Assembly: GCF_008831085.1 (NCBI RefSeq)
Contig: NZ_WBJY01000004.1
Location: forward strand, 310,001 to 374,000
Reading direction: 5' to 3'
DNA: 64,000 nt
Origin: Pseudoclavibacter endophyticus
Lineage (GTDB): Bacteria; Actinomycetota; Actinomycetes; Actinomycetales; Microbacteriaceae
Below the pieces are notes generated by a model, which made no database searches, was not told where the DNA came from, and was given only the letters and a program-made list of their open reading frames with translations. Below are positions 1 to 64,000 of the stretch, in pieces; positions within the stretch are counted from its first letter, which is position 1; each line of letters opens with the position of its first letter. The position numbers were made by a program, and so were the translations under genes.

Positions 1-1114
1 TGATGCGCTCCCAGTCGATCGGCTGCCCGAGTCCCGGGCCCGTGGGCGCGTGCAGTGCTCCGTTTTCGATGCGCATCGGTTCGGTAAGCCCGTACGAGAA
101 GTTGTCGAGACCGTAGACGCCCGTCGGTTGCACCGTGAGCACCTCGAACCAGCCGGCGTTCGGCGCCGAGAAGGCGACGTGCGCGCCGGCAACGTTGCCG
201 ATGGCGTTGAATCCGTCGTGCAGCTCGAATCCGAGGCGGAACACTTCGGCGGTGCGCGCGATCTTCGTGAGGGCGGTGATGCCACCCTTGAAGAACACGT
301 CGCCGCGCAGATAGTCGGTGGCCTGGTGCGTCACCCACTGCGCGTAGTTGTAGGGGCCGCCCGGGGTCATCTCGGTCGCGAGCAGCGGGATGCGCAGGTG
401 CCGCCGCAGCCGCTCGTACCCCGCGATGTCGTCCGGCGGCAGCGGATCTTCGAACCACGTGTACTCGAGGTCCTCGAGCAACCGGCCGACGCGCAGCGCC
501 TCCTCGAAGCTGTAGACGAAGGGGGAGTCGGCCATGAGAGCCATGTCCGGACCGACGGCCTCGCGCACGGCGCGATAGGCCGCGAGGTCGGCCTCGACGG
601 GCACGTCGCGGCCATACATCGTGCGCCCCTGCACCGGCGGGTGGAGCTTGTAGCCGGTGAACCCGAGCTCTCGGTAGTGCAGCGCCTCCTCGGCGTAGTC
701 CTCCGGTCGTTCGTGCACCCACGATGAGATGTACACGGGGAGGGACGTCTTCGCCGTTCCGAGCATCCGGTGCACCGGCAGCCCGGCGACCTTCCCGACG
801 ATGTCCCACAGCGCCACGTCGACGGCGCCGATCACGACCGAGCCCAGCGTGCGCTCCTGGCGCCACAGACGCTGCCAGACGATGCCGGTGTCGAGGGCGT
901 CGAGCCCGATGAGCTGGCCGCGCACGTTCTCGGCGAGCACGCGTGCCGCGTGGTCGGGGACCGAGCCGGCTCCGCTGAAGAAGGTGTGCCCCTCGACGCC
1001 GCCGTCGGTCGCGATCGTGAGCACGCCGAAGGTGCCGGAACCCGGCTTGTCCGGCAGGAACGGCTGCTCGCTCCGGTGGACGGCGATGCGCACATCGGTG
1101 ATGGTCGTGTTCAT
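1..1114 (-). CDS. Enolase-superfamily enzyme (mandelate racemase / muconate lactonizing type), partial
   Basis: Probable acid-sugar dehydratase, racemase or lactonizing enzyme that abstracts a proton alpha to a carboxylate with Mg2+ in the cytosol. The reading frame is open for 371 codons from ATG 1114 and runs off the window start, so the C-terminus is missing. The barrel domain shows the expected catalytic Lys (GYKLH, K156), three metal ligands (MADSP D196, FEDP E222, ATEM E248) and a late His-Asp pair (ELHDG, around residue 299). A GGGGAGG ribosome-binding site lies just upstream of the ATG. It is transcribed in the same direction as the LysR gene upstream of it and probably belongs to the adjacent catabolic cluster. 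The substrate cannot be read from these residues. Family confidence is high, function low. Confidence 0.88.
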   Translation of the reverse strand, partial: MNTTITDVRIAVHRSEQPFLPDKPGSGTFGVLTIATDGGVEGHTFFSGAGSVPDHAARVLAENVRGQLIGLDALDTGIVWQRLWRQERTLGSVVIGAVDVALWDIVGKVAGLPVHRMLGTAKTSLPVYISSWVHERPEDYAEEALHYRELGFTGYKLHPPVQGRTMYGRDVPVEADLAAYRAVREAVGPDMALMADSPFVYSFEEALRVGRLLEDLEYTWFEDPLPPDDIAGYERLRRHLRIPLLATEMTPGGPYNYAQWVTHQATDYLRGDVFFKGGITALTKIARTAEVFRLGFELHDGFNAIGNVAGAHVAFSAPNAGWFEVLTVQPTGVYGLDNFSYGLTEPMRIENGALHAPTGPGLGQPIDWERI

Positions 1115-1269
1115 GAATTGCCTCCCCGGGCACGCTTCCTTGCGCGCCGCGCAGGCCGGGCCGCTCGGCCCCGCCACGTCACGCTCCATCGTGGCCCCAC
1201 TCCAAGGCAAAGCAAATGAGGAAAAGCTTGCACCCAACCACTAGTTTCTTGTCAGGAAGGAGTGCGGCG

Positions 1270-2205
1270 CTACAGCGAGATGCCCAGCCCGCCCTCATGT
1301 ACAAGGCCCCGGGCGACGTCGAGCAGGGCGCGCACGCCGGGATGTTGCCACTGCCCGGCCGGGCGGATCATGACGAGCGACGACCCGGCGATGGGCGGGT
1401 CGAGGGCGACGCGGGCGAGGGGCAGGCCCTCGTAGCTCGCTCCGGCCGGCATGGGGTTCATGATGAGCGAGTACCCCATGCCCCGGGCCACGAGGGCCCG
1501 CATGAGCTCGAAGTCCGAGGTGCGGTAGCGCACCTTCGCCGCCGGGTGCAGCTTGCCGAGGGCCGGCTCGGAGAAGGCGCGCTGGGGGTTCGACTCGTAG
1601 AGCACCATGGGTTCCTCGATGAGCTCGGCGATCGACACGTGCTTGCGCCCCGCGAGTGGGTGGTCGGCCGCGAGCACCACGTGGAGCTGCGTGCGGTACA
1701 GGTCTTCGGCAACGAGGCCCTCCGGCATGTTGCCAGTACGGCTGAACACGTTGTAACTGAAGAAGCAGTGCAGGTCGCCCGCGAGCATTCGCTCGACGAG
1801 ATCGAGCACCTTGCCGGTGGTGAACTCGACCTTGGTTTCGGGGTGCGAGCGCTGGAACGCCGTCAGCAGACCCGGCAGGATTGCCGGTGACACCGGGCCG
1901 AAGACACCGATGCTGAGTGGCCCCGCGTGCGCGTCCGGGGCGTGCCTGTGGGTGCGAACGAGGTCGTCGGCCGCGCGCACGAGGCGTTTGGCCTCGCGGT
2001 AGAACTGGTGCCCCGCCGGGGTGAGCGAAACGCCTCGTGGGCGGGCGCGAACGCAGAGGCGCGTGCCGAGCACCGACTCAAGCGCCGTGATGGCCGAGCT
2101 GACGGCGGTCGCCGCGACGTGGCGCGACCTCGCCGCCTCGGCGATCGAGCCGAGTTCGGCGACGGCGCAGAAGTGTCTGAGCTGCACGAGCGAGAACTCG
2201 GTCAT
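1270..2205 (-). CDS. LysR-family transcriptional regulator
   Basis: DNA-binding regulator, probably controlling the divergent catabolic operon that begins 138 bp away. Residues 1-60 form the LysR winged helix-turn-helix (QLRHFCAVAELGSIAEAA followed by SSAITALESVLG). The remainder is a periplasmic-binding-protein-like effector domain, typical for a protein of about 311 residues. I place the start at ATG 2205 because GGAG lies six bases before it; an in-frame ATG at 2217 overlaps that ribosome-binding site and is less likely. Divergent placement from a target operon is the usual LysR arrangement. The inducer is unknown, but a substrate or intermediate of the pathway is the likely ligand. Confidence 0.9.
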   Translation of the reverse strand: MTEFSLVQLRHFCAVAELGSIAEAARSRHVAATAVSSAITALESVLGTRLCVRARPRGVSLTPAGHQFYREAKRLVRAADDLVRTHRHAPDAHAGPLSIGVFGPVSPAILPGLLTAFQRSHPETKVEFTTGKVLDLVERMLAGDLHCFFSYNVFSRTGNMPEGLVAEDLYRTQLHVVLAADHPLAGRKHVSIAELIEEPMVLYESNPQRAFSEPALGKLHPAAKVRYRTSDFELMRALVARGMGYSLIMNPMPAGASYEGLPLARVALDPPIAGSSLVMIRPAGQWQHPGVRALLDVARGLVHEGGLGISL

Positions 2206-2343
2206 GGCAATCTCCATTTACTAGATCTTGAGGCACGAATTTCTCTATTTTACATCTTCCATTCCTGTTGACACGATGGAGCCACGTCAAGGTCGACGTA
2301 ACAGCTGGGCGACGAGGCCCACGAATCGAGAGACGGTGACGCC
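2206..2343. promoter_or_regulatory. Divergent LysR / catabolic operon control region
   Basis: This 138-bp gap between the two divergent start codons is visibly AT-richer than its surroundings, notably 2234-2265. A perfect -35 hexamer TTGACA is at 2268-2273 on the plus strand, although no good -10 follows at 17 bp. TAAAAT reads on the minus strand at 2252-2247. The site is the natural place for LysR operators, but I could not assign a single convincing T-N11-A box. Confidence 0.45.
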
Positions 2344-3309
2344 GTGCTGAAAGTGCTCTTCTGGTCGCCAACAGTGTTCGCCCGCGAGGCGACGCTCGAC
2401 GCGCTCGACGCCGTCGAGGGCATCGAGACGGAGATCGTGCAAGAGATCGACGACTGCGTCGCGGGAATCGCGAGCGCCGACGTGCTCGTGCTCGGGGATG
2501 CCCCGCCGCACGACGCCCGCAGGGTCGTCGAGGCGATCGCCGTGAGTGACGGCCGGTTGCGGGCGATGCACTTCGTCTCGGCGGGACGCGAGGGCTTCGA
2601 ATCGGTCGGCTTCCCGGCTGGCGTCGAGGTGACCGGGCCGACGGGCGCGAACGCACCGACGGTCGCCGAGCACGCGGTCGCCCTCACGCTCGCCGTCATG
2701 CGGCAGATCGGCCGCATCGCCGTGAACACGAGCCAGGGCGCGTGGGACCGCTCACTCGTCCGCAAGCTCCGCTCGCTCGAGGGGCAGACGGCGCTCATCG
2801 TCGGCCTCGGCCACATCGGCCGGGAGGTGGCCATTCGCCTGCGGGCTTTCGGCGTACACACGATCGGCCTGCAGCGGCGAGCCCGCCCCGACGCGAGCGT
2901 CAACGAGCTCGGCAACATCGCCGACCTCGACGACTACCTGCCCCGCGCCGATGTCGTCATCATCTCGGCCGCGCTCACGGCCGAGACGGCCGGACTCTTC
3001 GGCGCCGAGCGTTTCGCGGCGCTCCCCGATACGGCGGTCGTCATCAACGTCGCGCGCGGCGGCCTCGTCGACACCGACGCCCTCGCGGCCGCGCTCGGCG
3101 CCGGCCAGCTCGCAGGCGCCGGCGTCGACGTGACCGACCCGGAGCCGCTGCCAGAGGGACATCCGCTGTGGACCGCGCCCGGCGTCGTCATCTCACCGCA
3201 CATCGCGGGCGGCGGCAGCCCGGCGTCCATGGCCAGGATCGGCGAGAGCGTGGCCGCGTGCGTGCGCGGCCTGCAGGATCGGAAGGAGGCGGGCGCACAT
3301 GTCGGATGA
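2344..3309 (+). CDS. D-isomer-specific 2-hydroxyacid dehydrogenase
   Basis: NAD(P)-dependent reduction of a 2-oxoacid, or oxidation of a 2-hydroxyacid, in the cytosol. The 321-residue protein has the Rossmann motif GLGHIG at residues 154-159 and the complete catalytic triad of the family: Arg in NVARGG (R238), Glu in DPEPLP (E267) and His in SPHIAGG (H286). It starts with GTG at 2344. Its stop overlaps the next start by 11 bp, so it is the first gene of the long plus-strand catabolic operon. It could be a hydroxypyruvate/glyoxylate reductase-like enzyme, but its position next to a flavin monooxygenase and MmgE/PrpD proteins suggests a pathway-specific 2-oxoacid instead. Confidence 0.88.
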   Translation: MLKVLFWSPTVFAREATLDALDAVEGIETEIVQEIDDCVAGIASADVLVLGDAPPHDARRVVEAIAVSDGRLRAMHFVSAGREGFESVGFPAGVEVTGPTGANAPTVAEHAVALTLAVMRQIGRIAVNTSQGAWDRSLVRKLRSLEGQTALIVGLGHIGREVAIRLRAFGVHTIGLQRRARPDASVNELGNIADLDDYLPRADVVIISAALTAETAGLFGAERFAALPDTAVVINVARGGLVDTDALAAALGAGQLAGAGVDVTDPEPLPEGHPLWTAPGVVISPHIAGGGSPASMARIGESVAACVRGLQDRKEAGAHVG

Positions 3310-4624
3310 CCTGCGACGTCGGCACCTCGTGCTGACGATGTTCATGCACCCGGCCGGCTACCACAACTACAGCTGGCGCGGCCAGGACAGCCGGGCCGAG
3401 GAGTGGGGCGAGCTCGACCTCATCGTCGACCTTGCGACACAGGCCGAGGCGGCGAAGCTCGACGCCGTGTTCTTCGCCGACACGGTGTCGCCCGGTCCGC
3501 TGCTCCGCGGCGACACGAAGGTCGGTGGCTACTACGAACCCATCACGTCGCTGTCGGCCCTCGCGTCGGTCACGAAGCACATCGGCCTGATCGGCACGGG
3601 CTCGACGACGTTCTCGCACCCGACCACGCTCGCGCGCCAGTTCGCCGGACTCGACACGCTGAGTGGCGGGCGCGCGGGTTGGAACATCGTCACGTCGTTC
3701 CTCGGCAACGAGCAGTACGGCCTCACCGACATGCCGGATGCCGCGGAGCGGTACCGCAGGGCCCATGAGTTCGTCGACATCGCGCGGCGACTCTGGACCA
3801 GCTGGGACGACGACGCGGTCATCGCCGACCGCGAGTCGGCCTGGTGGATCGACCCGACGAAGATCCGCGCGATCGATCACGAGGGCGAGAACTTCACCGT
3901 GAAGGGCCCGTTGAACATGCGCCGTTCGCCGCAGGGCGGTCCCGTGCTCGTGCAGGCGGGCTCGTCGGGCCCCGGCGTCGACCTCGGCGCCACCTACGCC
4001 GACCTCATCTACACGGCGCAGCCGATGCGCGATTCGGCCGTCGAGTTCTACGCGAACTACAAGGACACCGTCGAGTCGAAGGGCCGTGCGCGCGACGAGG
4101 TCGCCATCCTGCCCGGCATCCTGCCGATCATCGGTCGAACCGAGGCGGAGGCGCAGGAGTTCCTCGACGAGCTCACGTCGCTCGTCGACATCGAGCACGG
4201 TCGCCGACAGCTCGCCGAGTCGCTCGGCTTCCCGCTCGACGACCTCGACGCCGACGAGCCGATCCCCGCGGAACGCTTCGAGCGGGGCACGGCGACCACG
4301 AGCCGCTACGAGATCTTCCGGCGCCGCTCGGTCGAGCAGGGCTACACGCTCCGCGAGCTCATCGTCGAGTCGTCGCGCGCGAGCGGTCATCTGTGGGCCG
4401 TCGGCTCGGCGTCGCGCATCGCCGATCAGATGACCGACTGGTTCGAGTCGCGCGCCTGCGACGGCTTCAGCCTCAACGCCCCCTCGATCCCCGAGGGCTA
4501 CCGCCGAATCTGCGAACTGCTCGTGCCCGAGCTGCAGGAGCGCGGCCTCTTCCGCGAAGACTACGAGGGCGGCACCCTTCGCCAGGCCATCGACGCGGGC
4601 CGCAGGCAGCCGATCGGCATCTGA
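3299..4624 (+). CDS. NtaA/SnaA/DszA-family FMN-dependent monooxygenase
   Basis: Class C flavin monooxygenase with a luciferase-like TIM barrel. The family uses FMNH2 from a separate reductase to oxidise substrates such as nitrilotriacetate, dibenzothiophene sulfone, pristinamycin and pyrimidines. The start region (LVLTMFMHPAGYHNYSWR), FFADTVSP and the HPTTLARQFAGLDTLSGGR block are characteristic, and the length of 441 residues is normal. It overlaps the preceding dehydrogenase by 11 bp. No flavin reductase gene is seen in the window, so the reductant must come from elsewhere. This is likely the oxygenase that opens or dealkylates the pathway substrate, which I infer from context only. Confidence 0.9.
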   Translation: MSDDLRRRHLVLTMFMHPAGYHNYSWRGQDSRAEEWGELDLIVDLATQAEAAKLDAVFFADTVSPGPLLRGDTKVGGYYEPITSLSALASVTKHIGLIGTGSTTFSHPTTLARQFAGLDTLSGGRAGWNIVTSFLGNEQYGLTDMPDAAERYRRAHEFVDIARRLWTSWDDDAVIADRESAWWIDPTKIRAIDHEGENFTVKGPLNMRRSPQGGPVLVQAGSSGPGVDLGATYADLIYTAQPMRDSAVEFYANYKDTVESKGRARDEVAILPGILPIIGRTEAEAQEFLDELTSLVDIEHGRRQLAESLGFPLDDLDADEPIPAERFERGTATTSRYEIFRRRSVEQGYTLRELIVESSRASGHLWAVGSASRIADQMTDWFESRACDGFSLNAPSIPEGYRRICELLVPELQERGLFREDYEGGTLRQAIDAGRRQPIGI

Positions 4625-4689
4625 CCGCCGTCGCCGTGCGACCGCCGGCACCGAAAACACGCTCAACGACGAGTGAGGAGACAAGTTTC

Positions 4690-6288
4690 ATGACTGACTG
4701 GGATTACATCGTTGTCGGTGGCGGCACGGCTGGCGCGATCCTCGCCGCCCGCCTCACCGAGGACCCGGCTTCGAACGTGCTCGTGCTCGAGGCGGGACCG
4801 GACTACCGTTCGGCCGACACCCCGACGCAGTTCCACGACCGAAACCTTGGCCGCGGCCTGGCGTTGCAGCCACCCCGGGAGGAGCAGAACCCGGAGTTCT
4901 TCTTCTCGGGCATCACGGCGCGGCGCACCCCCGAGCAGGCGGTGTTCCCGTACCGGCGCGGCCGTGGGCTCGGCGGCAGCTCGACGATCAACGGGCTCTG
5001 CGCGATCCGCGGCGTGCCCGACGACTTCGCGCTCTGGCAGCAGATGGGTGCTGACGGCTGGGGGTACGACGACCTGCTCCCGTCGTTCCGGGCGAGCGAG
5101 ACCGATGCGCAGTTCCCCGGCAGCCCCTGGCACGGCCACAACGGGCCCATCCCGGTGTACCGCGAGCCCGAGTCGGGTTGGGGCGGCACCGACATCGCGC
5201 TGCGCGACGCGGCACTCGCCGCGGGCTATGGCTGGCACGATGACCACAACGCCCCGACGGGCACGGGAGCGACGACGTTCGCCATGAACATCCGCGACGG
5301 CAAGCGCGTCTCGACCAACGACGCCTACCTCGACCCGGCCCGTGACCGCGCGAACCTCACCGTCGTCGGCGGCGCGCACGTCGACCGCGTGCTGTTCGAC
5401 GGGATGCGGGCGGTCGGTCTCCGGCTCGCCGACGGCGCCGAGCACCGGGTCGCGGCGGGCGGCGAGGTGCTGCTGTGCGCCGGTGCTATCCACTCGCCCG
5501 CCATCCTGCTGCGCTCCGGCATCGGTCCGGAGGCCGAGCTCCAGCGGTTGGGCGCCGAGCGCACCGCGATCCTGCCCGTCGGCGAGGGTCACCAGGACCA
5601 CGCCGTCGTCTTCATCGAGGTTCCCGTCGACCCCTCCTCGCAGCAGTGCGTGGGCAACCGGCCGACGAACGTGGTCGTCCGGTACTCATCGGGCCTCGCG
5701 GGTGCCCACGAGAACGACATGATGCTCATGGCCAGCAACCACAACTACTGGTTCGGCCTGCCGACGGCTGGCGTCGCGGTGCAGCTCAATCAGGCGTTCT
5801 CGCGCGGCGAATTCCGCCTGCCGAGCCTCGACCCCTTCGCCGACCCGCACCTTGAGATGCACCTCCTCGGTGACGAACGCGACCTCGTGCGCATGCGCGA
5901 CGGCGTCGATCGCATTCGGGCGCTCCTCGAGCATCCGGCGATGAAACGTCTCGCGACCGGCCCCGCCGTCCTCCCCGAAGACGCGTCGTTGCGGCACGCC
6001 GTGAAAGACGTCATGCACGCCTGCTCGACGGCCCGCATGGGCGCCCCGGGAGACCCAGAGGCGGTCGTGGATTCCGAGTGCCGCGTCCTTGGCATCGATG
6101 GCCTGCGCGTCGTCGACGCCTCGATCATGCCGACCACCGTGAGCGCGAACCTCTTCCTCACGGTCGTCGCCATCGCCGAGCGCATGGCCGAGCGGCTCAC
6201 GGGCCGATCACACGCGCCGGCGTCCACCGGCGAGGCCCGCGCTGACCAGCCGGCCGAGCACCGTACGCACGAGAGGAGCGTCGCATGA
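4690..6288 (+). CDS. GMC-family FAD-dependent alcohol oxidoreductase
   Basis: Flavoprotein that oxidises a primary alcohol to an aldehyde (choline dehydrogenase / alcohol oxidase group). The ADP-binding motif is at the very N-terminus (YIVVGGGTAGAILAARL), followed by RGRGLGGSSTING and a C-terminal HACSTARMG/VVDASIMPT region. At 532 residues it has the normal length. The ATG at 4690 is chosen because GAGGAG lies nine bases upstream and the protein then starts directly at the flavin-binding strand; the frame stays open far upstream but without family similarity. It overlaps the aldehyde dehydrogenase gene by 4 bp (ATGA), so alcohol-to-aldehyde-to-acid oxidation is probably coupled. Confidence 0.92.
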   Translation: MTDWDYIVVGGGTAGAILAARLTEDPASNVLVLEAGPDYRSADTPTQFHDRNLGRGLALQPPREEQNPEFFFSGITARRTPEQAVFPYRRGRGLGGSSTINGLCAIRGVPDDFALWQQMGADGWGYDDLLPSFRASETDAQFPGSPWHGHNGPIPVYREPESGWGGTDIALRDAALAAGYGWHDDHNAPTGTGATTFAMNIRDGKRVSTNDAYLDPARDRANLTVVGGAHVDRVLFDGMRAVGLRLADGAEHRVAAGGEVLLCAGAIHSPAILLRSGIGPEAELQRLGAERTAILPVGEGHQDHAVVFIEVPVDPSSQQCVGNRPTNVVVRYSSGLAGAHENDMMLMASNHNYWFGLPTAGVAVQLNQAFSRGEFRLPSLDPFADPHLEMHLLGDERDLVRMRDGVDRIRALLEHPAMKRLATGPAVLPEDASLRHAVKDVMHACSTARMGAPGDPEAVVDSECRVLGIDGLRVVDASIMPTTVSANLFLTVVAIAERMAERLTGRSHAPASTGEARADQPAEHRTHERSVA

Positions 6289-7766
6289 CGACGACTCAGA
6301 ACACCGATCAGGCCCACCTCACCGACGAACAACGCCTGCAGCAGGTGCGCGAGGTCGTCGCCGACCTCGGCCACCTCGTCGGCGGCCGCCTGGTGCCGGG
6401 CGACGGCACCTTCACCGTGACGGCGCCGTGGCTCGGGGCGCCGCTGGCCGAATGCCCCTCGGCAGGGATGGGCGACCTGGATGCCGCCGTCGCGGCGGCG
6501 AAGGCGGCCCAGCCCGCGTGGGCGGCCGACGAGCCGGCCCGCGTGCGCGCTCTGCACGCGATCGCGGACGCGATCGAGGCGAACGCCGAGCTGCTCGGCA
6601 CCGTGCTCGCCGCCGAAACCGGCAAGCCGATCCGCATCGCGACGGGCGAGCCCATGGGCGCCGCCGCCCACGTCCGCTACCACGCCGACGAGGTGGTGCC
6701 CACCGAGACGCTCATCGACGATGACGAGCAGACGGTGCTCGTGGTGCACGAGCCGATCGGCGTCGTCGCGGCGATCACGCCGTGGAACGGCCCGCTGCTC
6801 ATGCTGGCCAACAAGATCGCGGCGGCGCTCCGCGTCGGCAACACCGTCGTCGCGAAGCCCTCGCCCTACACGCCGCTCGCCTCGCTGCTGTTCGGTCGCA
6901 TCGTGCAGGACCTCGTGCCGCCGGGAGTCATCAACGTGCTCGCGGGCGGTGACGAGCTCGGCGTCGCGATGACGCAGCACGTCGACGTGTCGATGGTGTC
7001 GTTCACCGGCAGCATCCGCGCCGGCAAGGCGATCATGCAGCAGTCGGCCGACGGGCTCAGGCGCCTGCAGCTCGAACTGGGCGGCAACGACGCCGCAGTC
7101 GTGCTTCCCGATGTCGACGTGCAGGCGATCGCCCCGCGCATCTATCGAGGCGCCTTCGCGCTGTCTGGACAGATCTGCGCCGCCGTCAAGCGGCTCTACG
7201 TGCACGAGAGCATCGCCGAAGAACTGGTGGAAGCGCTCACGGCGATCGCGCGCACCCACACGCCGGGGACGCCGTGGGATCCGGAGACGACGATGGGACC
7301 CTCGACGACCCGGCCGCAGTTCGAGTACGTGCAGGAGCTCGTCGATGACGCGGTGGCCGCCGGCGCGACGGTCGTGACGGGCGGCAGCGCCCCCGATCGG
7401 GATGGGTTCTTCCTCGAGCCGACGATCCTCACGGGCGTCGACAACGGCATCCGCGTCGTCGACGAGGAGCAGTTCGGGCCCGTGCTGCCGGTCATGACGT
7501 TTACCGACATCGACGAGGTGCTTGAGCGCGTCAACGCGACCGACTACGGGCTCGGCGGCTCGGTGTGGACCCGCGACACCGCCCTCGCCCTCGACCTCGC
7601 CCGCCGCTTCGAGTCGGGGTCGACGTGGATCAACCGTCACCCGCACGTGGGCGCCGAGGTGCCGTTCGGCGGCGTGAAGCTCAGCGGCCTCGGCCGCGAG
7701 GGCGGGCCACGATCGTATGAGGGCTTCTCTGAACCGAGGACCATCTCGATCCTGAAGGAAAACTGA
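6285..7766 (+). CDS. Aldehyde dehydrogenase (NAD(P)+-dependent)
   Basis: Oxidises an aldehyde to a carboxylate, most likely the aldehyde made by the GMC enzyme whose gene it overlaps by 4 bp. All catalytic elements are visible in the 493-residue protein: ITPWNGP with Asn168, the NAD-binding Lys191 (VVAKPSPYTP), FTGS near 240, ELGGND with Glu264, and the nucleophile Cys298 in GQICAAVKR. The C-terminal GGVKLSGLGREGG segment is intact. The substrate is unknown. The gene is followed 61 bp later by the binding-protein gene of the ABC importer. Confidence 0.93.
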   Translation: MTTTQNTDQAHLTDEQRLQQVREVVADLGHLVGGRLVPGDGTFTVTAPWLGAPLAECPSAGMGDLDAAVAAAKAAQPAWAADEPARVRALHAIADAIEANAELLGTVLAAETGKPIRIATGEPMGAAAHVRYHADEVVPTETLIDDDEQTVLVVHEPIGVVAAITPWNGPLLMLANKIAAALRVGNTVVAKPSPYTPLASLLFGRIVQDLVPPGVINVLAGGDELGVAMTQHVDVSMVSFTGSIRAGKAIMQQSADGLRRLQLELGGNDAAVVLPDVDVQAIAPRIYRGAFALSGQICAAVKRLYVHESIAEELVEALTAIARTHTPGTPWDPETTMGPSTTRPQFEYVQELVDDAVAAGATVVTGGSAPDRDGFFLEPTILTGVDNGIRVVDEEQFGPVLPVMTFTDIDEVLERVNATDYGLGGSVWTRDTALALDLARRFESGSTWINRHPHVGAEVPFGGVKLSGLGREGGPRSYEGFSEPRTISILKEN

Positions 7767-7827
7767 CCGGTCCGCATCCCCCGCGGTCTGGCGTCAACGG
7801 GCAATGGAGCCCAGAACAGGACACATC

Positions 7828-8838
7828 ATGACCACCAACGTCACCGGCAAACTCGGCCGGGCCATCATGACCTGCCTTGCCGCGGCCTCGCTCGTGGCAC
7901 TCGCCGCGTGCGCCGGCGAATCGGCGCAGGGCGACAACACCGAGCCGGCCGCTGAGGGCGAGCCGGCGACCATCCGCCTCATCATCGGACCCGTGTTCTA
8001 CGAGCCCGTGCGCATCGCCGAGCAGGAGGGCATCTTCGAGGACTACAACCTCGACGTGCAGGTCATGGACGGCAACACGGCCTCCGAGAACGCGGCGCAG
8101 CTCATCGCCGGTCAGGCGGACATCGCCATGTCCGGCGGCGTCTCGGTGATCCAGGGCGCCGTCGAGGGGCTCGGCATCCGCGCGATCCTCGGCGCCACGA
8201 GCTCAGACCCGGAGGTGCCGACCTCCGGCATGGTCACGACCCCGGAAAGCGGCATCGAGTCGTGCGCCGACCTCGAGGGAAAGACCGTCGGCCTGCAGGG
8301 ACTCAATGAGACGACGCACCTCGGAACGCTCCTCTGCGCGCAGGAGGCAGGCATCGACCCGTCGACCATTACGTTCGTGCAGCTGCCGCTGCCGAACCTG
8401 AATGACGCCGTCATGACGGGTGAGATCGACGCCGCGTACACGATCGGCGCGTTCTACGGCGCCGGCCTCGAGGCGGGCCTCATCGAGTTCGCCACGCCGA
8501 GCAACGACGTGCTGGCCTACGGGCCCAGCGTCGTCTACGCGGCCTCCGACGACTACGTCGAGCAGAACGGCGACGCCGTCGAGCGCTTCCAGCAGGCCAT
8601 GGTCGAGGCCCACGAGCTCGGCATCGCCGACAACTTCGCCAAGATCCGCGACGTGCAGCGCGAATACTCGCAGCTCGACCCCGACTTCATCGCGAACTCC
8701 ATCATTGCTGGCTACCAGACCGACCTCTACGAGTCCGGCTTGCAGCGGACCCTCGACGGGATGTTCGAGTTCGGGTTCATCTCCCGCGCCGTCGAGATCG
8801 ACGAGGTCGTCTCGCCGGTCGCGCCCCTCGTGCCCTGA
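7828..8838 (+). CDS. NMT1/THI5-like ABC transporter substrate-binding lipoprotein
   Basis: Extracytoplasmic lipoprotein that captures the substrate for the importer encoded by the next three genes. A signal peptide ends in the lipobox LAAC about 29 residues after the chosen ATG at 7828. The mature part begins with an acidic linker and then shows the SsuA/ThiY/TauA-like fold (IRLIIGPVFYEPVRIAEQEG, GQADIAMSG, ADLEGKTVGLQG). Related systems take up sulfonates, pyrimidines such as thiamine precursors, and aromatic acids. An ATG at 7804 is also in frame, but it would add eight residues before the signal peptide. Confidence 0.9.
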   Translation: MTTNVTGKLGRAIMTCLAAASLVALAACAGESAQGDNTEPAAEGEPATIRLIIGPVFYEPVRIAEQEGIFEDYNLDVQVMDGNTASENAAQLIAGQADIAMSGGVSVIQGAVEGLGIRAILGATSSDPEVPTSGMVTTPESGIESCADLEGKTVGLQGLNETTHLGTLLCAQEAGIDPSTITFVQLPLPNLNDAVMTGEIDAAYTIGAFYGAGLEAGLIEFATPSNDVLAYGPSVVYAASDDYVEQNGDAVERFQQAMVEAHELGIADNFAKIRDVQREYSQLDPDFIANSIIAGYQTDLYESGLQRTLDGMFEFGFISRAVEIDEVVSPVAPLVP

Positions 8839-8879
8839 CCGGACCGGTGACGCGAAACACAGAGACGAGGAAGGACGAC

Positions 8880-9749
8880 ATGGCTGCAACCGCAACGGCG
8901 ACCGCACCGGCATCGCCCGCCAAACCGAGAACGGCGACCGCCGGCCTCGCCGCCCGACCACCGTGGTGGCGGCGCCGGTGGGGACTGCTCGGCGCGAGAG
9001 TCGGCGTCGGCGCCCTCATCCTCGCCGTCTGGGCGCTCGCCGCGCACTTCCGCTGGCTGCCGCCCGAACTGCTGCCTTCGCCCTTCGCGGTGGCGAGATC
9101 GTTCGTGGAGCTCGCCTTCACGCTGTCGTTCTGGACCGCGTTCGGGCAGACCGTGCTCGCGGCGCTCACGGGGCTCGGCCTGTCGGTGCTCGTCGGCGTT
9201 CCGCTCGGGCTCGCGCTCGGCATGCTGCCGCCGGTCGAGCGGGCGACCCGGGTGCTCACCGACGTCGGGCGCTCGTTTCCCGTCATCGCGCTGCTGCCGG
9301 TCATGATCCTGCTGCTCGGCGTCACGACCCGCATGGAGATCACCGTCATCTTCCTCGGCGTCGTGTGGCCGATCCTGCTGCAGACGACCTACGGCGCGCG
9401 GCGCATGGACCCGGTCGTGCGCGACACGGTCCGCGCGTACCGCACGACCGTGTGGCTGCGCTTCCTCAAGGTCGTGCTCCCCGGGGCAGCGCCGTTCATC
9501 ATGACGGGCGTGCGCGTCGCAGCCTCGGTGTCGATCCTCATCGCGATCGGTGTCGAAGTGCTCGGTCGCACGCCCGGCATGGGCCTCGCGCTCGGCACCG
9601 CGCAGGTCGACGGCGCGCCCAGCATCGCCCTCGCCTACGTCATCTACGCCGGACTGCTCGGGCTCACGCTCAACAGCCTGCTGCAGTGGTTCGAAGACCG
9701 CGTGATCGTCTGGAATGCCCGCGGCGACAACGAAGGGAGGGCATCATGA
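8880..9749 (+). CDS. ABC transporter permease (SsuC/TauC-like), first copy
   Basis: Integral membrane subunit of the importer. After a Pro/Ala-rich cytoplasmic N-terminus and a basic WWRRRWG stretch come about six membrane helices, and the EAA loop lies around RTTVWLRFLKVVLPGAAPFIMTG. The ATG at 8880 is preceded by GAGGAAGG; an upstream in-frame ATG at 8847 is less well placed. It overlaps the second permease gene by 4 bp (ATGA). Two different permeases in one system imply a heterodimeric transmembrane channel. Confidence 0.9.
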   Translation: MAATATATAPASPAKPRTATAGLAARPPWWRRRWGLLGARVGVGALILAVWALAAHFRWLPPELLPSPFAVARSFVELAFTLSFWTAFGQTVLAALTGLGLSVLVGVPLGLALGMLPPVERATRVLTDVGRSFPVIALLPVMILLLGVTTRMEITVIFLGVVWPILLQTTYGARRMDPVVRDTVRAYRTTVWLRFLKVVLPGAAPFIMTGVRVAASVSILIAIGVEVLGRTPGMGLALGTAQVDGAPSIALAYVIYAGLLGLTLNSLLQWFEDRVIVWNARGDNEGRAS

Positions 9750-10516
9750 CCCTCGCGGCTCAGCGCACCCGCGCGCTGCTCGAGCAGGCCTGGCTGCCGA
9801 TTCTGCTCATCGTCATCTGGTACTTCGCCTCCGCGGCGAGCACCAACCCCTTCCTGCCGCCGCTCTCGCGCATCTGGGAGTCGTTCCTCGTCGAGCTGAC
9901 GACGGGCGACCTCATCGCCCACACCGTGGCGAGCATGCGCAACATCGTCGCCGGCCTCTTCCTCGGCGTCGTGGTGGGCATCGTCGTCGGCATCGCGATC
10001 GGCAAGTCGCGCGCGCTGCGGTCGATCCTCAACCCGTACCTGCAGTTCGCACGCTCCGTGCCGCAGGTGGCGCTCGTGCCGATCATCATCGGCGCGCTCG
10101 GAATCACGGCCCTTCCCAAGATCTGGGCCATCGCCTTCGCCTGCATCTGGCCGGTCCTGCTCAACACGGTCGACGGCGTGCGCGCCATCGACCCGGGCGT
10201 TCGCGACCTCGTGAAGTCGTACCGCATCGGCACGCGGCTCGAGCTGTTCAAGGTCGTGCTGCCGGCGGCACTGCCGCAGATGATGGCGGGGATGCGCATC
10301 TCGCTCTCCGTCGCCGTCGTGGTCATGGTCGTGAGCGAGATCTATGGGGCCACCGAGGGCATCGGCTACTTCATCAACTACAGCAAGGGCCTCTTCCAAC
10401 CCGAGTCGACGTGGATGGGCACCCTGCTCGTCGGACTCTTGGGGTACCTGCTCAGCGTGCTCTTCCTCGTCATCGAGAAGCGCGCCCTGCACTGGTACCA
10501 CGCCTCGGCCGAATGA
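9746..10516 (+). CDS. ABC transporter permease (SsuC/TauC-like), second copy
   Basis: Second transmembrane subunit, 256 residues, with about six hydrophobic helices and the EAA-type loop in YRIGTRLELFKVVLPAALPQ. It is related to but clearly distinct from its upstream neighbour and overlaps that gene by 4 bp. GGGAGG precedes the ATG at 9746. It presumably pairs with the first permease in the cytoplasmic membrane and docks on the ATPase encoded 67 bp downstream. The frame is open upstream through the first permease gene, but that part is an out-of-frame shadow. Confidence 0.9.
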   Translation: MTLAAQRTRALLEQAWLPILLIVIWYFASAASTNPFLPPLSRIWESFLVELTTGDLIAHTVASMRNIVAGLFLGVVVGIVVGIAIGKSRALRSILNPYLQFARSVPQVALVPIIIGALGITALPKIWAIAFACIWPVLLNTVDGVRAIDPGVRDLVKSYRIGTRLELFKVVLPAALPQMMAGMRISLSVAVVVMVVSEIYGATEGIGYFINYSKGLFQPESTWMGTLLVGLLGYLLSVLFLVIEKRALHWYHASAE

Positions 10517-10583
10517 CGAACCATCGCGCGGCGACCGTCAGTGACGACGCACCGCGCCGCGCACGCGAAACGGAGAAGACGAC

Positions 10584-11396
10584 ATGAGCACAGCATCTAC
10601 CACCGACCCCGCACCGGGCGCGATCGCCCAAACACGGCTATCCGTCAGCGGACTCGGCAAGACCTACATGACCGGCGGAGAGCCGCACGAGATCTTCCGC
10701 GGAATCGAGCTGGCGGTCGAGCCGGGCGAGATCGTCTCAGTCGTCGGCCCCTCCGGCGTCGGCAAGACGACGCTGCTTCGCTGCCTCGCGGGCCTCCTCG
10801 CACCCACGACAGGCGAGGTACGAATCGGCGATGCGCCTCTCACGGAGCCCGTGCCGCAGATGGGTGTCGTATTCCAGGACTACAGCCGCTCGCTGCTGCC
10901 CTGGATGCGTACGCGCGAGAATGTGGCCTTTCCGCTCGAGAGCAAGGGCGTCAAGAAATCCGAGCGGCGCGAGATGGCCGAGCGGTCGCTCGAATCGGTC
11001 GGACTCGGCGGCGCCGGCCGCAAGTACCCCTGGCAGCTCTCGGGCGGCATGCAGCAGCGTGCCTCCATCGCACGAGCGCTCGCGTATCAGGCCGAGATCT
11101 TCCTCATGGACGAGCCCTTCGCGTCGGTCGACGCACAGACCAGGTTCGACCTCGAAGACCTCGTGCTCGATCTCCGCGCCCGGCTCGGCATCAGCTTCGT
11201 GCTCGTGACGCACGACATCGACGAGGCCGTCTACCTCGCCGACCGCGTCGTCGTGCTCTCCGGCAAACCCGCCGAGGTCGTCGACGTCGTCCAGGTCGAC
11301 CTCGGCGCCGAGCGCGACCAGCTCACGACCAAGACCCTGCCCGAGTTCGGCGAGGCCCGCACCCGCGTGCTGCGCCGAATCCGGCGACCCGACTGA
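10584..11396 (+). CDS. ABC transporter ATP-binding protein (SsuB/TauB-like)
   Basis: Cytoplasmic ATPase powering the NMT1-type importer. The 270-residue protein contains Walker A GPSGVGKTT, Q-loop VFQDYSRSLLPW, signature LSGGMQQR, Walker B IFLMDEP and H-loop LVTHD in the correct order. The ATG at 10584 has GGAGAAG upstream. It completes the four-gene transporter (binding protein, two permeases, ATPase) in the middle of the catabolic operon, so the importer most likely brings in the pathway substrate. Confidence 0.93.
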   Translation: MSTASTTDPAPGAIAQTRLSVSGLGKTYMTGGEPHEIFRGIELAVEPGEIVSVVGPSGVGKTTLLRCLAGLLAPTTGEVRIGDAPLTEPVPQMGVVFQDYSRSLLPWMRTRENVAFPLESKGVKKSERREMAERSLESVGLGGAGRKYPWQLSGGMQQRASIARALAYQAEIFLMDEPFASVDAQTRFDLEDLVLDLRARLGISFVLVTHDIDEAVYLADRVVVLSGKPAEVVDVVQVDLGAERDQLTTKTLPEFGEARTRVLRRIRRPD

Positions 11397-11440
11397 CGCA
11401 GCGCCGCGTCGGCACCTCGCCCGAAAGGACACGACACCGC

Positions 11441-12883
11441 ATGACCGACACTGTCAGCATCCGCCCAACCGGAGCCGCTCCGGCGGACGAACCCCGCGCG
11501 ATCGATCAGATCACGCGGCACCTCACGACCACGCGTTTCGAGGACCTGCCGGCGGCCGACGTCGAGCTCGCGAAGTGGCGCGTGCTCGATGTGATCGGCT
11601 GCGCCTTCGGCGGCGCGTCGATCGACGGCAACGCCGAGCTCCTCGACCTGCTGCAGACCTGGGGAGGAGCCCCGCAGTCCACGGTCATCGGCCACGGGGG
11701 CAAGCTGCCCGTGCACCACGCCGCCCTCATCAACACGATGATGGTGCGCGCCAATGACTTCGAGGTCATGACGTTCTGGCACGACGGCGTGCGTCAGCCC
11801 GCCCACAACTCGGCGAGCACCGTGCCGACGGCGCTCGCGGTCGCCGAGTCGCGGGGCCTCGGCGGGCGCGACGTGCTGACCGCAACGATGCTCGGCGACG
11901 ACCTCGCGGGCCGCGTCGCCCTGTCGTCCGACTGGACGTTCTATCTCGGACCCGACGGCCTCGGAACGCTCGTGCCCTGGGGGACGACGGCCGTCGCCGG
12001 TCGTCTGCTCGGCCTTGACGCCGAGCAGCTGCGCCATGCCTTCGGCCTCATGGTGAACATGATGGCGGGAACGGTGCAGGACTACTGGGACGGCAGCCAC
12101 GCGATCAAGCTCGTGCAGGGCACCGCGTCGCACACGGGCGTCATGGCCACTGAGCTCGCCTCGCGGGGCTGGACCGGCCTCAGCGATCCGCTCTTCGCCG
12201 AGTACGGCTACTACAAGGTCTTCGCGCAGGGGTGCAAGAACCCGGGCATCCTCACGGAAGGACTCGGCGAGCACTACTTCGGCGAGGTCGTGTTCAAGCC
12301 CTATCCGAGCGGCCTGCCGACGCACCTGCCGATCGACTGCGCGCTCGCGCTGCACCACGAGCACGGGGTGCGTGCTGAGGACGTCGACGAGGTCGTGATC
12401 GGGCTCACGCCGCCGAACCTCAAGAACTACTACGCGAAGCCGTACGAGATCCGCGACTGGCCGCACGGTGACGCCGCCTTCAGTTTCCAGTACACGGCAT
12501 GCACGGCACTGCTGCACGGCGCGATGAGCATCGAGCACTTCACGGAGGACATGATCCGCTCGCCGCAGATCAACGAGCTCATCGCGAGGTCGCGCATCGA
12601 GCCGATATCGGCCGGTCGAGACGGTGGAGCCGAGGTGACGGTGCGTCTGCGCGACGGCCGCGAGCTCACGGTGTGGAAGCCGTACGCGAAGGGAGACGAG
12701 GCGAACCCGATGACCGAGGATGACATCCTCGCCAAGTACCGGCACCAGGTCGAGGTGACCGGCATCGTGAGCGCCGCGACGGCCGAGCGGGTCATCGAGA
12801 CGGTGCTGCGGCTCGACCAGCTCGATGACCTGAGCGAGCTCACGGCCCTGCTGAGTGACGCGTCGGCGGGGGCGACTCGATGA
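11441..12883 (+). CDS. MmgE/PrpD-family protein, first copy
   Basis: Member of the 2-methylcitrate dehydratase / iminodisuccinate epimerase / cis-aconitate decarboxylase-like family, which acts on polycarboxylates. Recognisable parts are the N-terminal helical domain (LAKWRVLDVIGCAFGG), ANDFEVMTFWHDGVRQPAHNS and the small C-terminal domain with VRLRDGRELTVWKPYAKGD. It is 480 residues long. The ATG at 11441 follows an AAGGA at a rather long distance. It overlaps a second family member by 4 bp; the two are only distantly similar, so they may form a heteromer or act in sequence. Confidence 0.88.
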   Translation: MTDTVSIRPTGAAPADEPRAIDQITRHLTTTRFEDLPAADVELAKWRVLDVIGCAFGGASIDGNAELLDLLQTWGGAPQSTVIGHGGKLPVHHAALINTMMVRANDFEVMTFWHDGVRQPAHNSASTVPTALAVAESRGLGGRDVLTATMLGDDLAGRVALSSDWTFYLGPDGLGTLVPWGTTAVAGRLLGLDAEQLRHAFGLMVNMMAGTVQDYWDGSHAIKLVQGTASHTGVMATELASRGWTGLSDPLFAEYGYYKVFAQGCKNPGILTEGLGEHYFGEVVFKPYPSGLPTHLPIDCALALHHEHGVRAEDVDEVVIGLTPPNLKNYYAKPYEIRDWPHGDAAFSFQYTACTALLHGAMSIEHFTEDMIRSPQINELIARSRIEPISAGRDGGAEVTVRLRDGRELTVWKPYAKGDEANPMTEDDILAKYRHQVEVTGIVSAATAERVIETVLRLDQLDDLSELTALLSDASAGATR

Positions 12884-14259
12884 GCACGCCCATCATCGAC
12901 ACGCTCGCGTCGTTCGCCACCTCGACCTCGTACGAGTCATTGCCGGATGCGACGGTGCGGTCGACGAAGCGGGTGCTGCTCGACTCGATTGGTTGCGCGC
13001 TCGGCGCCACGACGACCGACCCTGGCAAGGTGACCATCGGCATCGCGCGGCAGCTCGGCGGGCCGGGGGAGTGCTCGATCCTCGGGACGGGCGACCGGGT
13101 AGCCATCACGAACGCGGTGTTCGCGAACGGCCAGCTCGTCAACCTGCTCGACTTCGACACCGTCATGCCGGGCGGCCACACACCGCCGTACATCGTGCCG
13201 ACCGTGCTCGGCATGGCCGAGCGCGAGGGCGCGTCCGGCCGGGAGCTCGTCGTCGCGACCGCCGTCGCGCTGGAACTGTCGGCGCGCATGGCAAGGGCGG
13301 TTCCACGCGGCATGGGGTTCGTCGAAGAGGACGGGGAGCGCGTGTTCCGCTACGCCGAGCGCGAGGGGTACGCGCGCCTCAACTTCGGCGCCGCCGCGGG
13401 GGCCGGGCGGTTGCGCGGCCTGACGGACGCGCAGATGGTCAACGCGCTCGCGCACGCCGGTCACCTGAGCCAGCTCAACACGTGGAGCCGCGGCAACTTC
13501 TCGATGCCGAGGAACCTGTCGAAGTATGGCTTCGCCGGCTGGCAGAACACGGGCGCGATCCTCGCGATCATGCTCGCCGAGGGCGGCATCATGGGTGACG
13601 TGGGCCTGCTAGACGACGGCGAGCACGGGTATGGCGAGATGAGCGGCTACGGTGGCTGGTTCCCCGAGCACCTCTTGCCGGGTCTCGGTGAGGAGTGGGG
13701 TTTCGACGAGGTGCGCTTCAAGGCCTACGCCTGTTGCACGATGCTGCACCGCGCCATCGAGTGCTTCGAGGAGATCGTCGGCGCCAATCGGCTGCACCCG
13801 GACGAGATCGAGCGCGTGACGGTGTACGCGTCGCCGACAGTCGAGGCCGTGCTCTTCCAGGATCGCTCGCTCAACAACATCGTCGACCTGCAGTTCGGAA
13901 CGCCCTACATGATGGCGATGGTCGCCCACGGCGAGCGGTCGGGCGCCGACTGGCAGGACTGGAACAAGCTGACCGACCCCCGTATGACCGCGTTCGCCGA
14001 CCGCGTGTCGGTCGTGCCGCACCCCGACTACGCCGACAACGAGGCGAGCAAGGTGGAGGTGCTCGCCCGCGGCGAGACCTTCACGGCCGAGCGGTACGGC
14101 ATGACGGCGCCGCTCGACGATGCGCAGCTCGTCGACAAGTTCCGGCACAACGCGGCGCGCCCGCTCACGCAGCAGCAGATCGACCGGGCCGTCGATGCGC
14201 TCGAGCACCTTGAAGAGCTTGACGACATCAGACACCTCATGACCGACCTGACGCAGTAG
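12880..14259 (+). CDS. MmgE/PrpD-family protein, second copy
   Basis: Second family member (459 residues), with the same helical start (STKRVLLDSIGCALGATTTD), the LLDFDTVMPGGHTPPY block that corresponds to the active-site region and the KAYACCTMLHRAIE segment. The gene overlaps its paralogue by 4 bp. Family members dehydrate, epimerise or decarboxylate tricarboxylic or aspartate-derived acids; which reaction applies here cannot be told from sequence. Together with the 2-hydroxyacid dehydrogenase and enolase-type enzyme it suggests that a hydroxy- or polycarboxylic acid is an intermediate. Confidence 0.88.
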   Translation: MSTPIIDTLASFATSTSYESLPDATVRSTKRVLLDSIGCALGATTTDPGKVTIGIARQLGGPGECSILGTGDRVAITNAVFANGQLVNLLDFDTVMPGGHTPPYIVPTVLGMAEREGASGRELVVATAVALELSARMARAVPRGMGFVEEDGERVFRYAEREGYARLNFGAAAGAGRLRGLTDAQMVNALAHAGHLSQLNTWSRGNFSMPRNLSKYGFAGWQNTGAILAIMLAEGGIMGDVGLLDDGEHGYGEMSGYGGWFPEHLLPGLGEEWGFDEVRFKAYACCTMLHRAIECFEEIVGANRLHPDEIERVTVYASPTVEAVLFQDRSLNNIVDLQFGTPYMMAMVAHGERSGADWQDWNKLTDPRMTAFADRVSVVPHPDYADNEASKVEVLARGETFTAERYGMTAPLDDAQLVDKFRHNAARPLTQQQIDRAVDALEHLEELDDIRHLMTDLTQ

Positions 14260-14280
14260 TCGGTCGGCCTCGTCGGAGGC

Positions 14281-14319
14281 CCCCGAGTCTGTCGAAGGGT
14301 CCCTGAGCCTATCGAAGGG
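14281..14319 (+). repeat. Two tandem REP-like 19-mers
   Basis: Two imperfect copies of the element CCCTGAGCCTGTCGAAGGG stand side by side at 14281-14299 and 14301-14319, differing from this form by one or two bases each. This short sequence resembles the dispersed intergenic repeats common in high-GC actinobacteria. It lies between the second MmgE/PrpD gene and the SnoaL-like gene and could mark an operon-internal processing or attenuation site. Confidence 0.6.
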
Positions 14320-14352
14320 CGCTGGCCCCCTTGGAACATTACGGAGGCACGA

Positions 14353-14805
14353 ATGAATACCGAAGACGTCATGACCTACGTCGCCGCGTTCAACCGGCTC
14401 GACTACGACACCCAGCATTCGTACTACCACCCGGACGTCGAACTCGAGCTGCCGAAGCGGCGACTGGTTGGATCCGATGGCATCCGCGCACACTATGACG
14501 GCCTGCACTCGGCCGTCCGCGAGCTCCTCGCGCTCGACTTCGTGATGGTCGACGAGCGCCATATCGCGCTCGAGATTTACACCGAGTTTCGGGCGTTCGC
14601 CGACCGAGACGGCTTCACGTTCGGGCCGCTGAAGGCAGGCGACGTGTTTCGGTGCACCAACATGGGGCACTTCGATCTGAAGGACGGGCTGCTGTGGCGC
14701 ATCCGCGTCGGCTCGTACCGCGTGTGGGGCGACGACGAGCGAACCGAGGCGAAGCAGTTCCCCGGCATCGCCCGGCCGCTGCGGCCTGGCGAGCCTGAAG
14801 GGTAG
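14353..14805 (+). CDS. SnoaL-like / NTF2-fold polyketide-cyclase family protein
   Basis: Small 150-residue cone-shaped alpha+beta barrel protein of the SnoaL / ketosteroid isomerase superfamily, which includes cyclases, isomerases, hydratases and non-catalytic binders. Features are the N-terminal helix followed by LDYDTQHSYYHPDVELELP, the GSDGIRAHYDGLH helix and a C-terminal strand pair. It is the last gene of the first catabolic operon, 93 bp after the MmgE/PrpD gene across the REP-like repeats. It may isomerise an intermediate of the pathway, but substrate and even catalysis are unproven. Confidence 0.8.
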   Translation: MNTEDVMTYVAAFNRLDYDTQHSYYHPDVELELPKRRLVGSDGIRAHYDGLHSAVRELLALDFVMVDERHIALEIYTEFRAFADRDGFTFGPLKAGDVFRCTNMGHFDLKDGLLWRIRVGSYRVWGDDERTEAKQFPGIARPLRPGEPEG

Positions 14806-14979
14806 GCGCATCCGACCACGCGACCGCGTCAATGACCTCGGTGCACCGCCTCGGTGGGGCCGACATGGTTGTCATGCACGAGGTTGAGCGCGTTCTGCGG
14901 CTGCTGCTGCGCCTGTGACGACGCGCACATTGCTCACGCGCGCCTTGCTCCCGTTCCGCGCGTGATGCAGTGCCCGCCG

Positions 14980-15435
14980 CTACGTCCCATCGTCGGTCGA
15001 TGACGGCAGCTGCGCCGCCGCGAGGTTCGAGCGGCTGCGGCGCAGCAGGTTGCAGAACTGAGCGCGTTCCTCGGGCGAGAAGCCGTCGGTGATCATGCGT
15101 TCGAGGTCGTTGATCGGGCCAGACAGGCGGGCGATTGTTTCGACGCCGTCATCGGTGATGTATAGCAGCTTGCGCCTCGCGTTCGTCGGGTCGGGCTCGC
15201 GACGAATGAGCCCGCCATCGAGCAGCGGCTCGAGCGTTGTCGCCATCGTCTGCGCCCGCACGAACGAGCGACGCGCGAGCTCTGAGCTCGTGATGCCGGG
15301 CCTCCGGCGCAGCACGGTCAGTGCCGTGTACTGTGGCGCGGTCATGTCGGCCGTCGCGCAGATCTCGATGAAGCGCGGTCGGATGACGAGCTCGAGCTGC
15401 TTGATGACGTAGACGTTGTATGGAGCCTCGACCAT
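14980..15435 (-). CDS. MarR-family transcriptional regulator
   Basis: Winged helix regulator, 151 residues, probably controlling the divergent SDR-ligase-amidohydrolase-dehydrogenase operon. The helix-turn-helix lies in PGITSSELARRSFVRAQTMATTLEPLLDGG and the wing in DPTNARRKLLYITDDG; the flanking helices provide the dimer interface. A perfect AAGGAGG precedes the ATG at 15435, which therefore overrides an in-frame ATG at 15480. An inverted repeat at 15512-15526 is a good operator candidate. Ligand release by a CoA thioester or aromatic acid is typical for MarR proteins in such clusters, but this is inference. Confidence 0.9.
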   Translation of the reverse strand: MVEAPYNVYVIKQLELVIRPRFIEICATADMTAPQYTALTVLRRRPGITSSELARRSFVRAQTMATTLEPLLDGGLIRREPDPTNARRKLLYITDDGVETIARLSGPINDLERMITDGFSPEERAQFCNLLRRSRSNLAAAQLPSSTDDGT

Positions 15436-15511
15436 GCCGCCTCCTTGCGTATGTGTCGGCGTGAGCGAGCGTATTGCCACTCAGTGACAACGTCCTTGCC
15501 GACGCGCCGAT

Positions 15512-15526
15512 TTCAGGTAACCTGAA
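15512..15526. promoter_or_regulatory. Candidate MarR operator
   Basis: A perfect 7-1-7 inverted repeat, TTCAGGT-A-ACCTGAA, lies between the divergent marR-type and SDR genes. A TTGACG hexamer on the plus strand begins seven bases downstream at 15533, so bound protein could block transcription of the catabolic operon and of the regulator itself. Confidence 0.6.
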
Positions 15527-15594
15527 GCCCGGTTGACGCGCAATGGTCCGCGCGCACATCGTTATCGGAACATCCATCGAGCAAGGGAGCTCTC

Positions 15595-15648
15595 ATGTCG
15601 CAGGCGAAGGCCCGGGTCAGCACGTTCACGACAGGATGCGCCCGATGA
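15595..15648 (+). CDS. Possible 17-residue leader peptide upstream of the SDR gene
   Basis: A 17-codon frame starts at ATG 15595, five bases after a strong AAGGGAG, and ends in a TGA that overlaps the ATG of the SDR gene (ATGA at 15645-15648). The peptide would be MSQAKARVSTFTTGCAR. The ribosome-binding site here is better than the one in front of the SDR gene itself, so the small frame may serve translational coupling. It could also be chance or an old start of the SDR gene separated by a frameshift. Confidence 0.3.
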   Translation: MSQAKARVSTFTTGCAR

Positions 15649-16553
15649 GCGGTGAGATCCGCCTCGATGGCCGCGTGGCCATCGTCACGGGCGCGGGCCA
15701 GAGCCTCGGGAAGTCGTACGCGCTCGCCCTCGCCGCGGCAGGAGCCTCCGTCGTCGTCAACGACGTCAACGGTGAGACCGCCGCGCAGACGGTCGCCGAG
15801 ATCGAGCAGGCCGGGGGCACGGCCGTCGCGGTCGTCGCGCCGGTCGGCCCGACCGAGACGGCCGACGAGCTCGTCGCCGCGGCGAAGGAGCATTTCGGCC
15901 GTCTCGACGTGCTCGTCGCCAACGCGGGCGTGCTGCGCGACCGCGTGCTGTGGAAGATGAGCGACGACGACTTCGACCTCGTCGTCGAGACGCACCTGCG
16001 CGGCACGTTCACGTGCGGTCGCGCTGCGGCGGTCGCGATGCGCGAGCAGGGCGAGGGTGGTCGCATCATCCTCATCGGCTCGCCCGCCGGCCAGTTCGGC
16101 AGTTTCGGCCAGACGAACTACGCGTCGGTCAAGGCCGGCCTCGTCGCGATGGCCCGAACGATGTCGCTCGAGCTGGCCCGTGCCAACATCACGGCAAACG
16201 CCGTGATCCCGACCGCGCTCTCGCCCATGACGGCGACGATCCCCGCCTACACGCAGGTCTACGAGGACTTCGTCGCAGGCAAGCCGATCCCCGCCGAGTA
16301 CCGCCGAGATCACGCGCTCGGCAGCCCGGACGACGTCGCGCCCCTCATCGTGTGGCTGGCGAGCGATGCCTCGCGGGGCGTCACGGGGCAGGCCCTCGGC
16401 ATCGGGGGCGACCGCATCACCCTCTACTCGCACCCGACGGCGCTCCGCACTGTCGACCATGAGGGCGGCTGGAGCGCGGCGGGCATCGACGAGGCCTGGA
16501 ACGAGCAGCTCGCCGAACTCGCGCAGCCCTCCGGTCCGCCCTCGACGCACTAG
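15645..16553 (+). CDS. Short-chain dehydrogenase/reductase (SDR)
   Basis: Classical NAD(P)-dependent SDR of 302 residues. The cofactor motif TGAGQSLG sits near residue 16, followed by NDVNG, NAGVLRD and the catalytic Ser-Tyr-Lys in GSPAG and YASVK. Relatives include 3-hydroxyacyl-CoA dehydrogenase-like and cyclohexanol dehydrogenase-type enzymes. The start at ATG 15645 places the Rossmann strand in its usual position and is preceded by AGGA at eight bases; the frame is open further upstream. It is the first gene of the second catabolic operon, followed after 13 bp by an acyl-CoA synthetase. Confidence 0.9.
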   Translation: MSGEIRLDGRVAIVTGAGQSLGKSYALALAAAGASVVVNDVNGETAAQTVAEIEQAGGTAVAVVAPVGPTETADELVAAAKEHFGRLDVLVANAGVLRDRVLWKMSDDDFDLVVETHLRGTFTCGRAAAVAMREQGEGGRIILIGSPAGQFGSFGQTNYASVKAGLVAMARTMSLELARANITANAVIPTALSPMTATIPAYTQVYEDFVAGKPIPAEYRRDHALGSPDDVAPLIVWLASDASRGVTGQALGIGGDRITLYSHPTALRTVDHEGGWSAAGIDEAWNEQLAELAQPSGPPSTH

Positions 16554-16566
16554 CCGGGAGGCAGCC

Positions 16567-18201
16567 TTGCACGGGCACTACACCTCGATCTGGCAGGCCA
16601 TCGCCGAGCGCGACCCCGACCGCGTCGCCGTCGTCACGCGATCGCGCGAATTGAGTTACCTCACGCTGGCCCGCGAGGCGGGTGCGCTCGCGACGAGACT
16701 GCGTGAGGCAGGTCTCGGGCCGGGTGACTCCCTCATGATCGCCATGCACAACCGGCCCGAGTACCTCGTCGGCCTCTACGCGTGCCTCGCGAGCGGCGTC
16801 GCGCCCGTGCTGGTGAACTTCCGCTTCCGCGCCCCCGAGCTCGCCGAGCTCATCGACGACTCGCGCCCGGCGGCAATGCTGTTCCCGTCCTCGCTCGCCG
16901 ACGTCATGGTGGATGCCGCGGGTCTCGCGGGTGCCAACGCGCCGACACTGCTCGTGTGCGTCGATGACGGGGACGGCGAGACGCCATCGCAGGCGGTGCC
17001 GTACGCCGAGGTCGTCGCGGGCGGAGGATCATTGCCGCCCGAGCCGCCGGCTGGCGGCGAGCTGCGCATCTACACGGGCGGAACGACCGGCCGGCCGAAG
17101 GCCGTCGTGTGGCCTGCCGAGCTGATCCTGGACATCCAGGACTACTCGATCTACGTGTCGCTCGGCCTGCGCTCGCCGACGACGATCGACGAGGCAGTCG
17201 ACATCGCGCTCGGCGACGACACCCCGCGCGTCGCCGTGCTGCCGCTCGCCCCGTTCATGCATGGCACGGCGCTGTTCAACGGGCTCAACGCCCTCGCGAT
17301 CGGCGGCTCGATCATCATCCCGGAGGGCCGTCGGCTCGACGTCGTCGACGGCGTGCGTCTCGCGAACGACTACCGCGCCACCCGCCTCATCGTGGCCGGC
17401 GACGTTGTCGCCCTGCCGATCGTCGAGGCGGCCGAGGAGCTCGGCCTGAAGCTCGAGACCGTGACGTCGATCATGAGCTCCGGCATGCGCTTCAGCGAGG
17501 AGGTCAAGCGCGGCCTGCACCAGCTCGGGTCGTTCGAGATCCTCGACCTGCTCGCGGCGACCGAGGGCGGGCCATTCGCCGTCAACCTGACGCGTTCGGT
17601 CGACGACCTTCCGGGCCGGTTCCGCCTTTTGCCGGGAGCGGCAGTGCTCGACGAGGACCTGCGAGAGGTGCAGGACACTCCCGGCGCCACGGGAACGCTC
17701 GCGTTCCGCGGCACGCTCCCGAGCGGCTATCACGGTGACGAGGAGAAGACCCGAAAAGCGTTCCCGGTCATCGGCGGCCTGCGCTACGTCGTGCCGGGCG
17801 ACATGGCAAAGGTGCTCGACGACGGCTCCATCGAGCTACTCGGTCGCGGCAGCTCTGTCGTCAACACGGGCGGCGAGAAAGTCTTCCCCGCCGAGGTCGA
17901 AGCGGCGATCCTCGAACACGACGCCGTGCGCGACGCCGTCGTGTTCGGCATGCCCGACCGCCGCTACGGCGAGCGCGTCGTCGCCGTCGTCGCGCTCGAA
18001 GCGGGCGCGGCACTCACGCGCGACGAGCTCGCCTCTTTCCTCGACGCAGGCATCGCCGGCTACAAGAAACCGAAGCTGGTCGCGTTCGTCGACTCCCTCG
18101 GCCGTACCCCGCACGGCAAGATCGACATGCGGCGAATGCGCGATCTCGTCGCGGCGTTCGACGCCGACGCCACCGAAGCATCCACGAAGGAGCGCCAATG
18201 A
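16567..18201 (+). CDS. AMP-dependent acyl-CoA synthetase / ligase
   Basis: Activates a carboxylic acid to its CoA thioester via an acyl-adenylate. Visible motifs are the phosphate-binding loop YTGGTTGRPKAV, the LLAATEGG segment that meets the adenine, GDMAKVLDDG, and the C-terminal catalytic Lys in RTPHGKIDMR. At 544 residues it is full length. The best start is a rare TTG at 16567, five bases after GGGAGG; no ATG or GTG fits as well. Its stop overlaps the amidohydrolase start by 4 bp. The acid formed by the alcohol and aldehyde dehydrogenases of the first operon is a possible substrate. Confidence 0.9.
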   Translation: MHGHYTSIWQAIAERDPDRVAVVTRSRELSYLTLAREAGALATRLREAGLGPGDSLMIAMHNRPEYLVGLYACLASGVAPVLVNFRFRAPELAELIDDSRPAAMLFPSSLADVMVDAAGLAGANAPTLLVCVDDGDGETPSQAVPYAEVVAGGGSLPPEPPAGGELRIYTGGTTGRPKAVVWPAELILDIQDYSIYVSLGLRSPTTIDEAVDIALGDDTPRVAVLPLAPFMHGTALFNGLNALAIGGSIIIPEGRRLDVVDGVRLANDYRATRLIVAGDVVALPIVEAAEELGLKLETVTSIMSSGMRFSEEVKRGLHQLGSFEILDLLAATEGGPFAVNLTRSVDDLPGRFRLLPGAAVLDEDLREVQDTPGATGTLAFRGTLPSGYHGDEEKTRKAFPVIGGLRYVVPGDMAKVLDDGSIELLGRGSSVVNTGGEKVFPAEVEAAILEHDAVRDAVVFGMPDRRYGERVVAVVALEAGAALTRDELASFLDAGIAGYKKPKLVAFVDSLGRTPHGKIDMRRMRDLVAAFDADATEASTKERQ

Positions 18202-19088
18202 CCCGCTACGTGCCAGCCGTCGATCCGTCCGCCGTCAGCGCCATCGACGTGCACGTGCACGTGCAGGTCGACTCGGCCGGCCGCCGTGCCGTGCCGACGC
18301 GCATCATCGAGGCGATGGGCCGCTACTTCGGCGACTCCGCTCCGCCCATCGACGTCGATGAAACGGCGGCGCGCTACCGTGACGCCGGCATGGCCGCCGT
18401 CGTCTTCACGGTCGACGCGACCACCAATCTCGATCACGCGCCGAACAGCATCGACGACATCGTCGAGGGCGCCGCGCGCAACAACGACGTGCTCGTGCCA
18501 TTCGGCAGCGTCGACCCGCTGCAGGGCGAGGCGGCGATCGAGGAGGCCGTCCGCCAGGCCGACGAGCTCGGGGTCCGGGGGTTCAAGTTCCACCCGACCG
18601 TGCAAGCGTTCGACCCGTCCGACCCGGCCTACGCTCCGCTCTTCTCCGTGATCGAGGAGCGAGGGCTGCCGATTCTCTCGCACACGGGGCAGACCGGGGT
18701 GGGCGCGGGCATGCCCGGCGGGGGCGGCTTCCGGCTCGGGCTGTCGAATCCGATCCTGCTCGACGAGGTCGCGGCCAGGCACCCAGACCTCACGATCATC
18801 ATGGCGCACCCGAGCGTGCCGTGGCAGGACGAGGCCCTCTCGGTCGCGACCCACAAGCCTGGCGCCTACATCGACCTCTCCGGATGGTCGCCCAAGTACT
18901 TCGGTGACGGTCTCAAGCGCGCCCTGCGCAGCTACCTCAACCACAAGATGCTGTTCGGCTCCGACTTCCCGGCGCTCACGCCCGAGCGCTGGCTGCGCGA
19001 CTTCGAGCTGCTCGAGGTCGAGGGGGCCAAGCTCGAGGCCATCCTGAAGGACAACACCGCGAAGCTGCTCGGGCTCGGGGCGGCGTGA
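18198..19088 (+). CDS. Amidohydrolase-2 family metal-dependent hydrolase or decarboxylase
   Basis: TIM-barrel metal enzyme of 296 residues, related to ACMSD, gamma-resorcylate decarboxylase and 4-oxalomesaconate hydratase-type proteins. Metal ligands are visible as the HxH pair in DVHVHVQ, His in LSHTG, His in MAHPSVPW and Asp in FGSDFP. Members cleave C-C or C-N bonds or decarboxylate ring-fission products. The gene overlaps both neighbours by 4 bp and thus is tightly coupled to the CoA ligase and acyl-CoA dehydrogenase. Confidence 0.87.
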   Translation: MTRYVPAVDPSAVSAIDVHVHVQVDSAGRRAVPTRIIEAMGRYFGDSAPPIDVDETAARYRDAGMAAVVFTVDATTNLDHAPNSIDDIVEGAARNNDVLVPFGSVDPLQGEAAIEEAVRQADELGVRGFKFHPTVQAFDPSDPAYAPLFSVIEERGLPILSHTGQTGVGAGMPGGGGFRLGLSNPILLDEVAARHPDLTIIMAHPSVPWQDEALSVATHKPGAYIDLSGWSPKYFGDGLKRALRSYLNHKMLFGSDFPALTPERWLRDFELLEVEGAKLEAILKDNTAKLLGLGAA

Positions 19089-20311
19089 GCGGCACGCCTG
19101 GGTCGGCCCGCGCGGCGCTGACCGACGACGAGGCCGCCGACTTCTTCGGATTCGCCGGGACGCTCACCGATGCCGAGCGGTCGAAGCTCGCCGAGCTGCG
19201 GGCCCTCCTCGACGAGCGCGTTCGCCCGCATCTCGCCGACTGGTGGGAGCGCGCGCACACGCCCGTCGAACTGCGCCGCGACCTCGCGGCCCTCCGCCTC
19301 GAGGACGACCCGGCGTTGCTCGCCGATGGGGACGGCGACGATCCCCGGCCGCTCTTCACCGGCTTCAAGAACTTCGAGCTCGCCCGCTGCGATCTCAGCA
19401 CGGCCATGCTCTACGGCGGTCAGGTCAGCATGTTCCGAACCCTGGTGCGGCAGGGCGGGTCGCTGACGCAGGTGCGCGAAATGGATGCGCGCATCCGGTC
19501 GTTCGATCTCACCGGATGCTTCGCGCTGACGGAGCCCGCGCACGGGTCCGATGTCGCGCGCGGTCTCGAGACGACGGCGACACGCCACGGCGACGGGCCG
19601 GACGCGACGTGGACCATAACGGGGGAGAAGCGCTGGATCGGCAATGCCGATGCCTCGGAGCTGCTCGGTGTCGTCGCGAAGGACGCCGCCGACGGGCGCG
19701 CGAAAGTGTTCCTGGTGCCGCGCACGGCGCCAGGCGTGGAGCTCGAGCCGATCACCGGCAAGATGAGCCTGCGTATCGTTCGCAACAGCAACATCCGGCT
19801 GAACGACGTGACGGTGCGCGAGGCCGATCGGCTCCAGGGCATCGACTCCTTCGCTGATCTCGCGCGCATACTCGGCTCGCTGCGCGCCGACGTCGTCTGG
19901 TTCGCCGCGGGGATGCAGGCGGGCGCGCTCGAGGCCGCGCGCCGCTACGCGATGGGCCGCGCGCAGTTCGGGCGGCCCATCGCGTCGTACCAGCTGATCC
20001 AGGAGAAGCTCGCCCGCATGCTCGGCAACACGACCGCGACGCTCGCGCTCGCAGTCTCGCTGACCGGGCTCGACGAGCGCGGCATCCGCACGGAGGCGCA
20101 GGCGGCCATGTCGAAGCTGTGGAGCGCCGACCGGTTGCGTGAGACGGTCGCGCTCGCCCGCGAGACGTGCGGGGGAGAGGGCATCACGCTCGCGCGCGAT
20201 GTCGGCCGCTTCTTCGCCGACGCAGAGGCGCTGTACACGTACGAGGGCACCCGCGAGATCAACGCGCTCATCGTCGGTCGCGAGCTGACCGGCATCGGCG
20301 CGTTCGTGTAG
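19085..20311 (+). CDS. Acyl-CoA dehydrogenase family protein
   Basis: FAD enzyme of 408 residues that introduces a trans-2,3 double bond in an acyl-CoA. The flavin-contact motif CFALTEPAHGSDVARG, the WIGNADAS stretch and the C-terminal YEGTREINALIVGRELTG with the usual active-site Glu/Arg region are present. Translation starts at GTG 19085, overlapping the amidohydrolase stop. It ends the second catabolic operon. An electron-transferring flavoprotein is not in the window. Confidence 0.9.
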   Translation: MSGTPGSARAALTDDEAADFFGFAGTLTDAERSKLAELRALLDERVRPHLADWWERAHTPVELRRDLAALRLEDDPALLADGDGDDPRPLFTGFKNFELARCDLSTAMLYGGQVSMFRTLVRQGGSLTQVREMDARIRSFDLTGCFALTEPAHGSDVARGLETTATRHGDGPDATWTITGEKRWIGNADASELLGVVAKDAADGRAKVFLVPRTAPGVELEPITGKMSLRIVRNSNIRLNDVTVREADRLQGIDSFADLARILGSLRADVVWFAAGMQAGALEAARRYAMGRAQFGRPIASYQLIQEKLARMLGNTTATLALAVSLTGLDERGIRTEAQAAMSKLWSADRLRETVALARETCGGEGITLARDVGRFFADAEALYTYEGTREINALIVGRELTGIGAFV

Positions 20312-20641
20312 CCGGGGCCCGTCACACGACCCCCCTGGCATTCTGAGTGCACCGAACGCGAGACACGCCGTGAGATCTTCCCGGCACGGCAAGGAGCCGC
20401 ACTCGGTTTGACGCCCTGTCTCCGCGGGACGGAGGAAACGGGACCGCCCGGGGTATCCGGCTCGCCGGACCGGCGTGTCGATCCGAGTGCATCCCGTGCA
20501 CGACACGCCGCGGCAGCTCCGCGCCGGGGCACCAGCCGCACCTGTTTCGCCGCCTGCCCTTTCATCCGGCACGGCGACCGATCCGGGCGACACCCGCGCC
20601 AGGTGCGTGACTGGCGTTGCCCATGTGACTAACGTGACGGT
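20312..20641. other. 330-bp non-coding gap before ftsK with inverted repeats
   Basis: No gene is supported here. A perfect 10-bp inverted repeat, CGGCGTGTCG at 20471-20480 with CGACACGCCG at 20501-20510, encloses a 20-nt loop that itself contains GTGCA/TGCAC; it may act as a terminator or regulator site between the catabolic operon and ftsK. A smaller TCCGG/CCGGA hairpin is at 20456-20469. Two imperfect 26-nt direct repeats starting GAGTGCA and ending ACACGCCG lie at 20345-20370 and 20485-20510. Confidence 0.45.
20630..20635 (+). promoter_or_regulatory. -10 hexamer TAACGT of leaderless ftsK promoter
   Basis: TAACGT ends six bases before the ftsK ATG and no ribosome-binding site is present, so the transcript probably begins at the start codon. 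Confidence 0.45.
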
Positions 20642-23605
20642 ATGCCAACGACCACGCCTAAGCGACAGAGCGCCGCCGCGGGAGCCTCCGCCAAACGCCG
20701 TGCGTCGAGCTCGACGCGGGGCGGGGCGACTTCGTCATCGCCACGCACGAAGAAGCTCCCCGAGGCCCAGCGTGCGTCCGCGCCGGGAGTCGCGCAGCGC
20801 GTGTGGTTGGGTATCGCGCACGCGGTCGGCGGAGCGGCTCGTGCCGTGGGCCCCGAGCGCGTCGCCGACGAGGACCGTCGCGACGGGTTCCCGCTCGTGC
20901 TGCTGTTGTTCGCCGTCTGCGGCGCGGTTATGGTGTGGTTCCTGCCGCATGAGCCCGCGGCGCAGGCCGTCAACGCCTACACGTTCGGCGGGCTGTTCGG
21001 CCAGGTCGCTTACGCCCTGCCGGTCATCCTCGCGGGCTTCGCGCTCTGGCTCTTCCGGCACCCCGCGTCGATGGACGACAACGGCCGCATCGCGACCGGG
21101 CTCTTCATCGGCATCAGTGCGGCCGCGACCCTGGCCCACGTCTCCAACGAGCAGCCGGCACCCGCCGAGGGCATGCCCGCCCTCGCGACGGCCGGCGGGG
21201 TCTTCGGGTGGATGTTCGGGGCACCGCTTGTGTTCCTGACGACCGCGATCGGCGCCACGATCATCGCGGTGCTCTTCGTTGTGCTGTCGCTCTTCGTCAT
21301 CACGAAGACGCCGCCGCTCCGGGTCGGCGAGCGCCTGCGCGAGCTGTGGGCCTGGCTGTTCGGCATCGAGCCGGACGCCGCGGCCCACGCCCGCGGCGCC
21401 CGTACGGGCGCCGGCGAGGGCGGCTTGCTCGACGGCGAGGCCCGCACGGCCGCTGCCGAGGGAACCGACGATGGCGGTCTGCCCTGGTGGCGGCGTAACG
21501 CGACTGGTCGCGAAGTCGACCCCGCCTTCGACAGCCCCGTCGTCGACGAGGGCGCTGCGCGCGGCACCGATGACGGCCTCTCGAAGCTGTTCGGCGCGGA
21601 TGCGGTGGGCGACGGATCCGCATCCGGCGCTTCCGATCGTGGTCGCGCCGGCAAGGGCCGGGGCAGCGCGACCGAAGCCAACGCGACCACGGTGCTGCCG
21701 AACGCCGCCAACCGGGCGGCGGAGGAGGACAGCTCCACCGACCAGCTCGACCTCTTCGGCGTCGAGTCGCCCGACGAGGTCGGTGGCGTGACGGGCATGC
21801 GCGCCGATGCCGACCACGACGGCGAGGCCGCACCGGGTCTCGCGGGCGGGAGTGGAACACCCGCCACCGCGCCCGTCGTGACGGGCCACGGCGCCCACGA
21901 TGAGCCGGCACCTTCGCCCGAGGCGGTCGAGACCGATACCGAGTCGGAGGCGACGCAGCCCGCCGAGGCCGCATGGGACTCGCGTGACGCCGACGGCGAG
22001 AACCCGTACCGCCTGCCGACCGCGACGATGCTCTCGAAGGGCACCCCGGCGAAGTCGCGCACCGAGGCGAACGACACGATCATGGAGGCGCTCGACACGA
22101 CGTTCGCCCAGTTCAAGGTGGACGCCAAGGTCACCGGATTCTCGCGCGGCCCGACCGTCACGCGCTATGAGGTCGAAGTCGGGCCCGGCGTGAAGGTCGA
22201 GCGGGTCACGCAGCTGTCGAAGAACATCGCCTACGCCGTCAAGAGCAACCAGGTGCGCATCCTCTCGCCGATCCCCGGCAAGAGCGCCATCGGCGTCGAG
22301 ATTCCGAATGCCGACCGCGAGATCGTCTCGCTCGGTGACGTGCTGGAGTCGAAGAAGGCGCTCGCGTCAACGCACCCCATGACGATCGGCGTCGGCAAGG
22401 ACGTCGAGGGCGGCTATGTCGTCGCCAATCTCGCCAAGATGCCGCACCTCCTGGTCGCCGGTTCGACCGGCTCGGGAAAGTCGAGCTTCGTGAACTCCAT
22501 GATCGTGTCGCTGCTCATGCGCTCGAAGCCGAGCGAGGTGCGCATGGTGCTCGTCGACCCGAAGCGGGTCGAGCTCACCCCGTACGCGGGCGTGCCGCAC
22601 CTCATCACGCCGATCATCACGAACCCCAAGAAGGCCGCAGAGGCGCTGCAGTGGGTCGTGAAAGAGATGGAGATGCGCTACGACGACCTCGAGAGCTTCG
22701 GCTTCAGGCACGTGGACGACTTCAACGCCGCCGTGCGCTCGGGCGGGATCATCCTGCCTGAGGGATCGAAGCGACGCCTCAAGCCGTACCCGTACCTCCT
22801 CGTCGTGGTCGACGAGCTGGCAGAGCTCATGATGGTCGCCCCGCGCGATGTCGAGGACTCGATCGTGCGCATCACGCAGCTGGCGCGCGCCGCCGGCATC
22901 CACCTCGTTCTCGCCACCCAGCGCCCGTCGGTCGACGTCGTGACGGGCCTCATCAAGGCGAACGTTCCCTCGCGGCTCGCCTTCGCGGTCACGAGCTCGA
23001 CCGACTCCCGGGTCATCCTCGACCAGGTCGGCGCCGAATCGCTCATCGGCCAGGGTGATGGACTGTTCAACCCGGCAGGTGCCTCGAAGGCGATGCGCGT
23101 GCAGGGCGCCTGGGTCAACGACAACGAGATCACCGCGGTGGTGCGGCACGTCAAGGGGCAGGCGGAGCCGGAGTACCGGGCCGACGTGGCAGCGGTCATC
23201 GAGAAGAAGGAGATCGACTCCGACATCGGCGACGACCTCGAACTGCTGCTCGCGGCGACGGAGCTCGTGGTCACGACGCAGTTCGGCTCGACCTCGATGC
23301 TGCAGCGCAAGCTGCGCGTGGGTTTTGCCAAGGCCGGCCGGCTCATGGATCTCATGGAGTCGCGCGGCGTCGTCGGTCCGTCGGAGGGCTCGAAGGCCCG
23401 CGACGTGCTGATCACGGCAGAAGAGCTGCCGGGCATGCTGGCGCGGATGCGGGGACAGGATTCCCCCGAGGCCTCGGGCGCGCAGGGCGGGCCGGCCGGT
23501 GCCGAGCGTGACCCGCTCGATGCCGTCGCGGCGCAATACGATGGCGTCGGAGAGGTCGAGGCGTCCGACAGCGAAGACGCCTGGGCCCTCACCGGCCGCG
23601 ACTGA
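20642..23605 (+). CDS. ftsK: FtsK/SpoIIIE DNA translocase
   Basis: Septal membrane ATPase that pumps chromosomal DNA during division. The 987-residue protein has a basic N-terminus, four membrane helices at about residues 80-225, a long acidic Gly/Ala-rich linker to about 455, the alpha/beta motor and a C-terminal winged-helix gamma domain ([20 protein letters not shown]). Walker A is [14 protein letters not shown] and Walker [12 protein letters not shown], followed by [12 protein letters not shown]. The length agrees with actinobacterial FtsK. It stands before pgsA and cinA as in many actinobacteria. Confidence 0.96.
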
Positions 23606-23732
23606 CGTGCCGTGACGGGCGGCATCGCGCGACGTGCCGATCGCGCGGTAGTGTCAGGCGGTCTCGACGCATCGCGGCATCCCGCGGGCGCCGAGGAGGG
23701 CGAACGGGGATGAGACGAGAGCGGTAGAGCGG

Positions 23733-24338
23733 ATGAGCGGCAGAGTGTTCAATGCCGGGCAGGGCCCCGCGAGCCCGTTTGCCGTGCCGAATCTGATCAC
23801 GCTCGCCCGATTGCTGCTCGTACCGGTGTTCGTGTGGATGCTGGTGGCCGACGGCGGGCAGGACGGCGCGCTGCGCTGGGTGGCTGCCGTCATCTTCATC
23901 ACCGGGATCGCGACCGACAGCCTCGACGGCTATCTGGCGCGTTCGCGCGACCTCGTCACCGACCTCGGCAAGCTCTTGGATCCGATTGCGGACAAGGCGT
24001 TGACGGGCGCGGCCTTCGTGACCCTGTCGGTCCTGGGTGAGCTGCCGTGGTGGGTGACGATCGTGATCCTCGTGCGCGAGATCGGCATCACCGTGTGGCG
24101 GCTCGTCGAGGCGCGGCGGGTCGTGCTGCCCGCTGGCCGCGGCGGCAAGGCCAAAACGCTGATGCAGGCGATCGCGTTGTCGGCAGCGCTGCTGCCGCTG
24201 TGGTCGCTCGTGGGCGAACCGATGCACTGGATCAATACCGCGCTCATGGCGATCGCCTTCGTGCTCACGGTCGTGTCGGGTGCGGACTATCTGTGGCAGG
24301 CGTATCGTCCGAGGCGGGCGACGAAGGGAAACTCATGA
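23733..24338 (+). CDS. pgsA: CDP-diacylglycerol--glycerol-3-phosphate 3-phosphatidyltransferase
   Basis: Membrane enzyme making phosphatidylglycerophosphate, the first committed step to phosphatidylglycerol and cardiolipin. The CDP-alcohol phosphotransferase signature is complete in TDSLDGYLARSRDLVTDLG followed by LLDPIADK (pattern D-G-x2-A-R-x8-G-x3-D-x3-D). About five membrane helices are present in 201 residues. The stop overlaps the next gene by 4 bp (ATGA), so pgsA and the CinA-domain gene are translationally coupled, as commonly seen in actinobacteria. Confidence 0.94.
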   Translation: MSGRVFNAGQGPASPFAVPNLITLARLLLVPVFVWMLVADGGQDGALRWVAAVIFITGIATDSLDGYLARSRDLVTDLGKLLDPIADKALTGAAFVTLSVLGELPWWVTIVILVREIGITVWRLVEARRVVLPAGRGGKAKTLMQAIALSAALLPLWSLVGEPMHWINTALMAIAFVLTVVSGADYLWQAYRPRRATKGNS

Positions 24339-24865
24339 GCGCACCTCTGCCGCAGACCATCGAGCTCGCGACCGTACTCCTTGACGCCGAGCTGACGATC
24401 GCCGTCGCCGAGTCGCTGACCGGCGGTCTGCTCACGGGCGAGCTGGCGAAGGTTCCTGGCATCTCGGCGTCGCTGCAGGGCGGGATCGTCGCTTATCAGA
24501 CCGAGCTCAAGCATCGGCTCCTCGGCGTTCCGGAATCGGTGCTCGAACGGTTCGGCGCGGTCTCGCCCGAGACGGCGCTCGCGATGGCGAAGGGCGTGCG
24601 CGAGGCGACGAGTCGCGACGGGGGCAGCCCGGACATCGGGGTGGCGACGACGGGTGTCGCGGGGCCGGACGCCCAGGATGGCAAGGCCGCAGGTCTCGTG
24701 TTCATCGGTATCGACTCGATTTTCGGCGAGCAGGTGATCCGGCTCGACTTCTCCCGGCTCGTCGACGTGGCCGACGCTCTTGCAAGCCGCGACCGGGTGC
24801 GCACGGCGACCGTCGAGGCCGCCGTCTACAACGTCGCCGAGCACCTCGTGGCTCGAACTCGATAG
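24335..24865 (+). CDS. CinA C-terminal domain protein, nicotinamide-nucleotide amidohydrolase (PncC-like)
   Basis: Stand-alone 176-residue amidohydrolase domain corresponding to the C-terminal half of CinA, which deamidates nicotinamide mononucleotide to nicotinate mononucleotide for pyridine-nucleotide salvage. The family motifs AESLTGGLLTGELAKVPG, GGIVAYQTELKHRLLGV and TGVAGPDAQDGKAAGLVFIG are all present. The N-terminal molybdopterin-binding-like domain of full CinA is absent. The ATG at 24335 overlaps the pgsA stop; the frame is open upstream through pgsA but without similarity. Confidence 0.92.
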   Translation: MSAPLPQTIELATVLLDAELTIAVAESLTGGLLTGELAKVPGISASLQGGIVAYQTELKHRLLGVPESVLERFGAVSPETALAMAKGVREATSRDGGSPDIGVATTGVAGPDAQDGKAAGLVFIGIDSIFGEQVIRLDFSRLVDVADALASRDRVRTATVEAAVYNVAEHLVARTR

Positions 24866-24984
24866 CGCGGCACGTATGGCGGGTGCCGAGGTGCCCTCGG
24901 GGTGATTGCCAGCCCTGGGGCGGTCCGACGGGGCAGAATAGTGTCACTGAGGTTGGCGCGGTTTGCACCCCGGCGGCAGCGATG

Positions 24985-25017
24985 TCGCCCGGGCGGTGCC
25001 GACGTTCGCCCGGGCGG
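24985..25017. repeat. Two copies of TCGCCCGGGCGG, 21 bp apart
   Basis: The 12-mer TCGCCCGGGCGG, which contains the palindrome CGCCCGGGCG, occurs at 24985-24996 and 25006-25017. A spacing of 21 bp puts both on the same face of the helix, as in paired operators. It is located in the 273-bp gap between the CinA-domain gene and clgR, about 120 bp before the clgR start. Confidence 0.45.
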
Positions 25018-25078
25018 CGAGCCGCAATCGGCGTGGGAATAGAACAGCAACTTGCGTCGTTATGACTCATGTTCCGTC

Positions 25079-25107
25079 CGTTCCGCAATGAACGGGTGGG
25101 GTACAGT
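25079..25107 (+). promoter_or_regulatory. clgR promoter and candidate autoregulatory operator
   Basis: The inverted repeat CGTTC-N6-GAACG at 25079-25094 is followed by a -10 hexamer TACAGT at 25102-25107, so the repeat covers the -35 region. ClgR proteins bind GTTC/GAAC-type dyads and regulate themselves, which fits this arrangement. Confidence 0.55.
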
Positions 25108-25138
25108 ACTCAGCACACTGCAGAAAGGAGGTCTCGAA

Positions 25139-25471
25139 ATGGTCCTTGCACGACGCGAAATCGGTGAGGTACTTCGGGATGTCCGTGTCCGGAAAGGGCG
25201 CACGCTCCGTCAGGTCGCCGGCCGCGCCTCTGTTGCGCTCGGCTACCTCAGCGAGGTCGAGCGCGGCCAGAAGGAGGCCTCGAGCGAGATCCTGGCATCG
25301 GTGGCCGAAGCCCTTGATACGCCGCTGTCGACCATCTACCGCCAGGTGAGCGATCGCCTGCTGGTGCATGAGGGTCTGCCGATCGCCACCCAATCGACGG
25401 CCATCCCCGACACCGTGCCCGACGAGATGGTTCGGCAGGTCGAAGGCCGCCTGGCCAGCTGGGCTTCGTAG
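25139..25471 (+). CDS. clgR: ClgR-type XRE-family transcriptional regulator
   Basis: DNA-binding protein of 110 residues that in actinobacteria activates clp protease and stress genes. The helix-turn-helix occupies residues 10-65 (GRTLRQVAGRASVALGYLSE, then VERGQKEASSEILASVAEAL), matching ClgR closely. AAAGGAGGT precedes the ATG at 25139 with optimal spacing, which excludes the ATG further upstream. The position downstream of pgsA-cinA and upstream of recA is the conserved one. ClgR levels are usually set by Clp proteolysis; the C-terminal tail ends in small residues (LASWAS), compatible with that. Confidence 0.88.
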   Translation: MVLARREIGEVLRDVRVRKGRTLRQVAGRASVALGYLSEVERGQKEASSEILASVAEALDTPLSTIYRQVSDRLLVHEGLPIATQSTAIPDTVPDEMVRQVEGRLASWAS

Positions 25472-25508
25472 CCCGCGGGTTGGGCTCCGGCCCATGCATC
25501 GACTTCCC

Positions 25509-25543
25509 AGCGAGGTCCGCACCGATCCGGTGCGGACCTCGCT
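25509..25543 (+). terminator. Strong hairpin after clgR
   Basis: A perfect 16-bp stem (AGCGAGGTCCGCACCG paired with its complement) with a three-base loop begins 38 bp after the clgR stop. There is no T-tract, as is frequent for actinobacterial terminators. Confidence 0.75.
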
Positions 25544-25634
25544 GCTGTCGGGGGCACCGGACCCCTCGCCCCATCCGCCGACCGACGTCGGCCTGCCTGT
25601 GCGGGCGTGGTGTTTCCGGGCCCGTGTGAGCGCG

Positions 25635-25640
25635 TACGCT
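25635..25640 (+). promoter_or_regulatory. -10 hexamer TACGCT of leaderless DUF3046 gene
   Basis: TACGCT ends six bases before the ATG at 25647, and no ribosome-binding site is present. Confidence 0.45.
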
Positions 25641-25646
25641 TTCCGG

Positions 25647-25874
25647 ATGCGTCGGAGTGAGTTCGATCGAGCGGTCACCGAGGAGTTCGGGGACGTCTAC
25701 GGGACGTCGCTGCTTCGCGACCTCGCGCTCGGCGGCGTTGGGCATCGGACGGGTGCGGCCGCGCTGCGCGACGGTGTCCCGCCGCGTGAGGTGTGGTTCG
25801 CCCTCTGTCGCGAAATGGACGTCCCTCCCGAGCGGCATTACGGTGCCGGCCGGCTCGACCCGAAGCGTTCGTAG
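25647..25874 (+). CDS. DUF3046 domain protein
   Basis: Small conserved actinobacterial protein of 75 residues and unknown function, regularly encoded immediately before recA. Typical features are the start MRRSEFDRAVTEEFG, a central RDLALGGVGHRTGAAAL and the DVPPERHYG ending. It is probably cytosolic, with no signal or membrane segment. The transcript is probably leaderless. Its conservation next to recA has suggested a link to DNA metabolism, but no role is established. Confidence 0.88.
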   Translation: MRRSEFDRAVTEEFGDVYGTSLLRDLALGGVGHRTGAAALRDGVPPREVWFALCREMDVPPERHYGAGRLDPKRS

Positions 25875-25941
25875 CAGGCGAGAATCCAGCGGCCAGTAAC
25901 GCTCATTCGTGCTGATGAACCTCGACACGCCGAACGAATGG

Positions 25942-25969
25942 TCGAAAAGTTCTTCGAAGCGCGTAGCTT
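25942..25969 (+). promoter_or_regulatory. recA promoter with SOS-box-like site
   Basis: TCGAAAAGTTCTTCGA at 25942-25957 keeps the TCGAA-N6-TTCGA outline of the actinobacterial LexA box (TCGAAC-N4-GTTCGA), with deviations only at the inner pair. A -10 hexamer TAGCTT follows at 25964-25969, so LexA binding would cover the -35 region. The resulting recA leader of about 180 nt contains two 7-bp hairpins at 26015-26033 and 26036-26060. Confidence 0.65.
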
Positions 25970-26156
25970 GTGCAGTGCGGTTCGAAACGCATCCATCCAC
26001 AGGCGGCGCTTCGACTCCGACGCAATGTCGGAGGGTCTGTCTAGCGTGAGCGAAGACAGATCACCCGACGCCCTGTCGAATGTCAGCACCGGCCATGCAC
26101 GGTGCGGAAGAGCGACAGCCTTTGGGCGACCAACACAGTGTGAAAGGACACCGCTC

Positions 26157-27305
<1,149 letters not shown>

Positions 27306-27442
27306 CCCAGCGTGGTGTCCACCGCGGCGCCAATATGACCGCGGGGCGGTCGCGAATCCCACGCTCGCGGCCGCCCCGCCTCGCCCACCCTGCGCAGGTC
27401 TCGTTCGACCGACGTGACCGCGACGGCGAAAGGAGCACGGGG

Positions 27443-28573
27443 ATGACCACGAGCAACGACGAACCGCACGACGAACACCTCGCTCGAGTCACCGATCTCT
27501 CGGCATGGCGCCTGACCCCCGCATCGGCCCCGGCGAACTCGGCGGCAGGGGAGCGCGGCAGCAGGGAGGCGCGCGAGCGCGGTGACGGCGAGACCGAGCC
27601 CGCAGGGGCCGAGGCCACGACGTGTTCCACGCTGAGCGAGGAGCCCGGTCCCTCGGCCGGTTCAGGCGAGCCTCGTGCGCAGGCAGCGCCGAGCGTCACG
27701 GCTGTCTTCGGCGCCGGTGACTCGCGTCGAGGCCCTGGTGCGGGGCCGAGCGCCGATACCGCGGAGCGATTCATCGCGCGACAGGTTGACCGCCGCCGCG
27801 AGGAGGTGGCCGCCCCCGCTGCCGCTGCCGAGTCGGAGCCACACCCGGGGCTGCTGCGAGTGCCATCCCCGACGCGCGGCGAACGTGCGACGACGCCTGG
27901 CGACGATCCCGCAGCACGCCAGCCGAACGCGATTCGAGATGCCCGCGCCCGGGCCGCTCGGGCATCGACAGACCGTCGTGACGTCGAAGCAGCGGATGGC
28001 GAGGCGCCACTGACCCTAACGACAGAAGAGGCCGTCGAGGCGGCCGAGCACCGCATTCTCCGCCGACTTCGTCGCGCTGATCGCTCCCGCGAGGAGCTCA
28101 GACGTGAGTTGGCGAGCGACGATCTGCTTGACGACGAGTCGGTCGAGGGGCTGCTCGACAGGCTCGCGGACCTCGGCTACGTCGACGACGTGCGCATGGC
28201 CGAGACCCTCGCCGACAAGCTCCTCGACCGCAAAGGGAAGGGCATCGAGGGCGTTCGGCGTGAGCTGCGCCACCGACTTCTCGACGATGACGTCATTGCC
28301 GAGGCGCTCGAGGGCCGCGAACGCGACGATGAGTTCAATCGCGCCGCGAGTCTCGCCGCATCGCGTGCCGAGCGCCTGCGAGGCCACGACCGCGACACGG
28401 CGATGCGTCGCCTCATGGGATTCCTGCAGCGGCGCGGATTCGGTTCCGGTGTCGCCCTCATCGCAGCCAACGACGCGCTCGACGCGCTCGATCGCCCGGG
28501 GACCCCGGGGCCGACCCGTGGGACCGCCCGGCCAGGCGTGAGCGGCGTCTATTTCGGCAACGCGGACGAGTAA
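27443..28573 (+). CDS. recX: Regulatory protein RecX with long N-terminal extension
   Basis: Inhibitor of RecA filament growth. The RecX three-helix repeats begin near residue 194 (AEHRILRRLRRADRSREELRR, then GYVDDVRMAETLADK and RGFGSGVALIAANDAL). The preceding ~190 residues are low-complexity, Ala/Arg/Glu/Ser-rich and probably disordered, making the protein 376 residues compared with about 150-270 in most relatives. ATG 27443 has AAGGAG eight bases upstream; the upstream open frame lacks support. It lies 137 bp after recA and probably belongs to the same SOS-responsive unit. Confidence 0.9.
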   Translation: MTTSNDEPHDEHLARVTDLSAWRLTPASAPANSAAGERGSREARERGDGETEPAGAEATTCSTLSEEPGPSAGSGEPRAQAAPSVTAVFGAGDSRRGPGAGPSADTAERFIARQVDRRREEVAAPAAAAESEPHPGLLRVPSPTRGERATTPGDDPAARQPNAIRDARARAARASTDRRDVEAADGEAPLTLTTEEAVEAAEHRILRRLRRADRSREELRRELASDDLLDDESVEGLLDRLADLGYVDDVRMAETLADKLLDRKGKGIEGVRRELRHRLLDDDVIAEALEGRERDDEFNRAASLAASRAERLRGHDRDTAMRRLMGFLQRRGFGSGVALIAANDALDALDRPGTPGPTRGTARPGVSGVYFGNADE

Positions 28574-28603
28574 TCGACGTGGGCTGCCTCGGTCCGCCGA
28601 GCG

Positions 28604-28620
28604 GCGCGGGCCGGCCGCGC
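28604..28620. terminator. Possible bidirectional hairpin between convergent genes
   Basis: GCGCGG-N5-CCGCGC forms a 6-bp GC stem 30 bp after the recX stop, in the gap to the convergent TPR-type gene. There is no T-tract and the stem is short. Confidence 0.35.
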
Positions 28621-28691
28621 GAAGCTTCTGCCGGACGGAGCATGCGGGCGTCGCGGGCGAACTCCGCTGGTGCCCGTCGGCATCCGCCTCG

Positions 28692-30788
28692 TCAGGCGCC
28701 GGCTGTCGCTCCCGCACGCCCTGCGAGCGAGGCGGCAGATCTGCGGAGCTCGCCGGCTTCGTCGTGGCGGCCCAGGTAGTCGTAGCAGACGGCCTCGTTC
28801 TCGGCCGCGACTGCGGCACTGCGGAGTTCGCCGGCCTCCTCAAGGGCCGCCCGCGCCTGCTCGAACTTGATGATGGCGGGCAGGTAGTCGCCGCGCAGTG
28901 CGTCGGCTTCGCCCAAGTACCCGAGCGCGGTGCCAAGGCCGTCGAGCTCCCGGCCCTCGCGGAAGATGCGCTCCGCCTCGGCGAATGCCTGTTGCCTCGA
29001 TGCTTGGTGCCCGAGCTGGTCGTAGGCGCTCGCGGCAAGGAACGCGCCGCGTCCAGCCATGCGCGCGACGCGCAAGGCCTCGAAGGTGCGCATCGCGTCG
29101 AGGGCGAGCTCAGCGGCCGGGCCGGCGTTGCCGGCCCGCAGCTGCGTCGTCGCGAGATCGTAGGTGATGTGCGCGAGGTAGTTCCGGCCGGCATCCGCGG
29201 TATCGCGTGCGCCGGGGTCGGACGTCGAGGCGAGGGCATCGGCCTCCGAACGCGCACGCTCGAGCGTCGCGGTAGCGTCTTCCAGCGCGCCTGCCCGCAG
29301 TTGTAGCTCGCCGAGGCGATGGCGAAGGTGCACGGTTTCCTCGCCCTCGCCCCGCAGGGAACTGCTGTCGAGGGCGTACGCGAGCCGGTTGATCGCCTCC
29401 GAGCCCCGCCGTGCGGTGAGCAGGGCGTCGACGAGCGAGTCGACCAGCTGCGCGCCGTTGAGCGACGCGGCTTCGAGCGCGGGGAGGACACCGGGGCGCG
29501 ATGCCTCGCCGGCCGCGAGCGCGTCCGTCACCTTGATGAGAAGAGGAATCGCCCTCTCGGTATCGTGGCGTTCGGCGGCCTCGACGCCCGATGTTGCGTC
29601 GCTGACGATGAGCCTGACGACGGGATCCGACTCGGGCCCCCGCGCCGGCTGCGAGGTTGGCGCGGGCGGCATCGCCTGACTGCGCAACCCGAACACGGGC
29701 GGGCTGTCCTCCGACGATTGCTCGACACGGGGGGAGTGGGCGGCGGTCACGGGCTTGCCTGCCGGGGGCGTGTCGGTTGACACCGGATGCTGCTCCCCGG
29801 TGAGCGACCCGAGTGGTGTGGCCGAGATGGGCGCGTCCTCGTGGCCGCCGTCAGGAACTCCGGCCAAGGCGTCGGGGTCGACGTCGGGACGGAACGACTG
29901 GTCGCCGTGATCAGCCGGTACGCCCGGGAATGCGACCGGCGGCACCCCGAAGGGCGACGGCGGCGGCGTTCCGAAGGGTGACGGCGACTGCCCGTGTGAC
30001 GACTGCGCCAGCGGGTCCTCGCCGTGTGGAACGTTCCCCTTCGGCGCGGCACCGAACGGCGCGTCGGATGCACCGACGGAGGCGGAGGCGGGCTGTTCCG
30101 CGTTGGGATCGACGGGGGCGAACGAAGGGGCCTGCGTCACCCACGGCGGGGGAGCATCGTGAGCCACTTCGACGGCGGGGAGCGCCTCGAGGTGGAGTGC
30201 CGTTGGCCGGCGCGCCTCGTCGAACCCGGCGAAGAGCGCGGTGTCGCCGGCGATGGGGCCGGCCATGATGAGCGCGTCATCGCGGCCCGGATACGCGACG
30301 GCGATGCCGGCGCGCCCATTGCCGCGGGCGGCGGCGAGTTCGGGATCCACGACTTCACGCAACCAGCCGTCCCAGGGCCACGACGGGTCGCGGTACTGGT
30401 CCCGCACCGCAGCATCCGACACGGCAATCTCGGTGCCGGCGATGAGCGGCAGCTCGCCGGGCGCCTCGTGCCAGAACGCCGCGGCCGGCAACGTTCCGCG
30501 CAGGGCTTCTGCCGTGCCGCTGAGCAGCACGCTCACGGCCACGAGCTGGCCGCGGCCGATGGTCCCATCGGCGACGGTCGCAATGACCCGATAGGCGCCC
30601 GACGGTACACGGACGACGACGCCGTCGACCCCGTTCTCGCCGGAGCGGGCACCGAAATAGAGCGCGTCGCTCGAGACGACGACGCTTCCGAGGTCTTCGT
30701 GCCGGAGCGCGGCTCCGGAGGCGTCGCGCTCGCGAAGCGCTCGCGACGTCGGCAGGATCGTGTCGGCCGGCGAGTCGTAGGTGCGCAT
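28692..30788 (-). CDS. Uncharacterised protein with TPR-like C-terminal half
   Basis: I do not recognise a named family for this 698-residue protein. Residues 1-220 form a globular N-terminal domain of mixed strands ([45 protein letters not shown]), distantly reminiscent of DUF4241-type sequences. About 220-420 is a Pro/Ser/Ala-rich linker. From about 430 on, paired helices rich in Ala and Leu look like tetratricopeptide repeats ([39 protein letters not shown] split over several units). ATG 30788 follows GGGGAGG. There is no signal peptide, so it is probably cytosolic. It is divergent from miaB and convergent to recX. TPR proteins usually bind partner proteins. Confidence 0.75.
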
Positions 30789-30901
30789 GATGCCTCCCCT
30801 TCGGCAATGCTGACCGCGTGGGCCAGACGTCGCTGCCCTCGTCGACGACCTCGGCCCCCGTGTCGTGCCTGCGCCGAATGTGGCGAGGACGCGCATCATC
30901 G

Positions 30902-30907
30902 TAGACT
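30902..30907 (+). promoter_or_regulatory. -10 hexamer TAGACT of leaderless miaB promoter
   Basis: TAGACT ends seven bases before the miaB ATG, and no Shine-Dalgarno is present. Confidence 0.5.
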
Positions 30908-30914
30908 ACGGGAT

Positions 30915-32456
30915 ATGTCCGAGACCGCCACCGTCATCGCTCCCTCGCCTGCTGCGCGCCGTCCGGATGGCACTCCTCGCACCTTCGAGGTCCGCACGCT
31001 CGGGTGCCAGATGAACGTGCACGACTCGGAGCGGATGACCGGATCGCTGCTCGCCGCCGGATACCGACCGGCGGTTGAGAGCGAGCCCGACATCGTGGTG
31101 ATCAACACGTGCGCCGTGCGTGAAAACGCCGACAACCGTCTGTACGGCAACCTCGGCCAGCTCGCCGAGACGAAGCGTAACCACGATGGCATGCAGATCG
31201 CCGTCGGCGGTTGCCTTGCGCAGAAGGACCGCGGCACAGTGCTCGAGAAGGCGCCGTGGGTCGACGTCGTCTTCGGCACGCACAATGTCGGGTCCCTGCC
31301 GAGCCTGCTTGAGCGCGCGCGCCACAACGAGGCGGCCGAGCTCGAGATCCTCGAGTCGCTCGAGGTGTTCCCGTCGACGTTGCCGACCAAGCGCGACTCG
31401 ACCTACGCCGGCTGGGTGTCGATCTCCGTCGGCTGCAACAACACGTGCACGTTTTGCATCGTGCCGTCGCTCCGTGGCAAGGAGAAGGACCGTCGACCGG
31501 GCGACATTCTGGGCGAGGTGCGCGCCCTCGTCGACGACGGCGCAATCGAGGTCACGCTCCTCGGTCAGAATGTCAACTCCTACGGCGTCGAGTTCGGCGA
31601 CCGATTCGCCTTCGGGAAGCTCCTGCGGGCGACGGGCGAGGTCGAGGGTCTCGAGCGCGTGCGCTTCACCTCGCCGCACCCCGCGTCGTTCACCGACGAC
31701 GTGATTCTCGCGATGGCCGAGACCCCCAATGTGATGCCGCAGCTGCACATGCCGTTGCAGTCGGGATCCGATCAGATTCTGCGGACGATGCGCCGCTCGT
31801 ACCGTTCGAAGAAGTTCCTGGGCATTCTCGATCGCGTGCGCGAGCACATGCCGCACGCGGCCATCTCGACTGACATCATCGTCGGCTTCCCGGGCGAGAC
31901 CGATGAAGACTTCGAAGACACGTTGCGGGTCGTCGAGCAGGCGCGGTTCGCCAATGCGTTCACGTTCCAGTACTCGATCCGTCCCGGCACGCCGGCCGCG
32001 ACGATGGATGACCAGGTGCCGAAGGCCGTGGTGCAGGAGCGGTACGAGCGGCTCGTCGAGCTGCAGAACCGGATCAGCTTCGAAGAGAACCAGCGAATGG
32101 TGGGGACGACCCAGCGCGTTATGGTCTCGACGAACGAGGGGAAGAAGGACGCCGCCACTGAGCGCCTTACGGGCCGCGCCGAAGACAACCGGCTCGTGCA
32201 CTTTCGCCTGCCGGAGGGCGAGGTCGCGCCGCGCCCCGGCGACGTCGTGACGGTCGAGATCACGCGGGCGGCGCCGTTCCACCTGCTCGCGGACCAGCCC
32301 GACGGCACGCGCCTCGATGTGCGGCGCACGCGCGCGGGCGACGCCTGGGACCGCGCGCAAGCCGAGTCGTGCGGGGTCCCGGCCCCCGCCGACGCGGGTG
32401 CCGTGAACCTCGGGAGCATTTCTCTCGGCCTGCCGACGCTTCGGGTCGGTGTGTAG
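30915..32456 (+). CDS. miaB: tRNA-2-methylthio-N6-dimethylallyladenosine synthase MiaB
   Basis: Radical-SAM methylthiotransferase acting on i6A37 of tRNAs. The N-terminal domain carries the three cysteines of the auxiliary cluster ([23 protein letters not shown]), the radical-SAM motif is [11 protein letters not shown] and a TRAM domain ends the protein (about residues 390-450). The 513-residue length includes a modest C-terminal extension. The ATG at 30915 is leaderless. It overlaps or abuts miaA, whose product makes the substrate of MiaB, so both modification steps are encoded together. Confidence 0.96.
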
Positions 32457-33444
32457 CGAGCCCGTGCCGGCTGCTACGCGCCGCGAGGCTGAAGTGGGGG
32501 ACTCGCCCGCTCCGGATGCGCACCCGCCCCTCATCGTGGTCGCCGGGGCGACCGGCACCGGCAAGACGGAGCTGTCGCTCGACATCGCCGAGCGACTGCG
32601 CGAGCGCGGACGGCTCGCCGAGATCGTCAACGGCGACGCCATGCAGGTGTACCGCGGCATGGACATCGGCACCGCAAAGGTCTCGGAGGATGAGCGCCGC
32701 GGTGTCCCACACCACCTGTTCGACGTGCTCGACGTGACCGACGACGCGACGGTCGCCTGGTACCAGGCGGAGGCGCGCGCATGCATCGATGGGCTGCTCG
32801 CGCGTGGCGTCGTACCGATCCTGGTGGGTGGTTCGGGGCTGTACCTCGCGAGCGTGCTGTTCGAGCTGGAGTTTCCGGGAACCGACCCCGAGGTACGAGG
32901 GGCACTCGAGGCTGAGCTCGCCGACCACGGGCCCGGCATGCTGTATCGGCGGCTGGTCGATGCCGATCCCGCTGCAGCGCAGCGAATCGGACCGCGCAAC
33001 GGGCGACGCATCGTGCGCGCGCTCGAGGTGATGGCAATCACGGGCGAGCCGTTCAGTGCGTCGTTGCCTGGTCAGGATGCGTGGTGGCGCCCAACGCAGC
33101 TGACGATCCTCGAATCGCCGCGCGACGAGCTCGTGGCTCGGCTCGACGCGCGCGTGGTGCGGATGTGGGAGGCCGGACTGGTCGACGAGACGCGCGCCCT
33201 GCTCGACGCCGGTCTCGAGCTGGGCACGACCGCACGGCGCGCCATCGGCTACGCGCAGGCGATCGCACAGCTGCGCGGTCAGCTCTCGCCCGAAGCGGCC
33301 ATCGCTGAGGCGCAGGCGCTCACGCGCAAGTTCGCGCGCCGCCAAGTGAGCTGGTTCCGTCGCTATGAGACCGCGTTGCGACTGGACGCTGGGGATCCCG
33401 CAGCGGCCTTGCAGACGTTGCGTGCCGTCGGACTCGAGAGCTGA
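32449..33444 (+). CDS. miaA: tRNA dimethylallyltransferase MiaA
   Basis: Transfers dimethylallyl from DMAPP to A37 of tRNAs reading UNN codons. The P-loop [10 protein letters not shown] is at about residues 33-42, followed by [39 protein letters not shown] and the [10 protein letters not shown] segment near the C-terminus. GTG 32449 gives 331 residues and overlaps miaB by 8 bp. A GTG at 32494 has a better ribosome-binding site (GAGG at five bases) and gives the usual length, so the true start may be 45 bp downstream. Confidence 0.95.
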
Positions 33445-33460
33445 TCGCCGGGCTGCGGCG

Positions 33461-33469
33461 TTATCCACA
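33461..33469 (+). other. Isolated perfect DnaA-box sequence
   Basis: TTATCCACA matches the DnaA-box consensus exactly and lies in the gap after miaA. Only one copy is seen, so it is not an origin. It might be a DnaA titration or regulatory site, or chance. Confidence 0.35.
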
Positions 33470-33698
33470 GGATCGCCAAAGGTTCGCCCAGAGTTTCCGA
33501 TTCGCTGCCATGATGTCGGCCGCAGGGGATGCTCGCGGTGAGGGGCCGTGAAACGCACGATGTCGCGCGTTGGGGTCTCCGGTGCCGCACACGAGGGGGA
33601 ACCGTGCGACGAAACCTGTTGAGTGGAAAGGCGGCCACGTCGGCTGCCGCCAGATTGGGCGCGAGCAACGCGCTGAGCGACACGAGTGGCTCGGGCGC

Positions 33699-34334
33699 AT
33701 GCGAAAGCTGAGTCGAACGACCGCCGCGGTCATCGCCATCGTCGTAACGAGCGGCCTTGCACTCGCCGGTTGCACGGCGACTGAGCCGGCGCCCGAGCCG
33801 TCGACGACGACAGCGGAAGGCGCGGACGATGCGGCTCCGACGCCAGAAGCAACCCTCGAAATTCCGGTGAAGTCGGAGCCACCGACGAGCGAGGCGGAAG
33901 CGATCGAACTCGCCAAGTTAGCCTTGGGTGCGTTCTTCGTTGTCGAGGAAGAGATTTTTAACGAACATCCACAAGACGCGTCGGATCTTGCATTGGTTGC
34001 CGGAGACGCGGTCGTTCCCGTATATGTCGACCTTGCTGAGCAATTACTGGCCGATGGTCAATCTAGAAGTGGTTCCGCTTCATTCGAGATTGACGAGTCA
34101 CGTACAATTGTCGAGGATGGTCTGGAAGAGCTCGGTGATCCCACAAGGTGGGGATACATTCTGTTCTATGGATGCCTGATCCCTAGTGGGTTGACATATA
34201 CACTGGCCGATGGCTCGAAAATTGTGGTCGATCAGGCCGCCTCGCACGTGTACGCAATAGGGTACAACGCAAGATCCTCGAGCTGGAGGGTCGAGGGTGT
34301 GTCGACCAACCCTGCAGACGGTGTCCGATGTTGA
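33699..34334 (+). CDS. Putative lipoprotein, function unknown
   Basis: A 211-residue exported lipoprotein with a short basic start, hydrophobic helix and lipobox LAGC near residue 24, then a Thr/Pro/Glu-rich linker. The globular part (about 60-211) matches no family I recognise. Base composition falls well below that of the neighbouring core genes from about 33940 on, and rare AT-rich codons are frequent, suggesting transfer. Its stop overlaps the next gene by 7 bp, so both form an operon of envelope-located proteins inserted between miaA and dapF. Confidence 0.75.
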   Translation: MRKLSRTTAAVIAIVVTSGLALAGCTATEPAPEPSTTTAEGADDAAPTPEATLEIPVKSEPPTSEAEAIELAKLALGAFFVVEEEIFNEHPQDASDLALVAGDAVVPVYVDLAEQLLADGQSRSGSASFEIDESRTIVEDGLEELGDPTRWGYILFYGCLIPSGLTYTLADGSKIVVDQAASHVYAIGYNARSSSWRVEGVSTNPADGVRC

Positions 34335-35140
34335 GCAGGATAGAGCGGGGAATGACGTGCGTCTACCTCGTTGGGGTGATCATTGTGGTCTTCTTCTTTT
34401 TCCTTCCCCCATCCTTCTCGGTGGTTGCGGCAACGTCTGAAACACCTCCCGCCGATTTGTGTAGCAAATATCCGGGCATCCCGACTTGCGTAGAAGCTTC
34501 TGCGCCTGAGGGGACGTGCGCGTTCCCTCACATCGCCAGCATGACTATGTGTACTGGAGGTCAATCCGGTGGGGGAGGGAGCGAGGGATCTGACGATGAC
34601 AGTACCGACGCCGGCGGCTTCGCCCCGCCACCGCCGCCGATCCCGGCGCCAGAGGCGGCTGCGGCGCTCGTGAGCTCATTCACGCCTGCGGCGATCCAGA
34701 TCGGCATGACGCCGAAAGTGAACTCCGACTGGGGCCATCGTCGATCCTATGTGGGATTGCCCATCTGGATGTGGGTGGCCGATCCCTCTCCCTCGTCCTG
34801 GGGCGTGTACTCATATTCGGGCTCGACCGGTGGGCAGACGATCACCTTCGAGGCGCAGGTCTCGACGGTCACGTGGTCGATGGGTGACGGTACGACGGTG
34901 ACGTGTGGCATGGGGAGTATCTACTCGCCGGCGTACGGCAATGTCTCGTCACCATCGTGCGGCCACAAATACACGCAGACATCGAAGGCCCGACCGGGAG
35001 GCATGTACACCGTCACGGCCACGAGCAACTGGGTGATCTCGTGGACATCCGCGACTGACGGTTCGACGGGAACCCTCACGGCATCCGCGTCGACGTCGAC
35101 GCAGGTTCAAATCCTCGAGTTGCAGTCCGTGAACACCTAG
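34328..35140 (+). CDS. Secreted PKD-like protein of unknown function
   Basis: A 270-residue protein with an N-terminal hydrophobic segment (residues 11-36, probably signal or anchor), a short Cys-containing region, a Gly/Ser/Asp/Pro-rich linker to about 120, and a beta-rich domain. In that domain [39 protein letters not shown] and [14 protein letters not shown] resemble PKD-type Ig folds common in actinobacterial surface proteins. It overlaps the lipoprotein gene by 7 bp. The N-terminal part is AT-richer than the rest. The likely location is the outer face of the membrane or the wall; the function is unknown. Confidence 0.75.
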
Positions 35141-35273
35141 GTTCAATTGGTTTGCTCTCGCAGGCGTTCCCCGATGTCGCGCGCTGCCTCGGAGAACGTG
35201 CCGGGCTTCCGGCGGGGACCGGTCAGCGAGGCCGTGCTCGCAGCGGGCGAACAGCGGGGGCATGCGCGGGGCA

Positions 35274-35279
35274 TACGAT
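35274..35279 (+). promoter_or_regulatory. -10 hexamer TACGAT of leaderless dapF promoter
   Basis: TACGAT ends seven bases before the dapF ATG, without a Shine-Dalgarno. Confidence 0.5.
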
Positions 35280-35286
35280 TGACGGC

Positions 35287-36174
35287 ATGACTGCGATCCG
35301 CTTCACGAAGGCTCAGGCGACTGGGAACGACTTCGTGCTCGTGTCCGACCCGGACGGCGCGTCGCCCCTCAGCACGGGGCAGATCGCGGCGCTCTGTGAC
35401 CGCCATTTCGGCGTCGGAGCCGACGGGCTGATCCGGGCCGTCCGATCGTCGCACCACCCGGAGGGACCCTCGACGCTCGCCGAGGAGCCGGCCGCCGAGT
35501 GGTTCATGGACTACTACAACGCCGACGGATCGATCGCAGAGATGTGCGGCAACGGCGTGCGTGCGTTCGTGCGCTTCCTCCTTGAGAGCGGCCTCGCCGA
35601 CCTCGAGCCGGGGGATACGCTGCCGATCGGCACCCGAGCCGGCGTGAAAGACGTGCAGCGCACCGGTACGGGCGGGTTCCAGGTCGACATGGGCCGGTGG
35701 CGCCTCAGCGGCGGCGAACCGCTCGTGGGAGCCGACGGTCTGGAGGTGCCGCGCCCTGGACTCGGGATCGATGTGGGGAACCCGCACGTGGTTGTGGCCC
35801 TGTCGTCGCGCGAGGAGCTCGATGAGCTGAATCTCGTGCCTGAGCCCCGCGTAGCCCCTGTCCCGCCCAACGGCGCCAACGTCGAGTTCATCGTGCCGGC
35901 CGATCCTCTCGTCAAGGACGGCGTTGGCCGCGTGCACATGCGCGTACACGAGCGCGGCTCCGGCGAGACGCTTTCGTGCGGCACCGGAGCTGTCGCGGCC
36001 GCGCTCGCGGTGCGCTATTGGGCCGGAGTCGACGCGCCCAACCATTGGAGCGTGCAGGTGCCTGGCGGCCTCGTGCAGGTGCGGATGTTCGCGACGGAGG
36101 AAGGCGAGCACGTCGCGCTCGCGGGCCCGGCCGAGCTCGTCTTCGACGGGGCGATCGCGCTGCCGGAGGCGTAG
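35287..36174 (+). CDS. dapF: Diaminopimelate epimerase
   Basis: Converts LL- to meso-diaminopimelate for lysine and peptidoglycan synthesis. Both catalytic cysteines are present, in [11 protein letters not shown] and [11 protein letters not shown], with the TGNDFVLV start and GADGLIR motif. The length is 295 residues. The ATG at 35287 is preceded by a leaderless -10. The last 49 bp of the gene and its stop region are duplicated at 37446-37494 beyond the nuclease gene, so an element seems to have entered at the 3' end without damaging the protein. Confidence 0.95.
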
Positions 36175-36175
36175 C
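36127..36175 (+). repeat. 49-bp direct repeat, copy 1 (dapF 3' end)
   Basis: This is the 3'-terminal 48 bp of dapF plus one base after the stop. It recurs at 37446-37494 with one mismatch (36162 G versus 37481 A). The pair brackets 1270 bp holding only the HsdR-N-type nuclease gene. Confidence 0.9.
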
Positions 36176-36219
36176 AGCACTAGCGGGTCAATGTTCGCCG
36201 GGTGTATGGGCGACTCCCA

Positions 36220-37311
36220 CTAGACATCGTATCGTTCGACGGAAGCCCGGATCTGATCCGCAAACTGATAAATCTCGTCGAGAGTATCGATCGGGTGTCT
36301 AGTCTCAGTCTTCTGGTCATCAAAGATTCCGATATACTTTTGTGTCCGATTAAAGTGCAATCGGGCAATCGGTTTACGATTGTTGTCATCCAGGAGAACT
36401 GCAAAGTATGATTTCTGATCGCGATGCACGATTCGTTCTGGTTTAACGGTGGCACACGCAATCGCTTTGACGACGTGATAGCCTTCGAGCTCGATCTCCG
36501 TAGTCTCGATGGCTCCATGTTTGAGATCCATGTCGGCCACCGCCTGACTTTCGTTTGTGATCTCCTCGTCTTCGTTCGGTGGCACTCGGTAGTCGCTCGA
36601 TCCTAGGGCGACTTTAAGGCGGTCGTTCACTTGATCGGTCAAGAATTGACTCGCCGCTTTCGCCACAAGGGGGGTGAACTGGTCCCGCACTCGCTGGGTG
36701 AAAGACCCGTCAACCAGTGGACTAGCAAGGATACGAACCCACTCATCCGACGGGTCCTTGAACTGCGCGGCAATACCGCGCTTGATTTCTCCCAAGTACT
36801 TAAGTTCCTCGGCCGCGCTGATGACCGAGTCGAGATCAAAGTCCTCCTTTGTGAGCTTGCAAAGTTCCGGAATAATGACGTCGTCCACCTCGCCCAAATC
36901 TAGGATGAGATATGGGCGTGAGTCCATTCGATTTGGCGCGTCGAGGTCTGTGTAGAAGTGATAGAGAATTCCGTTCGTAAGGATTGCAATCCTTGCGTTC
37001 GTGACAGAGAAGTACCGGTAAAGCTGCGATGAGTGCTCGATCTTCAGGTCGGAAGTCGATGGCTTGCACTCGATGAGAATCTGCACTTCACCCTCGCGCA
37101 TGACTGCATAGTCAATCTTCTCACCCTTCTTCACCCCGACATCCGCTGTGAACTCGGGCACAACTTCCAGCGGGTTGAAGACGTCGTACCCGAGGATCGT
37201 AGATATGAAGGGCATGACAAAAGCGTTCTTCGTGGCTTCTTCTGTTTGAATGGCACCGTGTTGGTCGACAACCTTGTGCGCCAGCGCATACAAGCGTTCA
37301 GTGAAATCCAT
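36220..37311 (-). CDS. Stand-alone HsdR N-terminal-type (PD-(D/E)XK) restriction nuclease
   Basis: A 363-residue protein whose first half matches the nuclease domain of type I restriction R subunits: TEEATKNAFVMPFISTILGY, then D67 in KIDYAV and E81-C-K83 in LIECKPS, the PD-(D/E)XK core, followed by QLYRYFSVTNARIAILTNG. The helicase/translocase and any HsdM or HsdS partner are missing. The C-terminal ~100 residues (LEGYHVVKAIACATV onward) form a second small domain. The gene is much AT-richer than its neighbours. AAGGAG precedes the ATG at 37311, and directly upstream lies a C-rich homopolymer tract. Likely roles are phage or plasmid defence, or DNA-end processing; this is inferred. Confidence 0.85.
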   Translation of the reverse strand: MDFTERLYALAHKVVDQHGAIQTEEATKNAFVMPFISTILGYDVFNPLEVVPEFTADVGVKKGEKIDYAVMREGEVQILIECKPSTSDLKIEHSSQLYRYFSVTNARIAILTNGILYHFYTDLDAPNRMDSRPYLILDLGEVDDVIIPELCKLTKEDFDLDSVISAAEELKYLGEIKRGIAAQFKDPSDEWVRILASPLVDGSFTQRVRDQFTPLVAKAASQFLTDQVNDRLKVALGSSDYRVPPNEDEEITNESQAVADMDLKHGAIETTEIELEGYHVVKAIACATVKPERIVHRDQKSYFAVLLDDNNRKPIARLHFNRTQKYIGIFDDQKTETRHPIDTLDEIYQFADQIRASVERYDV

Positions 37312-37325
37312 CTCGAGACTCCTTC

Positions 37326-37367
37326 GGGGGGGGGGGGGGGGGGGGGGGCGGCGGCGGGGGGGGGGGG
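37326..37367. repeat. 42-nt poly-G/poly-C tract upstream of the nuclease gene
   Basis: Plus strand: 23 G, then CGGCGGC, then 12 G. On the coding strand of the nuclease it is a C tract ending four bases before AAGGAG, inside the presumed 5' untranslated region. Such a tract is prone to slipped-strand length change; it could also be a sequencing or assembly artefact. Confidence 0.85.
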
Positions 37368-37445
37368 TACTCCGCGGAATCTACCGGAAACGGGCCACGT
37401 CGGAAAAGACTCAATCGTCGCGATTCACGTCGATCTCACCGATTG

Positions 37446-37494
37446 CCGGCCGAGCTCGTCTTCGACGGGGCGATCGCGCTACCGGAGGCGTAGC
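37446..37494 (+). repeat. 49-bp direct repeat, copy 2
   Basis: Second copy of the dapF 3' end, 48 of 49 bases identical to 36127-36175. It includes a stop codon in the dapF frame but no longer belongs to a gene. Confidence 0.9.
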
Positions 37495-37560
37495 CGCGAA
37501 GCATCGCGCAAGGACGATGCGCAGACCCCGGCGGGATGTGCGGCACGCCTACGGCGCGGC

Positions 37561-38139
37561 CTACGGCGTCTCGCCCGGGGCCGGGACCGGCTCGAACGCG
37601 CCATCGGCGTCGGCGGGATCGAGGTCATAGCAGAATATGAACCCGGCGAACCCGATGCGCAGGTACAGCAGCTGATCGAGGGAGTCGTCCGGAATTGCGA
37701 AGACGTCCGTCACGGTCGCCAAGACGGCATCGCACGCGTGATCTTCTGCGACCTCGGGTCGCGTGTACGAGATGGACATCTCGCCACCCCGGTCCCCACT
37801 CATCGAGGTGGGCTCGCTCGCCGGGCACTCGTGGTTGGAGCGGATGACGGCGAAGGATCGGCCGGGCTACCCAATAGATCGTCGGGACGCCCGACTCGTC
37901 TGGCGTCTCGGTGGGTCCGGCACGCCGGAGTCCGACGTGGTGTGGTCGACGTGCCCGATGGCGAGGCTCTGTCCGCTGAGATTTCCGGGTTCGCCAACCG
38001 GGATCGTCGCACCCGGGGCCGCGTACATCGTCGTCTGCGGGGAGGGGGACGCTTCCGCGCCGGGCGCGCACCCCGCGAGGGCGGCAACGGCCAGCAGGGC
38101 GAGCCCGAGGATCGGCGTACGGCGATCGGCAAGGGCCAT
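37561..38139 (-). pseudogene. Putative lipoprotein gene with two compensating frameshifts
   Basis: From ATG 38139 the frame encodes a signal peptide with lipobox LAGC and a mature start rich in Pro/Ser (GAEASPSPQTTMYAAPGAT), and then reaches a stop at about 37867. The middle part (PTETPDESGVPTIYW) continues in a second frame, and the final ~80 residues (HECPASEPTSMSGD to GAFEPVPAPGETP) are again in the first frame. A one-base deletion near 37918 and a one-base insertion near 37868 would explain this. Reconstructed length is about 192 residues. It may be a decaying gene or an assembly error. No strong ribosome-binding site is seen. No function is recognised. Confidence 0.55.
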
Positions 38140-38189
38140 GCCGGCATCGAACCGGCGCCGTTCTAGTCGCGCCGGTGTGCGCTGCATGC

Positions 38190-38816
38190 TCACATTGGGC
38201 GCGCGACCCTCAGGATGCGGAAGTTCTTCGCACTGTCGTAACGCGAGACATCCAACCCCGGGCTTTCGCCCGAGTGGTCGAACTCGTCGGCAAGCCATCG
38301 CTGCAGCGAGTCCGCTCCAAGGTGCTTTTGCACGACGAGGTAGGCCTCGCCGCCGGGCGCGAGTCGCGGGAGCCACGTACGCATCAGCCCGTGGAGCACC
38401 GGTTTTCCAACGCGGATGGGCGGGTTCGACCAGATCACGTTGAACGTGACATCGGTCGGCACAGCATCGGGCAGCGAAGCGCGGATTCCCGTGGCGCCCG
38501 TTCGCGCCGCGTTCGCGGTCGCGAGGTCGAGCGCGCGCTCATTGACGTCGACCGCCCACACGTCGAGCCCGGGCGACTCGAGCGCCAAGGCGAGCGCGAT
38601 CGGCCCCCACCCACACCCGAGGTCGAGCGCGGCACCCTCCGGCGGGGGCGCGGGGGCGAGGTCGAGCAGCACCCGGGTGCCCTGGTCCAGTCGTTCGGAG
38701 CTGAAGGTCCCGGGAGCCGTTTCAACCTCGACGCGATGGCCGCGCAGCGACACGTCAATGCGGCGCCGCTCGTCGGGACTGGCGGGTATCGCCGAGAAAT
38801 AGTGCTCGCTTGTCAC
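38190..38816 (-). CDS. RsmC/RlmG-like class I SAM-dependent methyltransferase
   Basis: Probable rRNA (guanine-N2) methyltransferase of 208 residues. The SAM-binding motif I is LDLGCGWGPIAL, an acidic AVDVNERAL follows, and the catalytic NPP motif is SNPPIRVG, as in N2-guanine methyltransferases. The common start VTSEHYFS fits GTG 38816; the frame is open further upstream to 38948 but without similarity. It corresponds to only the C-terminal half of E. coli RsmC, as is usual in actinobacteria. It is divergent from hflX. Confidence 0.87.
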   Translation of the reverse strand: MTSEHYFSAIPASPDERRRIDVSLRGHRVEVETAPGTFSSERLDQGTRVLLDLAPAPPPEGAALDLGCGWGPIALALALESPGLDVWAVDVNERALDLATANAARTGATGIRASLPDAVPTDVTFNVIWSNPPIRVGKPVLHGLMRTWLPRLAPGGEAYLVVQKHLGADSLQRWLADEFDHSGESPGLDVSRYDSAKNFRILRVARPM

Positions 38817-38978
38817 GCAGACCGACGCTAGCAGCGGAGCTCGGCCAGACGACCGCCTCACGCGACGGGCGCGCCTGAGGACGGTCGAGGCGGTGAGCGA
38901 CCAGGTCGTGCGCGGTGCCCACCGTTCGCCCTGCGCGATGCTTGTCAAAAAGGTCTCGGAATGTCAAGGATGCGCGCG

Positions 38979-38984
38979 TAGACT
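38979..38984 (+). promoter_or_regulatory. -10 hexamer TAGACT of hflX promoter
   Basis: TAGACT ends nine bases before the hflX ATG, the same hexamer as before miaB, again without a Shine-Dalgarno. Confidence 0.5.
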
Positions 38985-38993
38985 CGCCCGAAC

Positions 38994-40667
38994 ATGACGA
39001 TTCCCCGTACCCGTACCGATTCACCGGCGCTGCCGGACGACGAGCAGCGGAGCTCACACGCGGCCGACGACAGCCCGGCAGAGCGCGAAGCCTCCGCGCC
39101 GGGCAACGCTGCGCTCGACGCGGTTGATCGCGTGCTCGCGCGCGCCGACGGCACCCGTGCCGCCACGACCGTCTTCGGGTCTGCTCAGGCCCTGCAGAAC
39201 GAGGCCACGGCCGACGGCAATGACATCGATGGCGAACAGCTCGATCGTGAGGAGCGCCGTTCGCTCCAGCGCGTCGACGGTCTTTCGACGGAGCTTGACG
39301 ATGTCACCGAGGTCGAATACCGACAGCTCCGCCTCGAAAAGGTCGTGCTCATCGGCGTCTTCGCCGCCGGCACCCTCGACGACGCCGAGAACTCGCTGCA
39401 CGAACTCGCCGCGCTCGCCGAAACCGCCGGTGCGCGGGTGCTCGACGGCGTGCTGCAGCGCCGACCGTACCCAGACCCGGCCACGTATCTCGGCCGCGGC
39501 AAGGTGCAGGAGCTCGCCGAGATCGTGACGAGCCGCAATGCGGACACGGTCATCGCCGACACCGAACTCGCCCCGTCACAGCGTCGCGCGCTGGAAGACG
39601 CGGTCAAGGTCAAGGTCATCGACCGCACTGCCGTGATTCTCGACATCTTCAGCCAGCACGCCAAAAGCCGTGAAGGCAAGGCGCAGGTCGAGCTCGCCCA
39701 GCTCGAGTACTTGCTTCCCCGCCTCCGCGGTTGGGGTGAGTCGATGTCCCGACAGGCCGGTGGACAGGTGGGTGGCGCCGGATCCGGCATGGGCTCCCGC
39801 GGCCCCGGTGAGACGAAGATCGAGCTTGATCGCCGGCGCATCCACTCGCGCATGGCCAAGCTGCGCCGCGAGATCGCGGCGATGAAGACCGGGCGCGACA
39901 CGAAGCGCGCCTCGCGCGAACGCAACGCCGTGCCCTCGGTCGCGATCGCCGGTTACACCAACGCCGGCAAGTCGAGTCTGCTCAATCGCGTTACCCGCGC
40001 GGGCGTCTTGGTCGAGAACCAGCTGTTCGCGACCCTTGACGCGACCGTGCGGCGCACGGAGACCGATGACGGCCGCCCGTATACGCTCGCCGACACGGTC
40101 GGCTTCGTGCGCAACCTGCCGCACCAGCTCGTTGAGGCGTTCCGTTCAACCCTCGAAGAGGTCGCATCCTCCGACGTCATCGTGCACGTCGTGGACGCCT
40201 CGCACCCCGACCCCGTCGCTCAGCTCGCGACGGTTCGTGAGGTCATCGGGGACGTCGACGGGCGCGACATTCCAGAGATCATCGCCTTCAACAAGGCCGA
40301 TCTCGTAGACGAGAGTAAGAAGCTCGAGTTGCGCGGTCTCGAGCCCGACGCGGTGTTCGTGTCGGCCCGGACCGGCGAAGGCGTCGACGATCTGCTTGAA
40401 CGCATCGCCTACAGCATCCCGATGCCCGAGTTCGAGCTCGACCTCGTGATCCCGTACTCGCGCGGCGACCTCGTGTCGTATCTTCACGATCGCGGCGCCG
40501 TGCTGGCGATTTCGCACGGCGAGGAGGCCTCTCGCGTTCGCGCGCGCCTGCACGCCGACCAGGTTGGGCTCTTCGAAGGATGCATCGAGCATCCGGAGTC
40601 CGTGCCCGGCCTCATGGCATCGGAGCCGTTCGTGCGGAATCGCCCGGACGCCCGGGCGGCGGGCTAG
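38994..40667 (+). CDS. hflX: GTPase HflX
   Basis: Ribosome-associated GTPase that splits stalled or hibernating 70S ribosomes under stress. The N-terminal HflX domain contains RPYPDPATYLGRGKVQEL, the glycine-rich linker is RGPGETKIELDRRRI, and the G domain has G1 GYTNAGKSSL, G3 DTVGFVRNLP and G4 NKAD. The 557-residue length includes an actinobacterial N-terminal extension of about 100 poorly conserved residues. The position between an rsmC-like gene and lexA is the usual one in this group. Confidence 0.95.
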   Translation: MTIPRTRTDSPALPDDEQRSSHAADDSPAEREASAPGNAALDAVDRVLARADGTRAATTVFGSAQALQNEATADGNDIDGEQLDREERRSLQRVDGLSTELDDVTEVEYRQLRLEKVVLIGVFAAGTLDDAENSLHELAALAETAGARVLDGVLQRRPYPDPATYLGRGKVQELAEIVTSRNADTVIADTELAPSQRRALEDAVKVKVIDRTAVILDIFSQHAKSREGKAQVELAQLEYLLPRLRGWGESMSRQAGGQVGGAGSGMGSRGPGETKIELDRRRIHSRMAKLRREIAAMKTGRDTKRASRERNAVPSVAIAGYTNAGKSSLLNRVTRAGVLVENQLFATLDATVRRTETDDGRPYTLADTVGFVRNLPHQLVEAFRSTLEEVASSDVIVHVVDASHPDPVAQLATVREVIGDVDGRDIPEIIAFNKADLVDESKKLELRGLEPDAVFVSARTGEGVDDLLERIAYSIPMPEFELDLVIPYSRGDLVSYLHDRGAVLAISHGEEASRVRARLHADQVGLFEGCIEHPESVPGLMASEPFVRNRPDARAAG

Positions 40668-40677
40668 GACTGAGGTC

Positions 40678-40693
40678 GCCCCGTCCGCGGGGC
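40678..40693. terminator. Weak hairpin between hflX and lexA
   Basis: GCCCCG-TCCG-CGGGGC forms a 6-bp stem ten bases after the hflX stop in a convergent intergenic gap; no T-tract follows. Confidence 0.35.
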
Positions 40694-40825
40694 ACCACGC
40701 CGCTTACCCTGCCCGGCGCTGAACTGGGACGGCCTCGGGTGGCGTTGGGCTCGACTCGAGCGACATGCGGGGCCGGAGCTTCGTCGGCCGCGACGGCCCT
40801 GTTCCGTTCGTGACGCGCCGGGGCG

Positions 40826-41485
40826 TCAGACCGTTCGCAGCACCGCGACGACTTTGCCGAGCACCTCGGAGGTGTCCGCGAGGATGGGCTCGAAGTTGCT
40901 GTTGCGCGGCATAAGCCACGTGTGGCCGTCTCGGTGGCGGAACGTCTTCACCGTGGCCTCCCCGTCGAGCATGGCGGCGACGATGTCGCCGTTCTCGGCG
41001 GTGCGCTGCTGGCGCACCACCACCCAGTCGCCGTCACAGATCGCCGCGTCGATCATGGATTCTCCGACGACCCGCAGCAAGAAGAGGTCGCCGTGCCCGA
41101 CCACCTGGCGGGGAAGCGCGAAGACGTCCTCGACCTGCTCCTCGGCGGTGATGGGGATACCCGCGGCGATGCGGCCGACAACCGGTACGTAGCTGGCGAC
41201 CGCCGTCGGCGTCGGCTCACCCGACTCGAGGCCCGGCACATCGACGAGTACCTCGAGCGAGCGCGACGTACCCGGGTTGCGCCGGATCGCACCGAGCTTC
41301 TCGAGCTGGTTGAGCTGATAGGTCACGCTCGACAGGGAGGCGAGGCCGACCGCATCGCCGATCTCTCGCATCGTCGGCGGGTACCCGCGCTGCGCCGAGG
41401 AGGTCGCGATGAAGGCGACGATCTCTTGCTGCTTGCTGCTGAGCCCGCGCTCAACCTGCTTCGAGCCGTTGCTCCGTCGCGCCAT
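40826..41485 (-). CDS. lexA: SOS repressor LexA
   Basis: Represses DNA-damage genes until RecA filaments trigger self-cleavage. Residues 15-75 form the winged helix domain ([34 protein letters not shown]). The S24-type peptidase domain follows with the Ala108-Gly109 cleavage site in GRIAAGIP, nucleophile Ser143 (GESMID) and Lys180 (EATVKTF). At 219 residues it is typical for actinobacteria. It is divergent from a LysM-domain gene that occupies the place of the SOS-induced division inhibitors found next to lexA in relatives. Confidence 0.97.
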
Positions 41486-41599
41486 TGAGGCCTCCTGGTC
41501 CGTGCGCCGCTCCCGATGTCGGAGGGTGCTGATCCACTGTCCGTGTCAGGCCGAGTGTACGCACGGAATCGCGGCAAGGGGGTGACACCCCGCCGTGTC

Positions 41600-41697
41600 C
41601 CGTCGAAATGTTCGACGGAACCTCGCGGGTCGATTCCCGGCGACGTGGGACTTGACGAAGCAATATTCGGTAACTATGTTCGATAGCAGGTGTTCGA
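41600..41697. promoter_or_regulatory. lexA / LysM intergenic control region
   Basis: A perfect 8-3-8 inverted repeat CCGTCGAA-ATG-TTCGACGG is at 41600-41618. The LysM gene has TTGACG at 41652-41657 and TATGTT at 41675-41680 (17-bp spacer), and the heptamer TGTTCGA occurs at 41677-41683 and 41691-41697, over and just after the -10. These half-sites resemble LexA half-sites, but none shows the standard TCGAA-N6-TTCGA spacing. TACACT at 41559-41554 could be the lexA -10. Confidence 0.5.
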
Positions 41698-41756
41698 GGT
41701 CGGATCTCCCGGCCGAGATTCCGCCTCGAACACCACGTACGTATGAAGGAGTCCCG

Positions 41757-42146
41757 ATGTCGATCAGCAGCGTTTCGCTCATCCCCGCGCCGACGACCTC
41801 CGCGTCAGCCGGTACAGCGCCAGTCAAGCCGGCGTCCGCCACGGCAGGATTGCGGCTGACCGCTCGTGGGCGTCGGCTTTTCGGTGGGCTCGCGATCCTC
41901 GCGGTGGCGCTCGGATTCGGCGCACTCGCAGCGCCGCCCGCCATCGCCGCCGTCTCCAACGTGTCCGCGGCCGCGGAGCTCGAGCAGGTCACCGTCGGGG
42001 CGGGCGAGACCCTGTGGGAGATCGCTGAAGGGGCGGCCACAACGCGCGATGTGCGCGATGTGCTGGCCGACATCAAGCGCATCAACGGCCTCGAGGGGGC
42101 GCACGTCGAGCCGGGGCAGGTGTTGATGCTCCCCCCCGATCGCTAA
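41757..42146 (+). CDS. LysM-domain protein, candidate SOS-induced division inhibitor
   Basis: A 129-residue envelope protein with an N-terminal cytoplasmic Ser/Pro/Ala-rich part, one hydrophobic segment (about residues 37-62, LFGGLAILAVALGFGALAAP) and a C-terminal LysM domain (VTVGAGETLWEIAEG to EPGQVLMLPPDR) that binds peptidoglycan. The architecture and place divergent to lexA correspond to the YneA/DivS/ChiZ group that halts septation during DNA damage. GAAGGAG precedes the ATG at 41757. The promoter carries TGTTCGA half-sites. The role is inferred from this context. Confidence 0.82.
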   Translation: MSISSVSLIPAPTTSASAGTAPVKPASATAGLRLTARGRRLFGGLAILAVALGFGALAAPPAIAAVSNVSAAAELEQVTVGAGETLWEIAEGAATTRDVRDVLADIKRINGLEGAHVEPGQVLMLPPDR

Positions 42147-42185
42147 GAGCGTTCCAACGATGCCGTGGCGACGCGGCAGCGGTCC

Positions 42186-42191
42186 TACGAT
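42186..42191 (+). promoter_or_regulatory. -10 hexamer TACGAT of leaderless hisC promoter
   Basis: TACGAT ends six bases before GTG 42198 and supports this start over the in-frame GTG at 42165, which would lie upstream of the transcript. Confidence 0.55.
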
Positions 42192-42197
42192 GGTTCG

Positions 42198-43373
42198 GTG
42201 ACGACGCTCGATGACCTTCCGATTCGCGAGGACCTCCGGGGCCTCAGCCCTTACGGTGCCCCGCAGCAGCCCGTCAGGGTGACGATCAATGTGAACGAGA
42301 ACCCGTATGAGGTTCCAGTCGGGGTGCAGCATCACCTCCAAGAAGCGATCGCGCGTGAATTGGCCGGTCTGAACCGATACCCCGACCGAGAGTTCACGGG
42401 CCTTCGCGAGAAGCTCGCCGTCTATCTGACGCGTGAACTCGAGGCCGCGTCCGATTCGGCGGGGGGCGTCCGCGTCGTCGGGCCCGACCAGGTCTGGGCG
42501 GCGAACGGCTCCAACGAGATCATGCAGCAGTTGCTGCAGGCGTTCGCCGGTCCAGGGCGACGCGTGCTCTCGTTCAGCCCGAGCTATTCGATGTATCCGC
42601 TGCTCGCTCGCGGGGTCGGGGCCGAGTTCGTGACCGCAAACCGCACCGACGCCTTTGAGGTGACCCCGGCGCTCGCGACGGATGCCATCCGGCGCGAGCG
42701 ACCGACCGTCACGGTGCTGTGCACACCGAACAACCCGACCGGCACGGGGCTGCCGCTCGAGACCATCACCGCGGCCTATGACGCGGTCGTCGAGACCGAT
42801 GGCATCCTCATCATCGATGAGGCCTACGCCGAGTTCCGGCACGCGGGGCAGCCGAGTGCGCTGGAGCTCCTTGGCGGGCGCGATCGCCTTGTCGTGTCGC
42901 GCACGATGAGCAAGGCGTTCGCCTTCGCGGGGGCGCGGGTCGGCTATCTCGCCGCGACTCCCGCGCTCATCGATGCCGTCCGCCTCGTGCGGTTGCCCTA
43001 CCACCTCTCGGCGCTGACCCAGGCGGCCGCGTCGGCCGCGCTCGACTGCACGGACATCATGCTCGCCCAGGTCGACGTGATTCGACAGCAGCGGGACCGA
43101 CTCGTTCTTGCTTTCGAAGAGGCCGGTTTCCGCCCGTACCCCTCCGAGGCCAACTTCGTGCTTGTCGCCGGCGTCGACGACCCGCAGGCACTGTTCGAGC
43201 ACTGTCTCGAGCGCGACATCCTGATCCGCGACGTCGGCATCCCCGGCACCATCCGCGTATCCGCGGGCACCCCCGTCGAGACGACCGAGTTCCTCAGTGC
43301 CCTGGCCGAGTACCCGGGCACGCCGCGTCCGGCAGCCCTCCTGTCCGCCATCAATGCCCCAGAGAACGCCTAG
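42198..43373 (+). CDS. hisC: Histidinol-phosphate aminotransferase
   Basis: PLP enzyme transferring an amino group to imidazole acetol phosphate in histidine synthesis. The family start [11 protein letters not shown] with NENPY, the [12 protein letters not shown] and [10 protein letters not shown] motifs, DEAYAEF and the PLP-binding Lys in [16 protein letters not shown] are all present in 391 residues. GTG 42198 is chosen because of the leaderless promoter. It begins the his gene run; hisD is not adjacent here, as in several Microbacteriaceae. The stop codon lies within the -10 of hisB. Confidence 0.95.
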
Positions 43374-43376
43374 GGT
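43371..43376 (+). promoter_or_regulatory. -10 hexamer TAGGGT of leaderless hisB promoter
   Basis: TAGGGT includes the hisC stop codon TAG and ends seven bases before the hisB ATG, giving hisB a probable internal promoter. Confidence 0.45.
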
Positions 43377-43383
43377 GGATCGC

Positions 43384-43992
43384 ATGAGCACAGCCCCTCG
43401 CGTCGCAACCGTCGAGCGCGCCACGAGCGAGTCGAAGGTGAGCCTGCGCATCGACCTCGACGGCACGGGTGCTGGTGACATCCAGACGACCGTGCCGTTC
43501 TTCGACCACATGCTCACCGCCTTCGCAAAGCACTCGTTGAGCGACCTCACGGTGCGGGCGTCGGGTGACACCGAGATCGACGTGCACCACACCGTCGAAG
43601 ACACCGCGATCGTGCTGGGGCAGTCGATCCGCGAAGCACTCGGCGACAAGTCGGGGATCTCCCGATTCGGCGACGCTCTCGTGCCGCTCGACGAGGCGCT
43701 CGTCCGTGCCGTCGTCGACATCTCCGGCCGCCCGTTCCTCGTCCACACGGGCGAGTCGGAGGCGTTCACGCACCACCTCATCGGCGGCCACTTCACCGGC
43801 AGCATGGTCCGGCACGTCTTCGAGGCCATCACCTTCCACGCCGGCCTCACCGTGCACGTCGATGTGCTGCGGGGGCGCGACCCCCACCACATCGCCGAGG
43901 CGGAGTTCAAGGCCTTCGCGCGCGCCTTCCGTGCCGCGAAGCGCCTCGATCCCGAGGTCGAGGGCGTGCCGTCGACGAAGGGGGCGTTGTGA
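43384..43992 (+). CDS. hisB: Imidazoleglycerol-phosphate dehydratase
   Basis: Mn-dependent dehydratase of histidine synthesis, 202 residues and without the phosphatase domain found in E. coli. The metal-binding motifs [15 protein letters not shown] and HHLIGGHF / [16 protein letters not shown] are intact. The ATG at 43384 is probably leaderless. It overlaps hisH by 4 bp (GTGA), so the two are translationally coupled. Confidence 0.96.
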
Positions 43993-44681
43993 CCGACCCT
44001 CTAGCCGGGAGCACCACGCCGCAGGCGACCGCTGCGCGAACGGCCGATGGAACGCGGCCGTGGGTCGTGGTCGTCGATTACGGATCGGGCAATGTGCACT
44101 CGGCCGTGAAGGCGCTGGAGGCTGCGGGCGCGCGGGTCGAACTGACCGGTGACCGCGACAAGGCGCTGGCCGCCGACGGCCTCGTCGTGCCCGGCGTCGG
44201 TTCGTTCAGCCACGTCATGGCGGCGGTGAACGAGCACGGGATCGGTAGCATCATCGACCTCCGCCTCGCTGGTGGACGGCCCGTGCTCGGCATCTGCGTC
44301 GGCATGCAGGTGCTCTTCGACCGTGGCGTCGAGGGCGGGGTCGATTCCGAAGGCCTCGGCGAGTGGCCGGGCGAGGTGACCGAGCTGCAGTCGACCGTGC
44401 TGCCGCACATGGGCTGGAACACCGTCGATGCGCCCGAAGACTCGGTCCTGTTCCGCGGCATCCGCGACGAGCGGTTCTACTTCGTGCACTCCTACGCAGC
44501 ACACTCCGTCGACCTCGAGCCCCACGCCAAGGCGCGGCCCGTGCACGTGACGCGTGCCACCCACGGCGAGACCTTTGTCGCGGCCGTCGAGAACGGGCCC
44601 CTGTGCGCAACCCAGTTCCACCCAGAGAAGTCCGGCAACGCCGGCATCGCGCTGCTGCGCAACTGGATCAGCACGCTCTGA
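43989..44681 (+). CDS. hisH: Imidazole glycerol phosphate synthase subunit HisH
   Basis: Glutaminase subunit that feeds ammonia to HisF. The class I amidotransferase triad is visible: Cys in [11 protein letters not shown] and His/Glu in [11 protein letters not shown]. The N-terminal [15 protein letters not shown] is typical. At 230 residues it has about 17 extra N-terminal residues from GTG 43989. hisF is not in the run; it must be encoded elsewhere. Confidence 0.95.
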
Positions 44682-44765
44682 CATGCCCCGACGGGGTCGT
44701 CGAGCGGAGCATCCGCCATGCGGCGACCCACGTCACGACCGGACCACCATGACAAGGAACACCCA

Positions 44766-45515
44766 GTGAGCGAGTTCAACACCTCGACGTCCCTCGTGCT
44801 TTTTCCTGCGATCGATCTCGTCAACGGCAAGGCCGTCCGGCTCGTTCAGGGCGAGGCCGACTCCGCTACCAGCTACGGCGATCCGGTCGAGGCCGCGGAG
44901 GCGTTCGCCGAGCAAGGGGCGACGTGGCTGCACCTCGTCGATCTCGACGCCGCGTTCGGCCGCGGCAACAATGCCCACACGATCCGTCGCATCGTTCGCG
45001 CGGTCGGCCAACGGGTCAAGATCGAAATGTCGGGAGGCGTCCGCGATGACAAATCCCTCGGGCGCGTCATCGACGCCGGCGCCAAGCGCGTCAATCTGGG
45101 CACGGCCGCACTCGAGAACCCCGAGTGGGCGGCCAACGTCATCGCCCGCTACGGCTCGCTCATCGCCGTGGGACTCGATGTGCGCGGCACCACGCTCGCC
45201 GCCCGCGGCTGGACGGAAGAGGGCGGCGACCTCTGGGAGGTGCTCCACCGCCTTGAGGCCGCGTCGTGCGCCCGCTACGTGGTCACGGACGTCACGAAAG
45301 ACGGCACGCTGAAGGGCCCTAACCTCGAGCTGCTGACCGCGGTCTGCAAGCGCACCGACCGGCCCGTCATCGCTTCCGGCGGCGTTTCCTCGCTCGACGA
45401 CATCGCGGCACTCCGCGAACTCGCGCCACTCGGGCTCGAGGGCGCCATCATCGGCAAGGCCCTGTACGCGGGCGAGTTCACGCTCGCGCAGGCGCTCGAC
45501 GTGGCGGGGGCGTAG
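44766..45515 (+). CDS. priA: HisA/PriA phosphoribosyl isomerase
   Basis: Isomerises ProFAR in histidine synthesis and, in actinobacteria lacking trpF, also phosphoribosylanthranilate in tryptophan synthesis. The beta/alpha-barrel has the two catalytic Asp residues in [13 protein letters not shown] and VGLDVRGTT, plus phosphate loops EMSGGVRDD and [11 protein letters not shown]. It is 249 residues from GTG 44766, which has AAGGAA six bases upstream. Whether it is bifunctional cannot be proven from the window; I use the symbol priA because that is the actinobacterial form. Confidence 0.92.
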
Positions 45516-45523
45516 CGGGCATC

Positions 45524-46420
45524 GTGGCGCAGCGGCCCGAGCACTTCCGTCCGTCGCACGGCGACTCGGCGGGTCAGCCCTGGGCGGGCCGCAGCTTTGA
45601 CGCGAATCCATTCGCCGACGACGACGGCATGACCCCGCCCGCCGTCGCGGCGGCGATGGCCCGGTTCCGGGCGGGGGAGGACGGCGAGCCCGATGTGGTC
45701 GAAGCGCTTCGCGAAAGCCGAGTGCTCATCCCGCTGATCGCTGAGCTGGGTGAGACGGGTCAGAATGCCGAGGGTGTGACCGTCGACAAGTCGGCCGACC
45801 TCTCCATTGTCACGGTGGCCGGGCCGGACGGACGAACGGTGCTCCCCGTGTTCACGTCTATGGATGCCATGAAGGCGTGGAATGCGAAGGCGCGGCCGGT
45901 GCCGACGGACTTCCGCGCGGCAGCGGTCGCGGCAGTCGATGAGCGCACCGACCTCGTGATCGTCGATCCGGGCAGCGAGGGCGAGTTCGGCATGCGACGC
46001 CCGGCGGTGTGGGCCGTCGCCAAGGGGAGCGAATGGGCGCCCGCCCTCACCAACACGGCAGTCGCGAAGGCACTTGCGGAAGGCATCTCCCGAGAGCCGC
46101 ACGTGCGTCGCATTGAGATCGCCCCGGGGTGCGCGCCTGGACGACTCGAGGGTGCCGAGCTTCGCGTTTCGCTCGTATTCGAGACCGGATGCTCGCAAGA
46201 TGTCGTGCGCGCGGCGGTCGGCCGCGTGAACGAGCGGTGGTCGGCGTCCCCCGAAGTGATCGAGCTCGTCGACTCGCTCGCGGTTGTGCTCGCGAGTGAA
46301 AAGGTCGACGACCGGGCGGGCGATGGTGTCGGCAACAGGACGGGCGCGCCCTCGTCCGAGGGAACGCAGGGGCGGCCGAGCGGGATGCGCGCGTGGTTCA
46401 GCCGACGCCGTAAGGGCTGA
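45524..46420 (+). CDS. SseB-family protein
   Basis: A 298-residue protein with the SseB N-terminal domain (about residues 40-150: MARFRAGEDGEPDVVEALRE, LIPLIAELGE, VFTSMDAMKAW) followed by a less conserved C-terminal half and a basic end. The function is not established in actinobacteria. It begins 8 bp after priA with GTG 45524 and is regularly located here in Microbacteriaceae. It is probably cytosolic and cotranscribed with the his genes. Confidence 0.87.
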   Translation: MAQRPEHFRPSHGDSAGQPWAGRSFDANPFADDDGMTPPAVAAAMARFRAGEDGEPDVVEALRESRVLIPLIAELGETGQNAEGVTVDKSADLSIVTVAGPDGRTVLPVFTSMDAMKAWNAKARPVPTDFRAAAVAAVDERTDLVIVDPGSEGEFGMRRPAVWAVAKGSEWAPALTNTAVAKALAEGISREPHVRRIEIAPGCAPGRLEGAELRVSLVFETGCSQDVVRAAVGRVNERWSASPEVIELVDSLAVVLASEKVDDRAGDGVGNRTGAPSSEGTQGRPSGMRAWFSRRRKG

Positions 46421-46582
46421 TTCGCCGAGACTCGGCACTCGCGCGAATTGAAAACACCGGCGGCTTCATCCGAGCGCGCTCGGGGCGATCGACACGTCTC
46501 GTCCGAGCTGCCGGAGTGCTGCTGGCGTCACGCTTCTGACACGAAGCGGCGGGCGCGAGGACAGGCGACGCCCGTCCCGGTC

Positions 46583-46969
46583 CTAGCCGAAAACCGGTCC
46601 CGTGAGGTCTTCGCCAGGACCCTTGCCGATGGGGTCGGGGTGCGTGGACGCTTCACGGAACGCGAGTTGCACGGCCTTCAGTCCGTCCCGCAGCGGACGC
46701 GCGTGATGGTCGCCCAGGTAAGGGAGCGACGCCGTGAGCAGTCCTGCAAGGGCACTGATGAGCTTGCGGGCCTCGTCGAGGTCCTTCTCGTCGTCGCCGA
46801 GTTCGTCTCCGAGCCCGCATTTCACGGCCGCCGCGCTCATGAGGTGCACCGACATCGTCGAGATCAGCTCAACGGCCGGCACGTCACCGATGTCGCGGAG
46901 CGCTGCTTCGACGACGTTCTCTGGAAGATCGGCGCCCGGTACGTTGTCGGTGGGCTCGGGATTCGTCAC
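46583..46969 (-). CDS. DUF1844 domain protein
   Basis: Small acidic protein of 128 residues and unknown function, conserved next to infC in actinobacteria. The domain is recognisable in VPAVELISTMSVHLMSAAAV and DLDEARKLISALAGLL. It starts with GTG 46969, five bases after AGGAG. It is convergent to the SseB gene and divergent from the infC operon, whose -10 is only 29 bp upstream, so the two promoter regions are close or overlap. Confidence 0.88.
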   Translation of the reverse strand: MTNPEPTDNVPGADLPENVVEAALRDIGDVPAVELISTMSVHLMSAAAVKCGLGDELGDDEKDLDEARKLISALAGLLTASLPYLGDHHARPLRDGLKAVQLAFREASTHPDPIGKGPGEDLTGPVFG

Positions 46970-46997
46970 GGCACTCCTGGGGATCGCAATCTCGTGC

Positions 46998-47318
46998 TAA
47001 ACTTTCGGGCGGTGTCTGTCCTGCGGACACCGGAGACAAAGAGGATTCGTCCCACCCGCGCTAGCCGCTCCAGGTTACCGGGTTCCGCAGCTCCCCTTTC
47101 GCCGGGAGTGCCGCGAGGCACAGTGCCGCAAGGCGCAGTGTTGAGGGCACAGTGCCGCAAGGCACGTGGCGCCGACCTCGATGAGGTCGGTACGAAGGAG
47201 TCGGGCCGGTGTCGCGCATCGCGGTGCGCCCCGGACCGTTCGGGCAAACGGCGTCGCGTGCTCGCGGCGGGTGTGATGTCGACTCGTTTCCACCCCGCCG
47301 GAATTTTTAGGAGCACTC
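46998..47318 (+). ncRNA. Structured infC 5' leader with repeated GNRA-loop hairpins
   Basis: A -10 hexamer TAAACT at 46998-47003 predicts a leader of about 310 nt before infC. It contains a tandem array of small hairpins: GTGCC-GCGA-GGCAC (47108-47121), GTGCC-GCAA-GGCGC (47123-47136), a degenerate unit (47138-47150) and GTGCC-GCAA-GGCAC (47152-47165), then a perfect 8-bp stem CCGACCTC-GAT-GAGGTCGG at 47172-47190. No coding region fits. Autoregulatory leaders of infC-rpmI-rplT operons that bind L20 or IF3 are known in other bacteria; this one may play a similar role. Confidence 0.6.
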
Positions 47319-47948
47319 ATCAGCGAACCACGCATCAACGACCGGATCCGCTCTACCGACGTACGACTTGTCGGGCCCAGCGGTGAGCAGGTCGGCGTCG
47401 TCAAGGTCGAGGTTGCCCTCCGTCTTGCACAGGAGGCCGAGCTCGATCTCGTCGAGGTTGCCCCCAACTCGAAGCCGCCCGTGGCCAAGATCATGGACTA
47501 CGGCAAGTACAAGTACGAGACCGAGCAGAAGGCCAAGGAAGCACGCCGCAATCAGGCGAACACCGTCCTCAAAGAGGTGCGCTTCCGTCTGAAGATCGAC
47601 AGCCACGACTACGAGACCAAGCTGAAGCGTGCCATCGGGTTCCTGGAGTCGGGCGACAAGGTCAAGGCGATGATCCAGTTCCGCGGCCGCGAGCAGTCGC
47701 GTCCCGAACTGGGCGTGCGGTTGCTGCAGAAATTTTCGGAAGACGTCCAGGACTACGGCACCGTCGAGTCGAACCCCACGATCGACGGTCGCAACATGGT
47801 CATGATCGTCGGCCCCTACAAGACCAAGTCGGATGTGAAGGCCGAAGCGTCGGCACGTCGGACCGAGGCGAAGACCGCGGCACGTGCCGCAAAGCACACG
47901 CCGAGTCCGTCGGACAGCGAGACCTCGGCGCGCGCAGACGCCGAATAG
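47319..47948 (+). CDS. infC: Translation initiation factor IF-3
   Basis: Binds the 30S subunit and proofreads initiator tRNA and start codon. The N-domain start [19 protein letters not shown], the linker region and the C-domain ([30 protein letters not shown]) are all present, plus an Ala/Ser-rich tail; 209 residues. Family similarity begins exactly at a rare ATC codon at 47319, five bases after AGGAG. The first ATG in frame (47491) would delete the N-terminal domain. A non-canonical start is the classical device by which IF-3 limits its own synthesis. Confidence 0.93.
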
Positions 47949-47972
47949 ACCACGATCACCAAGGAGAAACGA

Positions 47973-48167
47973 ATGCCGAAGCAGAAGACCCATTCGGGGA
48001 CGAAGAAGCGCTTCAAGGTAACTGGTAGCGGCAAGCTCATGAAGCAGCAGGCCGGCATGCGACACAACCTCGAGGTGAAGGCGCCCGGCCGCAAGGCTCG
48101 CCTGAACCAGGACCAGACGATCGCGAAGGCCGACGTCAAGGCCGTCAAGAAGCTGCTCGGCCGCTAA
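47973..48167 (+). CDS. rpmI: 50S ribosomal protein L35
   Basis: Basic 64-residue ribosomal protein with the typical start [20 protein letters not shown] and a conserved KRHNLE-like segment ([13 protein letters not shown]). AAGGAG precedes the ATG. It is the second gene of the infC-rpmI-rplT operon. Confidence 0.97.
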
Positions 48168-48202
48168 GCGCACGAGTCTCAACGTTCAAGGAGTAACACC
48201 TC

Positions 48203-48589
48203 ATGGCACGTGTCAAGCGTTCCGTCAACGCAAAGAAAAAGCGCCGCGTCATTCTCGAGCGCGCATCCGGTTACCGCGGCCAGCGGTCGCGGCTGTACCG
48301 CAAGGCCAAAGAGCAGGTCACGCACTCGCTCGTCTACAGCTACCGTGACCGCCGCGCGAAGAAGGGCGAGTTCCGTCGCCTCTGGATCCAGCGCATCAAC
48401 GCCGGCGCCCGCGCCAACGGACTGACCTATAACCGCTTCATCCAGGGGCTCAGCCTCGCGGGTGTCGAGGTCGACCGCCGCATCCTCGCGGAGCTCGCCG
48501 TCAACGAGCCCGAGACGTTCGCGGCCCTCGTCGAGCAGGCCAAGGGCGCGCTGCCCGAGGACACCTCGGCACCCAAGGCTGCTGCGTAG
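48203..48589 (+). CDS. rplT: 50S ribosomal protein L20
   Basis: Assembly-initiating 23S rRNA-binding protein, 128 residues, with the basic N-terminal extension ([19 protein letters not shown]), [17 protein letters not shown] and [26 protein letters not shown] lies upstream. In other bacteria L20 also represses its own operon by binding the leader RNA. The gene is followed by a strong hairpin terminator. Confidence 0.98.
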
Positions 48590-48639
48590 GCTGCCCTCGC
48601 GCCGCCGCGCTCACTCGTGAGCGCGCGGTGCAACACCGT

Positions 48640-48682
48640 CGTCGGGGCGGTCGGAAGCCCGCTGCTTCCGACCGCCCCGACG
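48640..48682 (+). terminator. Terminator of the infC-rpmI-rplT operon
   Basis: A perfect 18-bp stem starting CGTCGGGGCGGTCGGAAG with a 7-nt loop is followed by TCGTTTC, a short T-rich stretch. It begins 50 bp after the rplT stop. Confidence 0.85.
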
Positions 48683-48741
48683 TCGTTTCTCCGCGACGAA
48701 CGCGGGTATGCCACCCACCGAGTCGACCCGAAAGGCACGCC

Positions 48742-49587
48742 ATGATCGAGAGCCCCCGCAACGCGCGCGTGCGCGAAGTACGCCGATTGCAGCAGAAGGC
48801 CGAGCGCACCTCGAGCGGACTCTTTCTGCTCGAAGGCCCGCAAGCCGTCCGAGAGGCGCTCGAGTGCCGGCCGGAACTGGTCACCGACCTCTTCGTGACG
48901 CCGACGGCGCTCGAGCGGCACACCGACCTCGGCGACCTCGCATTCCGGCACGAGCTCGAGCTGCAGTTCGCGACGGAAGAGGCGATCGATGCGATGGCGG
49001 ACACGCGCACCCCCCAGGGCGTCATCGCGGTGTGCCGCCAGTTCCCGGCCTCGATCCGAACCCTCTTCGGCCAGTCGTCGCAGGCCGAGGGCGGCGACGA
49101 CCGTGATGGCGAGCCCGGGCCAAAGCTCGTAGCGATCCTCGAGGAGGTGCGCGACCCGGGGAACGCCGGCACGATCATCCGCGCCGCCGACGCGGCCGGT
49201 GCCGACGCCGTCATCCTCACTGGGCGCACCGTCGACCTCTACAACCCCAAGGTCGTGCGCGCCACGACCGGCTCGCTCTTCCACCTGCCCATCGCCGTCG
49301 ACATCGAGTTGGATGCCGTGCTCGCGCGAGTGCGTGAGGCTGGTATGCAGGTGATCGCGGCCGACGTGAAGGGGGATGCGATCACCGAGCTCTCTCAGGA
49401 CGAACTCGCCCGTCCGACCGCGTGGGTCTTCGGCAACGAGGCACGCGGCCTGAGCGACGACAATGTCGCGCTCGCCGACCGCTCCGTGCGCGTGCCGATC
49501 TACGGGCTCGCTGAGTCGATGAATCTCTCGACGGCCGCGTCGGTCGTGCTGTACGCCTCTGCCTTCGCGCAGCGCGCGGGGGAGTAG
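48742..49587 (+). CDS. SpoU/TrmH-family RNA 2'-O-methyltransferase
   Basis: Knotted SPOUT-class enzyme of 281 residues methylating ribose 2'-OH, probably in 23S rRNA. The N-terminal substrate-binding domain (RNARVREVRRLQQK, FLLEGPQAVREAL) is followed by the knot motifs LEEVRDPGNAGTIIRAADAAG, FGNEARGLS and PIYGLAESMNLSTAASVVLY, the last two forming the SAM site. The ATG at 48742 has AAAGG upstream. The position between rplT and pheS is conserved in actinobacteria. Confidence 0.93.
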   Translation: MIESPRNARVREVRRLQQKAERTSSGLFLLEGPQAVREALECRPELVTDLFVTPTALERHTDLGDLAFRHELELQFATEEAIDAMADTRTPQGVIAVCRQFPASIRTLFGQSSQAEGGDDRDGEPGPKLVAILEEVRDPGNAGTIIRAADAAGADAVILTGRTVDLYNPKVVRATTGSLFHLPIAVDIELDAVLARVREAGMQVIAADVKGDAITELSQDELARPTAWVFGNEARGLSDDNVALADRSVRVPIYGLAESMNLSTAASVVLYASAFAQRAGE

Positions 49588-49619
49588 CACGGCATCCCGC
49601 TACAACGCGGCGACTCCGG

Positions 49620-50753
49620 TTACGTGTTCGCCGTTCCGCCGGCCGGGCCGCCGCCGCGACCACCACGATCGGAGTTGCCGGTGGCATCCGGATCGCCGGC
49701 ATCCGGCTTGCCGGCATCACCGTCGCCGCTGATCCCGCCGCTGCCACTGCCACTGCCACCGCCACTGCCACCGCCACCGCCGGCGTCACCGCCTCCACGG
49801 CTGGCAACACTGCCGCCAACACCGGCAGTCGCGCCGACGCCGGCGCGATCTCCGCCGGGCACGTCTGCCTGCTGCGTGCCGATGAGCTCGGTGGTCGTTG
49901 CGCCGTCGACGTTCGCCTGCGCTGCCGTCGCGCCGCCCGCGATCCGCGACGATGTCGACACACGCCGCTGCACCACAACTGCGAGCCACGACAGCAGCAC
50001 GCAAACGAGGATGTAGATGGCGCCCACGACGATCGTTACGGGGATGATGGGACGGCCGAGCTCGTTCTGCGTGCCGAGCAGGCGCGCGAAGTACAACAGT
50101 TCGTTGTACGTGATGATGAAGCCGAGCGCCGTGTCCTTCAGCGTCACGACGAGCTGCGCGATGATGACGGGCAGCATCGCCCGCACGGCCTGCGGCATCA
50201 GGACAGACATGAGCACGCCCGACTTGCGCAGGCCGATCGCATAGCCGGCCTCGCGCTGGCCCCGCGGGAGCGCCTGCACGCCGCTGCGGAACACCTCGGC
50301 GAGCACCGAGCCGTTGTACGCGATGAGTCCGATGACGACCGCGAAGAACGGCTCCATCCGCACTCCCAGATACGGCAAGCCGTAGTACAGCAGCATCATC
50401 ATGATGAGCACGGGCACCGCCCGGAGGACCTCGACGATCCACGTGGCCGGCCAGCGAATCCAGGCGTGGTCGCTGAGCCGCGCCACGGCGAGGAGAAACC
50501 CGAGCAGGACCGCCCCGAAGCCGGCGACCAGGAACGCGCTGAGCGTCGCCCACAGCGCCCGCAGGATCTGCGTCCAGATAGTGGCATAGGCGAACGCCGA
50601 CCACTTCTGCGCATCGAACTGGCCCGTCACCGCCAGCCGGTAGACGACGAAGCCGAGTAGCGCGATGACCACGATGATCGTGACGACGCTGAAGACGGCG
50701 TTGCGCGCCCTCGCGGTGGGGCCCGGGACGTCGTAGAGAACGGACGAGCTCAT
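49620..50753 (-). CDS. gluD: Glutamate ABC transporter permease GluD with long low-complexity tail
   Basis: Membrane subunit of a glutamate importer. Residues 1-265 are an ordinary HisM-type permease with five or six helices and the EAA motif (QREAGYAIGLRKSGVLMSVL). The last ~113 residues are unusual: after VVVQRRVSTSS follows a Gly/Ser/Asp/Ala-rich hydrophilic tail with repeated GSGSG and DAGKPDAGDPDA units, encoded by hexamer repeats around 49740-49795. Its stop is only 32 bp from the convergent methyltransferase stop. The start ATG 50753 overlaps gluC by 4 bp. The tail would lie at the C-terminal face of the membrane. Confidence 0.9.
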   Translation of the reverse strand: MSSSVLYDVPGPTARARNAVFSVVTIIVVIALLGFVVYRLAVTGQFDAQKWSAFAYATIWTQILRALWATLSAFLVAGFGAVLLGFLLAVARLSDHAWIRWPATWIVEVLRAVPVLIMMMLLYYGLPYLGVRMEPFFAVVIGLIAYNGSVLAEVFRSGVQALPRGQREAGYAIGLRKSGVLMSVLMPQAVRAMLPVIIAQLVVTLKDTALGFIITYNELLYFARLLGTQNELGRPIIPVTIVVGAIYILVCVLLSWLAVVVQRRVSTSSRIAGGATAAQANVDGATTTELIGTQQADVPGGDRAGVGATAGVGGSVASRGGGDAGGGGGSGGGSGSGSGGISGDGDAGKPDAGDPDATGNSDRGGRGGGPAGGTANT

Positions 50754-51403
50754 CGTGCGACCTTCCAGTGTCGTTCGAGGGCGTTCTGCGCCCACGAGAG
50801 CAGCATGACGAGCGCAACGAAGACGACGGCGACCCAGATGAGCACCACCATGGCGTTCTCACCCCGCTCGGACATGTAGGCGCGGATCGAGCCCAGGTTC
50901 ATCACCGAGAAGCCCGCCGCGATCGTCGTGTTCTTCAGCAGCGCGATGAGCACGCTCATCATCGGGGGCACGACGGACCTGGCCGCCTGCGGCAGGACGA
51001 TGAGCGTCATGACCTGCTCGAACGGCAGGCCGATCGCACGGGCGGCCTCGGCCTGTCCCACCGGCACGGTGTTGATGCCGGAGCGCAGCACCTCAGCGAC
51101 GTACGTGGCCGTGTAGAGCCCGAGGGCGCAGATGCCGAGCATGAGGTAGTCGGTCTGCCCGAGGGGAAGAATGACCGGCACCGCAAACGCGAAGATGAAG
51201 AAGACGAGCGTCAGAGGCGTGTTGCGCACGAGCTCCACGTAGGCCGTGGCCACGGCGCGCGCGATCGGAATCGGCGAGACGCGCATGGCGCCGACGATGA
51301 AGCCGAGGACGAGCGCGATGAGGGCTCCGCCGAAGAAGAGGATGAGGGTGCCGGCGATGGCCTGCCCCCAGAGGTCGAGGTTGTTCGTGATGGCGTCGAA
51401 CAC
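50750..51403 (-). CDS. gluC: Glutamate ABC transporter permease GluC
   Basis: First transmembrane subunit of the importer, 217 residues with about five helices and the EAA loop in GQAEAARAIGLPFEQVMTLIVL. Translation starts at GTG 51403, after GAAAGGA. It overlaps gluD by 4 bp and follows gluB by 78 bp. GluC and GluD form the heterodimeric channel for glutamate, as in Corynebacterium GluABCD. Confidence 0.92.
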   Translation of the reverse strand: MFDAITNNLDLWGQAIAGTLILFFGGALIALVLGFIVGAMRVSPIPIARAVATAYVELVRNTPLTLVFFIFAFAVPVILPLGQTDYLMLGICALGLYTATYVAEVLRSGINTVPVGQAEAARAIGLPFEQVMTLIVLPQAARSVVPPMMSVLIALLKNTTIAAGFSVMNLGSIRAYMSERGENAMVVLIWVAVVFVALVMLLSWAQNALERHWKVAR

Positions 51404-51481
51404 GCTCGCCGTCCTTTCCGTGATGGGTGGGCGGAAGGAGCGGGCGGAGGGGCGCCGTGTTCCCCCTCCGCCCGCACACCG

Positions 51482-52360
51482 CTAGTACCGGTCGACCTGC
51501 GGCTGCTCGCCTGCGACGCCGGTGGCGCCGAGGTTGTGGTCGTAGATCTCCTGCCAGGTCTCGCCGCCGTTCTCGAGCGTGTCGTTGATGAACGTGCGCA
51601 GGGCGTCGTCGCCCAGCGGCAGGCCGATGCCGTAGTTCTCCTCCGTAAAGGGCTCCCCGACGACCTTGAGGTCTTCAGGCTGCTCGGCCGCGTAGCCGAG
51701 CAGGATCGCCTCGTCGGTCGTGACGACGTCGACCTGGTTGTTCGTGAGCGCCTCGACGCACTGCGAATACGTGTCGAACTCCGTGACGGGAACCTCGGGG
51801 TAGTTGTCGCGGATGTTCTGGATCGGGGTCGATCCGGTCGCCGAGCACACGTTCGTGTCGGCGCCCAGGTCGGCCTCGCTCGCGATGTCGGAGTCGGCGC
51901 GGACGAGCAGGCCCTGGCCGGTCACGTAGTACGGACCCGCGAAGTCGATCTGCGTCTTGCGCTCGTCGGTGATCGAGTAGGTGCCGACGTAGTAGTCGAT
52001 GTCGCCGTTGACGAGTGCCTGCTCGCGGTTCGCCGAGGGGATGGCCTGGAACTCGATCTGGTCCTCGCTGAACCCGAGCGACGCCGCGATCCAGCGCGCG
52101 ATGTCGACGTCGAACCCGCTGCGCTCGCCCGTCGTGGCGTCCAGGTAGCCGAGGCCGGGCTGGTCCTCCTTGACGCCGACACGGATGGTGCCACTCTGAC
52201 TGGCCGCGTCGTACGTGGGCGACCCTTCGAGTGCGACGTCGCTCGCCACCTCGAACTCGAGCGGCTCATGGGCGCCCGGTGCGCCTTCGGCACAGCCGGT
52301 AAGCACGAGGAGGGCGGCGAACCCGGCCCCCATCAATGCGGTGATCTTGCGCTTGCGCAT
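51482..52360 (-). CDS. gluB: Glutamate-binding lipoprotein GluB
   Basis: Surface lipoprotein of 292 residues that delivers glutamate to the permease. The signal peptide ends in the lipobox LTGC near residue 22. The SBP_bac_3 domain follows (IRVGVKEDQPGLGYLDATTG, GFDVDIARWIAASLGF, AGPYYVTGQGLLVR). ATG 52360 has AAAAGGAG five bases upstream, which excludes the in-frame ATG at 52378 that overlaps this site. It is located between gluA and gluC as in known gluABCD operons. Confidence 0.93.
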   Translation of the reverse strand: MRKRKITALMGAGFAALLVLTGCAEGAPGAHEPLEFEVASDVALEGSPTYDAASQSGTIRVGVKEDQPGLGYLDATTGERSGFDVDIARWIAASLGFSEDQIEFQAIPSANREQALVNGDIDYYVGTYSITDERKTQIDFAGPYYVTGQGLLVRADSDIASEADLGADTNVCSATGSTPIQNIRDNYPEVPVTEFDTYSQCVEALTNNQVDVVTTDEAILLGYAAEQPEDLKVVGEPFTEENYGIGLPLGDDALRTFINDTLENGGETWQEIYDHNLGATGVAGEQPQVDRY

Positions 52361-52407
52361 GTCTTCTCCTTTTCCCATGTGGATGTGGCTGTCGAGAAAC
52401 CTTGCGG

Positions 52408-53166
52408 CTACGAGGTGATGAGCTTCGAGAGGAAGTCCTTTGCCCGGTCCGTCTTCGGGGTTGTGAAGAACTCCTCGGGCGACGCATCCTCGAGGATCTC
52501 TCCGTCGGACATGAAGACGACCCGATCGGCGGCCTTTCGGGCGAAGCCCATCTCATGCGTCACGACGATCATGGTCATCCCGTCTTTCGCGAGTCCCACC
52601 ATGACGTCGAGCACCTCATTGATCATCTCGGGGTCGAGCGCCGAGGTGGGCTCATCGAAGAGCATGACCTTCGGCCTCATGGCAAGCGCCCGCGCGATGG
52701 CGACGCGCTGTTGCTGGCCGCCGGAGAGCTGCGCCGGGTACTTGGCGGCCTGGTGGCCGACACCCACTCGGTCGAGAAGCGCTTTCGCCTCTTCCTCGGC
52801 CTTCGCCTTGGAGAGCTTGCGCACCTTGATGGGGCCGAGGGTCACGTTCTCGAGGATGGTCTTGTGCGCGAAGAGATTGAACGACTGGAACACCATGCCC
52901 ACGTCGGCCCGGAGCGCCGCGAGCTCGCGGCCCTCGCTCGGCAATACCTTGCCGTCGATCGAGATCACCCCGGAGGTGATCGTCTCGAGCCGGTTGATCG
53001 CGCGGCAGAGCGTCGATTTGCCCGACCCGGAGGGCCCGATCACCACGACGACCTCACCTCGTCCGACGGTGAGATTGATGTGCTTCAGTGCATGAAAGTC
53101 GCCGTAGTGCTTTTCAACATTCTCGATGACGACGAGCGGCTCGCGCTGGCTTCCCATGGCGAGCAT
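52408..53166 (-). CDS. gluA: Glutamate ABC transporter ATPase GluA
   Basis: Cytoplasmic ATPase of the importer, 252 residues, very close to GluA over its full length. Walker [10 protein letters not shown], signature LSGGQQQR, Walker B VMLFDEP and H-loop VVTHE are intact. It is the first gene of the gluABCD operon and divergent from pheS. An ATG at 53157 is an alternative start; neither has a clear ribosome-binding site. Confidence 0.95.
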
Positions 53167-53326
53167 TCGACCATATGCGCAGCCAATTCGGAGGTCGGCG
53201 GCACGATTCGAGACCCAGTTGTCACCTGCGCGACATGAAGAGGCAACGAATTGCCCGCGGCTCTGGCGACTCCAGACAATTGACGCAGCCCGCTCGATCG
53301 GCTAGAGCGCAGCATCCGGTTGTGGC

Positions 53327-53365
53327 GGGATGCTTCGGGTCACGGGTGGGATGCTCCGGGTCACG
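53327..53365. repeat. Two 18-bp direct repeats upstream of pheS
   Basis: GGGATGCTTCGGGTCACG at 53327-53344 recurs at 53348-53365 with one base changed; the period is 21 bp, two helical turns. They lie in the gluA-pheS divergent gap, about 37-75 bp before the pheS -10, where a regulator could bind. Confidence 0.55.
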
Positions 53366-53401
53366 ACCGCGGGCGCGTTCGGCCGCGACTTCCCGCACGG
53401 C

Positions 53402-53407
53402 TAGAAT
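53402..53407 (+). promoter_or_regulatory. -10 hexamer TAGAAT of leaderless pheS promoter
   Basis: TAGAAT ends eight bases before GTG 53416. A TTCGGC at 53378-53383 with an 18-bp spacer may be the -35. Confidence 0.55.
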
Positions 53408-53415
53408 TGCGCCCC

Positions 53416-54468
53416 GTGTCCGAAACTGCCCAGGGCTTCAGCCCCATCACTCCCGAGGTCGTCGGGGCCGCGCTCGACGCGGGCCTTGCTGCCATCGCTG
53501 AGGCGGCCGATGTCGCGGCGTTGAAGACCGTGCGCGCCGCACACCTCGCCGACGGCTCTCCGCTCGCAGCACTGAACGCACAGCTGCGCAACGTGCCGTC
53601 CGACCAGAAGAAGGACGTGGGCAAGCTCGTCGGCGGCGCTCGGGGTCAGCTCAACAAGGCGTATGCGGCTCGCGAAGTCGAGCTCGCCGAGACCGAGGCG
53701 CGGGCCCAGCTGGAGGCCGAGACGGTCGATGTCACGGCCGGGTTCGAGCGCGACCCTCGCGGTGCTCGCCACCCGCTGCCGGCGCTCATCGACCGCGTGA
53801 ACGACATCTTCGTCGGCATGGGCTGGGAGGTGGCCGACGGGCCCGAGCTCGAGAACGAGTGGTACAACTTCGACGCGCTCAACTTCGACGCCGACCACCC
53901 CGCGCGCGCAATGCAGGACACGTTCTTCGTCGAGCCGGTCGATCGTCATCTCGTGCTGCGCACGCACACGTCCCCCGTGCAGGTGCGCTCGCTCATCGAG
54001 CGCGGCGCCCCGCTCTACGTCGTCTGCCCGGGCCGCACGTTCCGCACCGACGAGCTCGACGCGACGCACACGCCCGTGTTCCTGCAGGTCGAGGGACTCG
54101 CCATCGACCGCGGGCTCACCATGGCGCACCTGCGGGGCACCCTCGAGCACTTCGCGCGCGCCATGTTCGGCCCCGAGGCGCGCATCCGCCTACGCAACAA
54201 CTACTTCCCCTTCACCGAGCCGAGCGCGGAGATGGACATCTGGCACCCGGGCGCCAAAGGCGGCCCGCGGTGGATCGAATGGGGCGGTTGCGGCATGGTC
54301 CACCCCAACGTGCTCCGGGCGGCCGGCGTCGACCCCGCCGAGTATCAGGGCTTCGCCTTCGGCATGGGCATCGAGCGCACCCTCATGTTCCGCAACGACC
54401 TGCAGGACATGCGCGACATGGTCGAGGGTGACGTTCGCTTCAGCGAGCAGTTCGGAATGGTGATCTGA
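53416..54468 (+). CDS. pheS: Phenylalanine--tRNA ligase alpha subunit
   Basis: Catalytic subunit of the alpha2-beta2 synthetase. The N-terminal coiled coil (about 1-90) is followed by class II motifs: HPLPALIDRVNDIF, GWEVADGPELENEWYNFDAL, MQDTFFV, LRTHTSPVQVR (motif 2 region), and the C-terminal GMGIERTLM motif 3. GTG 53416 gives 350 residues and fits both the leaderless -10 and the family start. Its stop shares one base with the pheT ATG. Confidence 0.96.
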   Translation: MSETAQGFSPITPEVVGAALDAGLAAIAEAADVAALKTVRAAHLADGSPLAALNAQLRNVPSDQKKDVGKLVGGARGQLNKAYAAREVELAETEARAQLEAETVDVTAGFERDPRGARHPLPALIDRVNDIFVGMGWEVADGPELENEWYNFDALNFDADHPARAMQDTFFVEPVDRHLVLRTHTSPVQVRSLIERGAPLYVVCPGRTFRTDELDATHTPVFLQVEGLAIDRGLTMAHLRGTLEHFARAMFGPEARIRLRNNYFPFTEPSAEMDIWHPGAKGGPRWIEWGGCGMVHPNVLRAAGVDPAEYQGFAFGMGIERTLMFRNDLQDMRDMVEGDVRFSEQFGMVI

Positions 54469-57041
54469 TGCGAGTTCCCATCGGTTGGCTCGGCGAGGTC
54501 GTCGACCTCGCCGACGACGTGGCGCCGCAAGACGTGCTCGACGCACTCGTGCGCGTCGGGCTCGAGGACGAAGACACGCACGCGTTCGAGATCTCCGGTC
54601 CCGTCGTCGTCGGCCAGGTGCTCGAGCGCGTTGCCGAGCCGCAGAGCAACGGCAAGACCATCAACTGGTGCCAGGTGCGCGTCGCCCCCGCCGGGGAGCA
54701 GGCGGCCGACGGTGGCGCCGACGTGCGCGGCGTCGTCTGCGGTGCGCACAACTTCGAGGCCGGCGACAAGGTCGTCGTGACCCTTCCGGGTGCGGTGCTG
54801 CCCGGAGCGTTCGCGATCGCCGCACGCAAGACCTACGGCCACGTGTCCGACGGCATGATCGCGTCGGCCCGTGAGCTCGGGCTCGGTGACGATCACACGG
54901 GCATCCTCGTGCTCTCGCGCCTCGGCCTCGACCCGCTCGTCGGCACCGACGCCATCGAGCTGCTGGGGCTCGACGAGCGCAGCGTCGAGGTCAACGTCAC
55001 TCCCGACCGCGGCTACGCCATGTCGGTGCGGGGCATCGGGCGTGAGTACTCGCACGCGACGGGCGCGACATTCCACGATCCTGCCCTCCGCCCCGAGCTC
55101 GAGGACATCGCGGCAGGCGCGCTCGCGCCCGATGCGGCGTCCGTTCGCGTGCCCGTCACGGTGACGGATGCCCGTGCCGTGCGCAACCAGGACCCGTGCC
55201 CGGTGTTCGTCGGCACGGTCGTGACGGGCGTCGACGCCTCCCGCCCGACGCCGCCGTGGATGGTCGCCCGCCTGGCCCTCGCCGGCATCCGATCGCTCGG
55301 TGTGCTGGTCGACATCACGAACTACGTCATGATCGAGCTCGGTCAGCCCATCCACGGCTACGACCTCGATCAATTGCGCGGTGGCATCACCGTGCGCCGA
55401 GCCGAGGCCGGCGAGAAGCTGCGCACGCTCGACGGCAAGGAGCGCACGCTCAGCGACGAGGACCTGCTGATCACCGACGACCGCGGCCCCATCGGCCTCG
55501 CGGGCGTGATGGGCGGCATGGAGACCGAACTCGGCGACTCGACCCGCAACGTGCTCATCGAGGCGGCGAACTTCTCGCCGATCTCGATCGCGCGCACGGC
55601 TCGCCGGCACAAACTGCCGAGCGAGGCGTCGCGCCGCTTCGAGCGAGGCGTCGACCCGCGCGTCGCGGTCGCCGCGGCCGCGCGCGTCGCCGAGCTGATG
55701 GTGCTGCTCGCGGGCGGGAAGGTGGAGCCGCAGGGGTCGGTGCATGCCCGTGCCCTCGACCCCGAGCCTCTGACCCTCCGTGCATCCCAGCCGGAGGCCG
55801 TCATGGGCGTGCACTACACAACCGACGAGATCGTGACGTCGCTGCGCGCCGTCGGTTGCGAGGTCTGGGATGAAGCCGACGGGCTCTTCGGTGTGCGTCC
55901 GCCGAGCTGGCGGCCCGACCTCGAGAACGAGGTATCGCTCATCGAGGAGGTCGGGCGCCTCGGCGGCTTCGACCGCATCCCTTCGGTGTTGCCCGTCGCC
56001 CCGCCCGGTCGCGGACTCACGCGCGTGCAGCGGCTGCGTCGCCAGACGGCCGACGTGCTGGCGGCCTGGGGCGCCGTCGAGACCCTGAGCTACCCGTTCA
56101 CGAACGAGGCCGATCGCGATCGGCTCGGCCGCGCCACACCCGGCGCCGTGCCGGCGATCAAGCTCGCCAACGCCCTCGACCCACAGAACGCCTGGTTGCG
56201 CACGAGCATGCTGCCCGGTTTGCTGCAGGTCGCGCACCGCAACTGGGCCCGTGGCACGACCGATCTCGCGGTCTTCGAGATCGGCACCGTGTTCCTGCCC
56301 GATGAGGGTCGCGCGTACGGGACCGAAACGGTGCCCGGCACGAGCACGCCCCCGACCCCCGCCGAGCTGCAGGCGATCGCCGACGGACTGCCGCGGCAGC
56401 CGCGGTGGGTGGGCGCCGTGTTCGCCGGCAACCGTGCGCCGAAGCAGCCGGGCCTCGCCGCCACCCCCTACGCATGGCAGGACGCGCTCGAGGCCGTGCA
56501 ACGCATCGGGCTTGCGACGGCAGCCGAGTTGCGCGTGCGGCAGGGGAGCCACCAGGCGTTCCACCCGGGCCGCTGCGCCGAGGTGTTCGCGGTTGACGCG
56601 GCCACGGGCGAGGAACGGTCGGTCGGTTACGCCGGCGAGCTGCATCCAGACGTGACGGCCTCGTTCGACCTGCCGCGCGTCGTGGCCGCGCTCGACCTCG
56701 ACCTCGACGTCATCATCGAGTCGGGTCGACGCGAGGTCGAGACGGGCGCGATCGTCGGGTTCCCGGTGGCGACGCAGGACCTGTCGCTCGTGCTGCCGGC
56801 CGACGTGCCGGCCGGGGACGTCGAGCGCACGATCGCCGAGGGCGCCGGTTCGCTGCTCGAGCACATCGACCTCGTCGACGACTATCGCGGAGCCGGGCTC
56901 GATGAGGGCGAGAAGTCCCTCCTGTTCGCGTTGCGATTCCGCGCTCCGGACCGCACGCTCACGGCCGCCGAGGCGACCGAGTCGAAGGAGGCGGGCGCGG
57001 CACTCGCGGCCGAACGGTACGGCGCCCGCATCCGGGCGTAG
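54468..57041 (+). CDS. pheT: Phenylalanine--tRNA ligase beta subunit
   Basis: Structural and editing subunit, 857 residues, slightly longer than usual. It contains the N-terminal helical start MRVPIGWLGEVVDLAD, a tRNA-binding EMAP-like domain (about 45-160, VVCGAHNFEAGDKVVV), the B3/B4 editing region (VDITNYVMIELGQPIHGYD), a B5 domain, the catalytic-like B6/B7 core and the ferredoxin-fold anticodon-binding domain at the end (FPVATQDLSLVLPADVPA). The TGATG junction couples it to pheS. Confidence 0.96.
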   Translation: MRVPIGWLGEVVDLADDVAPQDVLDALVRVGLEDEDTHAFEISGPVVVGQVLERVAEPQSNGKTINWCQVRVAPAGEQAADGGADVRGVVCGAHNFEAGDKVVVTLPGAVLPGAFAIAARKTYGHVSDGMIASARELGLGDDHTGILVLSRLGLDPLVGTDAIELLGLDERSVEVNVTPDRGYAMSVRGIGREYSHATGATFHDPALRPELEDIAAGALAPDAASVRVPVTVTDARAVRNQDPCPVFVGTVVTGVDASRPTPPWMVARLALAGIRSLGVLVDITNYVMIELGQPIHGYDLDQLRGGITVRRAEAGEKLRTLDGKERTLSDEDLLITDDRGPIGLAGVMGGMETELGDSTRNVLIEAANFSPISIARTARRHKLPSEASRRFERGVDPRVAVAAAARVAELMVLLAGGKVEPQGSVHARALDPEPLTLRASQPEAVMGVHYTTDEIVTSLRAVGCEVWDEADGLFGVRPPSWRPDLENEVSLIEEVGRLGGFDRIPSVLPVAPPGRGLTRVQRLRRQTADVLAAWGAVETLSYPFTNEADRDRLGRATPGAVPAIKLANALDPQNAWLRTSMLPGLLQVAHRNWARGTTDLAVFEIGTVFLPDEGRAYGTETVPGTSTPPTPAELQAIADGLPRQPRWVGAVFAGNRAPKQPGLAATPYAWQDALEAVQRIGLATAAELRVRQGSHQAFHPGRCAEVFAVDAATGEERSVGYAGELHPDVTASFDLPRVVAALDLDLDVIIESGRREVETGAIVGFPVATQDLSLVLPADVPAGDVERTIAEGAGSLLEHIDLVDDYRGAGLDEGEKSLLFALRFRAPDRTLTAAEATESKEAGAALAAERYGARIRA

Positions 57042-57289
57042 GGGCGGGCGGCCGCTGTCGCCCCCCGTCCGCGCCTGTCCCGAGGGCTCCTTCTGTCCAT
57101 CCTTCGAGGCCCCGCAACTCTCGTTCCTTGAGCTTGATGGAGGGGCGGTCACGCTCGGGGTGCTCCTATCGTGGAGCGCAAGGAGCGAGAAGCCAGTGGT
57201 TCAGGGCGAGGGATGTTGGCGGTCTCCGGGAGCGGGCAGCCGCGCCGGCGCCGGGCGGCAACGGCGGCGGACGATGGTGAGAACTCTTC

Positions 57290-57823
57290 GTGAACTACGG
57301 TGTGTGTGAGTGGTCTGGCCGCGATTTGGCGAGCGCGGCAGACGGCGATCCCGGCGTCGAAGATGAGGCCAGCGACGCACGTATGGCTCCTGCTGCAGCG
57401 ATCGCCGTCCCTGTGATCCCTGTCGCGATACTCGCACTGGGCATCGCGGCGGTCATCCTCTTCCTGATCGGGCTCGGGTACGAGCTCGGCCGGATCGTCC
57501 AGTGGATCCTGACCGAACAGATATCCGGTCCGTGGATCGTCTGGGACGAGGCGAACCAGGGCCCGGACAGCACCGGCAGCACCGAGGCGCCCGATGAAGT
57601 CACGAGCGTGAGCAAGCACGGGCAGGAGCAGATCGAGGGTCGTGACGGCGGCGTCGGAGTCAGTGATGCGGCCATCGAAGACGCGGTCAGCAACCCGATC
57701 GAGACCGTGTACGTCCCCGCCACCGACACGTGGAGAATTACGGGAAAGGACGCAGTTGTGGTCCTCAACCCTCAAGGGCGATTGGTGACTGCGTGGGCGA
57801 CGAACAGCAGGGGCTACAGGTGA
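57290..57823 (+). CDS. Putative polymorphic-toxin-type RNase with membrane segment
   Basis: A 177-residue protein not matching a named gene. After ~35 hydrophilic residues comes one membrane helix (about 36-62, AAAIAVPVIPVAILALGIAA). The C-terminal ~75 residues (SKH at 108-110, then GVSDAAIEDAVSNP, TWRITGKDAVVVLNPQGR and LVTAWATNSRG) have the layout of BECR-fold toxins (colicin E5/D, DUF4258-like): an early His, a helix, and two strands ending in a T-x-x-x-N-S-x-G motif. The next gene begins 3 bp later and could encode its immunity protein. GTG 57290 is the assumed start; an ATG at 57383 would begin just before the helix. Function is inferred. Confidence 0.6.
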   Translation: MNYGVCEWSGRDLASAADGDPGVEDEASDARMAPAAAIAVPVIPVAILALGIAAVILFLIGLGYELGRIVQWILTEQISGPWIVWDEANQGPDSTGSTEAPDEVTSVSKHGQEQIEGRDGGVGVSDAAIEDAVSNPIETVYVPATDTWRITGKDAVVVLNPQGRLVTAWATNSRGYR

Positions 57824-57826
57824 CGA

Positions 57827-58111
57827 ATGTCCATCATTGACGATCTTGACCCAGACGGTGCCGCGTTTATAGTCGAGCTTCTCGCGGCACACGATCGACC
57901 TCTTCTGGCCGATCTTTCTCGGGATGAGGTACTGACGCATGATCGATACATGCGCCTTCACTCAGCATTCGCGAATGGTCTCGAGTTCCTGCCCCCCGAT
58001 TGGGAGCCGACGCCGCGGACGCTGCGCATCGAGCGGCTCGTCGACAAAGTCGTGCGCCTCTGGGTCGAGAAGTACGAGGCGCTAGCCGGCGACGCAGAGC
58101 AACGGGACTAG
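57827..58111 (+). CDS. Small acidic protein, candidate immunity partner
   Basis: A 94-residue helical protein of low pI with no signal or membrane segment and no family I recognise (start MSIIDDLDPDGAAFIVELLA, end VRLWVEKYEALAGDAEQRD). It starts 3 bp after the putative toxin gene, so both are cotranscribed and probably coupled. Size, acidity and position fit an antitoxin or immunity protein that neutralises the RNase-like neighbour; this is inference from context only. Confidence 0.6.
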   Translation: MSIIDDLDPDGAAFIVELLAAHDRPLLADLSRDEVLTHDRYMRLHSAFANGLEFLPPDWEPTPRTLRIERLVDKVVRLWVEKYEALAGDAEQRD

Positions 58112-58138
58112 CGAAGAATGGTCGCTCCGCTCGGCTAG

Positions 58139-58166
58139 CCCTGTGCCCTGTGCCCTGTGCCCTGTG
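58139..58166. repeat. Four perfect CCCTGTG heptamers
   Basis: Four uninterrupted copies of CCCTGTG plus a degenerate fifth unit lie between the small acidic gene and sufU, the last ones reaching the sufU stop at 58169. This is a length-variable microsatellite candidate. Confidence 0.85.
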
Positions 58167-58168
58167 CC

Positions 58169-58663
58169 CTACGACCCGGCCTCGCGCAGCGCCGCCTCGA
58201 GCGCCACCCAGGAGAGCATGGCGCACTTCACGCGCATGACGAATTTCGCCACCCCCCGGAACGCGACGGCGTCTTCGAGAAGCTCCTCGACCTCGTCCGA
58301 GGGCTCGGCGCCCCCGCGCGTGCGCAGCATCTCGCGGAAGGCGTCGACGCGCTCGCGGGTCTCGGCGGTCGTGGCACCGAGGGAGAGGTCGCAGAGCACC
58401 GAGGCCGAGGCCATCGAGATGCTGCACCCGTCGCCCTCCCAGGCGATCGCCTCGATGATCCTGCCCGCACCGTTCGAGTCGCCCGTGGTGTCCGCGGCCT
58501 CGCCCTGCGAAGAGGTCCCAAGCCGGATGCGCATGGTCAGCTCATCGCCGCAGCTCGGGTTGCGTTCGAAGTGCGCCGCGTCGTGCGGGTCGAGCGGGCC
58601 CTCGCCGATGCGGCGCCTGGCGTGGTCGAGGATGACTTGCTGGTAGAGCGAGTCCAGCGCCAT
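58169..58663 (-). CDS. sufU: SufU-type iron-sulfur/zinc sulfur-transfer protein
   Basis: Accepts sulfur from SufS for Fe-S assembly; 164 residues. The three conserved cysteines are in NPSCGDE, GDGCSIS and RVKCAML, with the Asp of NPSCGD as in Zn-binding SufU. The characteristic insertion between the first and second Cys is present. ATG 58663 shares a base with the sufS stop (a GTG at 58666 also fits), so both are translationally coupled. The sufBCD genes are not in the window. Confidence 0.93.
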   Translation of the reverse strand: MALDSLYQQVILDHARRRIGEGPLDPHDAAHFERNPSCGDELTMRIRLGTSSQGEAADTTGDSNGAGRIIEAIAWEGDGCSISMASASVLCDLSLGATTAETRERVDAFREMLRTRGGAEPSDEVEELLEDAVAFRGVAKFVMRVKCAMLSWVALEAALREAGS

Positions 58664-60018
58664 CACGAGGCGGCCCCGCCGACCCCGAAGTAGCCGCGCA
58701 CGCCCGCCAGCACGTCGAGCAACCGGTCGACGTCTGCGCGAGACGTGTACAGGTAGGTGCTCGCGCGCGTCGTTGCCGTGAGGCCGAGCCGCCGGTGCAG
58801 CGGCTGGGCACAGTGGTGCCCGCCACGCGCGGCGATGCCCTCCGCGTCGAGGAACTGGGTGACGTCGTGCGCGTGCACGCCGTCGACCGCGAAGCTGGCG
58901 AGCCCGGCACGGACGGTGCCGGCCGCTGGCCCGAGGACGCGCACGCCGGGAATCGCGGAGAGACCGGCTGCGAGCCGCTCGCCGAGCTCGTGCTCGTGGG
59001 CCTCGACGCGGTCCATGCCGACGGCCTCGAGGTAGCGAACGGCCTCGGCGAGGGCGACGGCCTGGGAAACGGGCTGCGTCCCCGCCTCGAACCGCATGGG
59101 AGCATCCATGAACTCGCTGCGCTCAAGCGTGACCGTCGTGATCATCGATCCGCCCGTTCGAGCGGGAGGGAGGGCCGCCAGGAACTCGCGCCGTCCGTAC
59201 AGGATGCCGAGCCCGTTCGGGCCGAGCATCTTATGGGCCGAGAACGCCACCGCATCGACGCCGAGCGCGTGCAGGTCGAGCGGGCGGTGCGGCGCCGACT
59301 GGCAGGCGTCGAGCACCGTGATGGCACCCACCGAGCGGGCAATGGCGACGACGTCGTCGACGGGGGCGATGAGCCCAGTGACGTTCGAGATGTGGGAGAA
59401 CGCGATGACGCGGGTGCGGTCGGTCACGACGGCGCGCAGGTCGTCGATCGTCCACGTGCCGTCGTCGGCCACGGGCACGACACGCACCACGGCGCCGGTC
59501 GACTGCGCGACCTGCTGCCACGGCACGAGGTTCGCGTGATGCTCGGCCTCGGTGAAGACGATCTCGTCGCCCTCGCGCAGGGCGACCGAGGCGGATGCCT
59601 CACCGCCGAAGCCGTGCGACGCCCGGTCGATGCCGAGTGCGATCATGCCGAGCGCATCGGTGGCGTTGAGCGCCCACGCGATCTCGTCGGCGTCGGCCCC
59701 GACGAACGACGCGACCGTCTCGCGGGCGAGCTCGAACGCCTCGGTCGATCGGGCCGCGAGCGTGTGGGCGCCGCGGTGGACGGCACCGTTGTCGCGCTCG
59801 AGGAAGGCCCGCTCGGTGTCGAGCACGGCAGTCGGCCGCTGGGCGGTGGCTCCCGAGTCGAGATAGATGAGGCGGTGGTCGTCGAGCGGCTGGTTCAGGA
59901 CGGGGAAATCGGCGCGGACGCGCTCGACCTCGGCCTCGCTCAGCGCCGTCGCGGCGCGCGGAGAACGGCTTGATGTGCCGAGGGACGCGCCCTCGGAGAG
60001 GTGCGCAGCGTGGGTCAC
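58663..60018 (-). CDS. sufS: Cysteine desulfurase SufS
   Basis: PLP enzyme that extracts sulfur from cysteine and passes it to SufU. In the 451-residue protein the PLP-binding Lys is in [12 protein letters not shown], the sulfur-carrying Cys in [15 protein letters not shown], and [15 protein letters not shown] and [12 protein letters not shown] are family blocks. GTG 60018 has AAAGGAG five bases before it; the frame is open further to 60303 but without similarity. About 30 residues precede the conserved start, a modest extension. The gene is divergent from argC. Confidence 0.94.
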
Positions 60019-60159
60019 GGTGACTCCTTTTCGATCGACACGCCAGCCTAACGACGCCTCGCCGCGCGGCCTCCGAGATGACGTCACACGTTCGCTGAGG
60101 GCATGCGCGGGATGCGAGCGATCGCGGTGGCTGTGGCCGTCCGGATTCATGCGCGCCTC

Positions 60160-60165
60160 TAGGAT
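60160..60165 (+). promoter_or_regulatory. -10 hexamer TAGGAT of leaderless argC promoter
   Basis: TAGGAT ends seven bases before the argC ATG, with no Shine-Dalgarno. No clear ARG box was identified nearby. Confidence 0.55.
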
Positions 60166-60172
60166 GGTCGGC

Positions 60173-61228
60173 ATGTCGTACTCCGTCGCAGTCGCAGGTG
60201 CATCCGGGTACGCGGGTGGCGAGTTGCTTCGCCTGCTCGCGCAGCATCCGGAGCTCGACGTGCGAACGGCCACGGCCTTCACGAACGCCGGGGAGCGTGT
60301 CACCTCGGTTCACCCGCACCTCGCCAGTTACTCCGGCATGACGTTCGCGAAGACCGAGGCGGAGCAGCTGCGCGGACACGACGTCGTGTTCTTCGCCCTG
60401 CCGCACGGCGCTTCGGGGGCGCTCTCGGCCGAGCTCGCCGCCGACGGCGCCGACACCGTGCTCGCCGACTGCGGGGCCGATCACCGCCTCGAATCGACGG
60501 ACGACTGGGCCGACTACTACGGCAGCGAGTTTGCCGGCACGTGGACCTACGGGCTCCCGGAGCTCGTGCTCGCCGACGGGGGGCGGCAGCGCGAACTGCT
60601 CCGCGGAGCGCGTGAAATCGCGGTGCCCGGCTGCAACGTCACGGCGGTCACGCTCGCCCTCGCGCCCGCGATCAACGCGGGCCTCGTCGAGGCGGCCGAC
60701 CTCACCGCGGTCCTGGCGGTCGGGCCGTCGGGCGCCGGCAAGAAGGCGTCGACGACGCTGCTCGGCGCCGAGCTCATGGGCTCGGCCAACCCGTACGGGA
60801 CCGACGGCGGGCACCGCCACAACCCCGAGATTCGTCAGAACCTGCGCCGCGCGGGCGGTCGGCCCGTCACCCTCGCGTTCACGCCCGTGCTCGTGCCGAT
60901 GGCCCGCGGCATTCTCGCGACCACGACGGCGAAGCTCGCGTCGGGTGCAGCCCTCGACGACCTTCGCGCCGCCTACGAACGGGTCTACGGCGACGAGCGC
61001 TTCGTCGACCTGCTTCCCGCGGGGGAGTGGCCGCGCACGGGCGACGTCACGGGCTCGAACAGGGCGGCGATCGGCATCGGCGTCGATGAGCGCGCGCGAC
61101 GGCTCGTCGCCGTGAGCGCGATCGACAACCTCGGCAAGGGCACTGCAGGTGCGGCGATCCAGTCGGTCAACCTTGCGCTCGGGCTCGATGAGACCCGTGG
61201 CCTGCCTATCGACGGCGTCGCCCCGTGA
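60173..61228 (+). CDS. argC: N-acetyl-gamma-glutamyl-phosphate reductase
   Basis: NADPH-dependent third step of arginine synthesis. The N-terminal [14 protein letters not shown] binds the cofactor, and the active-site Cys is in [20 protein letters not shown] and [13 protein letters not shown] ([12 protein letters not shown]) motifs follow. The length is 351 residues. The ATG at 60173 is leaderless. Its stop overlaps argJ by 4 bp, starting the argCJBF operon. Confidence 0.96.
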
Positions 61229-62382
61229 CGGTCACCGCCCCGAAGGGGTTCCGCGCCGCCGGTGTTCCGGCTGGGCTCAAGTCGACGGGTGCGCGCGACG
61301 TCGCGGTCGTGGTCAACGACGGCCCGAGTGCAGCGGCGGCGGCCGTGTTCACCTCGAATCGCTGCAAGGCCAACCCGGTGCTGTGGTCAGAGCGGGCCAT
61401 CGCCGACGGCACGGCCTCCGCCATCGTGCTCAATTCGGGGGGCGCGAACTGCTACACGGGGAGTTTCGGGTTTCAGACCACGCACGAGACCGCCGAGCTC
61501 GCCGGTGAGCTGTTCGGCGTTTCGGCCGTCGACGTCCTCGTCTGCTCGACAGGCCTTATCGGCACTGGCGACGAGACGTTCCGACAGCGGGTGCTCGAGG
61601 GCACGCGAGCCGCGGCTGGAGCGCTCTCCGGTGGCGGCGGTCAGGATGCGGCCGAAGCGATCATGACGACCGATACGGTCGCGAAGACCGCGGTTCGCGA
61701 GGGCGCCGGCTACACGATCGGCGCGATGGCGAAGGGTGCGGGCATGCTGGCGCCCGGCCTCGCCACGATGCTCGTCGTCATCACGACCGACGCGGATGTC
61801 GAGCCGCCCGCGCTCGATGGCGCGCTCCGGGCGGCGACGGCCGCGACCTTCGACCGGCTCGACTCCGACGGCTGCATGTCGACGAACGACACGGTCGCGC
61901 TGCTCGCATCGGGAGCATCCGGCGTCACCCCTGAACCGGGCGAGTTCACGCGTCTGCTCACCGACTTGTGCCACGACCTCGCCGGTCAGCTGCAGCGCGA
62001 CGCGGAAGGCGCGAGCCACGACGTCGACATCACGACGACGGGCGCGGCCAGCGAGGCCGAGGCACTCGAGGTTTCGCGCGCGGTGAGCCGCTCCAACCTC
62101 TTCAAGGCGGCCATCTTCGGCAATGACCCCAACTGGGGGCGCGTCCTCGCGGCCGCCGGAACCACGAACGCGGCCTTCGATCCGCACGACCTCGACGTGA
62201 CGATCAACGGCGTCATGGTTTGCAAGGCGGGCACGCCCCACGAGCCGGCCGAGTCGGTCGATCTCACGCCGCGCGCCACGACCGTGCTCATCGATCTGCA
62301 CGCGGGCGACGCCAGCGCGACGATTCGCACCAACGATCTGACGCACGCCTACGTGCACGAGAACAGCGCGTACTCGTCGTAG
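61225..62382 (+). CDS. argJ: Glutamate N-acetyltransferase / amino-acid acetyltransferase ArgJ
   Basis: Recycles the acetyl group from N-acetylornithine to glutamate. It is an Ntn hydrolase-type protein that autocleaves before Thr in [11 protein letters not shown] (Ala-Thr-Met), giving alpha and beta chains. [30 protein letters not shown] and the NDPNWGR block are typical. It is 385 residues from GTG 61225, overlapping argC by 4 bp. Confidence 0.96.
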
Positions 62383-62400
62383 TAGCGGAAGGGGAATGCC

Positions 62401-63315
62401 GTGGCCGATGCAGACGACCGCAGCCGGGACCTCGCGAGCGCTCGCCGCGCGGCGACGGCGAAGGTCGAGACGCTCATCGAGGCATTGCCCTGGATGCAGC
62501 GGTTCAACGGACAGATCGTCGTGGTGAAGTTCGGTGGCAACGCGATGGTCGACGCGGAGCTGCTCGACGCGTTTGCGGCGGATATCGCCTTCCTGCGCTA
62601 CGCGGGCGTGCGGCCCGTCGTCGTGCACGGCGGCGGCCCGCACATCTCGCGCATGCTGCAGACCCTGCAGATCCCGAGCGAGTTCCGCGACGGGTACCGG
62701 TACACGTCGCCGGAGGCCATGGAGGTCGTGCGCATGGTGCTCGGCGGTCAGGTCGCTCGCGAGCTCGTCGCCGCCATCAATGAGGTCGCGCCGATCGCCA
62801 CCGGCACGAGCGGGGAGGACGCCGGCCTGTTCCAGGCGCGCCGCAAGACGCGCGACGCCGAAGGCAACGAGATCGACCTCGGGCTCGTCGGCGACATCGT
62901 CGCGGTCGACCCCCGCGTCGTGGCGGCCGACGTCGCGGCGGGGCGAATCCCCGTCATCTCGACGATCGCCTCCGACATCGATGAGCCGCGGCACGCGCTC
63001 AACATCAACGCTGATCGCGCGGCCGCGGCCCTCGCCGCGGCACTCGGGGCCGCCAAGCTCATCATGCTGACCGACGTCGCCGGCCTCTATCGGAACTGGC
63101 CCGACACCGACTCGCTCGTGTCGGAGATCACGGCGGACGAATTGCGCGAGCTGTTGCCGACGCTCGAGTCGGGCATGATCCCGAAGGTGCAGGCTTGCAT
63201 CGAAGCCGTCGACGGCGGAGTTGAGCAGGCCGCCATCATCGACGGCCGCGAGCCGCACGCCATCCTGCTCGAGGTCTTCACGGCCGCCGGCTTCGGCACG
63301 GCAGTGCGGGCGTGA
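62401..63315 (+). CDS. argB: Acetylglutamate kinase
   Basis: Phosphorylates N-acetylglutamate. The 304-residue protein has the KFGGNAM nucleotide motif, [13 protein letters not shown], the [16 protein letters not shown] region and [14 protein letters not shown] 62401 follows a purine-rich GGAAGGGGAA. The amino acid kinase fold is intact, and an N-terminal helix as in arginine-inhibited hexameric kinases ([17 protein letters not shown]) suggests feedback control by arginine. Confidence 0.96.
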
Positions 63316-63376
63316 CGGCGCAGCCCTGCTGCTGCCATACCCTCGAGTTCCCCATGTCTCACTGAAAGGCCCGAAC

Positions 63377-64000
63377 GTGACCCGCCACTTCCTCCGCGAC
63401 GACGACCTCTCTCCGGCCGAGCAGCTCGAGGTGCTCGACCTCGCGGCGCGGCTCAAGGCCGACCGTTTCGCCGAGCGCCCGCTCGAGGGCGGCAAGACGG
63501 TCGCGGTGTTCTTCGACAAGACCTCGACGCGCACGCGCGTGTCGTTCCACGTCGGCATCAGCGACCTCGGCGGTTCCCCGCTCATCATCTCGAGCGAGTC
63601 GAGCCAGCTCGGCGGCAAGGAGTCGATCGGCGACACGGCGAGGGTGCTCGAGCGCATGGTCGAAGCGGTCGTGTGGCGCACCTACGCCCAGTCGGGGCTC
63701 GAGGAGATGGCGGCGGGCACGTCCGTGCCCGTCGTCAACGCGCTGAGCGACGACTTCCACCCGTGCCAGCTCCTCGCCGACCTGCAGACGGTGCGCGAGC
63801 GCCGCGGCGACCTGCCCGGGCAGGCCGTCGCGTTCTTTGGCGACGGGGCCAGCAACATGGGCAACTCGTATCTGCTGGCCTGCGCGACGGCGGGGATGCA
63901 CGTGCGGATCTGCGCGCCGGGCGCGTTCCAGCCCGCCGCCGAGGTCATTGCCGATGCGACCCGCATCGCCGCCGAGACGGGAGGGTCGGTCACGGTCACG
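63377..64000 (+). CDS. argF: Ornithine carbamoyltransferase, 3' end outside window
   Basis: Forms citrulline from ornithine and carbamoyl phosphate. The visible 208 residues begin at GTG 63377 with GAAAGG upstream. They show the carbamoyl-phosphate loop STRTRVSF, the HPCQLLADLQT motif and DGASNMGNSYLLA of the ornithine domain. The frame is uninterrupted at the window end. An argD gene, usual between argB and argF, is absent; only 61 bp separate the two genes. Confidence 0.94.
   Translation, partial: MTRHFLRDDDLSPAEQLEVLDLAARLKADRFAERPLEGGKTVAVFFDKTSTRTRVSFHVGISDLGGSPLIISSESSQLGGKESIGDTARVLERMVEAVVWRTYAQSGLEEMAAGTSVPVVNALSDDFHPCQLLADLQTVRERRGDLPGQAVAFFGDGASNMGNSYLLACATAGMHVRICAPGAFQPAAEVIADATRIAAETGGSVTVT

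Follow-up and report, generated by a model that had tools for sequence, protein, structure and literature searches.

A lone HsdR_N nuclease gene between two copies of the dapF 3′ end in Pseudoclavibacter endophyticus, and bracketing repeats in its family

Classic targets of integration include the 3′ ends of genes and of tRNAs. Insertion of restriction-modification genes with long duplication of the target is mainly known from Helicobacter, and was reportedly described by Nobusato et al. in 2000 and by Furuta et al. in 2010. Two papers state that the target can be duplicated over a long stretch of variable length (roughly 100 bp in magnitude) when certain restriction-modification systems insert, and that individual genes of such systems can move by themselves (PMC3874152, PMC3031569). 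Two others record islands that have no integration module yet have repeats at their ends (PMC3146451, PMC5704250).

The nuclease gene family described here resembles the restriction-modification insertions in its restriction-type nuclease, in the lack of any recognised transposase or integrase, in long target repeats of variable length and in the unrelatedness of its targets; it differs in that the nuclease is alone, with no methyltransferase in the unit, in its occurrence in Actinomycetes, and in the position of the repeat, which in three cases out of five is a gene 3′ end. As in integrase-less islands and CIMEs (PMC5704250, PMC3146451), repeats of a gene 3′ end bracket recombinase-less cargo and the host gene is whole, but here there is one gene only, and no related integrase-bearing element or shared att was found for dapF.

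Layout and composition of the locus

The window is a stretch of 64,000 nucleotides from P. endophyticus, a member of the Microbacteriaceae (contig NZ_WBJY01000004.1, positions 310,001 to 374,000), and its relevant features are collected in Table 1. Sequence reading and a repeat search agree on a pair of 49-bp direct repeats that match at 48 of 49 positions with an offset of 1319 bp; extended to 36178 and 37497 the copies differ at two positions of 52. The pair is the sole direct repeat of at least 30 bp between positions 30000 and 43000 of the window, and when a 48-bp pattern was searched across the 3.26-Mb genome with up to three mismatches allowed, exactly two sites were found, both of them the known copies.

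Table 1. Features of the dapF locus, in window coordinates
Feature	Position	Strand	Evidence or remark
dapF (diaminopimelate epimerase), intact	35287..36174	+	last 48 nt inside repeat copy 1; Pfam DAP_epimerase, E 1.7e-43
Repeat copy 1, the true dapF 3′ end through the stop codon	36127..36175	+	52 bp to 36178 at 50/52
Inserted segment between the repeats, 1270 bp, one recognisable gene	36176..37445		sequence, ORF list, GC, Pfam
HsdR_N / PD-(D/E)XK nuclease gene, 363 aa	36220..37311	-	HSDR_N, E 2.3e-10; PHROG_4225
Shine-Dalgarno-like GAAGGAG before the nuclease ATG	37319..37325	-	by eye
42-nt G/C tract, G23-CGGCGGC-G12 on the + strand	37326..37367		genome run search
-10-like TAGATT, 72 nt before the nuclease ATG	37378..37383	-	by eye
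Repeat copy 2, detached dapF 3′ end	37446..37494	+	one silent change from copy 1, CTG to CTA
Methyltransferase gene (MTS, Pfam), usual convergent neighbour of dapF	38190..38813	-	Pfam, dapF locus comparison

The original prediction had described a pair of 49-bp repeats of which the first is the real end of dapF, a dapF gene left whole, an insert carrying a single gene, and no integrase or transposase. The reading, the repeat search and the genome pattern search bear out the repeats, and the intact dapF and the single recognisable gene between the copies bear out the layout; no recombinase was recognised in the insert, and none of nine further ORFs (60 aa or longer) that overlap it gave a Pfam match at E up to 0.1. 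A composite transposon finds no support, there being no other repeat of at least 30 bp between 30000 and 43000 and no transposase in the surrounding ORF list as judged by eye. Between copy 2 and the methyltransferase gene, at 37561-38140 on the minus strand, lies a lipoprotein-like frame with an internal stop, whose pieces have no Pfam match and which looks like a pseudogene.

GC content is 0.49-0.57 within the insert and 0.66-0.72 in dapF and in the 37.35-39 kb region. A separate stretch of low GC (0.51-0.61) lies at 33.9-34.6 kb. The enclosed gene is thus AT-richer than its surroundings, as had been claimed, but in 157 of 157 family loci measured the nuclease gene is likewise below its flanks in GC (mean gap 9.4 points). 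As AT-richness is a trait of the family, low GC says little about when the window copy arrived, and it is a weak sign of recent arrival.

The G/C tract lies 14 nt before the nuclease ATG, inside the insert, and is the single place in the genome with at least 12 G (or C) in a row; no run of C or G reaching 8 was found in the 160 nt upstream of 157 other family copies. The TANNNT motifs of the family upstream regions peak near -36 and the TAGATT of the window stands at -72, an extra distance for which the tract would account; it thus seems that the G/C run expanded in the stretch separating the ribosome-binding site from the promoter. Phase variation may explain it, or else an artefact of sequencing or assembly. 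A different motif, CCCGA(A/G)N0-2(T/A)GGGG, occurs about 80 nt before the start codon in 15 of 158 family upstream regions, with nine sites exactly at -80; mononucleotide shuffles predict 0.2 regions, a comparison in which related species may inflate the observed count. It is a possible operator.

The nuclease family and its bracketed copies

The window protein matches PHROG_4225 (‘endonuclease’) over its full length with an E-value of 1e-121, and no feature was seen in the protein that would distinguish it from that family. D67, E81 and K83 are invariant in 45 aligned nuclease sequences, and we take this D and E-x-K set to be the catalytic residues of PD-(D/E)XK HsdR_N nucleases. Judged by its family, the product is likely to restrict foreign or modified DNA. 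Neither PADLOC (best E 0.0018) nor NCBIfam (best E 0.02) gave it a confident name, and a sequence search found no convincing relative of known structure. Among the 8000 candidates scored, chosen for sharing the most words and all of them homologous, the closest besides the window's own protein is 74% identical; homologues that bear a name are about 70% identical, and relatives of about 360 aa are called ‘type I restriction endonuclease’ at NCBI and, in some cases at JGI, ‘predicted type IV restriction endonuclease’.

The distribution of the family is patchy: counting fragments, 79 of the 398 genomes in Microbacteriaceae have a match, as do 48 of 396 in the order and three of ten in the window's genus. 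The other two copies in the genus (genomes G003 and G004) have neighbours common to both, and no relatives of dapF, of the methyltransferase gene or of hflX were found within the 17-18 kb around them. When 61 nuclease loci were compared, neighbours were common to some species groups and many contexts differed; by eye, no shared ends were found in the upstream or downstream flanks, only a promoter-proximal motif in some. Homologues also turned up in 18 phage records and in 45 records of a plasmid collection; of the latter, one or more (H9) have the size of a chromosome. C-terminal remnants, beginning at about residue 272 or 313, are present in L081, L082, L083, G790 and G825, and such remnants in several genomes suggest repeated decay. 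In Escherichia coli RS571 (L407) an IS2 element interrupts the nuclease gene.

Bracketing was surveyed at 165 distinct family loci: the window and 60, 72 and 32 loci from three collections, with 16 same-gene duplicates dropped and the remnants L081-L086 included. The loci were drawn from 60 of the 79 Microbacteriaceae genomes and six more, from 80 loci kept out of 569, and from 34 of the 48 genomes of the order. A locus was called bracketed when a direct repeat of at least 30 bp and at least 90% identity was found within 520 bp on both sides; the flank of L165 is too short for this, which leaves 164 scannable loci. Five of them, the window included, are bracketed, against none of 1648 control positions in the same DNA. 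The Fisher p-values for this excess (5.7e-6, or 6.3e-5 without the window) are indicative only, since common ancestry links the loci, intergenic position was not matched in the controls, and the data had been looked at before the criterion was fixed. With a limit of 350 bp, four of 165 loci and none of 1820 controls are bracketed; an initial scan with laxer settings (700 bp, E of 1e-8 or below, any identity) flagged eight of 133 gene loci and seven of 949 control positions.

No target sequence is common to the bracketed copies, and their targets are unrelated. In the window the target is the dapF tail (52 bp, copy spacing 1319 bp). In Kocuria varians (L178) it is the tail of a methyltransferase gene (Methyltransf_25, E 8e-16), repeated over 54 bp at 94% with a spacing of 1346 bp; its attached and detached copies both end in a stop, and their differences lie near the end. 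In Brachybacterium (L265, genome G799) the 3′ part of tRNA-Phe and its terminator are repeated over 107 bp at 99% with a spacing of 1768 bp, with an intact tRNA-Phe on one side, a partial copy on the other, and the nuclease as the only clear gene of the ORF list between them. The two other targets are palindromic repeats. That of L099 (genome G012) spans 61 bp at 97% with a spacing of 1375 bp and belongs to a dispersed palindromic family, for which 40 of 44 candidates were scored and 42 matches obtained over both strands; with copy 1 as the query, copy 2 is 97% identical and the next-best place 89%. The G012 genome carries this palindrome of about 60 bp at some twenty places. That of L128 (Arthrobacter sp. 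ISL-72) spans 30 bp and passes at the 520-bp limit only, failing at 350 bp.

Several other candidates were rejected: L062 (160 bp at 88%, in a repetitive neighbourhood), L130 (54 bp at 83%), L123 (102 bp at 82%) and L158 (119 bp at 78%), the copies of the last two resembling, by eye, the ends of related genes. L118 (182 bp at about 90%) passes at the 350-bp limit and fails at 520 bp, and its region matches many Curtobacterium sites.

dapF and other insertion sites

The original prediction had made dapF a non-tRNA attachment site, and had proposed looking in relatives for cargo between two copies of the 49-mer in the interval between dapF and the methyltransferase gene. This part found no support: a duplication of the dapF tail (at least 30 bp, at least 90%) was found downstream of dapF at none of 69 other loci (68 genomes, G002 being represented twice), which were read for about 18.7 kb in 40 cases, 4.4 kb in 20 and 1.5 kb in nine, lengths that larger islands would escape. 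The window's genome has no third copy of the 49-mer, despite its five matches to PF00589 (integrase family) at four places. With no tail copy at 69 other loci and no third 49-mer, dapF as a general attachment site is unsupported, and we reject it; no report of dapF as an integration or attachment site was found in the papers searched. The wider claim of an island-like entry at a gene 3′ end survives in part: other family copies are similarly bracketed, at tRNA-Phe and methyltransferase-gene tails.

In the 40 Microbacteriaceae loci read for about 18.7 kb, the methyltransferase gene follows dapF within 229 bp in 33, inserts of 1.3-10.8 kb precede it in six, and the gene order is altered in one. 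Matches to the dapF tail at these loci are weak (18-39 nt at 79-94%), none having both 30 bp and 90%. At L394 and L011 the stretch read downstream of dapF contains no methyltransferase gene. Within the genus, where dapF proteins are just 64-70% identical (the nearest 70%) and the dapF 3′ end is highly variable, no second tail was found within 1.5 kb of dapF in nine relatives (4.4 kb in G002).

The largest of the six inserts (L362, genome G119; 10.8 kb, GC 0.58) lies between dapF and the methyltransferase gene and carries a GmrSD type IV enzyme, HsdM, a type I R subunit, a ThsB-like TIR protein and an 8xMP membrane protein; no dapF-tail repeat was found at it. The remaining five hold ordinary-looking genes by eye. 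Inserts in six of 40 dapF spacers, one of them with defence genes, indicate that the site tolerates insertion, and the spacer may be a defence hotspot in the genus of G119.

The tRNA-Phe site of L265 was examined by comparing its joined flanks with 38 Brachybacterium genomes. The two sides are 57-132 bp apart in G630, G730, G739, G838 and G712, so these five have no insert of the size of L265; in other Brachybacterium genomes the distance ranges from about 0.5 to 40 kb. Two of the genomes with longer inserts, G662 and G565, have partial tRNA copies of about 50 bp at this site. G498 has the whole nuclease gene at this position, and G790 and G825 have remnants of it.

A counter-case comes from E. 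coli, where close copies of a relative with 53% identity to the window protein are present in 186 of 5426 genomes. The insert again occupies a convergent gene end, and 40 bp separate the nuclease gene from the aldB stop; relative to nuclease-free strains with the same neighbours (L403, L404), 1420 bp replace 103 bp, and a repeat search found no direct repeat beyond 20 nt across the gene. An insert without duplication shows that duplication is one outcome, not a rule. A match to 80% or more of the 7-kb aldB context is likewise found in 186 genomes, from which the gene seems to be confined to one locus in E. coli.

Origin of the insert

Our best reading, to which we give an even chance, is that a single gene was inserted while a long stretch of its target was duplicated, in the manner reported for restriction-modification genes. 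The HsdR_N nuclease gene alone, accompanied by 134 bp from upstream and 44 bp from downstream of it, would have entered at the dapF 3′ end, and the last 49-52 bp of dapF would have been duplicated during the insertion, so that dapF was kept whole and its old tail was displaced beyond the nuclease gene. We infer both the order of these events and that the insertion caused the duplication. The molecular route is a guess and the weakest step; repair of a staggered break, or template switching, might have captured a short linear fragment. The repeats of variable length, the unrelated targets, the want of shared ends and of a recognisable recombinase, and the roughly constant one-gene unit fit this reading. 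Against it stands the bracketing of five copies among 164, and the choice of tRNA-Phe and two gene tails as targets would be equally expected of a site-specific integrase. A bolder version, in which the nuclease itself drives the insertion by making widely staggered cuts in the chromosome, with a preference for gene 3′ ends and hairpin terminators, where its gene then becomes captured, is a long shot; if true, it would make the gene a self-moving element of a single gene that needs neither transposase nor integrase and has no defined ends.

The main rival, at a clearly lower probability, is that the insert is a minimal genomic island, its repeats being the attL and attR of a tyrosine or serine recombinase that acted in trans, or the ends of an integrase-losing remnant of a larger island (CIME). 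The intact dapF, the use of gene and tRNA 3′ ends and the integrase-family genes of the host are all in keeping with this, and its best evidence is the tRNA-Phe site, where the gene in L265 follows an intact tRNA-Phe and a partial copy closes the far side, where other genomes have the gene or its remnants, and where longer inserts occur, two of them with partial tRNA copies. These copies, however, are about half as long as the repeat of L265, and the three unrelated targets with units of near-equal length point to the gene, rather than an island, as the unit. Integration and transfer genes are absent from the insert, as from a CIME, but its ends did not prove to be att sites of a known integrase element, and the dapF survey, like the search for a third 49-mer, came out against an island.

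Rather improbable, in our estimate, is homologous recombination, in which circular or linear donor DNA that already had a dapF tail beside the nuclease gene crossed with the resident dapF and left two tails. A near-identical repeat of 49-52 bp is what a single crossover with a tail-bearing circle should leave, and the apparent confinement of the E. coli gene to one locus would fit spread by recombination in the flanks; yet the donor must have been a near relative, because dapF 3′ ends differ greatly already within the genus, and the question merely shifts to that donor, which needed the arrangement already. Least probable of all is an error of assembly or sequencing that misjoined the insert or the second copy, perhaps at the G/C tract, whose singular run does lie inside the insert. 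The left junction shows no oddity, the two copies are not identical, the contig is 380 kb long in an assembly of six contigs, and similar arrangements with other targets exist in other genomes.

With some of its copies lying within long duplications of unrelated targets, and with a near-constant unit length in three of these cases (1319, 1346 and 1375 bp), the nuclease family is a small, testable system for the movement of single defence genes without a recombinase. It would widen insertion with long target duplication from Helicobacter to Actinomycetes.
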